Source: Formicincola oecophyllae
Lineage (GTDB): Bacteria > Pseudomonadota > Alphaproteobacteria > Acetobacterales > Acetobacteraceae
DNA: 64,000 bases
Assembly (NCBI RefSeq): GCF_006542395.2
Contig: NZ_CP038231.1
Location: 1,178,001 to 1,242,000, forward strand
Reading direction: 5' to 3'
Shown here: positions 1 to 64,000 of the stretch, piece by piece
How positions within the stretch are numbered: position 1 is the first letter of the stretch
Layout of the letters: each line of letters opens with the position of its first letter
Notes under the pieces: model-generated
The model's database searches: none
What the model saw: only the letters and a program-made list of their open reading frames with translations
What the model was told of the DNA's origin: nothing
Position numbers and translations under genes: made by a program

Positions 1-312
1 GTGGGGGCTGAAGGTTCATGCTGCATCTAAACACCCTGGTTTTCGCGGGTCACATTCACTGGCTTGGGCCCAGACAGGCCACAAGGACTTAAAAAGCCCT
101 TGAAGGTCCCCAAGCGTCAAGCTGCCAGGGACTGGGGTGCAGGGACGTGCCCAAAGACTATTTGCAATCTGCGCTTATAAGGTGCAGTAAGGCGGCCATA
201 TTTGTTTTTGTTGAACCGCTGCGTTCGACACACCAACCCTGAACGGGCTTGGTGCCGCGGCAACCGCCCCCTCCACAGGGGGCAGGTTTGGCCGCGTTTT
301 TTGGGATGGCTC
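1..312. other. Non-coding stretch upstream of typA
   Basis: No gene can be supported here. The reading frames that cross it on both strands run on as antisense or upstream extensions of typA and have no recognisable protein content. It probably holds the typA promoter and 5' leader, but I could not pick a convincing -35/-10 pair. Confidence 0.4.
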
Positions 313-2133
313 ATGAAACTACGCAATATCGCCATTATCGCACACGTTGACCATGGCAAAACCACACTTGTTGACCAGCTTCTGAAGCAGTCTGGATCGT
401 TCCGCGAGAACCAGCAGGTCGCTGAGCGCGCTATGGACAGCAACGACCTTGAGCGCGAGCGTGGCATCACCATTCTGGCTAAGTGCACATCCGTGGTCTG
501 GAATGACACGCGCATCAACATTATCGACACCCCAGGCCATGCCGATTTCGGTGGCGAGGTGGAGCGCATCCTGAGCATGGTGGATGGCTGCGTCATCCTG
601 GTGGATGCCGCTGAAGGCGCCCTGCCGCAGACCAAGTTCGTGCTGGGCAAGGCTCTAGCGCGTGGCCTTAAGCCCATTGTCGTGGTTAACAAGATTGACC
701 GTGGCGATGCCCGCCCTGATGAAGTGCACGAGGAAATCTTCGACCTTTTTGCAGCCCTGGGCGCCAATGAGGAGCAGCTGGACTTCCCGATGCTCTACGC
801 TTCTGGCCGTCAGGGCTGGGCTGATGCTGAGCTGGAGGGCGCGCGCAAGGACCTCTCCCCCCTCTTCGAGCTTGTTCTCAAGCATGTGCCTGAGCCAGGG
901 CTGGATGAAAGTAAGCCTTTCGCCATGGTCTCTACCATCCTGGAGAGCGACAACTTCCTGGGCCGCATCCTGACTGGCCGCGTGGAACAAGGCCATTTGA
1001 AAGTCAACGCCCCCATCAAGGCCATCCGTCCAGACGGCACGGTGGTGGAGCAGGGCCGCGTCACTAAGCTGCTTTCATTCCGTGGGCTGGAGCGTGTGCC
1101 GGTTGAGGAAGCCAAGGCTGGTGACATCGTGGCTATCGCCGGGCTTTCCGAAGCCACCATCCCAGACACGCTCGCTGACCCTGCGGTGGCGGAGCCCCTG
1201 CCTTCCACCCCTATTGACCCGCCCACCCTCTCCATGACCTTCCGCATCAATGACAGCCCGCTGGGCGGCCGCGAAGGCAAAAAGGTGACCTCCCGCCAGA
1301 TTCGTGACCGCCTGATGAAGGAGACGGAGAGCAACGTTGCCATCAAAGTGACTGACAGCGCTGAGAGCGAGGCGTTCGAAGTGGCTGGCCGCGGCGAGCT
1401 TCAGCTAGGCGTCTTGATTGAGAACATGCGCCGTGAAGGCTTTGAGCTGACCATTGGGCGCCCGCGTGTGCTGTTCCGCAACAACCCTGAGACTGGCGAA
1501 CGCGAGGAGCCCTTTGAAGAGGTGCTCATTGATGTTGACGAGCCCTACTCCGGCGTCGTGGTGGAGAAGATGTCCCTCCGCAAAGGCGTGATGCAGGACA
1601 TGCGCCCCTCCGGCGGCGACAAGGTGCGCTTGACGTTCCTCATCCCCTCACGCGGGTTGATTGGCTATTACGGTGAATTCCTGACCGACACGCGCGGCAC
1701 GGGCATCATGAACCGCCTGTTCCACGGCTACCTGCCTTATGCCGGCCCGATTGAGGGGCGCCGCAATGGCGCGCTGATTTCTGGCGAGGATGGCCAGACG
1801 ACCGCTTATGCCCTTGACGCCCTCAAGGACCGTGGCGTGCTGTTCGTTGACGCTGGCGAAACCGTCTACACGGGCATGGTGCTGGGCGAGCACTCCCGCG
1901 AGAACGACCTGGACGTTAACCCGGTGCGCGGCAAGAAGCTCACCAACATGCGTGCTTCAGGCAAGGATGACGCTGTGCAGCTGGCCCCGCCGCGCCGCAT
2001 GTCGCTGGAGCAGGCCATCGCCTACATCGATGATGATGAGCTGGTGGAGGTCACCCCATCTGTCGTGCGTATCCGTAAGCGCTACCTTGACCCCAATGAG
2101 CGCAAAAAGCAGGCCCGCAAAAAGCAGGACTGA
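313..2133 (+). CDS. typA: Ribosome-associated GTPase TypA/BipA
   Basis: A translational GTPase of the EF-G/LepA superfamily that acts on the ribosome and supports growth under stress and at low temperature. The protein is 606 residues, matching the usual family length of about 607. It opens with [19 protein letters not shown], in which the P-loop AHVDHGKT is at about residues 10-17. The switch regions RGITI and [12 protein letters not shown] and the G4 motif NKID follow. The C-terminus carries the TypA-specific sequence [12 protein letters not shown]. The frame stays open 37 codons further upstream, but homology begins at the ATG at 313, which has a GGGA 6 nt upstream. The gene stands alone and ends in strong hairpins. 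Confidence 0.97.
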
Positions 2134-2150
2134 GCGCTTTGAACGGTGCT

Positions 2151-2209
2151 CCCCATGCCCAGCTGGGCATGGGGTTGGAAAGGCCCTTCCGGCAGGAGGG
2201 GCCTTTTTT
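2151..2209 (+). terminator. Double hairpin terminator after typA
   Basis: Two hairpins lie in tandem 18 nt past the typA stop. The first is a perfect palindrome of two 10-nt arms (CCCCATGCCC and its complement) around AGCT, at 2151-2174. The second, at 2179-2209, pairs AAAGGCCCTTCC with its complement (one G-T wobble) around GGCA and ends in six T, a classical intrinsic terminator. Confidence 0.85.
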
Positions 2210-2319
2210 ATGTCTCAATGTTAGGGGAAAGGTTTGGATGGAAAACTGAAACCAGCCATGCGCCGCCTGGTGCGCGCTTTGGATTGACGCCCCAGCTGGG
2301 GTGGAATAAGCTTTTCCTG

Positions 2320-2412
2320 TTCCGAGGGGCGTCCCACTGTAATGTGGGGCTGAGAGGGCGACACGCCAAACCCTTTGAACCTGATCCGGGTCATGCCGGC
2401 GAAGGGAACGGA
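2320..2412 (+). promoter_or_regulatory. TPP riboswitch (THI element)
   Basis: The conserved THI-box parts are present in order: GAGGGGCGTCCC on the 5' side, GGGGCTGAGAGGG at about 2345-2357 (pyrimidine-binding CUGAGA), then ACCCTTTGAACCTGATCC at about 2370-2387 and the closing GCCGGCGAAGGGAAC at about 2395-2409. TPP-binding riboswitches of this class repress thiamine synthesis genes, and thiC follows about 215 nt downstream. No U-tract terminator is visible behind it. A GGAG ribosome site overlaps its 3' edge and serves an ATG at 2422, which suggests control at translation start. Confidence 0.95.
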
Positions 2413-2421
2413 GTTAACGTG

Positions 2422-5365
<2,944 letters not shown>

Positions 5366-5373
<8 letters not shown>

Positions 5374-5638
5374 GCCATCATCACCGGTCATGCCCCAGCG
5401 TGCTGAAACGGCGCCTGAAGCTGGAGGGGGCCATTTCATCCTCAATGGGGAGCGGTACGCCTTGCCTTTGGGAAAAGCGCCCCTAAGCCTGGCACAGGTT
5501 CTGGAGGCGCTCTCCGTGGAGCCTTACCAGGTTGCGACCGCCCACAATGGGCAGTTCATCCCTCAGGGGGCCCGCAAAGCCCGGATGGTGCGGGCTGGCG
5601 ACAGGGTGGAGGTCATCGCCCCCATGCAGGGGGGCTGA
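5366..5638 (+). CDS. thiS: Sulfur carrier protein ThiS
   Basis: A small beta-grasp protein that carries sulfur as a C-terminal thiocarboxylate for thiazole formation. The domain from FILNGERYAL to VEVIAPMQGG ends in the diagnostic Gly-Gly that ThiF adenylates. The usual length is about 65 residues. From ATG 5366, which has GGGGG 7 nt upstream, it is 90 residues with a roughly 24-residue Pro/Ala-rich lead. A start at 5390 would give 82 residues but lacks a ribosome site. It overlaps the end of thiO and sits 3 nt before thiG. Confidence 0.9.
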
Positions 5639-5641
5639 ACC

Positions 5642-6487
5642 ATGACACTGCATGTTTATGGCCAGCCGTGCCAAAGCCGCCTTTTCCTGGGGACGGCACG
5701 CTACCCCTCACCAGCTTCGCTTGGCCAAGCCGTGGAGGAGGCCAAGCCAGGTTTCATCACTGTTTCGCTGCGACGTGAAGCCATTGGCATGGGCAGGAAG
5801 GCTAAAAGCCCCCACGCCTATCAAGGCAGCCACGGCTTCCAAGGGTTGTTGAAGGCCATGGGCGTTCCCGTTCTGCCCAACACGGCAGGGTGCCTCAGCG
5901 TGTCGGAGGCCATGACGACAGCCCATATGGGGCGAGAGCTTTTCCAAACCCCTTTGGTGAAGCTTGAGGTTATCCGGGATGAAACCACCCTTCAGCCGGA
6001 CCTGCCTGGTTTGATGGAGGCAGCGCGCTTGCTGTGCGCTGAAGGCTTTCACGTGCTGCCCTACTGCACCACTGACTTGAGCGTGGCGGACAAGCTGATG
6101 CAGGCTGGATGCACTATCCTGATGCCAGGTGCCTCCCCCATCGGGGCTGGGCAGGGCATTCATGATCCCGCTGCCATGAAGCGTCTGCGCGCCTGCTTTC
6201 CTGAAACCATTCTAGTGGCTGATGCTGGCCTGCGGGTGCCTTCGCAAGCGGCTGCGTTGATGGAGTGGGGCTATGACGCCATTTTGGTCAACACCGCCGT
6301 GGCACGCGCTGAAAACCCGCCCTTGATGGCGCGCGCCTTCGCCAAGGCTGTGAAGGCTGGCCGCATGGCGTTTAAAGCGGGACCAACCTTGGAGCGTGAG
6401 GAGGCCGTACCCTCTACCCCCATGGCGGGGCGCGCTTTCACGGATGACACACAGCCATGGCGGGAGAGTGCCCATGCGCCTGCCTGA
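5642..6487 (+). CDS. thiG: Thiazole synthase ThiG
   Basis: A TIM-barrel enzyme that builds the thiazole phosphate from deoxyxylulose 5-phosphate, dehydroglycine and ThiS thiocarboxylate. It has 281 residues. The Schiff-base lysine is in VKLEVI, at about residue 107, after PNTAGC. The phosphate-binding loops MPGASPIGAGQGI and LVADAGLRVPSQA are typical, and DAILVNTAVARAENP follows. The last 30 residues are poorly conserved and overlap thiE. It partners with ThiO, ThiS and ThiF encoded beside it. Confidence 0.96.
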   Translation: MTLHVYGQPCQSRLFLGTARYPSPASLGQAVEEAKPGFITVSLRREAIGMGRKAKSPHAYQGSHGFQGLLKAMGVPVLPNTAGCLSVSEAMTTAHMGRELFQTPLVKLEVIRDETTLQPDLPGLMEAARLLCAEGFHVLPYCTTDLSVADKLMQAGCTILMPGASPIGAGQGIHDPAAMKRLRACFPETILVADAGLRVPSQAAALMEWGYDAILVNTAVARAENPPLMARAFAKAVKAGRMAFKAGPTLEREEAVPSTPMAGRAFTDDTQPWRESAHAPA

Positions 6488-7109
6488 CGTATTCTACCCT
6501 GTGGCGGGCACAGCCCGTGAAGTGGCGCTGGCGGCGGCCTCTGGGGCGCGTTTTATTCAGCTGCGCTTTAAAGGCCCTGCGATTGAAAGGCCCCAACAAG
6601 TGCGTGAAAGCCTGGACTGTTGCCGTGCGACTGGTGCTGTGTGCGTGGTCAATGACCATTGGCATGTGGCCCTTGAAGCGGGCGCAGAGTGGGTGCATCT
6701 GGGCCAGGAGGATTTGGATGGCCTGCCCAAAGGCGCCCTGGAAGCCATGAAGACGGCTGGGGTGAAGCTAGGCATTTCCACCCATGATAGGACCGAGCTA
6801 CGCCGTGCCTTGGCTCTGGGTGGTGAGGTCCAGCTTGGCTATGTGGCTTTGGGGCCGGTATTCGCCACAACGCTCAAGGTCATGCGGTGGCATCCGCAGG
6901 GTTTGTCACGCCTTGGGCGGTGGCGCAGGCGCCTTGGCAATGTTCCCTTAGTGGCCATTGGTGGGCTGACGCCCGGACGCGCCGTGGCGTGTCTTGAGGC
7001 AGGCGCCGACAGTTGCGCCGCCGTCAGCGCCTTGTTCCGCCAGCCAGACCCCGCTGCCGCCTTGGCGGCATGGCGCCGATCCTTGTCAATGCAGGCGCAC
7101 TCACCATGA
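6474..7109 (+). CDS. thiE: Thiamine phosphate synthase ThiE
   Basis: Joins HMP diphosphate and thiazole phosphate to make thiamine monophosphate. It is a 211-residue TIM barrel with RFIQLRFKG (the K/R-rich first loop), VVNDHWHVALEAGAEWVHLGQEDL, GISTHD, ALGPVFATTLK and AIGGLTPGRAVACLEAGAD, all standard ThiE blocks. The frame is open earlier, but ATG 6474 has GGGAGAG a few bases upstream and fits the family start. It overlaps thiG by 14 nt. Confidence 0.94.
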   Translation: MRLPDVFYPVAGTAREVALAAASGARFIQLRFKGPAIERPQQVRESLDCCRATGAVCVVNDHWHVALEAGAEWVHLGQEDLDGLPKGALEAMKTAGVKLGISTHDRTELRRALALGGEVQLGYVALGPVFATTLKVMRWHPQGLSRLGRWRRRLGNVPLVAIGGLTPGRAVACLEAGADSCAAVSALFRQPDPAAALAAWRRSLSMQAHSP

Positions 7110-7119
7110 GGGCCCGGCC

Positions 7120-8088
7120 ATGAACGCCCTGTGGGAAGCGCGCTACGAAACCCAGATGCGCCTGCCCCAGCTGGGCCCTGCAGGCCAGGCCAAGCTTGCG
7201 CGAAGCCATGTTCTGGTGGTGGGGGCTGGGGCATTGGGGTGCGCTGTTCTGCCTTGGTTGGTGGGGGCTGGCGTTGGCACTGTGCGCCTGGTCGATGGTG
7301 ACCGTGTGGAACCAGGCAACCTTCACAGGCAAACGCTTTACACTGAATGTGACGTTGGCGCAGCCAAAGCTAAAGTGGCGGCCAACCACCTGGCAGCGCG
7401 CAATGGTACTGTAAACATCATAGCCGAAGCGGCCATGGCCACTCCCCACACCATGCGCCCTTGGGTGGGGGAAGCTGATGTCGTTCTAGATTGTGCCGAC
7501 AATGCCGCCACCAGCTTTTTGCTTGACGATGCCTGCGCAGCTTTGGGCAGGCCTTTCATCAGTGCTGGGGTGGAGGGGGTGGATGGCCATGTAGGCGCTT
7601 TCCAGGCTGGGGTGACGCCCCTTCTGCGTGATGTGTTCCCAGCCATGGGGGAGGGGGGCTGCGAGCAGGCCGGCCTTTTGGGGCCTGTCGCAGGCTTGAT
7701 GGGCGCGCTCCAAGCGCAAATGGCCATGGCTGTACTTCTGGGCATGGCGCCTTCGCCTCTTGGCACGGTGCTGTGCTGGCATGGCGCGCGTTGGGCCATG
7801 GAACGCATGACGTTAGGTGGCCCTGTGGTGGGCAATCAACCCCCATGCCCCGTGGTCACGCTGGCTGACCTCAAGCCTGACGATGTAGTGTGGGACATCA
7901 GGCCTGCCATGGCCTGGCCCGCTGTCCCTGGTGCCGTGCGCGCTTTGCCTGGTGGACTGCCCCCCCAAAAACGTGTGGTGATCCTCTGCCAGCAGGGCGC
8001 GCGCGCCAGCCTGGAAGCCGCAGCCCTGCGCAAGGCAGGCCATGCCAACCTAGCTCTTTGCGCTACTGTGCTGGAGGGCGCACCATGA
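7120..8088 (+). CDS. thiF: ThiF/HesA-type adenylyltransferase with rhodanese-like tail
   Basis: An E1-like enzyme that adenylates the C-terminus of ThiS so that sulfur can be loaded. It has 322 residues. The nucleotide motif GAGALG is at 35-40, VDGDRVEPGNLHRQ at 58-71, and DCADN at 124-128. The likely thioester cysteine is C181, in CEQAGLLGPV. From about residue 244 a rhodanese-like domain follows, with an active-site type loop CQQGARAS starting at C290. The two zinc CxxC pairs usual in MoeB/ThiF are lost: the YRCLFP position reads LLRDVFP, and the later pair reads CPVV. The start has a weak GAGGG upstream. MoeB or HesA is the alternative name; the operon argues for ThiF. Confidence 0.88.
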   Translation: MNALWEARYETQMRLPQLGPAGQAKLARSHVLVVGAGALGCAVLPWLVGAGVGTVRLVDGDRVEPGNLHRQTLYTECDVGAAKAKVAANHLAARNGTVNIIAEAAMATPHTMRPWVGEADVVLDCADNAATSFLLDDACAALGRPFISAGVEGVDGHVGAFQAGVTPLLRDVFPAMGEGGCEQAGLLGPVAGLMGALQAQMAMAVLLGMAPSPLGTVLCWHGARWAMERMTLGGPVVGNQPPCPVVTLADLKPDDVVWDIRPAMAWPAVPGAVRALPGGLPPQKRVVILCQQGARASLEAAALRKAGHANLALCATVLEGAP

Positions 8089-8888
8089 GGGTGCCTACCG
8101 TCATGGCTGTGGCAGGCACAGATCCAACAGGTGGTGCAGGCTTGGCTGCCGACATCAAGACCATCCATGCGCTGGGCGGTTACGCCTTGCCTGTCGTCAG
8201 CGCCGTTGTGGCACAAAATGGCTGGGACATGCTGGGTTGCGTGGTCACGGAACCAGCCTTGCTGCTGGCCCAGATGGAGGCAGTGGCGAAGGTCATGGCC
8301 GTGGACATGGTGAAGATCGGCCTTCTGGGCAGTGCCGCCGCCATGCGCGCCATGGCCTCATGGTTGCAGGCCACTGGCCGCCCAGCCGTCCTTGACCCTG
8401 TGATGGCTGCCAGCGCTGGGCACATTTTTGCTGGTGATGAACAGCAGGCGGTGCTGCGTGGGCCGTTGGCGGCGGCTGTCACGCTCATCACCCCCAACCT
8501 GGCTGAGGCGGGGCGTTTGCTGAACACTGCCCAGGCCACGTCACTGGCGGGGATGGTGGCGCAGGCCCAGGCCTTGGCGCGTGTAACGCCCTGGGTTTTG
8601 CTCAAGGGGGGGCATTTCCCTGAACAAGGCGTCCCCCACCTGGAGACGCCTGATGTCCTGGCAGGGCCAGGGGGGGTGGTGCAGCTTTACAGGGGGGCAC
8701 GCATCAACACCCCCCATGGGCGTGGTACAGGCTGCACGCTTTCAAGCGCGGTGGCGCTGTACTGCGCCCAGGGTTGCCCCATGCCAGTGGCCGTGGCCAA
8801 GGCCCGCCACCATGTGCGCGCTTCCCTCAGGCGGGCCGCTGACCTGGGGCTGGTGGCTGAACGCGGCCCCCTTCAGCCTTTCGCATGA
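8085..8888 (+). CDS. thiD: HMP/HMP-P kinase ThiD
   Basis: Phosphorylates HMP and HMP phosphate to HMP diphosphate, the substrate of ThiE. It is a 267-residue ribokinase-fold protein. AVAGTDPTGGAGLAADIKT is at the N-terminus, AVVAQN and VKIGLLGS follow, and DPVMAASAG lies mid-protein. TPNLAEAGRLL and the catalytic anion-hole sequence NTPHGRGTGCTLSSAVA complete the set. ATG 8085 overlaps the thiF stop as ATGA, indicating translational coupling. It is the last gene of the thiamine operon and converges on the reductase gene on the other strand. Confidence 0.95.
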   Translation: MRVPTVMAVAGTDPTGGAGLAADIKTIHALGGYALPVVSAVVAQNGWDMLGCVVTEPALLLAQMEAVAKVMAVDMVKIGLLGSAAAMRAMASWLQATGRPAVLDPVMAASAGHIFAGDEQQAVLRGPLAAAVTLITPNLAEAGRLLNTAQATSLAGMVAQAQALARVTPWVLLKGGHFPEQGVPHLETPDVLAGPGGVVQLYRGARINTPHGRGTGCTLSSAVALYCAQGCPMPVAVAKARHHVRASLRRAADLGLVAERGPLQPFA

Positions 8889-8919
8889 AGGGGTCAGCAA
8901 GCCGTTTCCAAGCCCCCGT

Positions 8920-9972
8920 TCAGGCGCCTGGACGGCTGCTGCGGTTGCTTGAATGTTCAAAGCGCAGTGCTTCGTCAGGGCGCGCCACAGCGTAAGCGGC
9001 ATGGGTGGCCATGGCCGCTTCAGAGAAGCCCTGCAGGATAAGCTTCATTTTGCCTGGATAATGCGCCACGTCACCAATGGCGTAAATGCCAGGCGTGGTG
9101 GTTTCCATGGTGGCGGGGTTCACGGGGACGGAGGAGCGTTCCGTGTTGAAGCCCCACAGCGCAATGGGCCCCAGGTCAGTGGAAAGGCCGTAAAAGGGCA
9201 GCAGGTGGTCTGCGTCAAGCAGGCGTGCCTCCCCTTTGAGGGTTTTGACCTCCACTTGCCGCAGATGCCCCTCTTCCCCCTGGAGAGCGCTGAGCTGGTA
9301 GGGGACAACCTTTTCAATCTTGCCTTCGCTGATGCGTTTCTCAATGCGGGCAAGGGTGTCTGGCGCGCCACGGAAGCGGTCGCGCCTGTGCAGCAGGTAG
9401 ACATGCTTGGCGATCTCTGAAAGCGACAGCGCCCAATCCAGCGCTGAATCGCCCCCCCCAGCCACGACAATGGTTTTGTCGGCGAAGTCAGCCCGTTTTT
9501 TGACGAAGTACTGAACGGCACCTGTGCTTTCGTAAGCTTCCAATCCCTCCAAGGGAGGGCGGTTGGGGCCAAAGGCGCCAGCGCCAGCGGCCACGATGAT
9601 GGCCTTGGCCGCTATGCTGTCGCCGCGTTCATTGGTCAGGGTGAAAGCGCCAGCCTTGCCGGCAACGTCGCTGATGCGGCTGCCCAGCAGCATGGCTGGA
9701 TTGAAGGGGGACACTTGCTCCAGCAGGGCCTCAATCAAGCCGCCACCCGTGATGGAGGGACGGGAGGGAATGTCGTAGATGGGCTTTTCAGGGTAAAGGG
9801 CAACACATTGCCCACCAGGCACCTCAAGCACGTCAGCCAGCGCACAGGAAAGCCCCAGCATGCCGCACTGGAAAGCTGCGAAAAGCCCCACAGGGCCAGC
9901 GCCCACAATGGCCACGTCTGCTTCAAGCTTACGGGGGCTGCCCTGGGGGGCATTCTGGGTGTGTTCGCTCAC
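8920..9972 (-). CDS. Ferredoxin-NADP reductase, thioredoxin-reductase-like type
   Basis: A flavoprotein moving electrons between NADPH and ferredoxin or flavodoxin. It has 350 residues, close to the family's roughly 340. The FAD motif GAGPVGLFAAFQCGMLG is near residue 24 and the NADPH motif GGGDSALDWAL near residue 175. The redox CxxC of true thioredoxin reductase is absent, which places it in the YumC-like FNR group. The C-terminal YAIGDVAHYPGKMKLI is typical. I chose GTG at 9972 because GGAG lies 7 nt upstream and the frame's next ATG is inside the FAD domain. Confidence 0.93.
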   Translation of the reverse strand: MSEHTQNAPQGSPRKLEADVAIVGAGPVGLFAAFQCGMLGLSCALADVLEVPGGQCVALYPEKPIYDIPSRPSITGGGLIEALLEQVSPFNPAMLLGSRISDVAGKAGAFTLTNERGDSIAAKAIIVAAGAGAFGPNRPPLEGLEAYESTGAVQYFVKKRADFADKTIVVAGGGDSALDWALSLSEIAKHVYLLHRRDRFRGAPDTLARIEKRISEGKIEKVVPYQLSALQGEEGHLRQVEVKTLKGEARLLDADHLLPFYGLSTDLGPIALWGFNTERSSVPVNPATMETTTPGIYAIGDVAHYPGKMKLILQGFSEAAMATHAAYAVARPDEALRFEHSSNRSSRPGA

Positions 9973-10205
9973 GTTTGTTCTCCGCTGGGCTTGGCAAAGC
10001 TGAAGTGAAGGGGCCGGCTGGCATTGGTGCCACACGCGCTGGCAGCCAGGGCCTGGTCTCTGGCAACGCGCTGGCAGACAAGGCTTTACCCCTTATTACC
10101 ACTCACCCCGTGGGGGGGGAATGGTGCAGCCTGGTTAAAGGGTGGCCGTGGCTGCCCTCAAAACCACGTGCCGCCACAGGCCACACATGTTAGAGAAGGG
10201 GCGAC

Positions 10206-10703
10206 ATGCCCTACAGTCTCGACTTGAACAGCCCTGAACAAACCGCCCGCTTGGCACGTTTGTGCGCCACCCTTTGCAGGCCAGGCGATTGCATCGCCCT
10301 TGAAGGCCCCATGGGGGCAGGCAAAACCGTTTTCGCCCGTGCGTTCCTGCGTGCCCTTTGTGGTGATGAGGGCCTGGACGTGCCCAGCCCCACTTTCGCA
10401 TTCGTCCAGCCTTATGATTCCCCCCAAGGACCTGTCCACCACTACGACCTGTGGCGCCTTGGCGATCCAGAGGGTTTGTGGGAACTGGGCTGGGATGAGG
10501 CGCTTGACGGCATCACACTGGTTGAATGGCCAGACAAGGCAGGTGACGCCTTGCCTGAAGGGGCGTTGGCAGTGCGGCTGGCAGTTCTGGAAAATGAGGG
10601 ACGCAGAGCAACCTTGGAAGGCTGGACGCGCAGCCGCTGTGGCCAGCTTTGGAATTTGTGGCAGCAAGCCATCCCTACCCCCCAGCAGGGTGAACGGCCA
10701 TGA
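10206..10703 (+). CDS. tsaE: tRNA t6A synthesis ATPase TsaE
   Basis: An ATPase needed for N6-threonylcarbamoyladenosine modification of ANN-decoding tRNAs, working with TsaB, TsaC and TsaD. It has 165 residues. The P-loop GPMGAGKT is at about 35-42, SPTFAFVQPY follows, and HHYDLWRL carries the Walker-B-like and conserved His/Asp region. EWPDKAG is the family's EWP motif. Its stop overlaps the addB start by 4 bp. In many alphaproteobacteria a sugar kinase and a nucleotidyltransferase gene (AmgK/MurU) lie between tsaE and addB; here nothing does. Confidence 0.94.
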   Translation: MPYSLDLNSPEQTARLARLCATLCRPGDCIALEGPMGAGKTVFARAFLRALCGDEGLDVPSPTFAFVQPYDSPQGPVHHYDLWRLGDPEGLWELGWDEALDGITLVEWPDKAGDALPEGALAVRLAVLENEGRRATLEGWTRSRCGQLWNLWQQAIPTPQQGERP

Positions 10704-13700
10704 CGGTTGCCCCCCAAGCGGCCACCACAGGGGGCGTGCGGCTGGCTACCGGGTGCCTGGCCGCCAACATCCCTGCTGACGTCCTGTTCCTGGACGAAGT
10801 GGCGCGGCGTTGGTGCGCAGCGTGTGGCCAAGGCACAGGGGGGCTTTCATCAGGTACCATCCTGGTGCCCAGCAAACGCACGGCCATGGGGCTGCAGCAA
10901 GCGTTCCTACGCGTTTTGAAAGGGCAGTGCGCGCTTCTGCCAGCTATTATCCCCCTGGGCATGTTGGACAGGGAACCAGCTTTGGCGGCCATGCTTGACC
11001 ATGACCTGCCGCCTGCCGTGACGGAAGAACAGCGCCTAGCTGTGCTGTCTTCGCTCATCATGGCGTCACGTTCTTTCCACATGACGGCGGAGCAAGCTGG
11101 CGAACCACCATCGCTTGAGCGCGTTTGGCCGTTGGCGCGTTCCTTGGCAGAGCTGATGGATGAAGCGGAGCGCGAAGGGGTGGATTTGCGCAAAGCGCTT
11201 CCCAAGGCGGTTGAGGGAGACCTGGCAGCCCATTGGCAGCAGACGCTCTCTTTTCTAGGGATCATCACAGAGGCCTGGCCAGCGTGGCTGGCGGAAGGGG
11301 GGCTTGGCAAAGTCCCCATGATGAACCCTGTGGCGCGGCGCATGGTCCTTCTGGAAGCGCAGGCAGCCTGCTGGCAGGCCAATCCGCCAGCGGAGCCCTT
11401 GTGGGCGGTGGGCTTTACGGACGCTACAACGGGGCTGGTGAAGCTGCTTGCGGCCATTATGGCGGCTCCACAGGGGCTGGTGGTTATGCAGGGGGTGGAT
11501 GATGAACTTCCCCCCCCTTTGTGGAAGTCTTTGGCGCCAACCCACCCCCAGGCCACCTTGCGCAAGCTTCTGGGCAAGCTGGGGCTGCGCCGTGGTGACC
11601 TGGAGACATGGCGGCCCCCCGCCCCGGCCCAACAGGGGGCCCAGAAACGCCCTGAGGGGGCGCGCCGGGCACTGTGGCGCCATGTTATGACGCCAGAGCA
11701 AGGGCTTGACGCCTGGCGCCAAAGTCAGCCTTCAGAGCTGCTCCAAGCTGGCCTTGAAGGACTGGAGACCCTCTCAGCCCCTACCACCCAGCAGGAGGCG
11801 CGCGCTATAGCGCTAGCGCTGCGCGATGCTGTCCAGGTGGAAGGGCGACATGCCGCCCTCATCACCCCTGACCGCGATTTGGCTGGGCGCGTCACGGCGG
11901 AGCTCAAGCGCTTTGGCGTCAGGCCACGCAACAGTTCTGGCGAGCCGTTGCTGGAAACCCCAGGCGCTGTGTTCCTGCGTTTGGTGGCGCGCACTTGGGA
12001 AAGCGACTTTGCCCCCGTCACCTTGCTGGCCTTGCTCAAACACCCTTTCACGGCACTTGGTTTCAGGCGTGCTGAAGCGCGCGCCCTGGCGCGCCAGCTG
12101 GAGCGGGCGGTTTTGCGCGGGCCTGCACCTGATGGCCTGAAAGGCATCGCTCAGGCCCTTGGCCAGCGCCACAACCAAAAACAGGAGCGCCACAGGGCTG
12201 GCGCCATGACGGCTGAAGCCTTTGGTGAGGAGCTTCTCCAGAACAAGCGCCTGCAAGCTTATGTCAGCGCCCTCACAGCGGCTTTTCAGCCGTTGTTGAC
12301 GTTGCCTGCGTTGCCAGGGCCTGTCAGCGTGCTTGGTGCGTTGGCACGCGTGGCAGACGCCATGGCCAGGCTGCCTGAGGACCAGCTGGACGCCCCTCCC
12401 GCCCAAAGCGCCCAGGCAAGTGAGCGGCGCCTGCTTTGGGTGGGGGAGGACGGCCAGCGCCTTTCAGATGTCCTAGCGCAGCATATGGAGGCCTTTGAGG
12501 GGGCTGTTGGGCTGCCCCCCCTTGTTGTTGGCGGGCTTGAGCCGTTCTTGGTCACCATGCTGGCCCCTGTGAGCGTCACAGGTCAGCGTGGCTACCAGGA
12601 ACCAGGTGTGGTGGAATGCCCCCGCATAGAGATCCTGGGCCTTCTGGAAGCCAGTACGCTTTCTTTCGACACCGTGGTGCTGGGCGGCCTGAATGAAGGG
12701 GTGTGGCCGCCAGCGGCCGAAAGCGGCCCATGGCTTAGCAGGCCCATGCGCGCGCGTGCTGGACTGCCCCTGCCTGAGGAACGCATTGGCACAGCTGCGC
12801 GCTATTTTATCAATGCTGTGCTGGGCAACAGCCAACCCCGCTTAGAGGGTAGGGCGGGAAAGGTTATTTTAGCGCGTGCGGCTCGTCATGGTGGCACCCC
12901 TTGCCGCCCAGCCCGCTGGTGGGCACGACTTGAGGCCTTCATGAATGGCCAAAGCCACCGTCTGCAGGCGCCTGCTGTTCATGTTGGCGCCCAGGGGGAC
13001 ACACCATTCCAAATACCGCTGGTGCCCGCAGCAACGGCCCTGGCATGGGAAAGCAGGCTGGACGTGCCGCGCAACAGCCCTGGGCCCGTCAAGCCGCCTG
13101 CGCCCTGCCCACCTGTAGCGCTGCGCCCGCGCCAACTCAGCGTGACGGAAATCGACACCCTCAATTGCGACCCCTACGCCATTTACGCCCGCCATATCCT
13201 GAAGTTGAGGGCACTGCCACCTTTGGCACAGGATGCGGACCAGGCTGATTATGGCACCTTGGTTCACGCAGCCTTGGACAATGCTTTCAGAGCTGCCCCT
13301 GATGGGGCGCCCAGCGCCTCCTTGCTGCGGCACCATTTTATGGAGGAGCTGGCGCGGGGCGCTTTCAGGCCATCACTGCGGCTGTGGTGGAAGCCACGTT
13401 TGCTACGCATCGCTGATTGGGTGGCTGAGCAGGAGGCTGCGCGCCTTGCGCGCCTGCAGCCGGGGCACGACCCAGCCCATGTTTGGACGGAACTGACAGG
13501 CCAGTGGGAAACAACCTTGCCGGCTGGACGGTTTGTGCTGAAAGGCCGGGCTGACCGCATTGACGTCATGGTGGGCGTTGATAGGGTGCCCCATTGCTGG
13601 ATCTATGATTACAAAACGGGCACGCCACCGAGCGGTGCCGCAGTCAAGGCGGGCTGGGCCTCCCAAACCGTTCTGGAAGCGGCCATGGTGGAAGCGGGGG

Positions 13701-14047
13701 CTTACCAGCTGGGTGAGGTGGCCACACCCCTCGTGGAGGGCATAGTGTACTGGCACTTGCGGGGCACGACCAAAGATCCTGGCGCCATCAAAATAATTGC
13801 TGGTTCACAGCCAGGGCTTTGGGGTGAAAACGGCTCCGGCCCTAAAAAAACTGATGAACTCAAACAGTTGGTTGACGGCGCCCTCGACAAGGTCCGCACC
13901 TTGATGGCACTTTATGAACGCCCTGGCTTCGCTTACCGTTCGCAGCCTTATTCCAATCACGTGCCCCGTTACACGGATTATGCCCTTCTGGCCCGCGTGC
14001 CAGAATGGCGCAGCGGCAGTGGTCTGGGGGGGAAAGTCTGGAAATGA
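10700..14047 (+). CDS. addB: Double-strand break repair protein AddB
   Basis: The AddB subunit of the AddAB helicase-nuclease, which processes double-strand ends for RecA loading. It has 1115 residues. The N-terminal half is an inactivated helicase fold with no clear P-loop, typical of alphaproteobacterial AddB. FDTVVLGGLNEGVWPP, at about residue 655, is a family hallmark. The C-terminal PD-(D/E)xK nuclease domain contains LSVTEIDTLNCDPYAIYARHIL, then YGTLVHAALD and WIYDYKTGTPP with the catalytic Asp and Lys. It is transcribed with addA, which overlaps its stop. Confidence 0.93.
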   Translation: MTVAPQAATTGGVRLATGCLAANIPADVLFLDEVARRWCAACGQGTGGLSSGTILVPSKRTAMGLQQAFLRVLKGQCALLPAIIPLGMLDREPALAAMLDHDLPPAVTEEQRLAVLSSLIMASRSFHMTAEQAGEPPSLERVWPLARSLAELMDEAEREGVDLRKALPKAVEGDLAAHWQQTLSFLGIITEAWPAWLAEGGLGKVPMMNPVARRMVLLEAQAACWQANPPAEPLWAVGFTDATTGLVKLLAAIMAAPQGLVVMQGVDDELPPPLWKSLAPTHPQATLRKLLGKLGLRRGDLETWRPPAPAQQGAQKRPEGARRALWRHVMTPEQGLDAWRQSQPSELLQAGLEGLETLSAPTTQQEARAIALALRDAVQVEGRHAALITPDRDLAGRVTAELKRFGVRPRNSSGEPLLETPGAVFLRLVARTWESDFAPVTLLALLKHPFTALGFRRAEARALARQLERAVLRGPAPDGLKGIAQALGQRHNQKQERHRAGAMTAEAFGEELLQNKRLQAYVSALTAAFQPLLTLPALPGPVSVLGALARVADAMARLPEDQLDAPPAQSAQASERRLLWVGEDGQRLSDVLAQHMEAFEGAVGLPPLVVGGLEPFLVTMLAPVSVTGQRGYQEPGVVECPRIEILGLLEASTLSFDTVVLGGLNEGVWPPAAESGPWLSRPMRARAGLPLPEERIGTAARYFINAVLGNSQPRLEGRAGKVILARAARHGGTPCRPARWWARLEAFMNGQSHRLQAPAVHVGAQGDTPFQIPLVPAATALAWESRLDVPRNSPGPVKPPAPCPPVALRPRQLSVTEIDTLNCDPYAIYARHILKLRALPPLAQDADQADYGTLVHAALDNAFRAAPDGAPSASLLRHHFMEELARGAFRPSLRLWWKPRLLRIADWVAEQEAARLARLQPGHDPAHVWTELTGQWETTLPAGRFVLKGRADRIDVMVGVDRVPHCWIYDYKTGTPPSGAAVKAGWASQTVLEAAMVEAGAYQLGEVATPLVEGIVYWHLRGTTKDPGAIKIIAGSQPGLWGENGSGPKKTDELKQLVDGALDKVRTLMALYERPGFAYRSQPYSNHVPRYTDYALLARVPEWRSGSGLGGKVWK

Positions 14048-17000
14048 CGCAATCCTCCCAATCCCCTGACCTTTTCAATCAAAATGCGGTTGCCAGCACG
14101 GCTTTACCAGCGCCTGACCACGCGCGTGAGGCCACTTTGGCGCAGAAACGGGCTTCAGACCCGCGCCATTCTGCTTTCGTTTCAGCCTCTGCTGGTTCTG
14201 GCAAAACCAAATTATTGGTCGACCGCCTTTTGCGCCTCATGCTGCCGCTGGAATTGCCTGACAATGAAGGGCGGCTGCGTTTGGCGCCAGGTTCAGACCC
14301 TGCCAGCATCCTTTGCTTGACCTACACCCGCGCAGCCGCCGCTGAAATGGCCGAACGCCTTCAAAAACGCCTGGGCGCCTGGGTCACGATGGATGATGAC
14401 GCCCTGGGCATGGAACTCAACGCCCTGGAGGTCCCCAACACCCCCTCCACCAGGGCCCAAGCACGCAGCCTGTTCCTGCGGGTGCTTGACCTGCCTGGCG
14501 GGATGCAGATTGAGACCATCCACAGCTTCTGCCAATCACTCCTCAAGCGTTTTCCACTTGAAGCGGCCATGGACCCGCATTTCACCTTGACGGAGCCGGC
14601 GGAGGTCGCTGATTACCTGCACCAGGCTTTTGACGAGGTGGCGGGGCGGGGCTTGAAAAGTGGCCGTGAGCTCGCAACCGCCTTCACTTTGAACCAATTG
14701 GAGGAGCTGATTGCCCAGCTGAGCGAGCGTTCAGGGCGCCTGGAAGCCTTGATGCGCTTGTGGCAAACGCCAGAAGGCCGCGCTCAACTGCGCGCAGACC
14801 TTAAAAAGGCCCTTAGCTGGCAAGGCAGCGCTGAGGACATTGCGCGTAAAATCTGCACCCCCCCTGGGGAGGTCGCCATGGTCACCCAGCTTCGGGAACT
14901 ACTGGCTGTAGCGAGCGCTGCCCAGAAGCCTAAAATAACCGCTTTGCTGGACTGGTTCAGCCTGGCGCCAGAAAAGCGTGCAGCTGAAGGCGTGCAGGGG
15001 TTTTTCCTGAAGCCAGAAAACGGCACCCCTTATAAAATGGCGCGCATTGTCGGCAAAAAGGGCCGCGAAGTGGTGCCGGAATTACTGCCATTGCTGGAGG
15101 GGGAGGCGGAACGCCAGGCCTCATTGAAAGTTGGTTTGGAAGTGGCCCAGCTGCTGCCCTTGGAGGAAGCGTTCCTTGAATTCGCCATGCCCGTTCTAGC
15201 GCGTTTTGGCAAACGCAAAAGCCTGGCAGGCGAAATTGACTACAATGATATCATCCTGCGCACCCGCGCTTTGCTGGAAGACCCCGGCGCGCGCTGGGTG
15301 ACCTACAAACTTGATGGCGGCCTAGAGCATTTGCTGCTTGATGAGGTCCAGGACACCTCAGGCATTCAATGGGAAATCGCCGCTGCCTTAACGGAGGAGT
15401 TCTTCAGTGGCGTGGGGGCCGATGAAAGCCGGCGCGACAGCAGGCGCCCGCGCACGGTTTTCGCTGTAGGTGACTTCAAGCAATCTATTTACAGTTTCCA
15501 GGGTGCTGAACCTGAAGCGTTTAAGACATGGCGCCAGCATTTTGAAAACAGCGTACGCCAGGCTGGGCAGACCATGGCTACGCCAGCTTTGAATGTCTCT
15601 TTCCGTTCAGCTCCCCCCATTCTGGCGTTGGTTGACAGCGTGTTCGCTGAAGAGGGGGCGGCTGTTGGCGTGCGCATAACCCAGGAGAAGCTGGAACACC
15701 GCGCTGCACGGTCAGCAAAGCCAGGCATGGTGCAATTGTGGCCTGTCATGGGCAGCGAACCGGAAGGGTCGGAAGAGCCAGTACCCTTCAGGCCAACGGG
15801 GCGCAACCACGAGTTTCAGTCGGCAGAGCAACGCCTGGCCGCCGCACTAGCTGAATGGTTGGCAGCGCATCTGGCAGGCCACGGCGCAGCGCCCCTTGTG
15901 CCCGGAACGCCACCTTTGGAACCACGTGACGTCATGATCCTGGTGCGCAAAAAAAGTGATTTCCTCTGGGCGTTGGAGCGTGAGCTCAAAAGGCGTGGCA
16001 TCGCTGTGGCCAGCCATATACGTAGCTTCCTGACAGACAACCTGGCTGTGCTTGACTTGATGAACCTGTGCGCATCCCTGCTGCTCCCTGATGATGACCT
16101 GACCCTTGCCGCTGTGCTGACGTCCCCATTCGGGGGGCTTTCAGACCGTTCCCTCATGGACTTGGCTACTGAAAACGGCAGAAGATCCATTCTGGGGCCA
16201 GGGCAGCCTCCTTTGTGGGATGTTCTGCGCAGGCGCCATGGGGAGCGGGCGGAATGGACCCAGGCTTGGAATGATCTTTCCGAACTGCAGAGCCGTGTGG
16301 ACTACCTCACCCCTTATGAGCTTCTGACCTACGCGCTGGGGCCGCTTGAAGGGCGCAAGCGCATTAGGGGTCGTTTAGGCCCTGAATCCATGGAGGCCCT
16401 GGAGGAGCTTTTGCAGGCGGCTGCCACCTACGCTGCCAGCCATGCCCCAGCCTTGCAGGATTTCCTGCGCTGGCTGGAGGAAAGCCGCATTGAGGTCAAG
16501 CGTGAGGCTGACAGCGGGGAGAATGCCGTCAAACTCATGACGGTTCATGGCTCCAAAGGGCTGCAATCGCGTTTGGTGATCCTGCCTGAAATGTTGAGCA
16601 CCCGCAAACCCACAACCAACCTGCTGTGGTCAGGCGCCCACGGTACGGGCACGCAGCAGCCTTATGACATCCCCTTGGCGGTACCAGGCCATGTCAGCAA
16701 CGTACCAGCGCTTGAGGAACTGCGCTCTGAACGCGCTCAGCGCGAAGGGGAGGAGAACAACCGCCTGCTTTATGTGGGCCTGACCAGGGCTGAGGAAATG
16801 CTGCTGGTGTGCGCTTGCCAGAACAGCCCCAAGCCAGTCCCCAGCCCTGAGAGCTGGTATGCGAAGTGCCGTGCAGGATTTGAAAGCCTAAAAGCCGCCA
16901 CGCAGGCGACTGAAAGCGCCATGGCAGGCCAGGCCAGCCCCAATCAGGGCCACCATCAGGTTTTTGAGGTCATAGCACAGCCTTGGCCAGCTGGGCCTAC

Positions 17001-17976
17001 GCCCGATGACGTACCTCATACCACGGACCTGGAGCCTGAGGACACCGCCAGCCACGTGCCTGAAATCATCACGTTGCGCACCAAGGCAGCGCCTAGTAGC
17101 GCCCGCACCCTTCAAGAGGAAAAGGGTTCTGGCCTTTCACTTTCTGGTTTACCCAGCCCTGTGCCTGCTAGGGATGGGGGGCAGCATCCCCTTTTGAAAG
17201 CCCCCTCATGGCTCACGATGGTTGGTGCTGCAGCAGCGCCACCGCGTGCCCCTGAAGTTGCCCATCCCTTCAGGCCATCACGTGTGTTGTCAGCTGAGGG
17301 GGACGTTTACCCTCAGGCCCTCTCCCCTGTAGAGGCGTTGGCGTTGAAAGGCCAAACGCCCCGCATGAAGGCCTTGGTGCGCGGAACGCGCTTGCATGAA
17401 TTGCTGCAGTTTCTGCCTGAACTGCCAGAAGTGGAGCGCCCCAATAGGGGTATGCGCTGGCTGGCTGCACAGGGTTTGGAGGGTGCGCAAGCCTCCTCTT
17501 TGCTTGAAGAGGCCTTGAAGGTCATGGCCTTGCCTGTACTCAAACCCCTTTTCAGTGCAGGCGCGCGCAGTGAACAAGCGCTTTCAGGCACGCTTCAGGC
17601 ACCCCCTGCCGCAGGCGGGGGTAACGGGCACAGGTCCCAGGACGGCATGGTGGTCATGGGGCGTGTTGACCGTTTCACAGTGGCCGGGGATGAAGTGTTG
17701 CTGTGCGATTACAAAACAGGCCGCATTCCCCCCGAAGGGCAGACCCCTGCCGCCTATTTGGTGCAGATGGCCAGCTACAAGGCTTTGCTAAGGCAAATCT
17801 ACCCCCAGCACAGAGTTCGGTGCGTTCTTGTGTGGACAGCGGGGCCGCGTGTGGACGTGCTTGATGAAAAAGCCATGAATGAAGCCCTGCACCATGAGTG
17901 GCTTTTGCGCCAACATGCTGAAGTGGGTGGAGGGGAAGGCAGTAATCCCTTAAAACAGATGCAGTTGCCAGATTGA
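14044..17976 (+). CDS. addA: Double-strand break repair helicase AddA
   Basis: A UvrD/Rep-family helicase plus nuclease and the partner of AddB. With the ATG at 14044, which overlaps the addB stop as ATGA, it has 1310 residues. Walker A is ASAGSGKT at about 48-55, CLTYTRAAAAEM is motif Ia, and LLLDEVQDTSGIQWEI is motif II with DEVQD. VGDFKQSIYSFQGA is motif III, and NRLLYVGLTRAEE is motif VI. The C-terminal RecB-like nuclease carries VLLCDYKTGRIPP. A weakly conserved linker around 16900-17300 joins helicase and nuclease parts. trxA follows after a 69-nt gap. Confidence 0.95.
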   Translation: MTQSSQSPDLFNQNAVASTALPAPDHAREATLAQKRASDPRHSAFVSASAGSGKTKLLVDRLLRLMLPLELPDNEGRLRLAPGSDPASILCLTYTRAAAAEMAERLQKRLGAWVTMDDDALGMELNALEVPNTPSTRAQARSLFLRVLDLPGGMQIETIHSFCQSLLKRFPLEAAMDPHFTLTEPAEVADYLHQAFDEVAGRGLKSGRELATAFTLNQLEELIAQLSERSGRLEALMRLWQTPEGRAQLRADLKKALSWQGSAEDIARKICTPPGEVAMVTQLRELLAVASAAQKPKITALLDWFSLAPEKRAAEGVQGFFLKPENGTPYKMARIVGKKGREVVPELLPLLEGEAERQASLKVGLEVAQLLPLEEAFLEFAMPVLARFGKRKSLAGEIDYNDIILRTRALLEDPGARWVTYKLDGGLEHLLLDEVQDTSGIQWEIAAALTEEFFSGVGADESRRDSRRPRTVFAVGDFKQSIYSFQGAEPEAFKTWRQHFENSVRQAGQTMATPALNVSFRSAPPILALVDSVFAEEGAAVGVRITQEKLEHRAARSAKPGMVQLWPVMGSEPEGSEEPVPFRPTGRNHEFQSAEQRLAAALAEWLAAHLAGHGAAPLVPGTPPLEPRDVMILVRKKSDFLWALERELKRRGIAVASHIRSFLTDNLAVLDLMNLCASLLLPDDDLTLAAVLTSPFGGLSDRSLMDLATENGRRSILGPGQPPLWDVLRRRHGERAEWTQAWNDLSELQSRVDYLTPYELLTYALGPLEGRKRIRGRLGPESMEALEELLQAAATYAASHAPALQDFLRWLEESRIEVKREADSGENAVKLMTVHGSKGLQSRLVILPEMLSTRKPTTNLLWSGAHGTGTQQPYDIPLAVPGHVSNVPALEELRSERAQREGEENNRLLYVGLTRAEEMLLVCACQNSPKPVPSPESWYAKCRAGFESLKAATQATESAMAGQASPNQGHHQVFEVIAQPWPAGPTPDDVPHTTDLEPEDTASHVPEIITLRTKAAPSSARTLQEEKGSGLSLSGLPSPVPARDGGQHPLLKAPSWLTMVGAAAAPPRAPEVAHPFRPSRVLSAEGDVYPQALSPVEALALKGQTPRMKALVRGTRLHELLQFLPELPEVERPNRGMRWLAAQGLEGAQASSLLEEALKVMALPVLKPLFSAGARSEQALSGTLQAPPAAGGGNGHRSQDGMVVMGRVDRFTVAGDEVLLCDYKTGRIPPEGQTPAAYLVQMASYKALLRQIYPQHRVRCVLVWTAGPRVDVLDEKAMNEALHHEWLLRQHAEVGGGEGSNPLKQMQLPD

Positions 17977-18045
17977 CTGGCTGCAGCTTTGCTTGCCTAT
18001 TCTTCTCCTAGGGGGCTGGGCAGCTCATGATTGAGGAACAACACC

Positions 18046-18372
18046 ATGGCTGAGAACGTGACCGCTGCCACTGACGCCAATTTCGATGCACTGACAAAAG
18101 ACGCCACCACGCCCGTGGTGGTGGATTTCTGGGCGCCTTGGTGTGGGCCTTGCAAAATGCTTGGCCCCATTCTGGAGGATGTTGCCAAAGAGATGCAGGG
18201 CCGGCTGAAAGTCGTCAAGGTGGATATTGACCAGTCCCCTGAACTGGCCAGCCGCTTTGGCATCCGCAGCATCCCAACCCTCATCTTGTTCAAAAATGGC
18301 GAGGCCGTGGCCCAGCAGATGGGGGCCATGCCGCGCAGCCAGCTTGTTAGCTGGATTGAGCAGAACAGCTGA
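18046..18372 (+). CDS. trxA: Thioredoxin
   Basis: A general disulfide reductant of the cytoplasm. It has 108 residues with the active site WCGPC in FWAPWCGPCKMLGP and the conserved cis-proline loop SIPTLILFKNG. ATG 18046 was chosen over a TTG five codons earlier because GAGGA lies 8 nt upstream and the length then matches the family. It lies just after addA, a common alphaproteobacterial arrangement. Confidence 0.96.
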   Translation: MAENVTAATDANFDALTKDATTPVVVDFWAPWCGPCKMLGPILEDVAKEMQGRLKVVKVDIDQSPELASRFGIRSIPTLILFKNGEAVAQQMGAMPRSQLVSWIEQNS

Positions 18373-18410
18373 ACCCAGTTCTGCCGGCCAGGACATCTCA
18401 AGGAAACATC

Positions 18411-19664
18411 ATGACAGCACCCGCTTCCCCCACGCAGGCTGCTTCCGCAGGGGCTATGGCAGGGCAGGCGCCAGTTACGGTGCCCACGGCCAAGGGCTAC
18501 CCAGACGCGCAGTTGTTGAGCGACCCTGCAGCTGTGGCTGCCGCCTGCCAGCGGTTGGCGCAGGAGCCATTCGTCACGGTGGACACGGAATTTGTCCGCG
18601 AGCGTACTTATTGGCCTCAACTCTGCCTGGTGCAGTTGGCAGGCGCTGAGGAAGTGGTGCTGATTGATGCCCTGGCCCCTGGCATGGACCTGGCCCCTTT
18701 GGGGCGGCTGCTGGCCTGCCCAGAATGCGTGAAGGTGTTTCATGCGGCCAGGCAGGACTTGGAGATATTCCTGCATTTATTTGGCGCGCTGCCCGTCAAT
18801 GTCTTTGACACCCAAATAGCAGCCATGGTTGCCGGTTTAGGGGACCAAATTGGTTATGACAGCTTAGTAGCGTTGCTTCTGGAACGGCCGATAGACAAGG
18901 GCCAACGCTTCACCGACTGGGCCGCCCGCCCTTTAAGCGCCAAGCAGTGCGCTTACGCGGCAGCGGACGTTACCCACCTGCGTGACGTCTACCTTGCCCT
19001 CAGGAAGCGCTTGGAGGCAGATGGTCGTTTGGCGTGGCTCAAGCGTGAAATGGTCGTGTTGGAGCGTGAGGAAACCTTCCTGCCAGATCCGCGCGAACGC
19101 TGGCGCAAGCTTAAGGCGCGCACCAACAGCCGCCGGATGCTGGGCGTCCTGCAAGACATTGTGGCCTGGCGGGAGGAACTAGCCCAGAAGCGTGATGTGC
19201 CCAGGCAGCATCTGTTCCGTGATGAAAGCCTGCTGGAGATTGCCGCTTCCCAGCCCACCTCTGCCAAAGGGTTGGCGCGCGTGCGCGGTGTGAGTGCTGA
19301 AACAGCCCGCAGCGACTTGGGCATGGACCTTCTGGCCATGGTGGCGCAGGCTTTGGAACGCCCTGAAGAGGACCTGCCGTCCTTGCCCCAAAAGCCCAAA
19401 CACCAAGGCCCCGGGGCTGTGCCCCCATCTGTAGTGGCCCTTTTGCGGGCGTTGCTGGCGCATTGTTGTGCGCAAAACCGCTTGACGCCGCGCCTTGTCG
19501 CTTCCCCAGCAGAACTGGAGCGGTTCGCTGCTGGGGAGCGTGAGCTAGAATTTCTCAAAGGCTGGCGTGGGGATGTGTTCGGCAAAGCAGCTTTGGCCCT
19601 GCTGGAGGGGACATCAGCGCTTGCATTGCACGATGGCGAAACCAGGCTGGTTGCGGTAAAGTGA
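18411..19664 (+). CDS. rnd: Ribonuclease D
   Basis: A 3'-5' exoribonuclease that trims tRNA and other structured RNA ends. It has 417 residues. The DEDD exonuclease motifs are visible: VDTEFVRER (DxE) at about residue 57, FHAARQDLEIF mid-domain, and the third motif around YAAADVTHL. HRDC domains follow, for example LLEIAASQPTSAKGLARVRGVS. AAGGA lies about 9 nt before the ATG. A roughly 40-residue Ala/Thr/Pro-rich lead precedes the nuclease fold. Confidence 0.94.
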   Translation: MTAPASPTQAASAGAMAGQAPVTVPTAKGYPDAQLLSDPAAVAAACQRLAQEPFVTVDTEFVRERTYWPQLCLVQLAGAEEVVLIDALAPGMDLAPLGRLLACPECVKVFHAARQDLEIFLHLFGALPVNVFDTQIAAMVAGLGDQIGYDSLVALLLERPIDKGQRFTDWAARPLSAKQCAYAAADVTHLRDVYLALRKRLEADGRLAWLKREMVVLEREETFLPDPRERWRKLKARTNSRRMLGVLQDIVAWREELAQKRDVPRQHLFRDESLLEIAASQPTSAKGLARVRGVSAETARSDLGMDLLAMVAQALERPEEDLPSLPQKPKHQGPGAVPPSVVALLRALLAHCCAQNRLTPRLVASPAELERFAAGERELEFLKGWRGDVFGKAALALLEGTSALALHDGETRLVAVK

Positions 19665-19746
19665 TCGGTAACGGTACAGAATGCCACGCTTACAGGGCAG
19701 GCAGTTTTAACGCTGCTGGGGCCGCGGCGGACGAGGGGTGATGAAA

Positions 19747-20406
19747 ATGGATTGGACTGAAGACATGATTGCGAAGCTTCGCAACCTGTGGGTCCAGAAC
19801 CTTTCAACCGCTGACATCGGGCGCCAATTGGGTGTGACTAAGAATGCCGTTGTGGGCAAAGTGCACCGGTTGGGTTTGCCTCCCCGCCCTTCCCCCATCA
19901 AAGGTCCCGCCCCATCACGTTCAAGCGTGGCAGCTAAAGCTGCCGCTGTTTCTAAACCATCTGCCCCAAAGGCTTCCAACGTGACCAACAAAGCCAGCCC
20001 TTCTGCGGATGCGGCACCTGAGAAAACCAAGGCAAAAAAAACCAAAAGCATCACGCCTGCCCGGAAAACCCCCTCCAAAACAACTTCTAAAACAACCTCT
20101 AAGGCAGCCAAGGCTGTGAAGAGTACTGATGGCGCGAAGAAAGTTTCCGCCAAAACCACCAAAGCCCCTTCCAAGGCACGGGTGCGCAAAACCACCAAAG
20201 CGGCCAGCCCAGGCCCAGCAGTGAAGAAATTGCAGAAACGCCAACCTGTGCGCCCTTTACGCTCAGCGTTTCAGTGCCAATGGCCTTTTGGTGATCCAGG
20301 CACTGTAGAATTCCATTTCTGTGGTCGGACAGTTATCACGGGGAAGCCCTATTGCGTGGAGCACGTGGCCATCGCTTACGTGAAACTGCGCGAACGGCGC
20401 GATTGA
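19747..20406 (+). CDS. gcrA: Cell cycle regulator GcrA with long basic linker
   Basis: A transcription co-activator that binds sigma-70 RNA polymerase and, in Caulobacter, methylated GANTC promoters. The N-terminal MDWTEDMIAKLRNLW and the helix-turn-helix STADIGRQLGVTKNAVVGKVHRLGL are diagnostic. The C-terminal block from CQWPFGDPG to YCVEHVAIAY (sigma-binding region) is also present. Between them lies a stretch of about 110 residues very rich in Lys, Ala, Thr and Ser, so the protein is 219 residues rather than about 170. ATG 19747 has GAGGGG 8 nt upstream; ATG 19741 lies too close to it. Confidence 0.9.
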   Translation: MDWTEDMIAKLRNLWVQNLSTADIGRQLGVTKNAVVGKVHRLGLPPRPSPIKGPAPSRSSVAAKAAAVSKPSAPKASNVTNKASPSADAAPEKTKAKKTKSITPARKTPSKTTSKTTSKAAKAVKSTDGAKKVSAKTTKAPSKARVRKTTKAASPGPAVKKLQKRQPVRPLRSAFQCQWPFGDPGTVEFHFCGRTVITGKPYCVEHVAIAYVKLRERRD

Positions 20407-20437
20407 GCTTAGCTTTGTAGGACTTGTGCTGCCCGTT

Positions 20438-20483
20438 AAAAAGCCCAGCAGTCTGCCATTTTGGCAGCACACGCTGGGCTTTT
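20438..20483. terminator. Bidirectional terminator between gcrA and bactofilin genes
   Basis: The arms AAAAAGCCCAGC (20438-20449) and GCTGGGCTTTT (20473-20483) enclose a second hairpin CTGCCA-TTT-TGGCAG (20453-20467). The A-run on the left and T-run on the right suit termination in both directions, as expected between convergent genes. Confidence 0.85.
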
Positions 20484-20568
20484 GCAGGCTAGGGTCCACC
20501 CAAACACCAATTGGTTGACTAAGGTGCCAGGCCATATCCTTTGAAGGAGCGTGGCCTAGCCTGTGGCT

Positions 20569-21069
20569 TCAGATTTCTGTTTTAGGGCCTGATGCAGGCA
20601 GCATTTCCAGCTGTGCGGTCACTTGCCCACCCAGCTCAACTTGGAAGTTGCGGCATTCAGCTTTGCCCAGAAGCCTGCCTGTGCCCATCACCTTAAGGTT
20701 GTTGCGGACCACCAATGTGCCGTCAACAGTGCCAGCCAGCTCTGCGTTTTCCACCTCGACAGTGCCCTTGAAAACGCCATCCGGTGCCACAATCAAGGTT
20801 TTTGCCTTGATGCTGCTTGATTCCACCAGCCCTTCAACAATCAGGCGCTCCGCATCTTGGATGGTGCCCTGAACGCTGATGCCACGGCCAACAACCAAGG
20901 TGCGCGGCGCATTGGGCTGCTGGGCTGCAGAGGCTTGGTTGTCCGTAGAGGAACGGTCAGGACGGTTCACCGGAGCCGTGGGGCGCGTAACCTGCGGCGT
21001 GTTGGTGGATTGCGGTGTGGTAGGTGCGGCAGGCTTGGGGGTTTCTTCCTGACGGTGCTTCCGGAACAT
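20569..21069 (-). CDS. Bactofilin (polymer-forming cytoskeletal protein)
   Basis: A beta-helical protein that polymerises at the membrane and organises cell shape or wall enzymes. It has 166 residues. The first 55 or so are a Pro/Thr/Gln-rich disordered tail. The bactofilin domain then runs from TLVVGRGISVQGTI through VEGLVESSSI, GVFKGTVEVENAELAGTVDGTLVV and MGTGRLLG, with the short hydrophobic repeats of the family. GGAG lies 7 nt before the ATG. No peptidase or wall gene is adjacent, so its partner is unknown. Confidence 0.92.
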   Translation of the reverse strand: MFRKHRQEETPKPAAPTTPQSTNTPQVTRPTAPVNRPDRSSTDNQASAAQQPNAPRTLVVGRGISVQGTIQDAERLIVEGLVESSSIKAKTLIVAPDGVFKGTVEVENAELAGTVDGTLVVRNNLKVMGTGRLLGKAECRNFQVELGGQVTAQLEMLPASGPKTEI

Positions 21070-21386
21070 GGCGTTCTCCCAAAGGCAGAAGGTGGCATTG
21101 GTGAAATCATGCCCGGGACAAGGGCATGACGTGGTGTAAAACCAGGCTAGACATCATTCAACACGCTTGGGCTGAAAAACCAAGGCCTAAGCGGCTTTTA
21201 AAACGCAGATTTGTGCCTGGCGCCCATTTGTGGCTTCAATTCAGGCCCAATTCCCTGCCACGCGTCTGGAAGGGCATCTGACATGCAGCCCTGGATTGGC
21301 ACGGCATTCATCGCTCGCCCTCTTTGACGCTGGGCTGTACCCTATCAGACAGAAATTAATTATCTCCAAAGCGGACGGCAAACACC
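21070..21386. other. Divergent intergenic region, bactofilin / PfkB kinase
   Basis: A 317-nt gap between two divergently transcribed genes, presumably with both promoters. A TTGACG hexamer at 21324-21329 points toward the kinase, but no well-spaced -10 box follows, so it is not called. I see no gene or repeat here. Confidence 0.4.
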
Positions 21387-22376
21387 ATGAGTTCACATTC
21401 CCACCCACCCCGCCATGACGTGCTCTGCATAGGCAATGCCATTGTGGACACCTTGGCGCAGGTGCCAGCCCAGTTGATCACTACCCTCAATGCTGAAGCC
21501 GGCACCATGAAACTGGTGGATGGGCCAGCCATGCAGGAACTTCTTTCCAAAGTCACGGTGGAAGCTGAATGCAGCGGTGGTTCTGTGGCCAACAGTGCCG
21601 TGGTGGCTGCACGCTTGGGCGCCAAGGCCGCTTTCATTGGCAAGGTCGCGCGTGACGAGGGGGGGCATGTCTTCACCCACGATCTCAAAGCGCAGCATGT
21701 CGATTTTGTGGGGCGTGCCGCCCGCCATGACCATGGTGAGGGGACAGGCCGGTGCATGGTGATGGTGACGCCTGATGGACAACGCACCATGTTCACTTAT
21801 CTGGGCATCAGCGTGCGTTTTGATGAAAACGACATCCCGCCAGAAACAGTGGCTGATTCAGGCATTGTTTATTTGGAGGGGTATTTGTTTGATGACCCCC
21901 AGGCGCAGAAGGCCTTCCACCGCGCAGCTGAATTGGCGCACGAGCATGGACGCCAAGTGGCACTGACACTTTCAGATTCATTCTGTATTGAGCGCCACCG
22001 CAAAGCGTTCCAGGACTTCATCCGCACAGGAGTGGACGTGCTGTTTGCCAATGATGATGAAATCAAGGCCCTTTACCAGGTCGCAGACCTGGATGATGCC
22101 CTGGCCCGTTTGGCCAAGGATGTGGCCATTGGCGCGGTGACGCGTGGTCAGCAGGGTGCAGTGGTGGTAGAGGGCAGTCAACGCTTTGATGTGCCGACAA
22201 CACCTGTGAAGGCAGTGGACACCACAGGCGCTGGGGACGCTTTCGCTGGTGGTTTTTTGGCTGCCTTCGTGCAGGGCAAGGCGCTTGAAGCCTGCGCAGA
22301 CCTGGGCAATCGCGCAGCAGGCTGCATTATCACCCATATGGGGGCGCGTCCTGGCGCTGATTTCATCAAAGCTTGA
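21387..22376 (+). CDS. PfkB-family sugar/nucleoside kinase, adenosine kinase type
   Basis: A ribokinase-fold kinase, most similar in layout to bacterial adenosine kinases, which make AMP from adenosine. It has 329 residues. DVLCIGNAIVDTLA begins the fold, GGSVANSAVVAARLGAKAAFIGKV is PfkB signature 1, and DTTGAGDAFAGGFL is signature 2 with the catalytic Asp and anion hole. The substrate cannot be fixed from sequence; ribokinase or fructokinase activity is possible. It is monocistronic and ends in a strong terminator. Confidence 0.88.
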   Translation: MSSHSHPPRHDVLCIGNAIVDTLAQVPAQLITTLNAEAGTMKLVDGPAMQELLSKVTVEAECSGGSVANSAVVAARLGAKAAFIGKVARDEGGHVFTHDLKAQHVDFVGRAARHDHGEGTGRCMVMVTPDGQRTMFTYLGISVRFDENDIPPETVADSGIVYLEGYLFDDPQAQKAFHRAAELAHEHGRQVALTLSDSFCIERHRKAFQDFIRTGVDVLFANDDEIKALYQVADLDDALARLAKDVAIGAVTRGQQGAVVVEGSQRFDVPTTPVKAVDTTGAGDAFAGGFLAAFVQGKALEACADLGNRAAGCIITHMGARPGADFIKA

Positions 22377-22435
22377 GCCTACTTGATTTCAGGCCCCTTG
22401 GCCTTCAAAGGCAGGGGGTCCATCCTGCGGTCCTC

Positions 22436-22470
22436 AAAAAGCCTTTCTGTTTATCACAGAAGGGCTTTTT
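22436..22470. terminator. Bidirectional terminator, kinase / hpnK
   Basis: AAAAAGCCTTTCTG pairs with CAGAAGGGCTTTTT (one G-T wobble) around TTTATCA, with an A-run before and a T-run after. It separates the convergent kinase gene and the hpn block. Confidence 0.88.
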
Positions 22471-22523
22471 CACATGATGACCCCCCTGCCCATGCAGGAG
22501 CAGCTACAGATTGTGCAGCCTGT

Positions 22524-23369
22524 TCAGGCCGGCCAACTCACCAGTTCCACGCCAGATTTCAGGGCAGCTTGACGGCATGTGGGGGCCAGCAAGGCCGCAA
22601 ACTCCTCCTCATGGCGGTAAGTGGGCATCAGGCTGTGCATGTGACTGTTATGGCCCGTGCCAGGGTGGAAGTAGATTTCGCTGCTTCCATCAGGCAGGTT
22701 CGCCAGCAGACTCTCCAGCCGTTCAGGCGTCATGGCGCCAGACCAACGCAGACCAAAGCAGTAATCAGTTGTGCGCATCCCGGCTTGCCTGATTTGCTGG
22801 CGCAGAAGCCTTGTCCACAGCGCTAGGGTCTTTTCCCCGCGGGTGGCGCGCAGGCCCAGGACCTCTGTGGGTTCATAAGGTACACGCACGTTGCGCAAGC
22901 CAAAATTCCTGCCATGCGCAATCATGTAACGCCCCACAGTGGGGTGCAGGTGCATGTGCTTGTGAGCGTTAGCGTGGTCCAGCGCCAAGCCAGTACGCGC
23001 AAAAGCCTGGAACTGGCTCAGGATTTCGCGCTCCAAGGCCCGCCTGTGGGGGGGGGAGAAGAAGTACTTCACCCCTAGGCCAAGTTGGTCGCTGCCCAGC
23101 CAGCCCTGGCTGTCTGTCAGGGCTGGGGCGTGCTCCATGGACTCGCCCTCAATCACCACAAGGTGCAGCCCAACCCGCAACCCCTCCAGGCGCTTGGCGC
23201 GCCTGACGGCATCATCAGCAGCGCGCCCCGCCACCATCAAACTGGCCGTGGAGAGAAGCCCTTTGCGGTAGGCTTCCTCGATGGCCTCGTTGATTTCAAC
23301 GCTCATGCCAAAGTCATCAGCAGTGATGATGGCCCGCTTGCGGGCGGGCACAGACCTGCTTGCCGCCAT
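22524..23369 (-). CDS. hpnK: Hopanoid biosynthesis protein HpnK (YdjC-type deacetylase)
   Basis: A polysaccharide-deacetylase-like enzyme of the YdjC/ChbG family. In hopanoid producers HpnK removes the acetyl group from N-acetylglucosaminyl-bacteriohopanetetrol made by HpnI. It has 281 residues. Metal-site motifs are ITADDFGMS at about residue 15, GLHLVV with its His, and DHANAHKHMHLHP. The C-terminal IYFHPG is also typical. It lies 2 nt after hpnJ in a run hpnM-hpnI-hpnJ-hpnK. Confidence 0.93.
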   Translation of the reverse strand: MAASRSVPARKRAIITADDFGMSVEINEAIEEAYRKGLLSTASLMVAGRAADDAVRRAKRLEGLRVGLHLVVIEGESMEHAPALTDSQGWLGSDQLGLGVKYFFSPPHRRALEREILSQFQAFARTGLALDHANAHKHMHLHPTVGRYMIAHGRNFGLRNVRVPYEPTEVLGLRATRGEKTLALWTRLLRQQIRQAGMRTTDYCFGLRWSGAMTPERLESLLANLPDGSSEIYFHPGTGHNSHMHSLMPTYRHEEEFAALLAPTCRQAALKSGVELVSWPA

Positions 23370-23371
23370 GG

Positions 23372-24808
23372 TCAGCAGTTTTCACCATTGTGGCGGCTGC
23401 GCAGGAACTGGAAGAATTCCACACCCTCACGCAGGCGGCGCTTCATCATCTGTGGGTCAGTGGCCATTTCCTTCACAATGGACCAGATTTTGCTGGGGCG
23501 GAAATAGAACTCCTTGTAGAAAGTCTCCACATTGTTGAAGATTTCCTGGTGGGAAAGGTGCGGATAGTGCAAAGGCGCAATCTGCACGCCATTCTCGTCA
23601 ATCAGGTCAGCTTCATTCTCGTTCAGCCAGCCATTTTCCGTGGCCTGCTTGTGCAGGAAAGTGCCAGGGTAAGGCGCAGCCAGCGAAACCTGCAGCGTGT
23701 GTGGGTTGATGGCCTTGGCGTATTCGATGGTCTCGCGGATGGTGTCCTTGGTTTCACCAGGCAGGCCCATGATGAACGTGCCGTGGATCTTGATCCCCAG
23801 CTTGTGGCAATCCTCCGTGAACTGGCGGGCGACCTCAACACGCATGCCTTTTTTGATGTTGTGGAGGATCTGCTGGTTGCCGCTCTCATAGCCAACCAGA
23901 AGCAAGCGCAGCCCGTTCTCCTTGAGGATTTTCAAGGTCTTGTAAGGGACGTTGGCCTTGGCGTTGCAGGACCACGTCACACCGAGCTTGCCAAGCTCGC
24001 GCGCGATGGCCTCAGCGCGCGGCAGGTCATCAGTGAAGGTGTCATCATCAAAGAAGAACTCCTTCACCTGCGGGAAGTACTGCTTGGCCAGCCTGATTTC
24101 GGCAGCGACATGCTCCGGGCTGCGGGTGCGGTAACGGTGCCCGCCCACAGTCTGCGGCCACAAGCAGAATGTGCAACGAGACTTGCAGCCGCGCCCTGTG
24201 TAAATCGAGATGTAGGGATGCTTCAGGTAGCCAATGAAGTAATCCTCGATTTTCAGGTTGCGCTTGTAGACCTCCGTCACGAACGGCAGCTTGTCCATGT
24301 CTTCAATCATGGCGCGCGGCTTGTTGGTGACGATTTTGCCCTGGTCGTTGCGATAGGTGATGCCATCCACCTCAGGGAAGGGCTTGCCTTCAGCGATCTC
24401 CTTGATGGTGTAGTCAAATTCGTTGCCGGTGACGAAGTCAATGATGTCACCAGCCTGCTCCAGGCTCTCCACCGGTTGCACGGCGACCTTGGCGCCCACA
24501 AAACCGATTTTGAGCTTTGGGTTGGCTTGGCGCAGCATTTTGGCCACACGCAGGTCAGAGGCGAACGAAGGGGTGGAGGTATGCATGATGACAAGGTCGC
24601 GATTCTTGACGTCATCAAGGATCGGCCCCATGCCGATGCCAGCTGGGGGGGCGTCAATCAAGCGTGAGCCTGGCACAAGCGCCGCCGGTTGGGCCAGCCA
24701 TGTGGGATACCAGAAAGAGCGGATCTCACGCTTGGCCTGGTAGCGGGAGCCGGCGCCGCCGTCAAAGCCATCAAATGAAGGGGGCTGAAGGAAAAGGGTT
24801 CTCATCAT
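23372..24808 (-). CDS. hpnJ: Hopanoid biosynthesis radical SAM protein HpnJ
   Basis: A B12-binding radical SAM enzyme that converts the glucosamine head group of bacteriohopanetetrol to the cyclitol ether. It has 478 residues from ATG 24808. The N-terminal half is a cobalamin-binding Rossmann domain (from MRTLFLQPPSFDGFDG). The radical SAM domain opens with YTGRGCKSRCTFCLWP, giving CxxxCxxC near residue 208. FIMGLPGETKDTI is a typical later motif. A TTG at 24826 could extend it by 6 residues but has no better ribosome site. It lies 25 nt after hpnI. Confidence 0.94.
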   Translation of the reverse strand: MMRTLFLQPPSFDGFDGGAGSRYQAKREIRSFWYPTWLAQPAALVPGSRLIDAPPAGIGMGPILDDVKNRDLVIMHTSTPSFASDLRVAKMLRQANPKLKIGFVGAKVAVQPVESLEQAGDIIDFVTGNEFDYTIKEIAEGKPFPEVDGITYRNDQGKIVTNKPRAMIEDMDKLPFVTEVYKRNLKIEDYFIGYLKHPYISIYTGRGCKSRCTFCLWPQTVGGHRYRTRSPEHVAAEIRLAKQYFPQVKEFFFDDDTFTDDLPRAEAIARELGKLGVTWSCNAKANVPYKTLKILKENGLRLLLVGYESGNQQILHNIKKGMRVEVARQFTEDCHKLGIKIHGTFIMGLPGETKDTIRETIEYAKAINPHTLQVSLAAPYPGTFLHKQATENGWLNENEADLIDENGVQIAPLHYPHLSHQEIFNNVETFYKEFYFRPSKIWSIVKEMATDPQMMKRRLREGVEFFQFLRSRHNGENC

Positions 24809-24833
24809 GGGGTGGGGTTCCGTCAAGTAAATC

Positions 24834-26054
24834 TCAGTGGTGGGGCCCGGAGGTGGGGAACGGGCCGTCAGTTAATTGAAGCGTATGGCCCCGCCATGTG
24901 ACGCGGCGCCCTGTCAAGCTGGCCAGGACAATGCCGGCAGACAGGCAGTCGCGCAGCGGCAAGAAAAAGTCCAGCCCCGTGAGGTCAATGCCCGTTTCCT
25001 GGCCTAAAAAGCGGTTCATGACAAGGCGTGCAAGCCACCCACCCCCCAACAGGCCCCAGGCAGGTGTGCTGGCAGGGCGCAGCAGAATGGCCCCAACAGC
25101 CCAGAAAAGGGGGTATTGCAGGATGGACAATGCATAGCCAACAGGCGCGACCTTGCGTGTGGTGCGCCCCCAGCGCAGTTCATGGCTTAAAAGGGCAGCG
25201 AGGCTCGTTTCGCTGATGGTGGTCTGGCAGAGCGTGGGGGCCAAAGCCACAGCTAGGCCGTGACGCCTGGTCAAGGCCCCCAGGAGGGCATCGTCAGCAA
25301 CCTGGTTGGCCAGGGCCTCAAAACCGCCCAGTTGCGCCAAGGTCTGGCGGTGCAGCGCCACTGTGGCGCCGAAACTGTCCTGCCGCCCCATTTGCCGTGC
25401 CATAAGGGCGCCTGGCAGGAAACTGGCGTTGATTTGATAAGCCCCCATTTGGCGCACCAATGTGTTGCTGGCAGGCAGCCCGGTATAAAGGGCCGTGACC
25501 AACCCAGTTCCTGGGTCGCCCAGGGGTTTCACCACCTTGGTGAGGTAGCTTTCTTCCACATGGATGTCTGAATCAGCCACCACCCAAACATCATACTGGG
25601 CATGGGAAGCCATGTTGATGAGGTTGCTGACTTTGCGGTTGGACCCATGCAAGGTGGCGTCAATGACCAGGCGCGCTTCCACCTCAGGGTGGCGTGCTAT
25701 TAAGGCCTTGATGACGGGTAACGCTTTGTCGTCAGCGCTGTGGAGGCCAAAAACCAGTTCATGGGTGCCTGGGTAAGCTAGCTTGAAAAAGCTCTCCAAC
25801 GCCTCCTCAAGGAGGGGTTCTTCACCGCAGACTGGCTTGAACAGGCTGACGGAAGGCCAGGTTGGTTCTTCCGTGCTAAAGGGCGCAGCGCGGCCAGCCA
25901 GAGGGGGTGCGGCCGTGCCTGCCTGTCGCTTGAAGCGGCGCAGGGCACGCAGGCCAAGCATGGCCTGAACAAGACCGGTCCCGGCCAGCAAGCCACAAAA
26001 CAGGGAGGCCGCACTGCGCAGTGCGGCCCCCTTGGAATGGGTGGTTAAGCTCAT
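24834..26054 (-). CDS. hpnI: Hopanoid glycosyltransferase HpnI
   Basis: A membrane glycosyltransferase (ceramide glucosyltransferase-like, GT21 type) that adds N-acetylglucosamine to bacteriohopanetetrol. It has 406 residues. One N-terminal membrane segment is followed by the catalytic domain with VSLFKPVCGEEP, ADSDIHV (DxD-like, about residue 160), VADDALLG and the (Q/H)xxRW-type ELRWGRTTR. Hydrophobic segments follow, for example YPLFWAVGAILL and FFLPLRDCLSAGIVLASL. It starts 13 nt behind hpnM; its ribosome site is weak, so it may depend on coupling. Confidence 0.93.
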   Translation of the reverse strand: MSLTTHSKGAALRSAASLFCGLLAGTGLVQAMLGLRALRRFKRQAGTAAPPLAGRAAPFSTEEPTWPSVSLFKPVCGEEPLLEEALESFFKLAYPGTHELVFGLHSADDKALPVIKALIARHPEVEARLVIDATLHGSNRKVSNLINMASHAQYDVWVVADSDIHVEESYLTKVVKPLGDPGTGLVTALYTGLPASNTLVRQMGAYQINASFLPGALMARQMGRQDSFGATVALHRQTLAQLGGFEALANQVADDALLGALTRRHGLAVALAPTLCQTTISETSLAALLSHELRWGRTTRKVAPVGYALSILQYPLFWAVGAILLRPASTPAWGLLGGGWLARLVMNRFLGQETGIDLTGLDFFLPLRDCLSAGIVLASLTGRRVTWRGHTLQLTDGPFPTSGPHH

Positions 26055-26067
26055 TCTTTTACCCAGG

Positions 26068-26733
26068 TCAGTCCTGCAGGATGCTGTCTGCCTTGGCAGA
26101 AAGCACCTGGGTCAAACCAGCTGGGCCTTTGCGGTCAATGACGGAACCAAAGTCAGAACGTTGCGCTGCAGCCTGGCTGATGTGGCCATCAAGCAGGATG
26201 TCAGCGATGCGCCAACCCGTGGGGGTGTTTTTGACGATGTAGTCAATGGATGTCGCGTCAGAGGGCTGGTCGCCTTCGCCGTGCACGGTGGTGTGGACGA
26301 TGTAACCGCCAGCTGGGTTCAAGGTCAGGCGCGGGCTGACTGTGAACACCCCTTTGGAACCTGGGGTGAAAGAGGAAACATAACGCGCCGCCGTGAAACG
26401 CCTGAAGGCCTGCTGCAGGGGCTGACGTTCCACAGGGGTGAAATCATCGTAATGAAGACCAATGGAACGCCGCAGGATAGTAGGCAGGTCAAACGCGCTG
26501 TCCACGGCAGGCAGGATGATGGCCAGGCGCCGCTGAGCGGAATCCTGCGTCTGCGCTTGCCTGAGGGCGTTGTAAAGAGTGTTAACAGGGGTGAGGACGC
26601 CTTGGGGGGCGACTTGGGTTGCCTGCGCTGCCGCCGGCCCAGCCTGGAGTGCAAGCGGGGTGAAGGCCAGCGCCCCCAAGAAAGTGCCCACAAGGAGGAA
26701 GCGGCGGTATGCCGGATGTGCCGATGTTGTCAT
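26068..26733 (-). CDS. hpnM: HpnM, exported MlaC/Ttg2-like protein of hopanoid clusters
   Basis: A periplasmic lipid-binding protein of the toluene-tolerance Ttg2D/MlaC family, found in hopanoid loci and thought to take part in hopanoid or phospholipid trafficking. It has 221 residues. A signal peptide with the hydrophobic core FLLVGTFLGALAFTPLALQA ends near AAAQA. The mature part contains SIGLHYDDFTPVERQPLQQAFRRF and DYIVKNTPTGWRIADILLDG, the hallmark end of the MlaC fold. It is the first gene of the hpnM-I-J-K run, divergent from hpnH with a 298-nt gap that should hold both promoters. Confidence 0.88.
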   Translation of the reverse strand: MTTSAHPAYRRFLLVGTFLGALAFTPLALQAGPAAAQATQVAPQGVLTPVNTLYNALRQAQTQDSAQRRLAIILPAVDSAFDLPTILRRSIGLHYDDFTPVERQPLQQAFRRFTAARYVSSFTPGSKGVFTVSPRLTLNPAGGYIVHTTVHGEGDQPSDATSIDYIVKNTPTGWRIADILLDGHISQAAAQRSDFGSVIDRKGPAGLTQVLSAKADSILQD

Positions 26734-27031
26734 GGTGAATTCTTTTCCGCAGTTGGACTGGAGTGCAAGCGAAAAGGCTATGTTTGGTTATGCCTGGTGG
26801 AAGGAAATCCGTCATCCCTTGCGTTGTTTTCGTACCACATGCCGTGGCCAGACTACTTAGTTCACGTTGATGGCCCAGCAATCACCCCTTTATAGATGAT
26901 GCTATGAAAGAGCACCGCTGACTTCGGCGCAGTCCGATAAGTAAGCTGCCATACGCGCAGGGGATCACGGCGCTACCCTAATGCAGGCCCCGCTGAGGGC
27001 ACCAATTGTTTTAATGGTTTAGAGGAAAGTA

Positions 27032-28237
27032 ATGGCCGTACCTATGATGCTGGCTGTTCGTGTCGGGCGCTATGTTCTCAAACAGCACCTGAGCGGCCGT
27101 AAACGTTACCCCCTGGTTTTGATGCTTGAACCCCTTCTGCGTTGCAACCTGGCTTGCCAGGGTTGCGGTAAGATTGACTACCCCGCCGAAATCCTCAACC
27201 AGCGCCTATCGCTGCAGGATTGCCTGGACGCTGACGCGGAAGCGAACACCCCCATCATCGCCGTGGCTGGCGGGGAGCCTTTGCTTCACCGTGAAATGCC
27301 TCAGATTGTGGAAGCGCTCATTGCGCGCAAAAAATACGTCTATCTTTGCACCAATGGCCTTCTGCTTGAGAAGAAGATTGACCAGTTTAAGCCTTCCCCC
27401 TTCTTCTCCTGGGACATCCACCTGGATGGCGACAAAGCCATGCATGATGCCTCAGTGTGCCAGGAAGGCGTGTTCGAACGCGCCCTGTCAGCTATCAAGC
27501 TTGCCCGCTCAAGGGGGTTCCGGGTTTCCATTAACTGCACCCTTTATGACAATGCCGCCCCAGAGCGTGTGGCGCATTTTTTTGATGAAGTGATGAAACT
27601 AGGCGTTGACGGCATCATGACAGCGCCTGGCTATTCCTACGAACGTGCCCCCGACCAGGAGCACTTTCTTAGCCGCCGCCGCACCAAGGAACTGTTCCGC
27701 GACCTTTTCCGCCTTGGCAAAGGCAAGAAGTGGCGCTTCACCCAGTCCCCTCTGTACCTGAACTTCCTGGCTGGCAATGAGAGCTACCGCTGCGCCCCCT
27801 GGGGCAAGCCGCTGCGCACGGTGTTCGGTTGGCAGCGCCCCTGCTACCTGCTGGGCGAAAGCTACGCCCCCACATTCCAGGCCCTCATGAATGAGACGGA
27901 CTGGAGCAAATACGGCACAGGCGCTTATGAGAAATGCGCCAACTGCATGGTGCATTCAGGCTATGAGTCCACAGCTGTCATGGATGCGGTCAAACGTCCT
28001 TGGCACATTGCCAAGGTGGCGCTCATGGGGCCACAGACTGAAGGGCCCATGGCACCTGAAATCGACCTCTCCCACCAGCGCCCTGCTGAATACGCTTATG
28101 AGGAGCAGGTGAAAGCCCAACTGGCCAAGCTTGCGGCCGAAAACCCCGCAAAGGCCAAGCGTGGCCCCCGTGTGAAGGTCAATCGCACTCGCAGCGAGAG
28201 CGCCCGCACGCGTGAGAAAGTGGCTGAGAACGCCTGA
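27032..28237 (+). CDS. hpnH: Adenosylhopane synthase HpnH (radical SAM)
   Basis: A radical SAM enzyme that joins the 5'-deoxyadenosyl group to diploptene, the first step of C35 hopanoid side-chain formation. It has 401 residues. The cluster motif CNLACQGCGK (CxxxCxxC) is near residue 38. AVAGGEPLLH follows, then SWDIHLDGDKAMHD, and a cysteine-bearing C-terminal region CANCMVHSGYE. The last 40 residues are a basic tail. AGAGGAAAG lies upstream of the ATG. HpnH acts before HpnI, HpnJ and HpnK encoded on the facing strand. Confidence 0.95.
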   Translation: MAVPMMLAVRVGRYVLKQHLSGRKRYPLVLMLEPLLRCNLACQGCGKIDYPAEILNQRLSLQDCLDADAEANTPIIAVAGGEPLLHREMPQIVEALIARKKYVYLCTNGLLLEKKIDQFKPSPFFSWDIHLDGDKAMHDASVCQEGVFERALSAIKLARSRGFRVSINCTLYDNAAPERVAHFFDEVMKLGVDGIMTAPGYSYERAPDQEHFLSRRRTKELFRDLFRLGKGKKWRFTQSPLYLNFLAGNESYRCAPWGKPLRTVFGWQRPCYLLGESYAPTFQALMNETDWSKYGTGAYEKCANCMVHSGYESTAVMDAVKRPWHIAKVALMGPQTEGPMAPEIDLSHQRPAEYAYEEQVKAQLAKLAAENPAKAKRGPRVKVNRTRSESARTREKVAENA

Positions 28238-28250
28238 CCAAGCCAGCACT

Positions 28251-28279
28251 GCAGGTTTCCTAGTTTCTGGGAAGCCTGC
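28251..28279 (+). terminator. Hairpin after hpnH, weak terminator candidate
   Basis: GCAGGTTTCC pairs with GGAAGCCTGC (one wobble) around a 9-nt loop, 13 nt past the hpnH stop. There is no T-run, so it may be a factor-dependent end or an RNA-stabilising stem. Confidence 0.4.
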
Positions 28280-28458
28280 TTGCAGAGTGCGGTATATTTT
28301 CGCTCCATGGTGTGCGGGGCTGGGGCGGAGACGCTGCCAACCAGCACTTTTCCAGGCCAGCTATGGGCCAGCAGGCAGCCAACTAGCTGCACGCCTTTGA
28401 TATCAGGAGTTGGGGTGACGTCCGTCATCGATGGGGTTTCGGCCCATGGCTGTGAACC

Positions 28459-29754
28459 ATGATTGTATCGCTCATCATCATTGTGCTGCTTGTGCTGCTC
28501 AATGCGGTGTTTGCCACAGGTGAACTGGCCTTAGTCTCCTGTCGCAAGCCCCGTTTGGAGCAAATGGCTAAAGCGGGCAGCAAAGGCGCTGAACGCGCCC
28601 TGAAACTAGCCGAAGCCCCAACTGAGTTCCTGCCCACTGTCCAAATCGGCATGACGCTGGTTTCCATTTTGGAAGGCACGTTCGGCAGTGCCAGCATTGA
28701 AAGCAGGCTCAGCCATTTCATTGCCAGCTGGCCAGCCCTCGCCCCCTGGGCAGACCAGATCTCCATGACGGTCGTGGTGGCTGCCATCACATTTGTTATG
28801 CTCGTTTTTGGCGAGTTGGTGCCGAAACAGATTGCCCTTCAGCGCCCTGAGGCCATCGCGTCAGCGCTTTCCATCGTGCTGGTGACCTTGGCCAAGCTCA
28901 CCAGGCCTTTTGTCTGGTTCCTCAACAAGACCTCCACCGTTATCCTGCATGTTTTGGGCTTCACTGCTTCCAGCCGCCGCACTTTGACGGAGGAGGAGCT
29001 ACGCGCCGTTTTGCTTGATGGTATGCGCGCAGGCGTGATCGAATCAGGCGAGCGTGCCATGATCGAACGTCTGTTGCGCTTGGCGGACAGGCCTGTACGG
29101 GCCGTGATGACGCCACGCAGCGAATTGTTCTGGATAGACCGCAACGCCAGTCAAAAAGACCTAGTGCAGAAGCTCCTGCAGTCACGTTGGGACAGGGTCG
29201 TTGTGTGTGATGGCGATGTCGACCACCCCGTTGGCGTCATCCTGGCCAAGGACATCATGGAGCGGCTTTTGGAGAAAAAGCCCCTTTCCGTGGAGGCCCT
29301 GCTGCGCGTGCCCCCAGCTGTGCCAGACAGCCTAACCGCGCAAGCAATGATTGAGCGCCTGCGCGGCATTCCCAGCGGCATTGTGTTCGTGCTGGACGAG
29401 TACGGCACTTTTGAGGGCATCGTCACCTCATCAGACATTTTTGAGGCCATCATTGGCGATGAGCCCCATGACCTCACGGCTGCTAAAGCGCCCCATGCTG
29501 GTGCCCCAAGCGATGATTACGTGTTTGAAGGCTTTACCCCTGCTGATGAGGTCTGCTCTGTGCTGGACATTCCGGAATTTCCAGAGCACGCCAGCTACCA
29601 CACCCTTGGTGGCGCCTTGATGGCCCTGTTGAAGCGCGTTCCCAGCCGTGGCGACAAGGTGGTTTACGGTGGTTGGCTGTTTGAGGTGCTTGAAATGGAC
29701 AAGCGCCGCGTGGTGCAGGTGCGCGCCACCCGGCAGCCTTTGGCGTTGAACTGA
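28459..29754 (+). CDS. CorC/HlyC-type membrane protein (DUF21 plus CBS pair)
   Basis: A CNNM-like integral membrane protein, often annotated hemolysin family or magnesium/cobalt efflux protein. It has 431 residues. The DUF21 domain spans about residues 1-190, with membrane segments IVSLIIIVLLVLLNAVFATG and TVVVAAITFVMLVFGELVPKQ. It then has two CBS domains (RAVMTPRSELFWID, and VFVLDEYGTFEGIVT) and a CorC_HlyC C-terminal domain. The name hemolysin is historical; ion transport is the better guess. No strong ribosome site precedes the ATG. Confidence 0.9.
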   Translation: MIVSLIIIVLLVLLNAVFATGELALVSCRKPRLEQMAKAGSKGAERALKLAEAPTEFLPTVQIGMTLVSILEGTFGSASIESRLSHFIASWPALAPWADQISMTVVVAAITFVMLVFGELVPKQIALQRPEAIASALSIVLVTLAKLTRPFVWFLNKTSTVILHVLGFTASSRRTLTEEELRAVLLDGMRAGVIESGERAMIERLLRLADRPVRAVMTPRSELFWIDRNASQKDLVQKLLQSRWDRVVVCDGDVDHPVGVILAKDIMERLLEKKPLSVEALLRVPPAVPDSLTAQAMIERLRGIPSGIVFVLDEYGTFEGIVTSSDIFEAIIGDEPHDLTAAKAPHAGAPSDDYVFEGFTPADEVCSVLDIPEFPEHASYHTLGGALMALLKRVPSRGDKVVYGGWLFEVLEMDKRRVVQVRATRQPLALN

Positions 29755-30150
29755 ATCCCTTAAGGGTAGCTGTCTTTGTGCCTTACTGAGCGTGGGCGCT
29801 TTGGAAGGCTGTTCTTAGTGTGGAAAAGGGCAGTTGGTAGGCCTTTAGCTGGACGTGTCGGCAAAAATGTTGTCATGACACACACTGCTAAGCAACGGGA
29901 TGGTCCTGTTGCTGCCGAGGCCGAAAGGTAAAGCTGCTTCAAAACCCGTTTGGGCTTGTGGGACATGCAGAATCTCTGCCTCACATGTTCTGAAATTCTG
30001 GTTCCCCTTCTGCCATCCCTCCGCCATAAGGGGGCGTCCCTGGGGCCTGTTCTGGCCCTGTAATGCCCAGAAAGCCTCAGGGCTGGGGAATGTGAGGAAG
30101 GCCCAGGGGTTCTGGGGCAGCTTTGCACTGCCGCACAGTGGAGGAACCGC
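29755..30150. other. Non-coding gap before dksA
   Basis: A 396-nt gap. An open minus-strand frame crosses it, but it has no family likeness and a biased Arg/Ser composition. The region probably carries the dksA promoter and leader. I see no repeat or structured RNA that I can name. Confidence 0.4.
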
Positions 30151-30567
30151 ATGTTAACGCTTTCGCCAGATTACCGCCCAAGCAATGACGAAGAGTTCAT
30201 GAACCCGCTGCAGCGGGAATATTTCAGGCGCAAGCTGTGCCAGTGGCGCACTGAACTTCTGCGGGAGGCTGGCATGACGCTGGCCAGCCTCTCCAACGAG
30301 GGTGCCATCCAGGAGCCAGACCTCACTGACCGCGCCGCTGTAGAGACTGACCGCGCTTTCGAGTTCAGGACACGTGACCGCGCACGCAAGCTCATCATCA
30401 AAATCGACATGGCCTTGAGCCGCATTGAGGATGGCACTTATGGCTATTGCGAGGACACAGGCGTGCCCATCAGCTTGCAGCGCCTTGAGGCACGCCCTAT
30501 CGCCACGCTTTCCATTGAGGCCCAGGAGCGCCATGAGCGCCATGAACGCACCCACCGTGATGAATAA
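30151..30567 (+). CDS. dksA: RNA polymerase-binding transcription factor DksA
   Basis: A secondary-channel factor that works with ppGpp in the stringent response. It has 138 residues. A coiled coil around LRREYFRRKL-like NPLQREYFRRKLCQW and DRARKLIIKIDMALSRI carries the tip sequence DLTDRAAVETDR. The zinc-finger region keeps only one cysteine (YGYCEDTGVPIS), followed by LEARPIATLSIEAQERHE, as in other alphaproteobacterial DksA proteins. GGAGGA lies 6 nt before the ATG. Confidence 0.95.
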   Translation: MLTLSPDYRPSNDEEFMNPLQREYFRRKLCQWRTELLREAGMTLASLSNEGAIQEPDLTDRAAVETDRAFEFRTRDRARKLIIKIDMALSRIEDGTYGYCEDTGVPISLQRLEARPIATLSIEAQERHERHERTHRDE

Positions 30568-30709
30568 GGCATGAGGAGACCCCGTCCCAGCGTTCATGCC
30601 ACCATGGCGGGGTTGGGCGAAGGGCCCACACAAGGCTTTTTTCCCCTAATTTTTCTTAGGGGGCGCTTGCCACCAGCATGATGATGGGCTAAGCATCCCT
30701 TCAACCGGC

Positions 30710-30784
<75 letters not shown>

Positions 30785-30795
30785 GTTTTATTCTC

Positions 30796-30828
30796 AAACG
30801 CAGGCGCCCCAGCGGCCCTGCGTTTTTT
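30796..30828 (+). terminator. Terminator after tRNA-Thr
   Basis: AAACGCAGG pairs with CCTGCGTTT around a GC-rich loop, followed by a T-run of six, 12 nt past the CCA end. The left A-run is short, so it works mainly for the plus strand. Confidence 0.85.
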
Positions 30829-30839
30829 GTTGTCTGCCC

Positions 30840-31370
30840 TCAGCGCACAGTAACGCGCACAGCAGGTTGCAGCAGCCCAGGCACACTGATGACTTTCATC
30901 TGTACCTGCACGTCACGGGCGCCGCTTGCTACCAGTTCAGCGGCGATGGGCTCAACGGCGTCATGGTTCAGGGCTTCAAGCCTTTTGGTTTGCTCATCAG
31001 GGGTGGGTGCCAAAGGCGCTGTGCCCGTCACTTGGAAAAGGATGTTGCGCTTGCTGGAAAGCGCTGCCTGAACAGCTTGGTGCAGAACAGGTTTCCACGT
31101 GCTTTCTGGTGTGGGCACCATAACCTCTAGCAGAGCTGGCGCCCCTGGGCGCACGGCTTTGGGGGCAGGGTGGGGGACGTAAGGGGCTTTGCCGGCCATG
31201 GGGTCGAACGTGCGTTGGTCCAGCGGATGGCAGGCGCCAAGGGCGGCTATGGCAGCGACCAACCCCCATCCCCAAAGGGCGCGCCGGCTGGCTGAACTGA
31301 AACTGCCATGGCGGGAAGATGACTTTCTGGCAAGCAGCCAGGAGGTTGTGGGAAAACGGGGCAATGGCAT
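30840..31370 (-). CDS. Small putative lipoprotein of unknown function
   Basis: I do not recognise the family. From ATG 31370 (GGAAG 5 nt upstream) the protein has 176 residues. A basic N-terminus and hydrophobic core (ALWGWGLVAAIAALGAC) end in a lipobox-like LGAC, suggesting a lipid-anchored envelope protein. The mature part is Pro-rich, then carries a compact domain from PALLEVMVPTPE to the C-terminus with alternating hydrophobic strands (ILFQVTG, VQVQMKVISV, PAVRVTVR). That layout is compatible with a periplasmic alpha/beta fold. The frame is open 64 codons further upstream, but that part looks non-coding. It stands alone between tRNA-Thr and gap. Confidence 0.65.
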   Translation of the reverse strand: MPLPRFPTTSWLLARKSSSRHGSFSSASRRALWGWGLVAAIAALGACHPLDQRTFDPMAGKAPYVPHPAPKAVRPGAPALLEVMVPTPESTWKPVLHQAVQAALSSKRNILFQVTGTAPLAPTPDEQTKRLEALNHDAVEPIAAELVASGARDVQVQMKVISVPGLLQPAVRVTVR

Positions 31371-31588
31371 GGCGGCTTCCTGGCGGCGCGGGGACTTGGC
31401 CCCATGGGGGCTGGCGGAAAAGCGGGCCTGCAGCCTGCCAGCGCACCGGCTGGGTGTGAAGGGGGCCCTAAAAGCGCGGAGGCGCCATGCATGAATAACG
31501 CATCTTGGAGCCGTGCGGCACCGGGGTGGTGTGTTATGTTGCTGGCTGTCCCTTGAGAACACGCATGTCTGCGGGCATGTGTTAAAAG

Positions 31589-31595
31589 AAGGAAG
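31589..31595 (+). promoter_or_regulatory. Ribosome site that decides the gap start
   Basis: AAGGAAG lies 8 nt before ATG 31604. The second ATG at 31652, where GAPDH homology normally begins, has no comparable site, so initiation at 31604 with a 16-residue extension is favoured. Confidence 0.7.
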
Positions 31596-31603
31596 CGATA
31601 CAC

Positions 31604-32686
31604 ATGGCAGCCCAGAAAGTGGAATGCATTAACGGTTTCGGTCAGAAAGTCATGGCCGTTCCCCAGAAGATCGCCATCAACGGCTTCGGCCGCATTGGCC
31701 GTCTCGTGCTGCGCGGTATTATTGAAACCGGCCGCACGGACGTTATTCCCGAGCTCATCAATGACCTCGGCAATGTTGAGGACCTGGCCCTCCTGCTGCG
31801 CTACGATTCAGTGCATGGCCGTTTCCCTGGCGAGATCATCGTCAACGGCAACACCATCACCATCAAGAGCAAAGACGGCAAGCGCACCTGGGGCCCCATC
31901 AAGGTGACCGCCGAGCGTGACCCCAAGGCCCTCCCCCTGCAGGGCATTGACGTCTGCATGGAATGCACCGGCATTTTCCGCACCAAGGAAAAAGCTCAGC
32001 CCCTGCTGGACGCCGGCGCCAAGCACGTCTTGATCTCCGCCCCTGCTAAGCAGGTTGACGCCACCATCGTCTACGGTGTGGACAACGAAGTCCTGCGCCC
32101 TGACATGACCGTCATCTCCAACGGCTCCTGCACCACCAACTGCCTTGCCCCCATCTGCAAGGTCCTGCTGGACGCCACGGGCATCAAGTGCGGTTACATG
32201 CTGACCGTCCACTCCTTCACCGGTGACCAGCGCACCATCGACAGCATCCATAAGGATCCCCGTCGTGGCCGCGCTGCCTCCGTCAACATGATCCCGACCA
32301 AGACGGGCGCTGCAGAGGCTGTCGCCGCCGTGCTGCCCATCCTGAAAGGCCGCCTGACCGGCAACGCCGTTCGCGTGCCGACCCCAGACGTGTCCTTCGT
32401 GGCGCTGGACTACATCCCCGAGCGCAAGCCCGCCTCCCTGGATGACGTCAACAACGCCATGAAGAAAGCTTCTGAGGCTGGCAGCCTGAAGGGCGTTCTG
32501 GGTTACAACACTGACCCGCTGGTGAGCTCCGACTTCATCCACTCACCGTTCTCTTCCATTTTCGATGCCACGGAAACCCGTTGGGTCAATGATGGCGAGA
32601 TCGTCCACGTCAGCGGTTGGTACGACAACGAGTGGGGCTTCTCCAACCGTATGTCTGACGTCGCCGCCCTGTACGGGGAATTCTGA
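31604..32686 (+). CDS. gap: Glyceraldehyde-3-phosphate dehydrogenase, type I
   Basis: Oxidises glyceraldehyde 3-phosphate to 1,3-bisphosphoglycerate with NAD(P) in central carbon metabolism. It has 360 residues from ATG 31604. [10 protein letters not shown] is the nucleotide-binding motif at 25-34, and [12 protein letters not shown] carries the catalytic cysteine. HSFTGDQ and [13 protein letters not shown] are also present. An extra 16-residue N-terminal piece, containing CINGFGQKV, precedes the normal start [16 protein letters not shown] and looks like a partial copy of it. Residue 18 onward is normal. pgk follows 2 nt later, forming a gap-pgk operon. Confidence 0.96.
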
Positions 32687-32688
32687 TC

Positions 32689-33903
32689 ATGGCTTTCCGC
32701 ACACTCGACAATGCTGATGTGCGCGGAAAGCGGGTTCTGCTCCGTGCTGACCTCAACGTGCCTATGCACGATGGCGTCATCACGGACACCACCCGTCTTG
32801 ACCGCGTTGCCCCCACCATCCGTGAACTTGCCAAGGATGGTGGCAAAGTCATCCTGCTGAGCCACTTTGCCCGTCCCAAAGGCAAGGTCGTTCCGGAAAT
32901 GTCCCTTGCTCCCGTTGCCAAGAAGCTTTCCGAGATCCTTGGCATGCCTGTCGCCTTCGCCTCTGACTGCGTTGGCCCCAAGGCGAAGGAAGCTGTGGAC
33001 GCCCTGAAGGATGGCCAGGTGCTGGTTCTTGAAAACACTCGCTTCCACGCGGGTGAGGAAAAGAACGACCCAGCCTTCGCCAAAGAGTTGGCTGCTAACG
33101 GTGACATCTATGTTGATGACGCCTTCTCAGCTTCTCACCGTGCCCATGCCTCTACAGAGGGCATCGCCCACCTGCTGCCCGCTTTCGCTGGCCGCTTGAT
33201 GGAGCAGGAACTCAAAGCGCTTGAGAAAGCCCTTGAGCATCCAGAGCGCCCTGTTGGTGCCATCATCGGTGGGTCCAAGATCTCCACCAAGATTGCGCTG
33301 CTCAACAACATGGTTGCCAAGGTGAACGTGCTGGTCATTGGCGGCGCCATGGCTAACACCTTCCTGGGCGCTCAGGGCGTGAATGTCGGCAAGTCCCTCC
33401 AGGAGAAGGACATGTACCCGACAGCCCTGGAAATCCTGAAGACGGCCAAAGCCAAGGGTTGCGACATCATCCTGCCGGTTGATGCCGTGGTCGCCAAGGA
33501 ATTCGCCCCGAATGTGGCTACGGAGACGGTTGCGATTGACGCCGTTCCTTCTGACGCCATGATTCTGGATGTTGGCCCCAAAACAGTTGAGCTGATCATC
33601 GCCAAGATGAAGACGCTTCGCACGCTGGTTTGGAATGGCCCGCTTGGCGCGTTTGAGGTGCCCCCCTTCGACAAGGCGACTGTGGACGTGGCCCGCGCTG
33701 CTGCCCAGCTCACCAAGGAAGGCAAGCTCATCACGGTTGCTGGCGGTGGTGACACCGTCTCTGCCTTGAAGCACGCTGGCGTTGCTAATGATTTCACTTA
33801 CCTCTCAACGGCAGGCGGTGCCTTCCTTGAGTGGCTGGAAGGCAAAGTCCTCCCAGGTGTGAAAGTGCTTGAGACCACAGGCGCCGAACTCGGCCTTGGC
33901 TGA
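32689..33903 (+). CDS. pgk: Phosphoglycerate kinase
   Basis: Transfers phosphate from 1,3-bisphosphoglycerate to ADP. It has 404 residues. The substrate-binding signature [14 protein letters not shown] is near residue 16, and [10 protein letters not shown] and [10 protein letters not shown] follow. [19 protein letters not shown] and the nucleotide loop [11 protein letters not shown] complete the family set. It is encoded directly after gap. Confidence 0.97.
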
Positions 33904-33913
33904 TAAGCTCAGC

Positions 33914-33937
33914 CCTTGCCCTCCCTTAAGGGCAAGG
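33914..33937 (+). terminator. Hairpin after pgk
   Basis: CCTTGCCCT pairs with AGGGCAAGG around a 6-nt loop, about 10 nt past the pgk stop. No T-run follows, so alone it is a weak terminator. Confidence 0.45.
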
Positions 33938-33986
33938 TGGTTCTAAAAGATCTAGAGCGCTTTAACTACAGTGTTCTAGTCCATGT

Positions 33987-34024
33987 GAGAAACCCTTTTC
34001 CTCCTTTGGGGAAAAGGGTTTCTC
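33987..34024. terminator. Long perfect hairpin between pgk and rpoH
   Basis: A 15-bp perfect stem (GAGAAACCCTTTTCC with its complement) encloses an 8-nt loop. It lies between convergent pgk and rpoH and could end transcripts from both sides, although the flanks have no long T-run. Confidence 0.6.
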
Positions 34025-34147
34025 ATATTGAACGATAAATTTTCTTCCATCAAAACCCTTTGGGGGCGTTCTTAGGGTGGCAAGATGGCTCCAGGGCGCT
34101 CCCTGACGAGAAGGGAAGGGTTTTTAAGGGCCCCAGGCCCCAAACTC

Positions 34148-35302
34148 TTAATCTTGCAAACCTTTGTCACGGTGGCTGTTTTCAACGGCGCCTGCCATGC
34201 TGTTTTGGATTTTCTCAAGGGCACGGGCCTCAATCTGCCTAATGCGCTCGCGTGAAACGCCATAGTGCTTTGAAAGTTCCTCCAAGGTGGATGGTTCGTC
34301 TTTCAAGCGCCTTTCCTTCAGGATGTGTTTCTCGCGTTCATTGAGGCCACCCATGGCTTTAGAGAGCAAGGCACGGCGTTTGCCCATCTCTTCATCACGG
34401 GCCAGGCTTTCCTCTTGGCTGTCTTGGTCATCAACAAGCCAATCTTGCCATTCTCCTTCTCCCTCAACGCGCAAAGGCGCATTAAGGCTGTGGTCTGGCG
34501 CCGCCAAGCGTCTGTTCATGGAGATGACGTCCTGTTCAGGAACGTCAAGCGAAGTCGCGATTTGAGCAACTTGCTCTGGGTGCAGGTCGCCTTCATCGAA
34601 GGCCTGCATTTGCCCTTTCAAGCGCCGCAAATTGAAGAACAGCTTCTTCTGCGCTGCGGTAGTGCCCATTTTGACTAAGGACCAGCTGTGCAGAATGTAT
34701 TCCTGCATGGCGGCTCTGATCCACCACATGGCGTAAGTGGCCAGCCTGAAGCCGCGCTCAGGGTCAAAACGCCGCACAGCTTGCATGATGCCAATGTTGC
34801 CTTCACTGATAAGTTCACTGACAGGCAACCCATAGCCGCGGTAGCTCATGGCGATTTTAGCCACAAGCCGCAGATGTGACGTCACCAGGCGGTGTGCTGC
34901 CTCCCTGTCCTGGTCGTAAAACCAGGCCCGGGCCAAGGCCAGTTCCTCCTCAGGGGTCAACAAGGGGTAACGCCTGATCTCCTGTAGGTAGCGTGATAAA
35001 TTGTCTTCAGGGCTGCTGAGGACAGGCAGGTTGGGTGTTTTTTTGCGCGCTGTCCGGTCCAAGGCTTTTTGAGTGGAAATTACCGGTAGGTTGCGCGCCC
35101 GCTCTGGGCCAGGCGCCATGCTGGGCGCTGTTGGCACCGGTGGATGCTTGGTAGCTTTGTTGGTGGTACTGGGCTGCACAGATATTTTGTGGGGCGCGCT
35201 TTTCTTGGCGCCCACTTTGGTGGGGGCGCCAGCAGCTTTAGGCGTGGCTGCCTTCCCCTTGGAAGGCGTTTTGCGGACTGTAGTGGTGGATGGAGCTGCC
35301 AT
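34148..35302 (-). CDS. rpoH: RNA polymerase sigma factor RpoH (heat shock)
   Basis: The sigma-32 type factor for heat-shock promoters. Region 2 is clear (RLVTSHLRLVAKIAMSYRGYG, and RGFRLATYAMWWIRAAMQEYIL). The RpoH box QKKLFFNLRR is intact. Region 4 ends in TLEELSKHYGVSRERIRQIEARAL. The sigma core begins near residue 98. Before it lies an unusual tail of about 95 residues rich in Lys, Ala, Thr and Pro, so the protein has 384 residues against about 295 in the family. A later ATG at 35119 has no ribosome site, while the 35302 start has a modest GGA. It neighbours rluD, as in many alphaproteobacteria. Confidence 0.93.
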   Translation of the reverse strand: MAAPSTTTVRKTPSKGKAATPKAAGAPTKVGAKKSAPHKISVQPSTTNKATKHPPVPTAPSMAPGPERARNLPVISTQKALDRTARKKTPNLPVLSSPEDNLSRYLQEIRRYPLLTPEEELALARAWFYDQDREAAHRLVTSHLRLVAKIAMSYRGYGLPVSELISEGNIGIMQAVRRFDPERGFRLATYAMWWIRAAMQEYILHSWSLVKMGTTAAQKKLFFNLRRLKGQMQAFDEGDLHPEQVAQIATSLDVPEQDVISMNRRLAAPDHSLNAPLRVEGEGEWQDWLVDDQDSQEESLARDEEMGKRRALLSKAMGGLNEREKHILKERRLKDEPSTLEELSKHYGVSRERIRQIEARALEKIQNSMAGAVENSHRDKGLQD

Positions 35303-35408
35303 GATGGTTTCCGATTTGTCCAGTCACGCTGTAGGGGTGGGAGTCATTGCAGACCACCAACATGGCCTGAATGTGGTTACACTGCCATGGCTGTGAACCA
35401 GAATTGGT

Positions 35409-36380
35409 TTAGGCCGTTTGTGAGGGGCGTAAGGCCGCCAAAAGCTTTTCCATGTCAGGTGGCAACGGTGCTGTGAAATGCATCATCTCACCTGTGCGGG
35501 GGTGACGAAAGCCCAGGCTTGCAGCATGGAGGGCTTGGCGTGGAAAATCCAGCGCCGCGGCTTTGGGGGCACTGGCCATGGCCCGGGCGGGGGCTGGAAT
35601 ACGGCGCAGATAAAGGGGATCACCCACCAAGGGGTGGCCATTATGGGCGAAATGCACCCTGATTTGGTGCGTGCGCCCAGTTGCCAAGCGACAGGCGACC
35701 AATGTTGCCGCTGTGCCCAACCTTTCCACCGTCTCGTAATGGGTGCGGGCTTCCTTGCCACCCCGTTCCACAACGGCCATGCGTTTGCGGTCACGCTTGT
35801 CACGACCAATGTTGCCTTCGTAGTCACCTTCAAGGGGAACCATCTGCCCCCATGCCACTGCCAAATAGCGCCGTTCCAGTTCACGGCGGGTAGCGAAGGT
35901 TTCTGAAAGGGCATGATGGGCCCGTTCAGTTTTGGCCACCACCATGACACCGGAAGTGTCCTTGTCCAGTCGGTGCACAATGCCAGGGCGCTTTTCACCG
36001 CCAATGCCCATGAAACCTTCACCGCAATGGGCCAGGAGCGCATTGACCAAAGTGCCGTTCTCATGGCCTGGGGCTGGGTGAACCACCAACCCTGCCGGCT
36101 TATTGATAACAATGAGGTCATCATCCTCATGAATGATGTCCAGCGCCATGGCTTCAGCGCGCGGGGTGGCCGGGGCAGCTGGGGGAACCTCCAAAGTGAT
36201 AGTGTGCCCTGGCCGCACCATCATGGCGGGGTCGGTGACGGTCTGCCCATTGCAGCGCAAGTGCCCTTGCTCAATCAATGCCTTGGTGCGCGAGCGCGAC
36301 AGGCCATCGAGCTTCTCAGCCAGATAGCGATCCACCCGTTGGGGCTCCATGCCAGGCTGCGCTATGAATTGATGGGACAT
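35409..36380 (-). CDS. rluD: 23S rRNA pseudouridine synthase RluD
   Basis: Makes pseudouridines in helix 69 of 23S rRNA. With ATG 36380 it has 323 residues, the family norm. An S4-like RNA-binding domain (RVDRYLAEKLDGLSRSRTKALIEQGHL) is followed by the catalytic domain, with RPGIVHRLDKDTSGVMVVAK containing the catalytic Asp. TGRTHQIRVHFAHNGHPLVGD is also present. The frame is open to 36554, and an ATG at 36452 exists, but neither upstream candidate has a good ribosome site and homology starts later. Confidence 0.93.
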   Translation of the reverse strand: MSHQFIAQPGMEPQRVDRYLAEKLDGLSRSRTKALIEQGHLRCNGQTVTDPAMMVRPGHTITLEVPPAAPATPRAEAMALDIIHEDDDLIVINKPAGLVVHPAPGHENGTLVNALLAHCGEGFMGIGGEKRPGIVHRLDKDTSGVMVVAKTERAHHALSETFATRRELERRYLAVAWGQMVPLEGDYEGNIGRDKRDRKRMAVVERGGKEARTHYETVERLGTAATLVACRLATGRTHQIRVHFAHNGHPLVGDPLYLRRIPAPARAMASAPKAAALDFPRQALHAASLGFRHPRTGEMMHFTAPLPPDMEKLLAALRPSQTA

Positions 36381-36450
36381 GCCTGAGAGCGCATCCTGAC
36401 CATCAAGGCCAGGGGGGCGTTGGGCATGATTTCCATTGGCGGAGGCTTGC

Positions 36451-36990
36451 ATGAGTGTGGCGGTAGAAGAGGCTGAAGGTAAACCAGAGGACATAAAGGG
36501 CATTGTAGCGCCAAATGGTGCAGGCAGCGAGGGCGCTTCAGAAGATGCCCCCACCGCTGGAGGAGGCGGGGGGGATGACGTGCCGCCTTACAAGCCGCCA
36601 CGTCTTTTGTTGGCGGCCGTGATCATCATGGGCATTATGCTTGTGGTGGGGGTGGTGTTTCTTGTTTACACCGTCATCGTGCGGGCCAGCCATCATGATG
36701 TTGTAGCAAGCCGGCCTGTGCCAGCCATGACTGTTGTCCATGGACAGGATTTTACCCTCCGTCCTGTTTTGAGCGATGAACCTGAAAGCCGTCTGATGGT
36801 GCCAGCACGCCCGGGGGAATGGATCCAATCCGTCACAGCGCGCCCTGATGGCGCCTTGGCTGTGTTGCTGAACAGTGACCAAGGCAGCCGCATTGTGCTC
36901 TGGGCCCCTGAGAGGGCACGTGTCATGGCGGAGTTCCAGCTGACTGGCTCAGCACCCCGAACGGCGCCCCAGGCCCAGCAAAGCCATTGA
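36451..36990 (+). CDS. Single-pass membrane protein, DUF6476-like
   Basis: The function is unknown. It has 179 residues from ATG 36451, with GGAGG about 5 nt upstream. An acidic, Gly-rich N-terminus of about 45 residues leads to one membrane helix (LLLAAVIIMGIMLVVGVVFLVYTVIV) and an outer domain. That domain ends in a strand pattern (EWIQSVTARPDGALAVLLN, then SRIVLWAPERARVMAEFQL) like the DUF6476 proteins often found beside rluD in alphaproteobacteria. The assignment rests on layout and position, so it is tentative. It is divergent from rluD. Confidence 0.75.
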   Translation: MSVAVEEAEGKPEDIKGIVAPNGAGSEGASEDAPTAGGGGGDDVPPYKPPRLLLAAVIIMGIMLVVGVVFLVYTVIVRASHHDVVASRPVPAMTVVHGQDFTLRPVLSDEPESRLMVPARPGEWIQSVTARPDGALAVLLNSDQGSRIVLWAPERARVMAEFQLTGSAPRTAPQAQQSH

Positions 36991-37026
36991 AGGGTGGCCC
37001 CTTCCCTGGCTTGTGGAGGGGGCCCG

Positions 37027-37818
37027 TCAGCCCTGGGCGCGCGTCATTTCATAAAGGGCGATAGCAGCGGCGTTGGAGACATTGAGGCTTTCCATAGCCC
37101 CAGGCATAGGGATGGAGACGATTTCATCGCAGCTTTCACGGGTCAGGCGGCGCATGCCAGCCCCTTCAGCCCCCATCACCAAAGCAGCGCGGCCTTTGGG
37201 CTTGGTGCTGTGCAAAGGGGTGCCACCAGCATCAAGGCCCATTGTCCAGATGTCAGCGTTCTGAAGCTCCTTGATGGTGCGTGAAAGATTGGTGACATGC
37301 ACCAGAGGAACGGCATCAAGGGCGCCAGAGGCTGCTTTGGCCATGCTGGCGGTTTCAGCAGGGGCATTGCGTGAAGGCACCACCACGCAGGCAGCCCCAA
37401 AAGCCGCTGCGGAACGCAGGATAGCACCTATGTTGTGGGGATCCGTCACTTGGTCGAGAAGCAGCACAGGACCAGGGCGCTGTGCCAGGACGTCTTCAAG
37501 GTCTGGGTTTTCCAGGGGGGATACCAGCAGCGCTGCCCCTTGGTGGACAGCGCCTGGGGGACAGACGGCGTCAATGTCAGGCCGTTTGACCAGTTTGGGC
37601 AGCATGTTGTCAGGAACAGGGAGCTGCTCCTGGGCTTCTGACGTCAGGAGAAGGTCATGCTTTTGGCGGGACGGGTTGTTAAGTGCTGCTGCAACGGCGT
37701 GAAGCCCGTAAAGCCAGTAGCGGCCACCAGGGCCTGGAGTGCCTGTACGGGGGGCTGCATTGCGTGCGCCCCGGCCCCGGCCAGAACGGGGTGAGGAAGG
37801 GAAGGGTTTTTTGCTCAT
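37027..37818 (-). CDS. rlmB: 23S rRNA 2'-O-methyltransferase RlmB (SpoU family)
   Basis: Methylates the ribose of G2251 in 23S rRNA. It has 263 residues from ATG 37818. The N-terminus is basic and Gly/Arg-rich. A substrate-binding domain starts at YWLYGLHAVAAALNN, and the SPOUT domain carries LLLDQVTDPHNIGAILRSAAAFGA. VMGAEGAGMRRL and IPMPGAMESLNVSNAAAIALYE form the knot and SAM site. Its ribosome site is weak (AAAGG directly before ATG). It is divergent from tRNA-Tyr. Confidence 0.92.
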   Translation of the reverse strand: MSKKPFPSSPRSGRGRGARNAAPRTGTPGPGGRYWLYGLHAVAAALNNPSRQKHDLLLTSEAQEQLPVPDNMLPKLVKRPDIDAVCPPGAVHQGAALLVSPLENPDLEDVLAQRPGPVLLLDQVTDPHNIGAILRSAAAFGAACVVVPSRNAPAETASMAKAASGALDAVPLVHVTNLSRTIKELQNADIWTMGLDAGGTPLHSTKPKGRAALVMGAEGAGMRRLTRESCDEIVSIPMPGAMESLNVSNAAAIALYEMTRAQG

Positions 37819-37917
37819 CCTTTGTCTATAAACTCTTTTTTTGGTGAGCGATGCAGAAAAAGCCCTGTAATTGTTTGACACTAAAGCCATGACGTTTTAA
37901 GTGAGACACACTCTTTC

Positions 37918-38003
37918 GGAGGAGTGCCCGAGTGGCTAAAGGGGGCGGACTGTAAATCCGCTGGCGTACGCCTACGTTGGTTCGAATCCAACCTCCTCCA
38001 CCA
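37918..38003 (+). tRNA. tRNA-Tyr (GTA anticodon)
   Basis: A class II tRNA with a long variable arm. The acceptor GGAGGAG pairs with CTCCTCC. The anticodon stem GCGGA/TCCGC encloses CTGTAAA (anticodon GTA). The T-loop is TTCGAAT. The discriminator A is at 38000 and CCA is encoded at 38001-38003. No second tRNA or tuf gene follows, unlike the common alphaproteobacterial tRNA-Tyr/tRNA-Gly/tuf order. Confidence 0.97.
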
Positions 38004-38017
38004 GAGAGCATGATTGG

Positions 38018-38053
38018 AAAAGCCTGTTGCCCCTAGGGTGCAACAGGCTTTTT
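38018..38053 (+). terminator. Terminator after tRNA-Tyr
   Basis: AAAAGCCTGTTGC pairs with GCAACAGGCTTTTT around a 9-nt loop, ending in a T-run. It is a strong intrinsic terminator 15 nt past the tRNA. Confidence 0.92.
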
Positions 38054-38229
38054 GCATGATGGCTCCCTTTCCCCCAGACGTTTTCTCATGGCTCTTTGCC
38101 TAAGCGCTTGATAGGGGGGCGTTCACCCCTCATCAAGGTTTTACCAGGGGTTGGGGGATGGCGCGAAGCTTTCTGGATGCCTCACTGGCAGAAGTTAATG
38201 CCCCTATTGGAGGCTTCAGCCAATACTAT

Positions 38230-39342
38230 TCAATTTGCAACCGGTCCGGCTGGACTTTCATCCACAGCTACCGGGTCGGGGCCACTGGTTTTGGGGGGTG
38301 GGTTGGCCTTAAGCCACTCAGGTGACGGACCTGCCGCTTCAGGCTCAGCGAATTGGGGCACACGCCCATAATGGCCGAAATTCACCAATCTGGCCTCACG
38401 CAGGGAAAGCTTGCCGAGAACAGCGCTCCGCACCAAGAAAATGGCCAGTGCTGAACCCAGGAATGGCCCCACCAGGTAAATCCACAGCCCCCTGTAATCG
38501 TGCATGAACAGGGCTGGCGCCAAAGTGCGTGTGAAATTGGTGCTGTCACCGCTGATGAAAGCCACCAGCGGATTCATGATGCAGAAATAAGGCCCCGTCC
38601 ACCAAGCCGCAAAACGTTGGAAGCGTGGATGGGCCACAAACCACAACATCACCAGCACCAGCCCCATCGTGGCGATGAGCTCTGCCACCATGACGGCCCA
38701 CAGGGGCCATTCATGGGCAGGGTACGTGCCACCATAACCCGTTTGCTGGGCCATTTGCGCCCACTGGGGGACCAGGCACCCTACTAACCACAGGGCTGCT
38801 GTCCCCATGAGGCTCCCTAGAAGTTGGGCACCAAAATAGCCCAGCATGTCTGGCGCTTTCATGCGCCCAGACAGAAAAAAGGCCAGTGAGACGGAGGGGT
38901 TGAGGTGCGCACCACTGACTTTGCCAAAACGTGTCAGGGCGCCTGCTGTGCAGGCGAGGCCAAAACCCAACCCACACAAGGCGATCTGCACCAGGGGCCA
39001 GTGGCGCAACCATTGCGCTAAGGGGGAGGATGAAGCCAACGTCACCATGCAGACGCTCAACCCAACAACCATCATGATGGCTGTGGCTAAAGCTTCGCAG
39101 CCGTAAAGGCGCCAATGCCAGCGCTGTGTGGGCGCGCCTGAAAGGGGGCGGTCCTTCAGCTCATGCAGGTAGAACCTGATGTGTGGGAACTTAATGTGGG
39201 GCTTTTTGCCATGAAGCGCCCCCTGGATAGTGTGGCCGCCATGGCGCCGCACCCATCGCCAAACATGGCGCTGCATCTTGGCCAGCCGTGCCTGAGGCGC
39301 TCTGCGTGGCGTGGAGGGTTGTTGATGGGGCGCGTCAGTCAT
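38230..39342 (-). CDS. Aquaporin-like MIP family channel with altered NPA motifs
   Basis: A membrane channel of the aquaporin/glycerol facilitator family. It has 370 residues from ATG 39342 (GGAG 8 nt upstream), against about 230-280 usually. A basic, His-rich N-terminal tail of about 75 residues precedes six hydrophobic segments. The first pore loop reads SGAHLNPSVSLAFF (NPS at about 148-150). The second reads GDSTNFTRTLAPALF (NFT at about 269-271) where NPAR is expected, with the following Arg kept. A Pro-rich tail of about 40 residues ends it. The fold assignment is good; water, glycerol or another solute cannot be decided. Confidence 0.85.
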   Translation of the reverse strand: MTDAPHQQPSTPRRAPQARLAKMQRHVWRWVRRHGGHTIQGALHGKKPHIKFPHIRFYLHELKDRPLSGAPTQRWHWRLYGCEALATAIMMVVGLSVCMVTLASSSPLAQWLRHWPLVQIALCGLGFGLACTAGALTRFGKVSGAHLNPSVSLAFFLSGRMKAPDMLGYFGAQLLGSLMGTAALWLVGCLVPQWAQMAQQTGYGGTYPAHEWPLWAVMVAELIATMGLVLVMLWFVAHPRFQRFAAWWTGPYFCIMNPLVAFISGDSTNFTRTLAPALFMHDYRGLWIYLVGPFLGSALAIFLVRSAVLGKLSLREARLVNFGHYGRVPQFAEPEAAGPSPEWLKANPPPKTSGPDPVAVDESPAGPVAN

Positions 39343-39453
39343 GCTTGCCACTCCGAAAGGGCAGGGACAGCACCTGCTTCCCGCCCAATCGGTTGCCTTG
39401 ATGGCACAGTAGGCGGGGGCGGGGGAACCAGCCTGCCACGCCCTGGAAGCAGG

Positions 39454-41577
39454 TCAGATATCCAGGTCCGTCACAGTGCTGGCATTCTCCTGGATGAAAC
39501 GGAAACGGGGCTGGGGGTTGCGGCCCATCAAGTCCTCAACGCGGCTTTCAGTGGCTTCCTGCCGTTCGGGGGGAAGTTCAACACGCAGCAAAGTGCGTTG
39601 GCCTGGGTTCATGGTGGTTTCCTTCAAATCCCCCACGGGCATCTCACCAAGGCCTTTGAAGCGCGAAATCTCCACCTTGTCCGTTTTGCGGAATTTGGTG
39701 CGGCGAAGCTTGTCGCGTTCAGCGTCATCCATGGCGTAGAATGTCTTCTTGCCATGGGTGAGGCGGTAAAGGGGCGGGCATGCCAGGTAAAGGTGGCCGT
39801 TGCGGATGAGGTCAGGCATTTCCCGGTAGAAGAACGTGATGAGCAAAGAAGCGATGTGCGCCCCATCAACGTCAGCGTCTGTCATGATGACGATGCGGTC
39901 ATAACGCAGCTTCTCAAGGGCGAACTCCCGCCCCAGACCACAACCGAGGGCCTCTGTAAGGTCGCGCAGCTCTTGGTTGGCAATGAGCTTGTCAGAGGTG
40001 GCTGAAGCCACATTGAGGATCTTGCCACGCAAAGGCAGCACAGCCTGGGTTTCACGGTTGCGGGCCTGGCGGGCAGACCCCCCTGCCGACTCCCCCTCCA
40101 CCAGGAAGATTTCCGTGTTTTGGTGGCGTGTGGCCGTGCAGTCAGTGAGCTTGCCAGGCAGCGTGAGCCTGCGCGTGGCGCTTTTGCGCGAAATGTCCTG
40201 CCGGTCGCGGCGGCGCAGCCTCTCCTCAGCCAAGGTGGCGGCCTTCTCCACCAATAGGTCAGCCTGGGTGGGGTCGGCGCCAAACCACTGGTCAAGACGG
40301 TCGCGCAGGGCAGCTTCCACTTGACGGCTAACACCGCTATTAGTCAGCTTCTCCTTGGTTTGGCCTTGGAATTGCGGGTCTGGGATGAACACAGACAGCC
40401 GCACGGCTGTGAAGCTCAGAATGTCATCAGCCGTGATGGCGGCTGCTTGCCTGACTTTGCGTTCCTCCCCCCAGGCGCGGAAGCTTTTGGTCAAGGCGGC
40501 GCGCAAGCCAGCCTCATGCGTGCCCCCTTGGGGTGTGGGAATGGTGTTGCACCATGACACCACATTGGCAGTGCCACCGTTCAGGAAGGCCATGGCCCAT
40601 TCCATACGGCCAGATGATTTCTTGCTGCGTCCTGCAGGGGGGAAATCCACCCTATCGTCCCAGGGAACGAGGATCTCCGCCCCTTCACGCGCTTGGAGTT
40701 CCCCAGCCAGCGCGTCCGCCAGGCCATTAGGGAAGTGAATGTCGGCTTCAGCAGGGACAGAGCTGTCTTCAGGTAACAGGTCAGGGTTGCAGCGCCATTT
40801 AATGGTGACACCCCGAAACAGCGCCGCCTTGGCGTGGCAAATGGTGTAGAGGCGCTGAGGGGAGAAATGCTGGCGCCCGAAGATCTCCTCATCAGGGGTG
40901 AAGCGCACCAGCGTGCCGCGCCGGTTGGGGGCGCCCCCTACATCCTCCAAAGGGGTTTGGGGGTGGCCTTGGCTGAATACCTGCCTGTGAAGGCGCTTCT
41001 GCTGGGCGACCTCCACTTCAAGAAAGCTGGAAAGGGCATTGACCACAGAGCTGCCCACACCATGAAGGCCGCCAGAGAAGCCATAAGCCTCCCCAGAGAA
41101 TTTGCCGCCAGCGTGCAGGATGGTGAAGATCACTTCCAGCGCTGATTTGTCAGGGAATTTGGGGTGTTTGCCAATGGGTATGCCACGGCCATTGTCGCGA
41201 ACGCTCAGCGTTGTGGCGTTTTCAAGCGTCACTTCAATGGTGCTGGCATGGCCACTGACGGCTTCATCCATGGCGTTGTCGATGATTTCCACCGCCAAAT
41301 GGTGGAAAGCGGTGGCATCAGTGCCACCAATGTACATGCCAGGGCGCCTGCGGACGGCTTCAAGCCCATCCAGGACCTCGATGGCCTGGGCATCGTAAAG
41401 GTTGCTGGAAGAAGGGCCAGCTGTGGAGGTTTTTGAGGAGGCACTTTGCTGGGCAAGAAGGTCCAGCGGTGGTGTGGCGGGCGTGGAAGCCATGTGTTCT
41501 GGTGACGCTTTCATCATGTCAGACAGGCCAACCACCCTATCAGGCCCTTGAAGGGGGGCTGAGCGTGGCATCGTCAT
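39454..41577 (-). CDS. parE: DNA topoisomerase IV subunit B
   Basis: The ATPase subunit of topoisomerase IV, which decatenates replicated chromosomes. It has 707 residues from ATG 41577. The GHKL ATPase domain starts near residue 60 with VLDGLEAVRRRPGMYIGGTD, EIIDNAMDEA and GFSGGLHGVG. The Toprim domain shows LVEGESAGGSARQARNRETQAVLPLRGKILNV and MTDADVDGAHI. ISRFKGLGEMP is at the C-terminal end. The Gln-Ala-Arg spacing favours ParE over GyrB. The first 55 residues are low complexity and the start is uncertain (later ATGs at 41517, 41514 and 41493). Confidence 0.94.
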   Translation of the reverse strand: MTMPRSAPLQGPDRVVGLSDMMKASPEHMASTPATPPLDLLAQQSASSKTSTAGPSSSNLYDAQAIEVLDGLEAVRRRPGMYIGGTDATAFHHLAVEIIDNAMDEAVSGHASTIEVTLENATTLSVRDNGRGIPIGKHPKFPDKSALEVIFTILHAGGKFSGEAYGFSGGLHGVGSSVVNALSSFLEVEVAQQKRLHRQVFSQGHPQTPLEDVGGAPNRRGTLVRFTPDEEIFGRQHFSPQRLYTICHAKAALFRGVTIKWRCNPDLLPEDSSVPAEADIHFPNGLADALAGELQAREGAEILVPWDDRVDFPPAGRSKKSSGRMEWAMAFLNGGTANVVSWCNTIPTPQGGTHEAGLRAALTKSFRAWGEERKVRQAAAITADDILSFTAVRLSVFIPDPQFQGQTKEKLTNSGVSRQVEAALRDRLDQWFGADPTQADLLVEKAATLAEERLRRRDRQDISRKSATRRLTLPGKLTDCTATRHQNTEIFLVEGESAGGSARQARNRETQAVLPLRGKILNVASATSDKLIANQELRDLTEALGCGLGREFALEKLRYDRIVIMTDADVDGAHIASLLITFFYREMPDLIRNGHLYLACPPLYRLTHGKKTFYAMDDAERDKLRRTKFRKTDKVEISRFKGLGEMPVGDLKETTMNPGQRTLLRVELPPERQEATESRVEDLMGRNPQPRFRFIQENASTVTDLDI

Positions 41578-41700
41578 GGCCTGCCATCATGACACGGCCT
41601 GTCGGATGTTCATTGTCAAAAAAGTGGCCGGGCTGTGAAGCCTGGCCCCTGCGGCCCTACCCAAAGCGCGCCAAGTGGCACAGGGGGCTGCAGTCGGAAA

Positions 41701-42270
41701 TCACTTCCTGTGGGTGCGGCCATGGCGCGCGTGGCGGCGCGCGGTGCGCATAATGCGGTGGAAAGTGTGGGTGACGCTGCCCTGGCAGGCCTGTTCATAG
41801 GAGGGGGGCTGCGTGATGGCTTTGGCTTCAGCGTAATGAATAAGGTCAGGGCCATTCTGCAGGACGTTCACCTCATCAAACATGGGGGTGCGCTGGGTGC
41901 AGAAAAGGGTGCCTTGCTTGCCGCCCTGAAGGGACTGCACATCAGCAAGCTGGGTGACGTAATCATCGCGAAGTTTGGCGCCGCGAGCACCGTAGGTGCG
42001 GCGAAAGTAAGCGTCCAGCGTGTGTTCATTAGCCAGCAGAATGGGCCGGAACTTCATGACGAAGGCATTGTAGCGTTCCTGCTGGCCACAAGCGAGCGCC
42101 GTAACCATGAGTTCAGACTTGAGGCCTTCAAGGGCGAAGGCGCCATGGTCAGCCGTGGCGGCAGCGCCACAATCCTTCGCGCTGGCATGCCCTGCCATGA
42201 TCAGAGAAGCAGTGGCAAACAGACCAGCGGCAAGCCCTGCTGGTGAGAAGCGGAAGGAGGGGAACTGCAT
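41701..42270 (-). CDS. Exported protein of unknown function, four cysteines
   Basis: I do not recognise the family. It has 189 residues from ATG 42270 (GGAG about 7 nt upstream). A signal peptide with the core AAGLFATASLIMAG ends at about HASA-KD. The mature protein is mostly helical in appearance, with cysteines in KDCGAA, LACGQQ, LFCTQR and EQACQGS, enough for two disulfides. The C-terminus is rich in His and Arg (HRIMRTARRHARHGRTHRK). It is likely periplasmic, and is divergent from the lipoprotein gene at 42577. Confidence 0.75.
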   Translation of the reverse strand: MQFPSFRFSPAGLAAGLFATASLIMAGHASAKDCGAAATADHGAFALEGLKSELMVTALACGQQERYNAFVMKFRPILLANEHTLDAYFRRTYGARGAKLRDDYVTQLADVQSLQGGKQGTLFCTQRTPMFDEVNVLQNGPDLIHYAEAKAITQPPSYEQACQGSVTHTFHRIMRTARRHARHGRTHRK

Positions 42271-42576
42271 GGGAAATCTCCAGGTGAACGCTGGCCAATT
42301 ATAGCACGGTGAAGCCGCCGAAACCACAAAACAGGAACCTTTTTGAAAACTGTTTTCTCAAGGTCCTGGCAGCAGGGTCAGGCAGGCGGGTGAGGGAGAT
42401 GAAAGGGGCGCCCAAGGGGAACGCTTTTTATGCATGTGCGGTCTTTCATTCTCTTTTGCTGTTTATCAGCTTATTCTGCATGTTACGCAAACACCCTCTT
42501 CGCTGGGAGGGCACGGAGCGCCACCCAATGCCTGGGCTTGCAGGCGGCCGTGACATGAATTCTGGAGACACACATC
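42271..42576. other. Divergent intergenic region between two exported-protein genes
   Basis: A 306-nt gap with more A/T than its surroundings around 42420-42490. It must hold promoters for both flanking genes. I see no gene, repeat or clear operator. Confidence 0.4.
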
Positions 42577-43233
42577 ATGCATTCACCCTTCAAGGCCGCC
42601 AGCGCCCTCACGCGCTCCATTACCCGTGCCGGGGGGTTGTCACTGGCTGCTGGCGTTCTGGGCGCTGGGCTGCTTGGTGGCTGCCAGCAGCAGCCTAATG
42701 GTGGCCCTATTGCCTTGACCACCAACAACCCCTTCCGCACAGGCTTGCAGAATGCCGCTGTGTGCACCCTTTCGCCCATCACGCAGGATGGCGCCAACCA
42801 TTATGCCATCACCATGACTGTCAGCAATGAAGGTGGCGTTTGCGGCTTCCCGGCCCCTGGTAACAATGGCAAGCAGTACGCTTCCTATGGTGTTGACCCT
42901 TCCCCAGCTGCTGGGCAGGTCTACATGTATAACTGGGACGGCAAAACAGACGTTGACTTCACCCCACGTCCTGGCCAGCAGGGCCAGGAGACATTCGGTG
43001 TGGTGTTGATTCCAGCTGGTACGGCTCCCCGCGCTACCATGACGGTGACGGTCAATGCAGGTGCTACCCCTGCCAGCACAGCCACGCCAGCAGCTACAGC
43101 ACCAGCTGCTGTTACGCCTACGCCAGCTGCCACGGCACCCAAGGCTGCAGCGAAAGAAACCAAAGCTACCAAGACTAAGGTCCGTAGGCACCACAGGGTG
43201 GTGCGCGCCCGTGCCCACAGGAAAGCGCGCTAA
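42577..43233 (+). CDS. Putative lipoprotein with Ala/Pro/Thr stalk and basic tail
   Basis: The family is not recognised. It has 218 residues with GGAGA 8 nt before the ATG. A signal segment ends in the lipobox LLGGC near residue 36. A globular part of about 110 residues follows, with two cysteines (AAVCTL and GVCGFP), strand-rich stretches and the segment YASYGVDPSPAAGQVYMYNW. From about residue 163 there is a stalk of short TPAAT-like repeats. It ends in a Lys/Arg/His-rich tail (RRHHRVVRARAHRKAR). The layout suggests an outer-membrane lipoprotein whose basic end could touch peptidoglycan or nucleic acid; that is inference. Confidence 0.75.
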   Translation: MHSPFKAASALTRSITRAGGLSLAAGVLGAGLLGGCQQQPNGGPIALTTNNPFRTGLQNAAVCTLSPITQDGANHYAITMTVSNEGGVCGFPAPGNNGKQYASYGVDPSPAAGQVYMYNWDGKTDVDFTPRPGQQGQETFGVVLIPAGTAPRATMTVTVNAGATPASTATPAATAPAAVTPTPAATAPKAAAKETKATKTKVRRHHRVVRARAHRKAR

Positions 43234-43319
43234 GGCCCATTAAGCCTTTGTGCCAAGGTGCGGGTTTTCCACCCCACCTTGGCGGGGCGTCTTCATGCCC
43301 ATGGGTGTTGGAGTAATAG

Positions 43320-43352
43320 AAAAAGCCCTTGCCAAAACAGCAAGGGCTTTTT
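43320..43352. terminator. Bidirectional terminator, lipoprotein / ompA-like
   Basis: AAAAAGCCCTTGC and GCAAGGGCTTTTT form a perfect 13-bp stem around CAAAACA, with A and T runs on either side. It lies between two convergent genes. Confidence 0.92.
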
Positions 43353-43376
43353 CTCTGCGGTGCTGTGACGAAGGCG

Positions 43377-44738
43377 TTACTTAATTTCAATCACAACACG
43401 GCGGTTCTGGGCTTCGCGCACATTAGGCCCAGTGGCTACCAAGGGATGCGTGTCGCCATAAGACTTCACGGAAATGAGGCCAGCAGCCACACCATCACGA
43501 ATTAGCTCTGCCTTGACGGCATCAGCGCGCTTCAGCCCCAGCTTATAATTGTAGGCGTGGGCCTGGGTGCCACCAGAGGTGTCAGTGTAGCCATTGACCA
43601 AAACACGCGTGAATTGAACAGCCGTGGAGCTGCGCGCTGCAGAATCAACAATGGCCCGTGCCCGCCCTGTAAGAGCAGCTGAGTTCCAGTCAAAAAAGAC
43701 CAGATAGGTGCGCACCGGTGCCCGCGCTGGCGCTGCGACCGTACGCGCTGCAGGTGGTGGCGGCGGTGGCGCTGGGTCGAATTCGTAGCGCAGCCCCAAC
43801 ATGAGCGAATGGTTGAAGTAGGTTTTTGAGCCCATGCGGCCGTGGCCACTGGCATAGATGTTCTTGTTGCCATCCGTTGCCACGCCAGAGGCGCGCCAGC
43901 TGTGACGGTTGCTGCCCCAGCTGCTCAGGAAGCGATATTCAGTTGTGGCGGAAAGCCCCACAACCCAAGGCAGGGGGAAGGCCAGGCCGAACATGCCCTG
44001 GTAAGCGAATTCCCCTGCAGTACCGCCCAAACGCTCATTGTAGTGGCCAAGCTTCATCATCTGGCCAGTGGCCAGGTTGCGCACAGAACCATGCTGGTTG
44101 GCGGAGATACCAGCATGTTCATTCTGCCAGATGTAACCCACGCCGGCACCGAAATAGGGGTAGAGCCAGTTCAGCCCCACATCCATGTCAAAAAAGGCGT
44201 TGGCCATGACGTCGTAGGTGCGCTCATGCCCACTGGTTTGGGCGCCCAGCCCTGGGTCGTGGAAATGGCCAAGGCGGTTTTCCCGGTAACCCCCCTCAAC
44301 CTCCACACGGAAGCCATTGTCAAAACCATAACCCACACTGCCAGAACCCATGATGCCAGGATCGAATTCCTGACGCCCTGAGGTGTAGCGGTTTTGCTGC
44401 AGCCGCTCATTGGCCCAGCTATGGTGGCTCCAGTATTCGGCATTGTGATTCAGCTTGTGGCACTGCTTGTGGCTGAGGCCAGAGCAGTCAGGCTTGCCGC
44501 CAGCGCCATAAGGGCTGTCCGACCCCATAGGGGTGCCTTGGGGCTGCATCATCTGGCCCTGCGTGAAGGTGGCCCCGATGTCGCCATTAATGTAGAGGCC
44601 GCGCACAGGTTGAGCCTGCGCGACACTGGCCACCCCAAGGCCAGACAGGCATGCCAGTGCGCCGCTCACGATGCCGCCACGCATGAAAAGCGCGCGACCG
44701 CGGGCCTTCATGGCCATGATCGTGATGCGGTGCTTCAT
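43377..44738 (-). CDS. OmpA-family outer membrane protein
   Basis: An outer-membrane beta-barrel joined to a peptidoglycan-binding OmpA domain. It has 453 residues with GGGAG 7 nt upstream. The signal peptide ends at AQA near residue 43. The barrel region starts LYINGDIGATF and shows alternating strands such as VGYGFDNGFRVEVEGGYREN and PYFGAGVGYIWQ. An insert rich in His, Asn and two cysteines (CSGLSHKQCHKLNHN) lies near residue 84. A PPPPPP hinge is followed by the OmpA domain, FFDWNSAALTGRARAIVD to SYGDTHPLVATG and AQNRRVVIEIK. Confidence 0.93.
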   Translation of the reverse strand: MKHRITIMAMKARGRALFMRGGIVSGALACLSGLGVASVAQAQPVRGLYINGDIGATFTQGQMMQPQGTPMGSDSPYGAGGKPDCSGLSHKQCHKLNHNAEYWSHHSWANERLQQNRYTSGRQEFDPGIMGSGSVGYGFDNGFRVEVEGGYRENRLGHFHDPGLGAQTSGHERTYDVMANAFFDMDVGLNWLYPYFGAGVGYIWQNEHAGISANQHGSVRNLATGQMMKLGHYNERLGGTAGEFAYQGMFGLAFPLPWVVGLSATTEYRFLSSWGSNRHSWRASGVATDGNKNIYASGHGRMGSKTYFNHSLMLGLRYEFDPAPPPPPPAARTVAAPARAPVRTYLVFFDWNSAALTGRARAIVDSAARSSTAVQFTRVLVNGYTDTSGGTQAHAYNYKLGLKRADAVKAELIRDGVAAGLISVKSYGDTHPLVATGPNVREAQNRRVVIEIK

Positions 44739-44870
44739 GTAATACTCCCACCCAGACAGTGCTTTTTCTTTTCGCTTAAACAGCTGGGCTGTGCAACGTG
44801 CTGTTGCCTAAAAGCCATAGTGGGGCTTTTCCTTGAAGCCGCCTCAGCCTCTGCCAGACCTCTGCGCTGC

Positions 44871-47645
44871 TTAAAAGGGCACATCATCGGCTTTGGTGTC
44901 GGACTGCGGGGCAGACGTAGTTTTCCCTTTGGCAGTTGTGGTGGCCGTGGCTGCCTTGGCAGTCGTTTTGGTGGTGCGTGCTTTTGTGGTGGTGCGCGTT
45001 GCTGTTTTCGCAGTCGCTTTTTTAGCTGTTGCTTTTTTGCTTGCCGTGGTTGCCTTGGTCTTTTTGGCAGGTTTGGCTGCGCTGGAAGCCTTGGATGATG
45101 TGGTGGTTTTCTTGGTGGCGGCTTTGCGGGTGGTTTTGCGCCCTTTCAGGGGTTTGCCTTTTTCAGCCAACAGTTGGAGCGCCTCCTCCATGGTGACGTC
45201 ATCCATGGCGGTTTCCTTAGGCAGGTTCGCAATGGTCTGGTCATGCTGGACATAAGGTCCGAAGCGCCCCTTGCGCACCATGACCGGTTCACCATCCACA
45301 GGATGAAGGCCAAGGTTCCTTATGCTGGCCAGCTTTTTGGCCAAGACCTCAAGGGCGCGTTCCAGACCAACAGTCAGGACATCATCTTCTTTGCTGAGGC
45401 TGCCATAAATGCTGCCCATGCGTACAAAAGGCCCAAAACGCCCCAGCCCCGCCGTAATGGCCTGGCCCGTTTCAGGATGAACCCCGATAGGGCGCGGCAG
45501 GCTGAGAAGCCCAAGGGCCATTTTAAGGTCCAGATTTGCTGGGGAGATCCCAGCTGGTATGGCAGCGCGCTTGGGTTTCGATTTCTTGTCTTCAGGGTTG
45601 GCTTCACCACGTTGGAGGTAGAAGCCATAAGGGCCCCGCCGCACGCTGATGACCTCCCCTGTTTCAGGGTCATGGCCTAGCAGGTGTTCGCTTTCCATGG
45701 GAACGGCATCAGCTGATTCTGGCAGTGCCAAGGGGCGTGTGTTGCGGCACTCAGGGTAGTTTGAACAGCCCAGGAAAGCGCCGTGGCGCCCCAATTTCAG
45801 TCCCATGCGGCCTGTATGACACACGCTGCAAGTGCGTGGATCCTGCCCTTCGGCTACGGCTGGGAAGAAATGGTCGCCTAAGTCAGCGTCAAGCACATCG
45901 ATGACGTCAGATATCTTCAGGTCGCTCGTCTGGCCGACCGCGCCTGAGAAATCCTGCCAAAACCCTCCCATGACCTGGTGCCAGTCAGCGCGCCCGCCTG
46001 AAATCTCGTCCAGCTGCTCCTCAAGGGCGGCCGTGAAGCCTGTGTCCACGTAGCGCTCAAAGAACTTCACCAGGAAGGTGGTGACAATGCGTCCGCGGTC
46101 TTCAGGCATGAAGCGGCGGTTTTCAAGCGTAACATAATTGCGGTCGCGCAGAACGCCCAAAATGGAAGCATAGGTGGAGGGGCGCCCAATGCCGATGTCT
46201 TCCATGGTTTTGACCAGGGAAGCTTCCGTGTAGCGTGGTGGTGGCTGGGTGAAATGCTGTTCAGGAACGACTTCGCCCAAGGTGATGGAATCCCCTTCAG
46301 CCAGTTCAGGCAGAAGGCCACTTTCGCGTTCATCCTGGCTGTCTTGCCCTTCACGGTAAAGCTTCAGGAAACCGTCAAAAGCGATGACTGAACCCGTTGC
46401 ACGCAGGCGCGGCGTGCCCACCCCCTGGGTTGGGTCCGCCAGTACCACGGCGGTTTGGTCAATTTCGGCAGACTGCATCTGGGCGGCAACAGTTCGTTGC
46501 CATATCAGGCGATAGAGCTTGGCTTGATCGGCGTTCAAATACCCAGCCACCATGTCAGGGGTGCGGCTGATGTCAGTTGGCCTGATGGCTTCGTGGGCTT
46601 CTTGGGCGTTCTTAGTTTTGGTGTTGTAAAGGCGAGGCTTTTCAGGCCGGTAGGCTGCCCCGAATGCCTCGCCAATGTGTTGGCGGATGGCCTCCACCGC
46701 CTCTTTGGCCATGGTGACGCCATCAGTGCGCATATAGGTGATGAGGCCTGTGGTCTCTCCGCCTAGGTCAACGCCTTCATAAAGCTGCTGGGCGGTGCGC
46801 ATGGTGTTCTGGGCGCTCAAGCCTAGCTTGCGCGAAGCCTCCTGCTGCATGGTGGATGTGGTGAACGGTGGTGCCGGGTGGCGTTTGGTGCGGCGTTTCT
46901 CAATGGCTTCAACCTTGAAGGCGGCTTGCTGGACAGCCGCCTGCGCCTTGTGGGCGGCGGTCTCGTCCCCCAAGCTGAACTGCTCCAGCTTAGTGCCCGC
47001 AAGGTGGGTGAGGCGTGCCTGGAAAAGCTGCCCTTCGGGGCAGGTGCACTGGGCCGTCACGGACCAGTATTCGCGTGGCTTGAAGACCTCGATCTCCGCC
47101 TCGCGCTCGCAGATGAGGCGCAGTGCCACTGACTGCACACGCCCTGCTGAACGTGAACCAGGAAGCTTGCGCCACAGGACAGGCGAAAGGGTAAAACCCA
47201 CCAGGTAATCCAGGGCGCGGCGGGCCAGGTAAGCGTCAATCAGCGGCTGGTCCAGCTCACGCGGGTGCTGCATGGCCTCCAGGATGGCGTGCTTGGTGAT
47301 TTCATGGAATGTGACGCGCTGGACCTTCTTGCCGGTCAGTGCCTTCTTTTCCATCAAAGCGGCGCGCACGTGCCAAGAGATGGCCTCCCCCTCCCTGTCA
47401 GGGTCAGTGGCCAGAATGAGTTCGTCCGCGTCTTTTAAAGCCTTGACGATCTTGCTGATTTGCTTGGCGCCGCTTTCGCTGGTCTGCCATTTCATCGCGA
47501 AGTCTTCGTCTGGATTGACGCTGCCATCTTTGGGGGGAAGGTCGCGCACATGGCCAATGGAAGGGATGACCACGTAATCCTTCCCAAGATACTTGTTGAT
47601 AGTTTTGGCTTTGGCAGGGCTTTCCACGACCACGACGCTCGTCAT
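44871..47645 (-). CDS. topA: DNA topoisomerase I
   Basis: Relaxes negative supercoils. It has 924 residues with GAGGA 7 nt before the ATG. The Toprim motif VVVESPAKAKTINKYLG is at the N-terminus, and DPDREGEAISWH follows. The active-site tyrosine is in GLITYMRTDG. One zinc-finger-type unit CSVCHTGRMGLKLGRHGAFLGC lies near residue 605, followed by KxGRFGPFV-type repeats. The last 100 or so residues are a Lys/Ala/Thr-rich tail, like those in GcrA and RpoH here. It ends the gltX-to-topA run, after dprA with a 213-nt gap. Confidence 0.96.
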   Translation of the reverse strand: MTSVVVVESPAKAKTINKYLGKDYVVIPSIGHVRDLPPKDGSVNPDEDFAMKWQTSESGAKQISKIVKALKDADELILATDPDREGEAISWHVRAALMEKKALTGKKVQRVTFHEITKHAILEAMQHPRELDQPLIDAYLARRALDYLVGFTLSPVLWRKLPGSRSAGRVQSVALRLICEREAEIEVFKPREYWSVTAQCTCPEGQLFQARLTHLAGTKLEQFSLGDETAAHKAQAAVQQAAFKVEAIEKRRTKRHPAPPFTTSTMQQEASRKLGLSAQNTMRTAQQLYEGVDLGGETTGLITYMRTDGVTMAKEAVEAIRQHIGEAFGAAYRPEKPRLYNTKTKNAQEAHEAIRPTDISRTPDMVAGYLNADQAKLYRLIWQRTVAAQMQSAEIDQTAVVLADPTQGVGTPRLRATGSVIAFDGFLKLYREGQDSQDERESGLLPELAEGDSITLGEVVPEQHFTQPPPRYTEASLVKTMEDIGIGRPSTYASILGVLRDRNYVTLENRRFMPEDRGRIVTTFLVKFFERYVDTGFTAALEEQLDEISGGRADWHQVMGGFWQDFSGAVGQTSDLKISDVIDVLDADLGDHFFPAVAEGQDPRTCSVCHTGRMGLKLGRHGAFLGCSNYPECRNTRPLALPESADAVPMESEHLLGHDPETGEVISVRRGPYGFYLQRGEANPEDKKSKPKRAAIPAGISPANLDLKMALGLLSLPRPIGVHPETGQAITAGLGRFGPFVRMGSIYGSLSKEDDVLTVGLERALEVLAKKLASIRNLGLHPVDGEPVMVRKGRFGPYVQHDQTIANLPKETAMDDVTMEEALQLLAEKGKPLKGRKTTRKAATKKTTTSSKASSAAKPAKKTKATTASKKATAKKATAKTATRTTTKARTTKTTAKAATATTTAKGKTTSAPQSDTKADDVPF

Positions 47646-47858
47646 TGCACCATCCTCGTTCGTTCATGCAGGCTTGCAAGGCCCAAAACCCCGGCAGAGA
47701 CCGAGCCATGCCCCTTCCATAACCAAGCTCAACCCATCGGGCCAGCTTTGGTAGCCCTTGAAAAGCGGATTTTCTTGAACGTCCCGCCTGGAAAACCCGT
47801 GGAAACGCTGGCAGGGCACCGTTTTTAGGCTTTCCTGGCTGCATCCCGAAAGGCTGCC

Positions 47859-49070
47859 TTAGGCGCGTGTGAAGCCTGCCCCTGTGTTCACAGCCAAGCC
47901 TGAAAGCTCCAGTTCCCCCAGCAGCGCCATCAAGGCCCCAATGGGACAGCCGCAGGAAGCTGCTAGGGTGTCAGGGCTTGCTGGTACATCTGAAAGCAGT
48001 TCCAGCACAGCAGCGCGCAACTCCCCGCCCTTGTCGGCATCGGTTTGCTGCAGGCCCCGTTCTGGCCTTGGGTGTTGCACAGCGTTGGCTGGGGCATTGG
48101 TTTGAAGGCTGAACAGGTCCGCTTCCCCCCTGCTGTGCGTCATGGTCGGGCGTTGCCCATGTCCAGATCTAGGCCCCTGCGGGGGTGTTTTTAAACCAGG
48201 CAGGAGGCAGACGGCCTCCAGAACATCCTGCCCATTGCAGACTAAGGCTGCACCATCCTTGATGAGCTGGTTGCCGCCGCCGGAGCGCAGGTCAAGGGGG
48301 TGGCCTGGCACAGCCATCACCACCCGGTCATAGGAGAGCGCCAAACGCGCTGTGATGAGCGTGCCAGAGCGCAACGCCCCTTCCACAATGACGGTGCCCA
48401 AGGTCAAGCCTGCAATCAGGCGGTTGCGTCGTGGGAACAGTTGCGCCCTGGGCAGCGTTCCAGGCGGCATTTCCGTAACTAGGCAGCCATGGTGGGCAAT
48501 GTCTTCATGCAGGCTGGCATGTTGGGGTGGGTAGGGCTGGTCAAGGCCGCCAGCCACAGCGGCGATTGTCAGGCCATGGGCCAGCGCCGCTTTGTGGGCT
48601 GCACCGTCAATGCCACGCGCCAAACCAGAAACCACGCTATAACCCTGGCTGGCCAACATGCTGGCCATTTCCGCCACGACACGCAGCCCTGCTGCTGAAG
48701 CGTGGCGCGCCCCGACAATGCCAATGCCTTTTTGGGAAAGCAGGCCAGGCCAGCCTTTTGTGAAAAGCAGGGGCGGGGGGTCTGGTAATTGGGCCAGCAA
48801 AGGGGGGTAGGCCTGATCACCATGAAGGATGATTTCTCCGCCCAGATTATCTGTAGCGCTGATCTCCTCCAAGGCTTGGTCAACGCTTTGCACAGCACAG
48901 GGGCGCTTGGCCTTGGCGGCCAGTCTGGGCAAGGCCTGCAAGGCTTCCTCTGGGTTGGGGAACTTGGCCAGCAGGCGTTGGTAGGTGCGCGGTCCCACCC
49001 CTTGGCTGCGACCCAGCCTGTAGCGGGCCAACCAATGTGGTGAAACGTTGCCTGTGCCCTGCCCCGCCAT
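47859..49070 (-). CDS. dprA: DNA processing protein DprA
   Basis: Loads RecA on incoming single-stranded DNA in natural transformation. It has 403 residues. An N-terminal helical part (GVGPRTYQRLLAKF) precedes the Rossmann-like core with IGIVGARHASAAGLRVV, SGLARGIDGAAH, GGLDQPYPPQH, FPRRNRLIAGL and VIVEGALRSGTLITA. A C-terminal winged-helix region ends in LSGLAVNTG. It lies 5 nt after plsY. With comEC and addAB in the same window, the genome keeps core DNA-uptake genes, although competence itself is not shown. Confidence 0.94.
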   Translation of the reverse strand: MAGQGTGNVSPHWLARYRLGRSQGVGPRTYQRLLAKFPNPEEALQALPRLAAKAKRPCAVQSVDQALEEISATDNLGGEIILHGDQAYPPLLAQLPDPPPLLFTKGWPGLLSQKGIGIVGARHASAAGLRVVAEMASMLASQGYSVVSGLARGIDGAAHKAALAHGLTIAAVAGGLDQPYPPQHASLHEDIAHHGCLVTEMPPGTLPRAQLFPRRNRLIAGLTLGTVIVEGALRSGTLITARLALSYDRVVMAVPGHPLDLRSGGGNQLIKDGAALVCNGQDVLEAVCLLPGLKTPPQGPRSGHGQRPTMTHSRGEADLFSLQTNAPANAVQHPRPERGLQQTDADKGGELRAAVLELLSDVPASPDTLAASCGCPIGALMALLGELELSGLAVNTGAGFTRA

Positions 49071-49075
49071 ATGGT

Positions 49076-49696
49076 TTATTTCTGGCCCACGCGTGGTTCC
49101 ACCCCAGCGACCAAACGCTTGATGTTGGCGTGATGGCGCAGCATCACAATGAGGGTGACTGCCAATGTGGCGACTACAGGGGCAGGGGTGGCGTCATGGC
49201 TCCAAAGCCACACAATGGCCATGAGCAGGGGCGCTGCTAGAAAGGCCGTCAACGCGCCGACAGAGGAAATGCGGCTGGCACGCGCTGCACCCAACCACAA
49301 CAGGGCGCACGCAAGCCCTACAGGCCAGCACAGCCCCACTAAGGCGCCAAGGCCAGTCGCCACCCCTTTCCCCCCCTTAAAACTCAACCAGAGGGGGAAG
49401 CAATGGCCCAGCACAACGCACACCGCCGCCACACTGGCTGCAAGGGGCGCAACGCCGCTGGCCTGGCCCAACCAGCCGCCCAGCAGAACGGCCACCAGCC
49501 CTTTGAGGGCATCAAGCAGCAAGGTAGCAGCAGCAATGGATTTCTTACCAGTACGCAGCACATTGGTGGCGCCAATGTTGCCTGAACCGATGGCCCGGAT
49601 GTCGCCCCCACCGCTTAACCGCACCAGCAGAAGACCAAAGGGCACACTGCCGAGGAGGTAGCCCAAGGCGCCAGCAAGCAGAAGGGGGCCCATCAT
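49076..49696 (-). CDS. plsY: Glycerol-3-phosphate acyltransferase PlsY
   Basis: Transfers the acyl group from acyl phosphate to glycerol 3-phosphate, the first step of phospholipid synthesis in the inner membrane. It has 206 residues with several hydrophobic helices. Family motifs are GSVPFGLLLVRL, GSGNIGATNVLRTGKK, LGHCFPLWLSFKGGKGVAT and a later membrane segment. Its ATG overlaps the pyrC-like stop as ATGA. Confidence 0.95.
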   Translation of the reverse strand: MMGPLLLAGALGYLLGSVPFGLLLVRLSGGGDIRAIGSGNIGATNVLRTGKKSIAAATLLLDALKGLVAVLLGGWLGQASGVAPLAASVAAVCVVLGHCFPLWLSFKGGKGVATGLGALVGLCWPVGLACALLWLGAARASRISSVGALTAFLAAPLLMAIVWLWSHDATPAPVVATLAVTLIVMLRHHANIKRLVAGVEPRVGQK

Positions 49697-51027
49697 GCTG
49701 TCTGGCTACCTTCTAATTGGCTGCTTTTGTCAGCGGATTTGTACACAGCTTTGCCATGGCGCCACGTCCCCTTGACCACACCTTTGAGCGTCCAGCCATC
49801 AAAAGGTGTGTTCTGGGCTAGGCCTGGCAATTGGCCTGCCACAACCTGCCAGGCCTCTTCAGGATTGAACAGGCAGAGGTCTGCGGGCCTGCCGGGTGCC
49901 ATGGTGCCTGCTTCCACCCCCATGAGCTTAGCTGGGCGCGTGGTGAGGAGCGCGAGTGCCTCCAGCAAAGGCAGGCCGCTAGCGTCCAGCGTAACCCCCA
50001 GAAGCGTGGCAAGCCCCGTGCCACCAGGCAGCGCATCACCAAACGGCAGACGCTTGTCGTCTGCGTCCGCAGGGGTGTGGCTTGATGTCACCACGTCAAT
50101 GGTGCCATCTGCCAGGCCCTCCACCACAGCGGCGCGGTCATCTTCCGTGCGCAAGGGGGGGGTGAGCTTAGCGTAGGTCCTGAAACCCTCTATGGCGACT
50201 TCCGTCATGGCGAAATAGGGCGGGGAGGTGTCGCAGCTCACCTGAATGCCTTCAGCTTTGGCTTGGCGGATGTGGGCCAAGGCGCCCCTGGTGGAAATGT
50301 CGGCGAAGTGAATGCGCGCCCCCGTCATGGCGGCCAGCTGCACATCACGCTGGACTTGCATGGCCTCGGCGGCAGCAGGCACCTGACGCAAGCCAAGGCG
50401 CACGGCAAGCGGGCTTGATGTGGCGCTGGCGCCTTTGCTGAAGGCCGTTTCCTGGGGGTGGAGCACCAAAAGGGCATCCAGGAACTGGGCATAAGCCATG
50501 ATGTTGCGCATTTGCTTGGCATTGGGCACAGCGCGTGGCCCATCTGTGAAGGCCATGGCGCCAGCGGCCTTCATCATGCCGATTTCAGCCATCTCAGCGC
50601 CAGCGCAGCTTTTGGTCATCGCGCCAAGCGGCACAAGCGTGGTCAGGCCAATCTCATGGCCGCGTTGGCGGATGAACATGGCCAAGGCTGGCGTGTCCAC
50701 CACAGGCATGGTTGTGGGTTCCACCCCCATGGTGGTCACGCCACCAGCTACAGCCGCTTGGGAACCAGACTGCAGGGTTTCACGGTATTCAAAACCCGGT
50801 TCGCAGAGGCTGGCGCGGAAATCGACCAAGCCGGGGCACAGCACCCAGCCCTGGCCATCGATGATTTCGGCATGAGGGGGCACGTTGCCCTCATCCACAT
50901 CAAGGGCTTTAATCAAGCCATTTTCCACCAGGAGGGTGCCCAGGCCGTCACGGCCACTGGCAGGGTCAACCAAGCGCACATTCTTGAAGAACAGCGCCTG
51001 GGGGGAAGAGGTGCTGGAAGCGCTCAT
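49693..51027 (-). CDS. Dihydroorotase-like protein, probably inactive (PyrC')
   Basis: It has the length (444 residues) and fold order of class I dihydroorotase, but the metal site is destroyed. The HxHxR block reads [10 protein letters not shown] (R71, S73 and C75 in place of His, His and Arg). The later catalytic Asp-His region reads [44 protein letters not shown] is well conserved. Such pseudo-dihydroorotases are known as structural partners of aspartate transcarbamoylase, and it overlaps pyrB by 4 bp. An active dihydroorotase should exist elsewhere in the genome. Confidence 0.9.
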
Positions 51028-51989
51028 GCGTGGTGGTTCCTCCGGCTGCGTGAAAGTCTGTCCAGAACGGCCATGCGAACAGCCACCCCCATTTCCACTT
51101 GTTCTGAAATCACGCTTTGGCGTGAATCAGCCACTTCTGAGGCAATCTCAACGCCACGGTTCATGGGGCCAGGGTGCATGACGATGGCGTGGTCCCTGGC
51201 CAAGCCCAGGCGGCGCTGGTCAAGGCCGAAAAGGGCGAAGTACTCACGCGTGCTGGGGATGAGCCCCGCCCCCATGCGCTCACGCTGGACGCGCAGGCAC
51301 ATGACGACGTCAGCTCCTGTGACGGCCTCGTCCATGTCACGGTGAATGGTGACACCCGCCATTTTCCCAAAAGCACTTGGCAGAAGGGTGGGGGGACCTG
51401 CCAACCTGATGCGCGCCCCTAGCAGGCGCAGAAGCAGGATGTCTGAGCGCGCAACGCGGCTGTGGGCGATGTCACCACAAATGGCAACCTCCAGCCCTTC
51501 AAACCTGCCAAAATGGCGGCGGATGGTCAGGGCGTCCAACAAGGCTTGGGTGGGGTGTTCATGCATGCCATCACCAGCGTTGACGACACTGGCTTCCACC
51601 TTCTGCGCCAGAAGGGCTGGCGCGCCGCTTTGAGCATGGCGGATGACCAGCAGATCGCACCGCATGGCGTTGAGAGTGGAGGCTGTGTCAAGCAGCGTCT
51701 CCCCTTTGTTAACGGAACTTGTGGCCACCGTCATGTTCACCACGTCTGCGCCCAGACGCTTGCCTGCCAGTTCAAAGCTGGTGCGTGTGCGTGTGCTGTC
51801 CTCAAAAAACAGGTTGATAACGGTTTTGCCGCGCAGAACGTCACGTGGTGGCGTGCGCGAACGGCTGAGCAAGGCATAGCTTTCAGCCAAATCCAGGTAA
51901 GGCAGCACCTGCTCTGGGGTCAGCCCCGCAATGCCAAGCAAATGGGCGCTGTGCTGAATGGGGTGGGGCATTGTCTGGGTGTTGCTCAT
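51024..51989 (-). CDS. pyrB: Aspartate carbamoyltransferase catalytic subunit
   Basis: Makes N-carbamoylaspartate, the first committed step of pyrimidine synthesis. It has 321 residues. The carbamoyl phosphate motif [13 protein letters not shown] is near residue 61. [17 protein letters not shown]-like [18 protein letters not shown], and [12 protein letters not shown] are all standard. It overlaps gltX (upstream) and the dihydroorotase-like gene (downstream) through ATGA junctions. Confidence 0.96.
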
Positions 51990-53446
51990 GCGTTTCCCCC
52001 GCCAGCAGGGGTGACATGGACCAGGGCGCTGTCGAGGCGCGCCAGCACTTCGTCCTTGCCCAGGGCCGCCAAGGTCAAATCAATGCCAGGGCTGGTGGTG
52101 GTGCCTGTCATGGCTGCGCGCAGGGGCTGCGCCACAGCACCCAGCTTGCAGGGGCGCGCTTCGGCGAAGCTGCGCAAGGTGCTGTCGATGCCTTCTGGGG
52201 TGAAAGGGTCCAGGGCGGCGAGCTGCGGCCGAATGGCCTGCAGGACCTCACGGCCTTCCCCAGTAAGGATTTTCAAGGCTTTGGGGACGAAGGCCAGTGG
52301 CAAGGTGGCGGCAGCGAAGGAGGCGTTGGTCGCCAGCTCCTCCAGGTTTTTGGCACGTTCCTTCAGGCCTGGCATGAGGGCCAGGATGCGCTTGCGGGCA
52401 CCCTCCCCTTCAGGGCCTTCTAAGGCCATGTTGGGGCCTGTGCCAGCTTGCTGGCGCGCGCGCAGGCGTTCCATGACGTCATCGGTCAGGCGTTGGTCGT
52501 CAGCGCGGCGCATCCAAACGCCATTGATGTGGTCAAGCTTGCGGTAGTCCATGCGGGCGGCCGAACGCCCGATGCCATCAACGTCAAACAGCTTGATCTG
52601 TTCAGCACGGTCAAGGATTTCAGCGTCTCCATGGCCCCAGCCAAGGCGGAGGAGGTAATTGTCAAGCGCCTCAGGCAGAATGCCCTGCTCCCTGAACTCA
52701 ATCACGGACTGGGCGCCGTGGCGTTTGGAAAGCTTGCCGCCATCGGGGCCATGGATAAGCGGCAGGTGTGCAAAGGCGGGCGTTTTCCAACCCAGGGCCT
52801 CATAGATCATCTTTTGGCGGAAGGTGTTGATAAGGTGGTCATCGCCACGCATCACGTGGGTGATGTCCATATCGTGGTCATCCACCACCACAGCCAACAA
52901 GTAAGTGGGGCTGCCATCAGAGCGCAGCAGGATTAGGTCGTCCAGTTCAGCGTTGGCCACGCGCACTTCCCCCTGGATGAGGTCATGAACAACTGATTCA
53001 CCTTCCTGGGGCGCGCGCAGGCGCACAGTGAACGGCATGCCCTCAGGCGCTTCAGAAGGGTCGCGGTCGCGCCAGGTGCCGTCATAGCGTGGAGGGCGTT
53101 TCTCAGCGCGCGCCTTCTCGCGCATGGCGGCCAGCTCTTCCGCTGTGCAGTAACAGCGGTAGGCATGGCCGCTGTCGAGCATCTGCTGGACCACTTCCGC
53201 ATGGCGCCCTTGGCGTGTGGACTGGAAAACAGGCTCATTGTCCCAATCCAGCCCCATCCATTTGAGGCCATCGAAGATCACGTCCACAGCCTGCTGGGTG
53301 GAACGCTCCTTATCGGTGTCCTCAATGCGGAGGAGAAACTCCCCACCATGGTGACGGGAGAACAGGTAGTTGAACAAGGCGGCACGCGCATTGCCAATGT
53401 GCAACAGTCCAGTGGGGGAGGGTGCAAAACGGGTGCGAATGGTCAT
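51986..53446 (-). CDS. gltX: Glutamate--tRNA ligase
   Basis: Charges tRNA-Glu, and in bacteria lacking GlnRS also tRNA-Gln. It has 486 residues. The HIGH motif region is [21 protein letters not shown], followed by [24 protein letters not shown] and the KMSKS-like KLSKRHGA complete the catalytic core. The C-terminal half is the anticodon-binding helical cage. It is the first gene of the minus-strand run; its upstream flank is the AT-rich insert. Confidence 0.97.
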
Positions 53447-54185
53447 GGACGCGCCTTTTGGTGATGGTGGGGCAGGATAAACAAAGCCTGTAGATGATTT
53501 TTAAAGGCAGGCATTCAAATTCGATCGATCGGTGTGGCCTTGGGGCCTATTCCAACCGGTGGGGTGTTTCATCATGCGACACGTTCAAAAATGCAACCCT
53601 CTCACATTAAAGTTAGGGACAATCATTTTTATGGACCTGCTGGAAGGGGTGCTCTGTGGAGGGGCAATTTGAATTTTACGGCTTCAGCGGCTGTGGATTG
53701 AAATTGGAGAGCCGAATAAGATAGATGCCTTGTAGTTAAATGTGGTGGGAAAATTTTTACCTAATAAAATTAGGCATTTTTGTGGTGAATTTTATTTTTC
53801 ATTGTGAGAATAATGTTAGTGAGGATTAATGATTTAGTGACAAAGACATATCGATTTAATTTATCAAATGGCAACAGACCACTCCTTAGGATATGAGAAT
53901 GAAATAATTTTTCAAAAATCATAGATGGTTACCAATATTAATTATTGCTGGTCTCTTGAAAACTATGTATTGAAGATCCAGGAATTTTTCCTATATCCTA
54001 TATTATCCTTTAATTTACCGAAAATGTGGAATTTCCATTTAAAATCTAATTGAGTGATTATTAATTGATATTTAATCCATCTGACCTTATCTTTCCAATA
54101 AGATAGTTTGCTGACGAAAGACTGTTTATCTGAATGGGTCACACCATGACAGCGCTCTCTTGACCATGACGCCGTTGGCGGTGAA
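53447..54185. other. AT-rich intergenic insert with no supported gene
   Basis: From about 53690 to 54180 the DNA is far richer in A/T than anything else in the window, with stops in most frames. An open minus-strand frame at 53963-54223 (86 codons, TTG start) has no recognisable content and no ribosome site. A small hairpin CCTAA-TAAAA-TTAGG followed by CATTTTT lies at 53760-53780, a possible terminator remnant. The first 150 nt should include the gltX promoter. The composition points to acquired DNA or decayed genes. Confidence 0.7.
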
Positions 54186-54223
54186 TTGACAATATTTTGT
54201 ATAGAGATTTGTATCTTATACAA
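54186..54223 (+). promoter_or_regulatory. Candidate promoter with overlapping inverted repeat
   Basis: A perfect -35 hexamer TTGACA is at 54186-54191. Overlapping the expected -10 area is an inverted repeat at 54197-54223: TTGTATA-g-AGAT and ATCT-TATACAA around TTGT. It sits about 45 nt before the DUF1796-like gene and could be an operator. The -10 box itself is weak. Confidence 0.4.
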
Positions 54224-54269
54224 TCATCAATGAAATGTTGATTTTTAAGCTGGAGATAATGTGAAATGA

Positions 54270-54872
54270 TTGTTGCAGGAGGGACTTTCTTGTTTACCGG
54301 CAATCCTGTTGCGTGAAGCTGGCTTGTGTACTGCAGCGATGCCTTTTGATTGGACTTTTTGCAATGTGGAAAGTTTGATTAGGATCTTACAAAGCGATTT
54401 CCGACATTTCCTGGATGAGTCAACAGTGGAATCCCTGGCTGAAGAGAAGGGACGGCCTGTGGCTTTTAACAAGCATTACGATGCTGCCAACCCTGAACGG
54501 CCATTTTTCAATCACAAAGACCCCACCAAGACAGAAGACAGGAACTATTACCTCAGGACCATTGAACGGTTCAAAAAACTACACAACACCAAACCTTGTC
54601 TCTTCGTTCTTGAAGAGTTTGGTGAACTTGAACAGCGCTTTGAAAGCTTGGTGGACACGCTCAATCGGCATTGGCCTAACATGAAAGCTTATGGCGTTAG
54701 TTATAAGCCATCAGCAGAGGTCCCTTCCTTAACACCTTTGAAGGTGCTGGATGGCCATCAGTTGATGTCGTTTAAAGCAAGTCCCATTCATGAAGGCACT
54801 CATTTTGCCCGCAGAGAGGATGGTGAGCTTTTGATTGATGGGGTGAAGAGGTTCGCAGCTTCTTCCTTTTAA
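54270..54872 (+). CDS. DUF1796-like putative cysteine peptidase, 5' end apparently frameshifted
   Basis: The protein resembles DUF1796 putative papain-like cysteine peptidases: SCLPAILLREAGL, PFDWTFCNVESLIRILQSDFRHFLD, then NYYLRTIERFKKL, PCLFVLEEFG and a C-terminal THFARREDGE. Such genes often sit in surface-polysaccharide loci. The frame as read has 200 codons from TTG 54270, with no ribosome site for it. An ATG at 54266 lies 10 nt behind GGAG but in another frame. Removing one T from CTTTC (54285-54289) would join them and give the family-like start MIVAGGTSCLPA. The gene is less GC-rich than its neighbours and follows the AT-rich insert, indicating transfer. Confidence 0.7.
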   Translation: MLQEGLSCLPAILLREAGLCTAAMPFDWTFCNVESLIRILQSDFRHFLDESTVESLAEEKGRPVAFNKHYDAANPERPFFNHKDPTKTEDRNYYLRTIERFKKLHNTKPCLFVLEEFGELEQRFESLVDTLNRHWPNMKAYGVSYKPSAEVPSLTPLKVLDGHQLMSFKASPIHEGTHFARREDGELLIDGVKRFAASSF

Positions 54873-54961
54873 GGAGTCGCAGACCAGTTCATCACGTTTG
54901 GAGTGCATTGTTCAGCGAAGCAGTAATTTTAGGATCTGAAGCTTTACTGTAGGCGTTTGTG

Positions 54962-57316
54962 ATGGATGCCTTGCCAAGGTGTTGGGTAGCTTTGCAAGGT
55001 CACAGGCTAGCCTGCTGGATACCTTTCTGTTTAGGTAGTGGCGAAGCCCTTTATCTGGCGTTTTCACAGGAACCACCTTTGTGGGAGCTTGTGGCAGCGG
55101 GCTTGGTGGCCTTCAGCGTTGCGGGGTTATGGGCTTGGTTGGGTAATAACACGCTGTGCGCCAAACCCTGCCATGCTTCCTTGGCGCTGGGGCGCGTTGT
55201 TCTGGCAGCTTTATTTTGGGTCAGCGTAGGGTTGGGGCTTCTTGGCTTGCAAGCTCATTGGCAAACCCCTTTTCCCGCATTGCCTGCCCAGGCAACCTTG
55301 ATTCAAGGGCAATTGCAGGCCTTGGAATCGACTGGCACTCCTGAGAAACTGAAGCTTACCCTGGGTCAAGTTGATTTCTTGACCCCATGGGATAAGCGCG
55401 CAACCCCTCTGAAACGTCATCTAACCCTTTACTTGTCAGAAAAAAATGCTGAACAGCCCTTCTGCTTGGGTGCAGTGGTCAAATTGGAAGTTCAGCTGTC
55501 CCCTCCCCCTGGGCCCGTTTGGCCCGGAGGGCCTGATCCTCGTTTTAGAGCATGGTTTAGTGGCAGTGCTGGCAGTGGGCATGTCTTGGCGGTGCGTTCC
55601 GTGCAACGCACCCCTTGCCATGCCGATGTTCCGCTTTTCGCATGGGCTGGTTACCGCCAGCGCTTGGCCCATCAAGTGGAAACCATGCTCCCTGGCCAAG
55701 AAGGCGCCATTGCGGCCACTATCCTGACAGGAGAAAGTGGCGGTTTGACCCAGGCCACCCGTGATGAGTTTGCTGCTGCAGGTTTGGCGCACATTTTGGC
55801 TGTGGCTGGGTTGCACTTAGCCCTGGTGACGGGTTTGGCCGCTGTTGTCTTGCAGTGCCTGGTCAGACGTTTTGAAAACCTCATGCTGTTTGGCCAGGGG
55901 CGTTTCATAGTTCTTGGTGGCTCTGTTTTGGCAGGGCTGGGCTATGTGTTCCTGACAGGCCTTCATGTGCCGGGACTGCGTGCCCTATTCATGATGGCGG
56001 CCCTTGCCATTGGTTTGGTTCTGGGGCGGAAAAAGCACGCTATGCGCAGCTTGGCGCTGGTGGCTTTGCTGTTCATGGTCACAGACCCCGTCATTATCAC
56101 AGATTTGTCGTTTCAGATGTCCTTCTGTGCAGTGCTGGGGTTGATAGCTGGTTTCGAGGCGTTGCAGCCCCAGCTTGAACGCATCAAAATGGCTGTCCAC
56201 GCTTTGGAAGGGCGCACCATGCCCGCACAAAGGGCACAAAGGCATTTTGGTGTTAGCTTGTTGGGGCAACCAAAATTTTGGTTGGTGAAGGGTGCACGCC
56301 TAGCAGAAGGAGTGTTTCTCCTAGCGCTGACATCCCTTCTGGCTGGATTGGCGACCATGCCGGCCACAGTGATGCATTTCAGCCGCATTCAACCTTGGTT
56401 CGTGGTGGCCAACATAGTGGCTGTGCCTTTGATGGGGTTTTGGATCATGCCTTTGGGCATGGTGGCGTTGCTTTGGTTGATGGTCGTTGATGGGGTGCAG
56501 ACTTGGTGGGGGGATTTCCCTTGGTTGGCTTGGCCTGCCGAGGGCGCTTTCTGGCTTATGGGTCAGGCGCTGGGCTTGATGGCCTGGATGGCAGGCCAGG
56601 TGGCTTCTTGGCCGGCCGCTACTGTTGCTGTCAGAGCACCCAGTGGCTTGGGCTATTGGCTAGCTTTGTTGGCACTCATGATGATGTGTCTGTTTAAAGC
56701 CCAGGGGCTGGGGCGTTGGCTGAAAAATGCATTGGCTCTTACCCTGCTGGTTGGAGCGTTGTTGTGGCCTCAAAGGCAAGCTGTGCCTGTGGCGTTGGTT
56801 GATAACACAGGGGGTGTGGCGGCTGTATTGGGTACAGGCGATGGTGAAGTCATGCCCTTCACCGCTTATCAAGCAGGGCCAGGGAAAGCTATGTGGGTAC
56901 GGGCGAAATGGGCTGAGGCATTTGCCCTGCCGGTGCAGCCGCTGCCACCTTCATGCCAAAAGGGGTGGTGCTTGTTGACCACACGCCAAGGACTGAAAAT
57001 CGTTGTGGTGACAAAGCGGAAAGCCTTGTCGGCAAAGGCTTCCTTTTGTCCTATGGGGCAAGTTTGGCTGATGGTGGACCTGGTATCACGCGTGCCACCC
57101 TGCACAGGTTTTTCCAGGCCCATCTTGTTGGGCAAGGAGGCGTGGCGTGTGGGAAGCCGTGCTGTCATGGCTGTTCCCAAGGGTAGCCTGGGAAAAACCA
57201 CTCCCTATTATGAAGTTGACGTCATCACCGCGCGCCAGGCCATGGGGCAACGCCTTTGGACACGAACCATGCCCACAAAGGCGCGCATGGGGTTGCCCCT
57301 CATGCCTTCTGAATAG
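54962..57316 (+). CDS. comEC: ComEC/Rec2-type DNA uptake channel protein
   Basis: An inner-membrane channel for single-stranded DNA in natural transformation. It has 784 residues from ATG 54962 (a GTG one codon earlier is possible). Two N-terminal membrane segments and a DUF4131-like region precede the Competence domain with AATILTGESGGLTQATRDEFAAAGLAHILAVAGLHLALV (about residue 245 on). LHVPGLRALFMM and DLSFQMSFCAVLGLI are also present, along with many membrane helices. The C-terminal part lacks the metallo-beta-lactamase His motif found in longer ComEC proteins. comEC beside gltX is a known alphaproteobacterial order. Confidence 0.92.
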   Translation: MDALPRCWVALQGHRLACWIPFCLGSGEALYLAFSQEPPLWELVAAGLVAFSVAGLWAWLGNNTLCAKPCHASLALGRVVLAALFWVSVGLGLLGLQAHWQTPFPALPAQATLIQGQLQALESTGTPEKLKLTLGQVDFLTPWDKRATPLKRHLTLYLSEKNAEQPFCLGAVVKLEVQLSPPPGPVWPGGPDPRFRAWFSGSAGSGHVLAVRSVQRTPCHADVPLFAWAGYRQRLAHQVETMLPGQEGAIAATILTGESGGLTQATRDEFAAAGLAHILAVAGLHLALVTGLAAVVLQCLVRRFENLMLFGQGRFIVLGGSVLAGLGYVFLTGLHVPGLRALFMMAALAIGLVLGRKKHAMRSLALVALLFMVTDPVIITDLSFQMSFCAVLGLIAGFEALQPQLERIKMAVHALEGRTMPAQRAQRHFGVSLLGQPKFWLVKGARLAEGVFLLALTSLLAGLATMPATVMHFSRIQPWFVVANIVAVPLMGFWIMPLGMVALLWLMVVDGVQTWWGDFPWLAWPAEGAFWLMGQALGLMAWMAGQVASWPAATVAVRAPSGLGYWLALLALMMMCLFKAQGLGRWLKNALALTLLVGALLWPQRQAVPVALVDNTGGVAAVLGTGDGEVMPFTAYQAGPGKAMWVRAKWAEAFALPVQPLPPSCQKGWCLLTTRQGLKIVVVTKRKALSAKASFCPMGQVWLMVDLVSRVPPCTGFSRPILLGKEAWRVGSRAVMAVPKGSLGKTTPYYEVDVITARQAMGQRLWTRTMPTKARMGLPLMPSE

Positions 57317-57331
57317 CTGTACAGAGGCCTT

Positions 57332-58105
57332 TTAAAGGCGGGTAGGCGATGCTGTTTTAGGAAGGACTTCCCCTGCGCTTGTTCCAGAAGGGAGTTTTGC
57401 TGGGGCTGGCGTTTTAGCACTGTAACGGCAAAAGCGGGCCACAGGGCACTGCCAGCATTCAGGCGTGCGCGCCTTGCACGTGTAGCGTCCATGAAGAAGC
57501 AATTGATGGTGCGCATCACGCAAATGGTGTTCTGGCAAACGTGCCAAAAGCCCTTGCTCTACGTCATCAACTGTGTTGCCGGGAGCCAGACCGGTTCTGT
57601 TGGCGACACGGAAAATATGAGTGTCTACCCCCATGGTTAAATGACCAAAACCTGTGTTGAGAACCACATTGGCGGTTTTACGCCCTACCCCTGGCAAGGC
57701 TTCAAGGGCTTTGCGGTCCTCAGGAACCTGGCCGCCGTGTTTCTCCAACAGCTGGGCAGAAAGGGCCGCCAGGTTGCGGGCTTTGCCACGCCACAAACCA
57801 ATGGAGCGAATGAAGGGCCCTATGCCCTCCTCACCCAGCGCAACCATGGCTTCTGGGGTAGGGGCGGCTTTGAAGAGCGCAGGCGTGGCCGCATTGACGG
57901 ACTTGTCCGTGGCCTGCGCTGAAAGCACCACACTCACCAGAAGTTCGAACAGATTGGCGTAGACTAGTTCGGTTGTTGGGTTGGGCCGCAAAGCGCACAG
58001 GGTGTCCATGAAGGGCTCAACCTGTTCAAGGGGCATGGTCGGTGTAGCTGCCCTTGAAGCTGGCAGCTTGCCTGAAGGGTGTTGTGGGCTGACTGACACA
58101 GTCAT
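57332..58105 (-). CDS. nth: Endonuclease III
   Basis: A DNA glycosylase and AP lyase for oxidised pyrimidines. It has 257 residues. The helix-hairpin-helix LPGVGRKTANVVLN carries the catalytic Lys, and GVDTHIFRVANR the catalytic Asp. The 4Fe-4S cluster motif is CKARTPECWQCPVARFC, with spacing Cys-x6-Cys-x2-Cys-x5-Cys. Its ATG overlaps the stop of the preceding exported-protein gene by 4 bp, so the two are co-transcribed. It is convergent with comEC. Confidence 0.96.
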   Translation of the reverse strand: MTVSVSPQHPSGKLPASRAATPTMPLEQVEPFMDTLCALRPNPTTELVYANLFELLVSVVLSAQATDKSVNAATPALFKAAPTPEAMVALGEEGIGPFIRSIGLWRGKARNLAALSAQLLEKHGGQVPEDRKALEALPGVGRKTANVVLNTGFGHLTMGVDTHIFRVANRTGLAPGNTVDDVEQGLLARLPEHHLRDAHHQLLLHGRYTCKARTPECWQCPVARFCRYSAKTPAPAKLPSGTSAGEVLPKTASPTRL

Positions 58106-58806
58106 CGTGTGGGTTTGGGGGCAATGGCCTGTTGAAGGGTGCCAACGCAGCGTTCATAGGCAGGCCAGGCCGCTTGCAGGCCATTCACATCCACCGTGCG
58201 AGGTTTTGAGGTTAGGTTGTTATCCGTCAAAATGGTCACTTCAAAAGGCGTTGTGATGGGCACATCTACATTGGCGGGCATTTCAGGTGGCTTTTTGCCT
58301 TTGGGGTCAATGTATTGGGGCACAACACCAGTGCGCAGGTAAAGGCTGAGCTGCTCTTCAGCAGAGGGGGTGAGGGTGGCCGTCACGGTGGCGCGGTCGC
58401 CAGCCTGCACAGGATAGTACAGGTGCTGTGTTGGCCCATGGCTGATGAGCAGGCTGGCCCCTTGGCTAGGTTTGAGGTGCCATTGAGGGCTGGCGCTGCG
58501 TAATGAGTGAACAAGCTTACCTTGGTAAAGGCCCGTTCGGAAAATCAGTGCTTCGCCATGGGTCGTCAACGCGCACCAGCTAATTGGTTGGGCCGCAGTG
58601 CCCCCATGCAGCACTGCCCAGTTCAGGCCATCATAATCCACGCCCACACCAGAAGGTAGGGAACTTTGGGCATGGGCTATCCCAGGTGCCATAGCAGCCA
58701 AGGCTGTTGTGAGGAAACCCAGCGTTAGCCAGCCTTTCAGGGCTTTTCCTTGATGAACGCTGCTTTTCTGTGCCTTATCGGCCACAACACCAACTTTTCC
58801 GTGCAT
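58102..58806 (-). CDS. Exported protein of unknown function, coupled to nth
   Basis: The family is not recognised. It has 234 residues from ATG 58806 (a GTG one codon earlier is possible). A signal peptide with core LTLGFLTTALAAMAPG ends at AHA-QS near residue 47. The mature part is strand-rich, with VDYDGLNWAVLHGG, ALIFRTGLYQGKLVHSL, LLISHGPTQHLYYPVQAGDRATVTATLTP and a C-terminal segment with a second cysteine (YERCVGTL). It is likely periplasmic. Coupling with nth through ATGA need not mean a shared function. Confidence 0.75.
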   Translation of the reverse strand: MHGKVGVVADKAQKSSVHQGKALKGWLTLGFLTTALAAMAPGIAHAQSSLPSGVGVDYDGLNWAVLHGGTAAQPISWCALTTHGEALIFRTGLYQGKLVHSLRSASPQWHLKPSQGASLLISHGPTQHLYYPVQAGDRATVTATLTPSAEEQLSLYLRTGVVPQYIDPKGKKPPEMPANVDVPITTPFEVTILTDNNLTSKPRTVDVNGLQAAWPAYERCVGTLQQAIAPKPTR

Positions 58807-59155
58807 CACCTGAACCTGACTTGAAAATGGGGACAGAGGGAATGTGTAAGGATTTCACCGTGGGGACAAGGGCCGTGAAAAGATAATAAGCCTGTTTTCC
58901 CTGCCTTCTCACCACTTCATGATTGGTGGGCGATGGAAAGGGTAGGGCCGTAGGTTGTCAAAGCAAGGGGCTGCACAGGTTTTTAACAACCTTAACGCCA
59001 TCTGGTGCTGGCGTTAAGGTCATTTATATATGAACCAATATATATGAACCAACTGACGATTCTGGGAAACATGCCCCCTGCAAGACCTTGTTTAAGGCCG
59101 CCTGGCTTGAGAAGGCGTGTCGTCCCCTGATGCTTAAACCCTGAGGAGCACCGTT
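58807..59155. other. Divergent intergenic region with repeats, before yihY
   Basis: A 349-nt gap between divergent genes. It holds the inverted repeat and tandem repeat listed separately. Otherwise I see no gene; two promoters are expected. Confidence 0.5.
58989..59052. repeat. 12-bp inverted repeat followed by tandem 14-mer
   Basis: ACCTTAACGCCA (58989-59000) and its exact complement (59009-59020) flank an 8-nt loop. Four bases later a 14-mer TATATATGAACCAA occurs twice in perfect tandem (59025-59038 and 59039-59052). The AT-rich 14-mers could carry a -10 element; the inverted repeat could be an operator. The yihY start lies about 100 nt downstream. Confidence 0.8.
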
Positions 59156-60214
59156 TTGGCTGAACGCGCCCCAACTATGTTATCTGCTGCTGCGCCAGCA
59201 ACCACTCACACGGTCGCCAGCCAGCCTGCGGGTGAGGAAGGGGTGGGCAAGCTTTCCAAGCCACCACATGTCAGCGCTTTCAAGGTGATGTGGCGTGCTG
59301 TGAAAGCAGCTATGGCCGGTGGGCAAATCACACTGTGGGCAGCAGGCTGCGCTTTCTTCGCCATGCTATCGCTCTTTCCCGCCATGAGCGCCCTCATTTC
59401 CCTTTATGGTCTGGTCTTCGACCTTCACACGGTGGAGCCGCAGCTGGCCGCCTTGAAGAACCTGCTTCCTTCATCAGCCTATGACCTGATTTGCAACACC
59501 ATCCATGCCTTGGTGGAACAGCCCCATTCACAACTGACGGTGGGGCTGGTGATTTCACTTGTGGTGGCGTTGTGGTCGGCAAGTGTCAGCAGCCGTTCCA
59601 TTCTACAGGCGCTCAACATGGCTTATGACGTGAAGGAGAACAGGGGGTATTTCCACTTTCAGCTTTTGGCCTTCGCCACCACGGTCATGGGAGTGTGTGG
59701 GGCCTGCATGACGTTGGCCCTCATGGTGGCGGCCCCGGCTTTGCTAGATTGGCTGCCGCATCTTTTGGGGCAGGTAGGCCTTTCCATGAATCAGGTCCCG
59801 GCATGGGCGCAGTTCATGGTGCAGAAAAGCACCTTTTATATTTTGAAGTACCTGGCGCCAGGCTTATTGGTTCTTTACGTTTTCATATTTGTGACGTTGC
59901 TTTACCGTTACGCGCCTTGCCGTAGCAACGTTAAATGGCGCTGGATCATACCAGGTTCATTGGTGGCCACCTTGCTTTGGCTTCTCGCCTCTGACGGCTT
60001 TTCGATCTATGTCAGCCATTTCGCGAACTACAGCGCCACCTATGGGCCTCTCAGTGCAGTGGCTGCTATTATGATGTGGCTGTTCGTCAGCGCTTACGTG
60101 GTGCTGTTCGGCGCTGTGATTGATTCAGCGTTGGAACGGCGCGCTCGTGGCGCCCAAGCCAGCCGGGCTGCCCACGCCGCTACCCTGGCGGCCCAAGCGG
60201 ACAAGGCTTCCTGA
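59156..60214 (+). CDS. YihY/BrkB-family inner membrane protein
   Basis: A polytopic membrane protein of unknown molecular role (the old name RNase BN is incorrect). It has 352 residues. Helices include ITLWAAGCAFFAMLSLFPAMSALISLYG, LTVGLVISLVVALWSAS, TVMGVCGACMTLALMVAAP, LAPGLLVLYVFIFVTLLYRYAP and AVAAIMMWLFVSAYVVLFGAV. The family blocks RWRWIIPG-like WRWIIPGSL and FANYSATYGPLSAV are present. TTG at 59156 is chosen because GAGGAG lies 9 nt upstream; the next ATG (59177) has no ribosome site. Confidence 0.9.
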   Translation: MAERAPTMLSAAAPATTHTVASQPAGEEGVGKLSKPPHVSAFKVMWRAVKAAMAGGQITLWAAGCAFFAMLSLFPAMSALISLYGLVFDLHTVEPQLAALKNLLPSSAYDLICNTIHALVEQPHSQLTVGLVISLVVALWSASVSSRSILQALNMAYDVKENRGYFHFQLLAFATTVMGVCGACMTLALMVAAPALLDWLPHLLGQVGLSMNQVPAWAQFMVQKSTFYILKYLAPGLLVLYVFIFVTLLYRYAPCRSNVKWRWIIPGSLVATLLWLLASDGFSIYVSHFANYSATYGPLSAVAAIMMWLFVSAYVVLFGAVIDSALERRARGAQASRAAHAATLAAQADKAS

Positions 60215-60293
60215 AAGGCCCCTTAGTGCTGGTTGGGCACCCTAAGGCGATACGGCAGTGGCCTGTTGCGGCCACGCCAAGTGGCAGCCCCGC

Positions 60294-60887
60294 TCAGCCC
60301 CTGCGGCGGTGGTGGGCATGGCGGTGATGGGGGGTGCTGACAAGCGTCAGTTTAACTTTGGCCACGCCACGCCCCATCATGCCCAGCGGCGCTGCAGCGG
60401 CTGGGGTCAAGTCAATGATGCGTTTGCCAACATAAGGACCCCGGTCGCCAATGCACACCATGACGTTGCGGCCAGAGCGCAGCGCCGTTACCTTGACGGT
60501 GCTGCCAAATGGCAGGTGCCGATGCGCTGCCACGGGCAGGCCGCTGGCTTCACAGGCATGGCCACCAGCAATGTGTCCCTTGCCAATGCGGTACCAGCTG
60601 GCCATGCCTTTGCCAGCTTGCACTTCAGCTGTGTTCTGGTCAGCTGCGGGGGGCATGTCATTCACAGGCGGAACGTTCATCATATCATAAGCAGCCATGG
60701 ACTGAATGTCGGAAGGCTGGTTGTCGCTGGCCAGGGCTGCGTGCCCCAGCCCCACCACCAAAGCTGGTGCCACCAAGGCCCGCAGCAAACACTGCCTGAA
60801 ACGTTTGCCTGAACGTGCCTGGCCAACGTTCTGCCCTGTTTTCCTGCTTGCTGCGCAGGGGGCCGGAAGGTACGCGGGGTGGTTCAT
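60294..60887 (-). CDS. rlpA: RlpA-like septal ring lytic transglycosylase
   Basis: A double-psi beta-barrel protein acting on denuded peptidoglycan strands at the septum. It has 197 residues from ATG 60887. A signal segment (LLRALVAPALVVGLGHAALA) is followed by a Met/Pro-rich linker and the DPBB domain: GKGMASWY, HRHLPFGSTVKVTALRSGRNVMVCIGDRGPY, then RIIDLTPAAAAPLGMMGRGVAKVKL. It lacks a SPOR domain and ends in a His/Arg-rich tail. It is divergent from aroQ. Confidence 0.9.
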   Translation of the reverse strand: MNHPAYLPAPCAASRKTGQNVGQARSGKRFRQCLLRALVAPALVVGLGHAALASDNQPSDIQSMAAYDMMNVPPVNDMPPAADQNTAEVQAGKGMASWYRIGKGHIAGGHACEASGLPVAAHRHLPFGSTVKVTALRSGRNVMVCIGDRGPYVGKRIIDLTPAAAAPLGMMGRGVAKVKLTLVSTPHHRHAHHRRRG

Positions 60888-61026
60888 GGTGGTTTGTTCT
60901 CCCTGTTTCCCGGGCCAATTCATGTGGGCACCGGCAATGTTTTCCCATGGTTGGTGGTGGCGGGGCGGGTGGATGGTCCACCCTCCCTTTTCTGCTTCAT
61001 GGGAAGATGTTATCACCTTTGCCAGC

Positions 61027-61476
61027 ATGAAGCGCCCTATAATTGCGGTCCTCAACGGACCAAACCTAAATATGCTTGGTGTGCGCGAGCCTGAACACTA
61101 CGGCAGCGCCACCCTTGATGACATCGAGCAACTCTGCGCGGAAGCTGCGGAGAATGCAGGCGTTGGCCTTGATTTTCGCCAGACCAACCATGAGGGCGAG
61201 CTGGTCAGTTGGGTGCAGGAATGCCGGGGGCGCGCTTGCGGCATTGTGATTAACCCAGCTGCTTACGGTCATACCTCCATTGCTTTGCTTGATGCGCTTC
61301 TTGCTGTTGGGTTGCCAGTTGTGGAAGTGCATCTGTCCAACATACACCGCCGGGAGCCGTTCAGACGGCAGACCTATGTGTCGCAGGCAGCCCGTGGGGT
61401 CATTTGCGGCCTGGGCGCCCGTGGCTACGCACACGCCATCCAGGCACTTGCAGATATGATTGAGGATGAAAAATGA
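61027..61476 (+). CDS. aroQ: 3-dehydroquinate dehydratase, type II
   Basis: Third enzyme of the shikimate pathway. It has 149 residues. IAVLNGPNLNMLGVREPEHYG carries the catalytic tyrosine and Asn, QTNHEGELVSWVQ follows, and INPAAYGHTSIALLDAL and EVHLSNIHRREPFR complete the active site. The ATG at 61027 fits the family start although its ribosome site is weak. It overlaps accB by 4 bp in the usual alphaproteobacterial aroQ-accB-accC operon. Confidence 0.96.
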   Translation: MKRPIIAVLNGPNLNMLGVREPEHYGSATLDDIEQLCAEAAENAGVGLDFRQTNHEGELVSWVQECRGRACGIVINPAAYGHTSIALLDALLAVGLPVVEVHLSNIHRREPFRRQTYVSQAARGVICGLGARGYAHAIQALADMIEDEK

Positions 61477-61919
61477 GCAAAATGCTCGTGGACAGGGAGG
61501 CCCTCCGGGCGCTTGCCGACATTTTGGCTGAGACTGGCTTGACGGAGATTGAGCTGGCTGAAGGCGAAAACCGCATTCGCGTTGTGCGTGCGCCTGCGCC
61601 AGTCGCCCCCCAGCCAGCCACAGTGACTGTGCCAGCTGCAGTGCAGCAGGTGCCTGCTGCCCCTGCCAGCAACGAGGATGAACACCCCGGCATCGTGCCA
61701 AGTCCTATGGTGGGGGTGGCCTACCTGACACCAGACCCTGCCTCCCCTCCTTTTGTGCAGGATGGCGCCATGGTGCGTGAAGGTGACACCATCATGCTGG
61801 TGGAAGCCATGAAAACCTTCAATCAAATCAAGGCCCCACGCTCTGGCAAGTTCGTGCGTTACCTTGTGACTTCTGGCGAGCCTGTCGAGTTTGGCGCGCC
61901 GCTAGCGATTATCGAGTAA
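61473..61919 (+). CDS. accB: Biotin carboxyl carrier protein of acetyl-CoA carboxylase
   Basis: Carries carboxy-biotin between AccC and AccAD in fatty acid synthesis. It has 148 residues. An N-terminal helical part (LADILAETGLTEIELAEGENRIRVVR) and a Pro/Ala linker lead to the biotinyl domain with VEAMKTFNQIKAPRSG, where the Lys is biotinylated. It starts inside the aroQ stop (ATGA). Confidence 0.96.
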   Translation: MSKMLVDREALRALADILAETGLTEIELAEGENRIRVVRAPAPVAPQPATVTVPAAVQQVPAAPASNEDEHPGIVPSPMVGVAYLTPDPASPPFVQDGAMVREGDTIMLVEAMKTFNQIKAPRSGKFVRYLVTSGEPVEFGAPLAIIE

Positions 61920-62043
61920 GTTCATCGCGTAAGTCGCCTGTCCGCCTGCCCCACTCCAGATGTGGGCAGGAGGGGCACAGGCCCCGTTGCATGGCTGTGC
62001 CGGTATGGCCCGCCGTACCCTATTTTCTCAAAGGGCGTTTCCC

Positions 62044-63408
62044 GTGTTCTCCAAAATCCTGATTGCCAACCGAGGCGAGATCGCCCTGCGCATTTTACGC
62101 GCCTGCCGGGAGATGGGCATTAAAACTGTGGCGGTCCACTCCACAGCGGATGCGGATGCCATGCATGTGCGCCTGGCTGATGAAGCCGTGTGCATCGGCC
62201 CTCCTGCTGCCCGCGACTCCTACCTCAACGTGCCTGCGCTGCTTTCAGCTGCCACCATCTCTGGTGCTGAGGCCATCCACCCTGGCTATGGTTTCCTTTC
62301 TGAGAATGCTGACTTCGCCGAGACAGTCGAAGCCCACGGCCTGACCTTCATTGGGCCAACAGCGGAACACATCAGGCTAATGGGCGACAAAATCAGCGCC
62401 AAGGCCGTCATGACTGATTTGGGCATTCCCCTGGTGCCTGGCTCTGATGGGGAGCTGACCAACCTTGAGGAGGCCCATGAGGTCGCAGCCCGCATCGGTT
62501 ACCCGGTTCTGGTCAAGGCCTCCGCCGGGGGCGGTGGACGTGGCATGAAGGTTGCCCAAAATGCTGATGAGCTGGGCGAGGCCTGGCGCATTGCCAGGAC
62601 AGAGGCCAAAGCGGCCTTCGGCAATGATGCGGTTTATCTGGAAAAATACCTCGACAACCCCCGCCATGTTGAATTTCAAATCATGGGGGATTCGTTTAAG
62701 AATGTTGTCCATTTTGGCGAGCGCGACTGCTCCCTTCAACGCCGCCACCAGAAGCTGCTGGAGGAGGCAGGCTCACCAGTGATTTCCGCTGAGGAGCGCG
62801 ACCGCATGGGTGCTGTCGTCACATCCGCGCTCAGCCGCCTGGGTTACCGCAATGCCGGCACGCTGGAATTCCTCTATCAGGATGGGCAGTTCTGCTTCAT
62901 TGAAATGAACACGCGCCTGCAGGTGGAACACCCGGTGACGGAAATGGTTTGCGGCGTTGACCTGGTCAAGGAGCAAATCCGCGTTGCTGCAGGAGAAAGG
63001 CTCTCCATGCGCCAGGAGGATGTGCGCTTCACAGGTCATGCCATTGAATGCCGCATCAATGCTGAAAGCCCCGACACCTTCATTCCGTGCCCTGGGCAGA
63101 TCACTGTGTTTCATGCCCCAGGGGGCCCTGGGGTGCGCACGGACAGTGCCTTATATGCAGGCTACAAAGTGCCTCCTTACTACGACAGCATGATTGCCAA
63201 GCTCATCGTTCATGCGCCAACGCGCGCTGAAGCCATCGCACGCATGAAAAGGGCGCTTGAGGAATGCGTTGTGGACGGCGTTCAGACTGTTATTCCCCTT
63301 CACCAGAAAATCCTCTCAGCGCCTGAATTCGTCAAGGGCGACTACACCATTCATTGGCTGGAGGAATTTGTGGAGCGCCAGAAGGAAGCGGCCGCCAGCC
63401 GTAAGTAA
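62044..63408 (+). CDS. accC: Biotin carboxylase of acetyl-CoA carboxylase
   Basis: Carboxylates biotin on AccB using ATP and bicarbonate. It has 454 residues from GTG 62044. [19 protein letters not shown] opens the N-domain. [12 protein letters not shown] is the ATP-grasp glycine loop, [22 protein letters not shown] follows, and [18 protein letters not shown] carries catalytic residues. An ATG 13 codons earlier (62005) exists, but homology and an AAAGGG about 8 nt upstream favour the GTG. It follows accB after 124 nt. Confidence 0.95.
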
Positions 63409-63417
63409 GGCCTGGTT

Positions 63418-63438
63418 CCAGCGCTGCGTTAGCGCTGG
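63418..63438. terminator. Hairpin between accC and ccmB
   Basis: CCAGCGCT and AGCGCTGG form a perfect 8-bp stem around GCGTT, 9 nt after accC and overlapping the ccmB stop. It has no T-run, so it is a weak candidate for ending convergent transcripts. Confidence 0.45.
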
Positions 63439-64000
63439 GCAGCGGCGTGGCGCAACCCCCAGCAGGCTAGGGCCGCCATGGGGCCAGCCATCCCCCCAAC
63501 CAATCCAGCCAAACACCATAGTAAAGTTGTGTTGGTTGGCTGCACCATGGCTTGGGCACTGACTATAAGCACAGGGGCGACAAGGGGCCCAAGCAGAAGG
63601 GCCATGCGGTAGGGGCTGCCTCGGCTGCCCAAAAGCCAGCTTCCCAACCCATGGCTTGCTGACAGCAACCCACAGAACGTCAGGGCGCTGACCAGCATGG
63701 CATGGGTCCACTGGTTTGGCGGTACATCATAGAGGATGGCCAGCAAAGCCGTAGCTCCCACCATGGGGGCCCCCTCCCCTGCCCCAGCGGATAAGGCACG
63801 CTGAAGCACAAGGGCCCAGGGGCTGGCACTTTGGCTTAACCACAAATCCAGGCGCCCACTACGATAATCATCGCCCCAAGGGTCTGATTGGGCCAGGAAG
63901 CAGGCCAGCGCCTGGCATGTGGTTAGCACGCCGCCAGCCATGTGGGGCAGTTGGGCGGTGGTTGCAAAGCCTAAAGGGAACAGCCCCGCCACCAACAGGT
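63429..64000 (-). CDS. ccmB: Heme exporter protein CcmB (partial, 5' end outside window)
   Basis: The membrane subunit of the CcmABCD transporter for cytochrome c maturation. About 190 C-terminal residues are visible. LFPLGFATTAQLPHMAGGVL, then a loop DDYRSGRLDLWLSQSASPWALVLQRALS and four or more hydrophobic segments (ALLLGPLVAPVLIVSAQAMV, LLWCLAGLVGGMAGPMAALACWG) match the family order. The protein normally has about 220 residues, so only a short N-terminal part is missing beyond the right edge. Confidence 0.85.
   Translation of the reverse strand, partial: LLVAGLFPLGFATTAQLPHMAGGVLTTCQALACFLAQSDPWGDDYRSGRLDLWLSQSASPWALVLQRALSAGAGEGAPMVGATALLAILYDVPPNQWTHAMLVSALTFCGLLSASHGLGSWLLGSRGSPYRMALLLGPLVAPVLIVSAQAMVQPTNTTLLWCLAGLVGGMAGPMAALACWGLRHAAAQR

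Follow-up and report, generated by a model that had tools for sequence, protein, structure and literature searches.

The window analyzed here, a stretch of 64,000 nucleotides of Formicincola oecophyllae DNA, harbors on its minus strand an open reading frame of the MIP (aquaporin) family at positions 38230-39351, which comprises 373 codons when counted from a GTG at 39351. The likelier start is the ATG at 39342, which coincides with the end coordinate given in the original prediction and is preceded, with 8 nt spacing, by a GGAG that resembles a ribosome-binding site (39351-39354, read from the sequence); the gene then spans 38230-39342 and encodes 370 amino acids plus stop, the in-frame GTG adding three residues. 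Residue numbers used below start at the GTG, and all features of the channel gene lie on the minus strand. A promoter scan found no sigma-70-like site, the scores being no better than those of shuffled sequences. A SpoU-type methyltransferase, tRNA-Tyr and a gyrase B-type subunit are encoded nearby.

The protein passes the gathering cut-off of the Pfam MIP family (PF00230, 107.7 bits, cut-off 25) and falls below the curated cut-off of the MIP channel subfamily model TIGR00861 (110 bits, cut-off 171.25), as well as below the equivalog cut-offs for aquaporin Z (NF003838, 70.1 bits, cut-off 256), the lactic acid channel LarD (NF043012, 14 bits, cut-off 390) and Gla (NF045553, 31 bits, cut-off 400). 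Pfam and NCBIfam scans revealed no second domain, and the gene is the sole MIP match in the 1.96 Mb genome.

Both half-helix motifs of the pore had been predicted to be altered, and this reading was borne out by the translation, an alignment of 222 MIPs and an AlphaFold model. Box 1 reads NPS (HLNPSV, residues 151-153, 38893-38901) and box 2 reads NFT (STNFTRT, residues 272-274, 38530-38538), followed by the conserved Arg275 at position LE2 of the ar/R selectivity filter. Canonical NPA in both boxes is usual for MIPs though not strictly required; the window protein lacks it, and neither the alignment nor the model places an NPA at a half-helix tip. From the window protein plus 36 relatives found on named genome contigs, AlphaFold2 produced a model of the former with a pTM of 0.75 and a mean pLDDT of at least 85 in every 10-residue block of residues 81-310, while confidence is low over a large part of both tails. 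Six transmembrane helices and two half-helices (residues 152-160 and 273-283) are predicted, the box motifs sit at the half-helix tips, and Asn151, Asn272 and Arg275 align with the pore asparagines and the filter arginine. Comparison of the model with solved aquaporins yielded Z scores of 23.9-26.8 among the 50 matches listed, and 24.9 for PfAQP (3c02; rmsd 2.5 over 225 residues). Alignment, model and relatives rule out a chance motif or a misreading, and the NFM, NFA or NFV that relatives show at the same site makes it improbable that box 2 owes its sequence to a sequencing error.

The His/Arg-rich N-terminal tail and the Pro-rich C-terminus described in the original prediction are both present. 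The former (residues 4-79, 39115-39342), cytosolic by MIP topology, is 76 amino acids long from Met4, contains 10 Arg, 9 His and 5 Lys against 3 Asp/Glu, and includes the element PHIKFPHIRF common to relatives; the latter (residues 333-373, 38233-38355) has 10 prolines in 41 residues and is poorly conserved, as judged from sequence and alignment. Two motifs are invariant in 37 aligned sequences, DRPLSG (DRPLxG; residues 67-72, 39136-39153) just ahead of TM1 and EARLVNFGHYGRVP (EARxxxFGHxGRxP; residues 319-332, 38356-38397) after TM6.

A family search for proteins that share both altered motifs uncovered a clade of Acetobacteraceae channels with the same box pair. At the family level, 222 of 397 genomes gave a match; 88 matches scored at least 164 bits, below them came two of 140 bits and a single one of 111, and the remainder scored 74 or less. 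Box 2 is altered in all 66 of the 88 top matches that were fetched (L002-L067), and box 1 reads xPS in all 65 of these in which it is readable, L034 being a fragment. Of the three matches at 140 and 111 bits, the third of which is in G129, the two that were read, L068 and L069 (both from genome G131), carry NPA/NPA. A profile search of genome contigs yielded 104 loci, of which the best 80 were kept, and a scan of the contigs with the single window protein as query gave no match. The best 80 of the 104 loci come from Acetobacter, Gluconobacter, Komagataeibacter, Gluconacetobacter, Novacetimonas, Bombella, Parasaccharibacter, Asaia, Acidomonas, Endobacter, Brytella and Tanticharoenia, with Beijerinckia mobilis as the one member outside the Acetobacteraceae. 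Among 337 genomes sampled at class level, the window protein itself scored 454 bits and the next best 116. Since many acetic acid bacteria have the altered channel, it represents a real bacterial variant and no one-off.

In all, 103 clade ORFs were examined, 101 of them distinct over the core; L055 and L148 seem to be one gene entered twice. The clade signature comprises xPS in box 1, N-F/L-x in box 2, Asn-Pro at 260-261 and EARxxxFGHxGRxP, and the window protein has every element of it. The Beijerinckia mobilis member (L121; NPS/NLA, filter F-N-N-R, tail PHLHLPHFHLP) was probably acquired by horizontal transfer. At three loci (L113 of Acetobacter tropicalis, L034 and L160), an in-frame stop divides an NF-type copy into two ORFs (one TAG in G348), and the copy of L113 looks broken in that strain. 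The median share of histidine in the 40 residues before DRPL is 24% in 58 NF-type sequences vs 5% in 44 NL-type sequences, and a PH-x-(0 to 3)-PH element, PHIKFPHIRF in the window protein, occurs in 33 of the 58 vs 3 of the 44, both comparisons being made on uncut ORFs whose true starts are uncertain and whose rows are not independent. That the His-rich tail senses pH is speculation.

A quick tree built from 92 of the 222 aligned MIP rows, thinned by similarity, places the clade (31 rows) on a single branch with an SH-aLRT support of 97. Its nearest branch is L068/L069 (NPA/NPA, filter F-S-A-R; support 95), and the window sequence clusters with Bombella (98) and next with SPS/NFA sequences, Acidomonas and Endobacter among them (95). 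Bacterial DRPL-type aquaporins, found in G131 (Acetobacteraceae) and on plasmids of Deinococcus aetherius and Microvirga lotononidis, resemble the clade in carrying DRPLxG ahead of TM1 and, at the C-terminal end, a related motif that contains R and F, but their boxes are canonical NPA/NPA, and the G131 filter is F-S-A-R; one of the two G131 copies reads DLPLSG at the DRPLxG site. Three plasmid aquaporins akin to this outgroup (L292, L294 and L297; two from Deinococcus, one from Frondihabitans) all have glycoside hydrolase genes nearby, and two of them a glucose 1-dehydrogenase gene; two further records show neither gene type within a short stretch, and another record carries no annotation. The AqpZ-like and GlpF-like bacterial MIPs, so named by their filters, share family and fold with the window protein but have NPA/NPA boxes, filters F-H-T-R and W-G-F-R in the compared rows, and other branches of the tree.

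The ar/R filter of the window protein consists of Phe130 (H2, 38962-38964), Asn260 (H5), Asp269 (LE1, 38545-38547) and Arg275, as assigned by alignment. Among the 103 clade ORFs the filter is F-N-N-R in 77 and F-N-D-R in 26, and neither occurs in any of the 118 compared MIPs that contain the box-2 proline. Asn260 and the adjacent Pro261 (38569-38574) are both present in 103/103 clade ORFs and have a frequency of 0.00 in the Pro-containing MIPs. At fifteen positions, a residue shared by at least 97% of the clade occurs in less than 5% of the Pro-containing set; three of these, Ser153, Asn260 and Pro261, are found in every one of the 103 ORFs and differ in the L068/L069 outgroup. Asp67, His79, Phe256, Arg321, Phe325, Gly326, His327 and Gly329 are also present in this NPA/NPA outgroup, and the cytosolic-motif residues held in common indicate that much of these motifs predates the pore change. 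The new selectivity raised in the original prediction thus fares well in one part, since the F-N-D/N-R filter of all clade members and no Pro-containing MIP makes an altered selectivity plausible, and less well in the other, the box changes having precedents and probably not being independent.

Within the clade, the branch that unites the window sequence with genus g33, here called Bombella-type, departs further. Position 3 of box 2 is Thr or Met in the window protein and 10 genus-g33 genomes, and Ala (91) or Val (1) in the other 92 clade ORFs. Trp265, kept in all 92, is lost in the same window and genus-g33 set, the window protein having Phe265 in its place (38557-38559). Five of seven branch-specific changes fall within residues 249-286 around loop E (p 0.0027), a figure of little weight as the interval was picked post hoc. 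The Bombella copies have dN/dS values of 0.045-0.184 in 36 pairs (9 of 10 loci, whole ORFs), so that the altered gene is maintained in Bombella.

In most MIPs, two prolines hold the half-helices together. Alignment of 225 MIP ORFs, from which 3 fragment rows with box gaps were dropped, left 222 rows, a non-random sample in which the clade is over-represented. The box-2 proline is missing from 104 of the 222, and Ser is the third residue of box 1 in all 104, compared with 1 of the 118 that have the proline (NPS/NPA). All but one of the 104 belong to the clade. The exception, L176 (G532; another family of the same class), has NPS/NLA boxes and an H-I-A-R filter and takes a separate position in the tree, so that the box-2 proline was lost at least two times, each time with a box-1 Ser. 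As the tree reduces the association to two independent losses (p 0.5 in a sign test), it fits coupling of the two boxes and is no proof of it. A strict universal rule is ruled out by fungal MIPs with NPA/NLA and SPA/NMA (PMC7927018) and by a Nostoc protein with NPG/NAA. The latter, encoded on a plasmid of Nostoc sp. C052 (L296), is a further case of box-2 proline loss without Ser.

Complementary boxes have precedents elsewhere in the family, in channels that pass water, glycerol or drugs. In PfAQP (NLA/NPS), the aquaglyceroporin of Plasmodium falciparum, the residue that takes the place of the proline is said to make up for its loss by hydrogen-bonding through its backbone amide to the hydroxyl of the Ser, and algal MIPB (NPS/NAA) is interpreted as showing the same Ser compensation (PMC3111385). 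For AQP7 (NAA/NPS), a water and glycerol channel, the published account (PMC7339978) instead describes a change in van der Waals packing, with the Ser touching a different helix, and the details of compensation thus vary. Such boxes can set the substrate range, since changing TbAQP2 (NSA/NPS) to NPA/NPA is reported to lower pentamidine transport by 95% (PMC12803511). PfAQP, AQP7 and TbAQP2 resemble the window protein in their aquaporin fold and in pairing a box that lacks Pro with an NPS box, but in these channels it is box 1 that lacks Pro and box 2 that reads NPS, so that the window protein is their mirror image, with another filter. MIPB has the same orientation, a box-1 Ser with a box 2 lacking Pro, but its ar/R filter is Y-L-G-R or Y-F-G-R as against F-N-D-R, and the comparison is limited to the MIP-family level. 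In S. cerevisiae, Fps1 has NPS/NLA boxes and long cytosolic tails. Fungal delta, alpha and Fps1-like aquaglyceroporins have lost the box-2 proline as well, nearly all delta members among them (PMC4236510); these groups are eukaryotic, and their likeness to the window protein is drawn from published descriptions. Among the papers listed on aquaporins of acetic acid bacteria, no title or abstract opening indicated a transport or functional study of the clade, and an NPA passage was not found in the pneumococcal AqpC paper.

Gene neighborhoods offer clues to the substrate. All 14 Komagataeibacter NF-type loci of the best 80 adjoin one ORF cluster, the scanned representative of which has Dak1 and Dak2 (dihydroxyacetone kinase); the kinase gene is co-directional and lies 9-139 bp downstream of the channel in the 13 loci with a measurable gap. 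Consistent with this, a paper on K. intermedius reports a dihydroxyacetone kinase downstream of 'aquaporin Z_I' (PMC9705422). Two Komagataeibacter papers each list three genes annotated 'aquaporin Z', apparently including clade channels. The location beside dihydroxyacetone kinase points to glycerol or dihydroxyacetone as the likely substrate in Komagataeibacter. This neighbor is confined to Komagataeibacter loci (14 of the best 80), and the neighbors differ in other genera; no neighborhood common to the entire clade was found among 40 of the best 80 loci and the window, a rough picture because longest-ORF calling in GC-rich DNA also took antisense frames. Three Acetobacter SPS-type loci are near phosphoglycerate kinase, GAPDH and transketolase, and in the window phosphoglycerate kinase and GAPDH lie ~4.3 kb from the channel gene. 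The window GAPDH occupies 31604-32686 and phosphoglycerate kinase 32689-33903, the latter clustering with an ORF that matches Pfam PGK, and their orientation relative to the channel is that seen in A. fallax, A. musti and A. oeni; the arrangement is possibly a remnant of shared gene order.

A kinase survey covered 34 genomes, 33 with a clade channel plus G131. Glycerol kinase and Dak1 gave no match in the window genome or in any of the 10 genus-g33 genomes, though the channel is kept, and the other 23 genomes have glycerol kinase in 23 cases and Dak1 in 22. Kinase absence and pore changes are confined to one lineage and therefore count as one event. With one model for PQQ alcohol dehydrogenase applied to 9 genomes, the best score in the window genome was 27 bits against a cut-off of 480; four genus-g33 genomes reached 148-154 bits, also below the cut-off, and four other genomes passed. 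For the window organism there is accordingly no support for dihydroxyacetone or acetic acid being supplied from the periplasm. Glycerol uptake as the role of the channel in this organism is weakened by the unmatched kinases, and a link to ethanol-to-acetate conversion by the missing strong dehydrogenase match in this 9-genome, one-model comparison.

Taking together the family assignment, the predicted fold, the paired motifs, the clade with its filter residues, the gene neighborhoods and the absence of the kinases, we consider it likely that the gene encodes a working aquaporin-fold channel of an Acetobacteraceae MIP variant with a complementary box pair, for which we infer conduction, compensation, substrate and role. 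The stacked prolines would be replaced by the terminal Ser of box 1 and a bulky non-proline residue, Phe, in the middle of box 2. Because both pore asparagines and the filter arginine are kept, the half-helix caps and the proton block should survive, judging from MIP structures. The F-N-D-R filter, as opposed to F-H-T-R of AqpZ-like rows, would pass water and small neutral solutes (polyols, ketoses), and possibly undissociated acids. In glycerol-using relatives the channel probably feeds glycerol or dihydroxyacetone to kinases, and one of these two was most likely the ancestral cargo. In the window organism, where the kinases were not found and the pore is retuned (Ala274 to Thr, Trp265 to Phe), the channel, as the genome's only MIP, would most likely equilibrate water or small solutes, and an osmotic or small-solute role is the more likely one for the window/Bombella lineage.

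Several other explanations were weighed against this one. It is possible, if on the whole doubtful, that the channel acts clade-wide as a facilitator importing glycerol or dihydroxyacetone made in the periplasm; the kinase gene that follows all 14 Komagataeibacter NF-type genes (Dak1 and Dak2 in the representative) and the K. intermedius report argue for such a role, whereas the window and all 10 genus-g33 genomes keep the channel with neither kinase matched, and the neighbors are different outside Komagataeibacter. A channel that equilibrates undissociated acetic, lactic or similar acids would help acid formers, which many Acetobacteraceae are, and Fps1-like channels are an acetic acid route in yeast. 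The best 80 loci are indeed all from this family bar the Beijerinckia copy. Undissociated lactic acid is reported to pass other MIPs, and Fps1-like channels likewise lose the box-2 proline (PMC4236510); neither a gene neighborhood nor a filter residue points to acids, however, and with no strong PQQ alcohol dehydrogenase match in the window genome we regard a weak-acid channel as rather unlikely. An ordinary AqpZ-like water channel with boxes under neutral drift, in keeping with the aquaporin fold and the single MIP match of the genome, is rather improbable too: the AqpZ equivalog score is 70 bits against a cut-off of 256, the filter is F-N-D-R and not F-H-T-R, the tree position is apart from the F-H-T-R and W-G-F-R rows, and fixation of Ser153, Asn260 and Pro261 in 103/103 clade ORFs is not what drift would give.

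The divergent sensor or transceptor put forward as the other option in the original prediction, in which the altered pore would be closed and the long tails would signal, found nothing in its support beyond tails of 76 and 64 residues that carry the conserved DRPLxG and EARxxxFGHxGRxP. The pore asparagines, filter arginine and half-helix fold are retained, much of both cytosolic motifs (Asp67; Arg321, Phe325, Gly326, His327 and Gly329) is already present in the NPA/NPA outgroup, and Pfam and NCBIfam scans found no further domain, which makes this reading very improbable. A bolder proposal, unlikely in our estimation, would see in the clade bacterial channels that have converged on the regulated solute channel of the yeast Fps1 type, with a complementary NPS/N-F-x pore that mirrors that of PfAQP and a new polar F-N-D/N-R filter, gated by the cytosolic flanking motifs and, in many members, by an acidification-sensing His-rich tail. 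Such a channel would control the flux of polyols or weak acids in acetic acid bacteria and would have been repurposed in the window/Bombella lineage after loss of glycerol catabolism.

Aquaporins are commonly taught to be recognizable by their NPA boxes. A whole bacterial clade that lacks the second proline, in a graded series from NPA/NPA in the outgroup to SPS or NPS with NLA, NFA, NFV, NFM or NFT in the clade, constitutes natural material on what the proline stack and a compensating Ser contribute to folding, proton exclusion and solute size. The clade channels occur in bacteria used for vinegar and cellulose production, in which solute entry matters.
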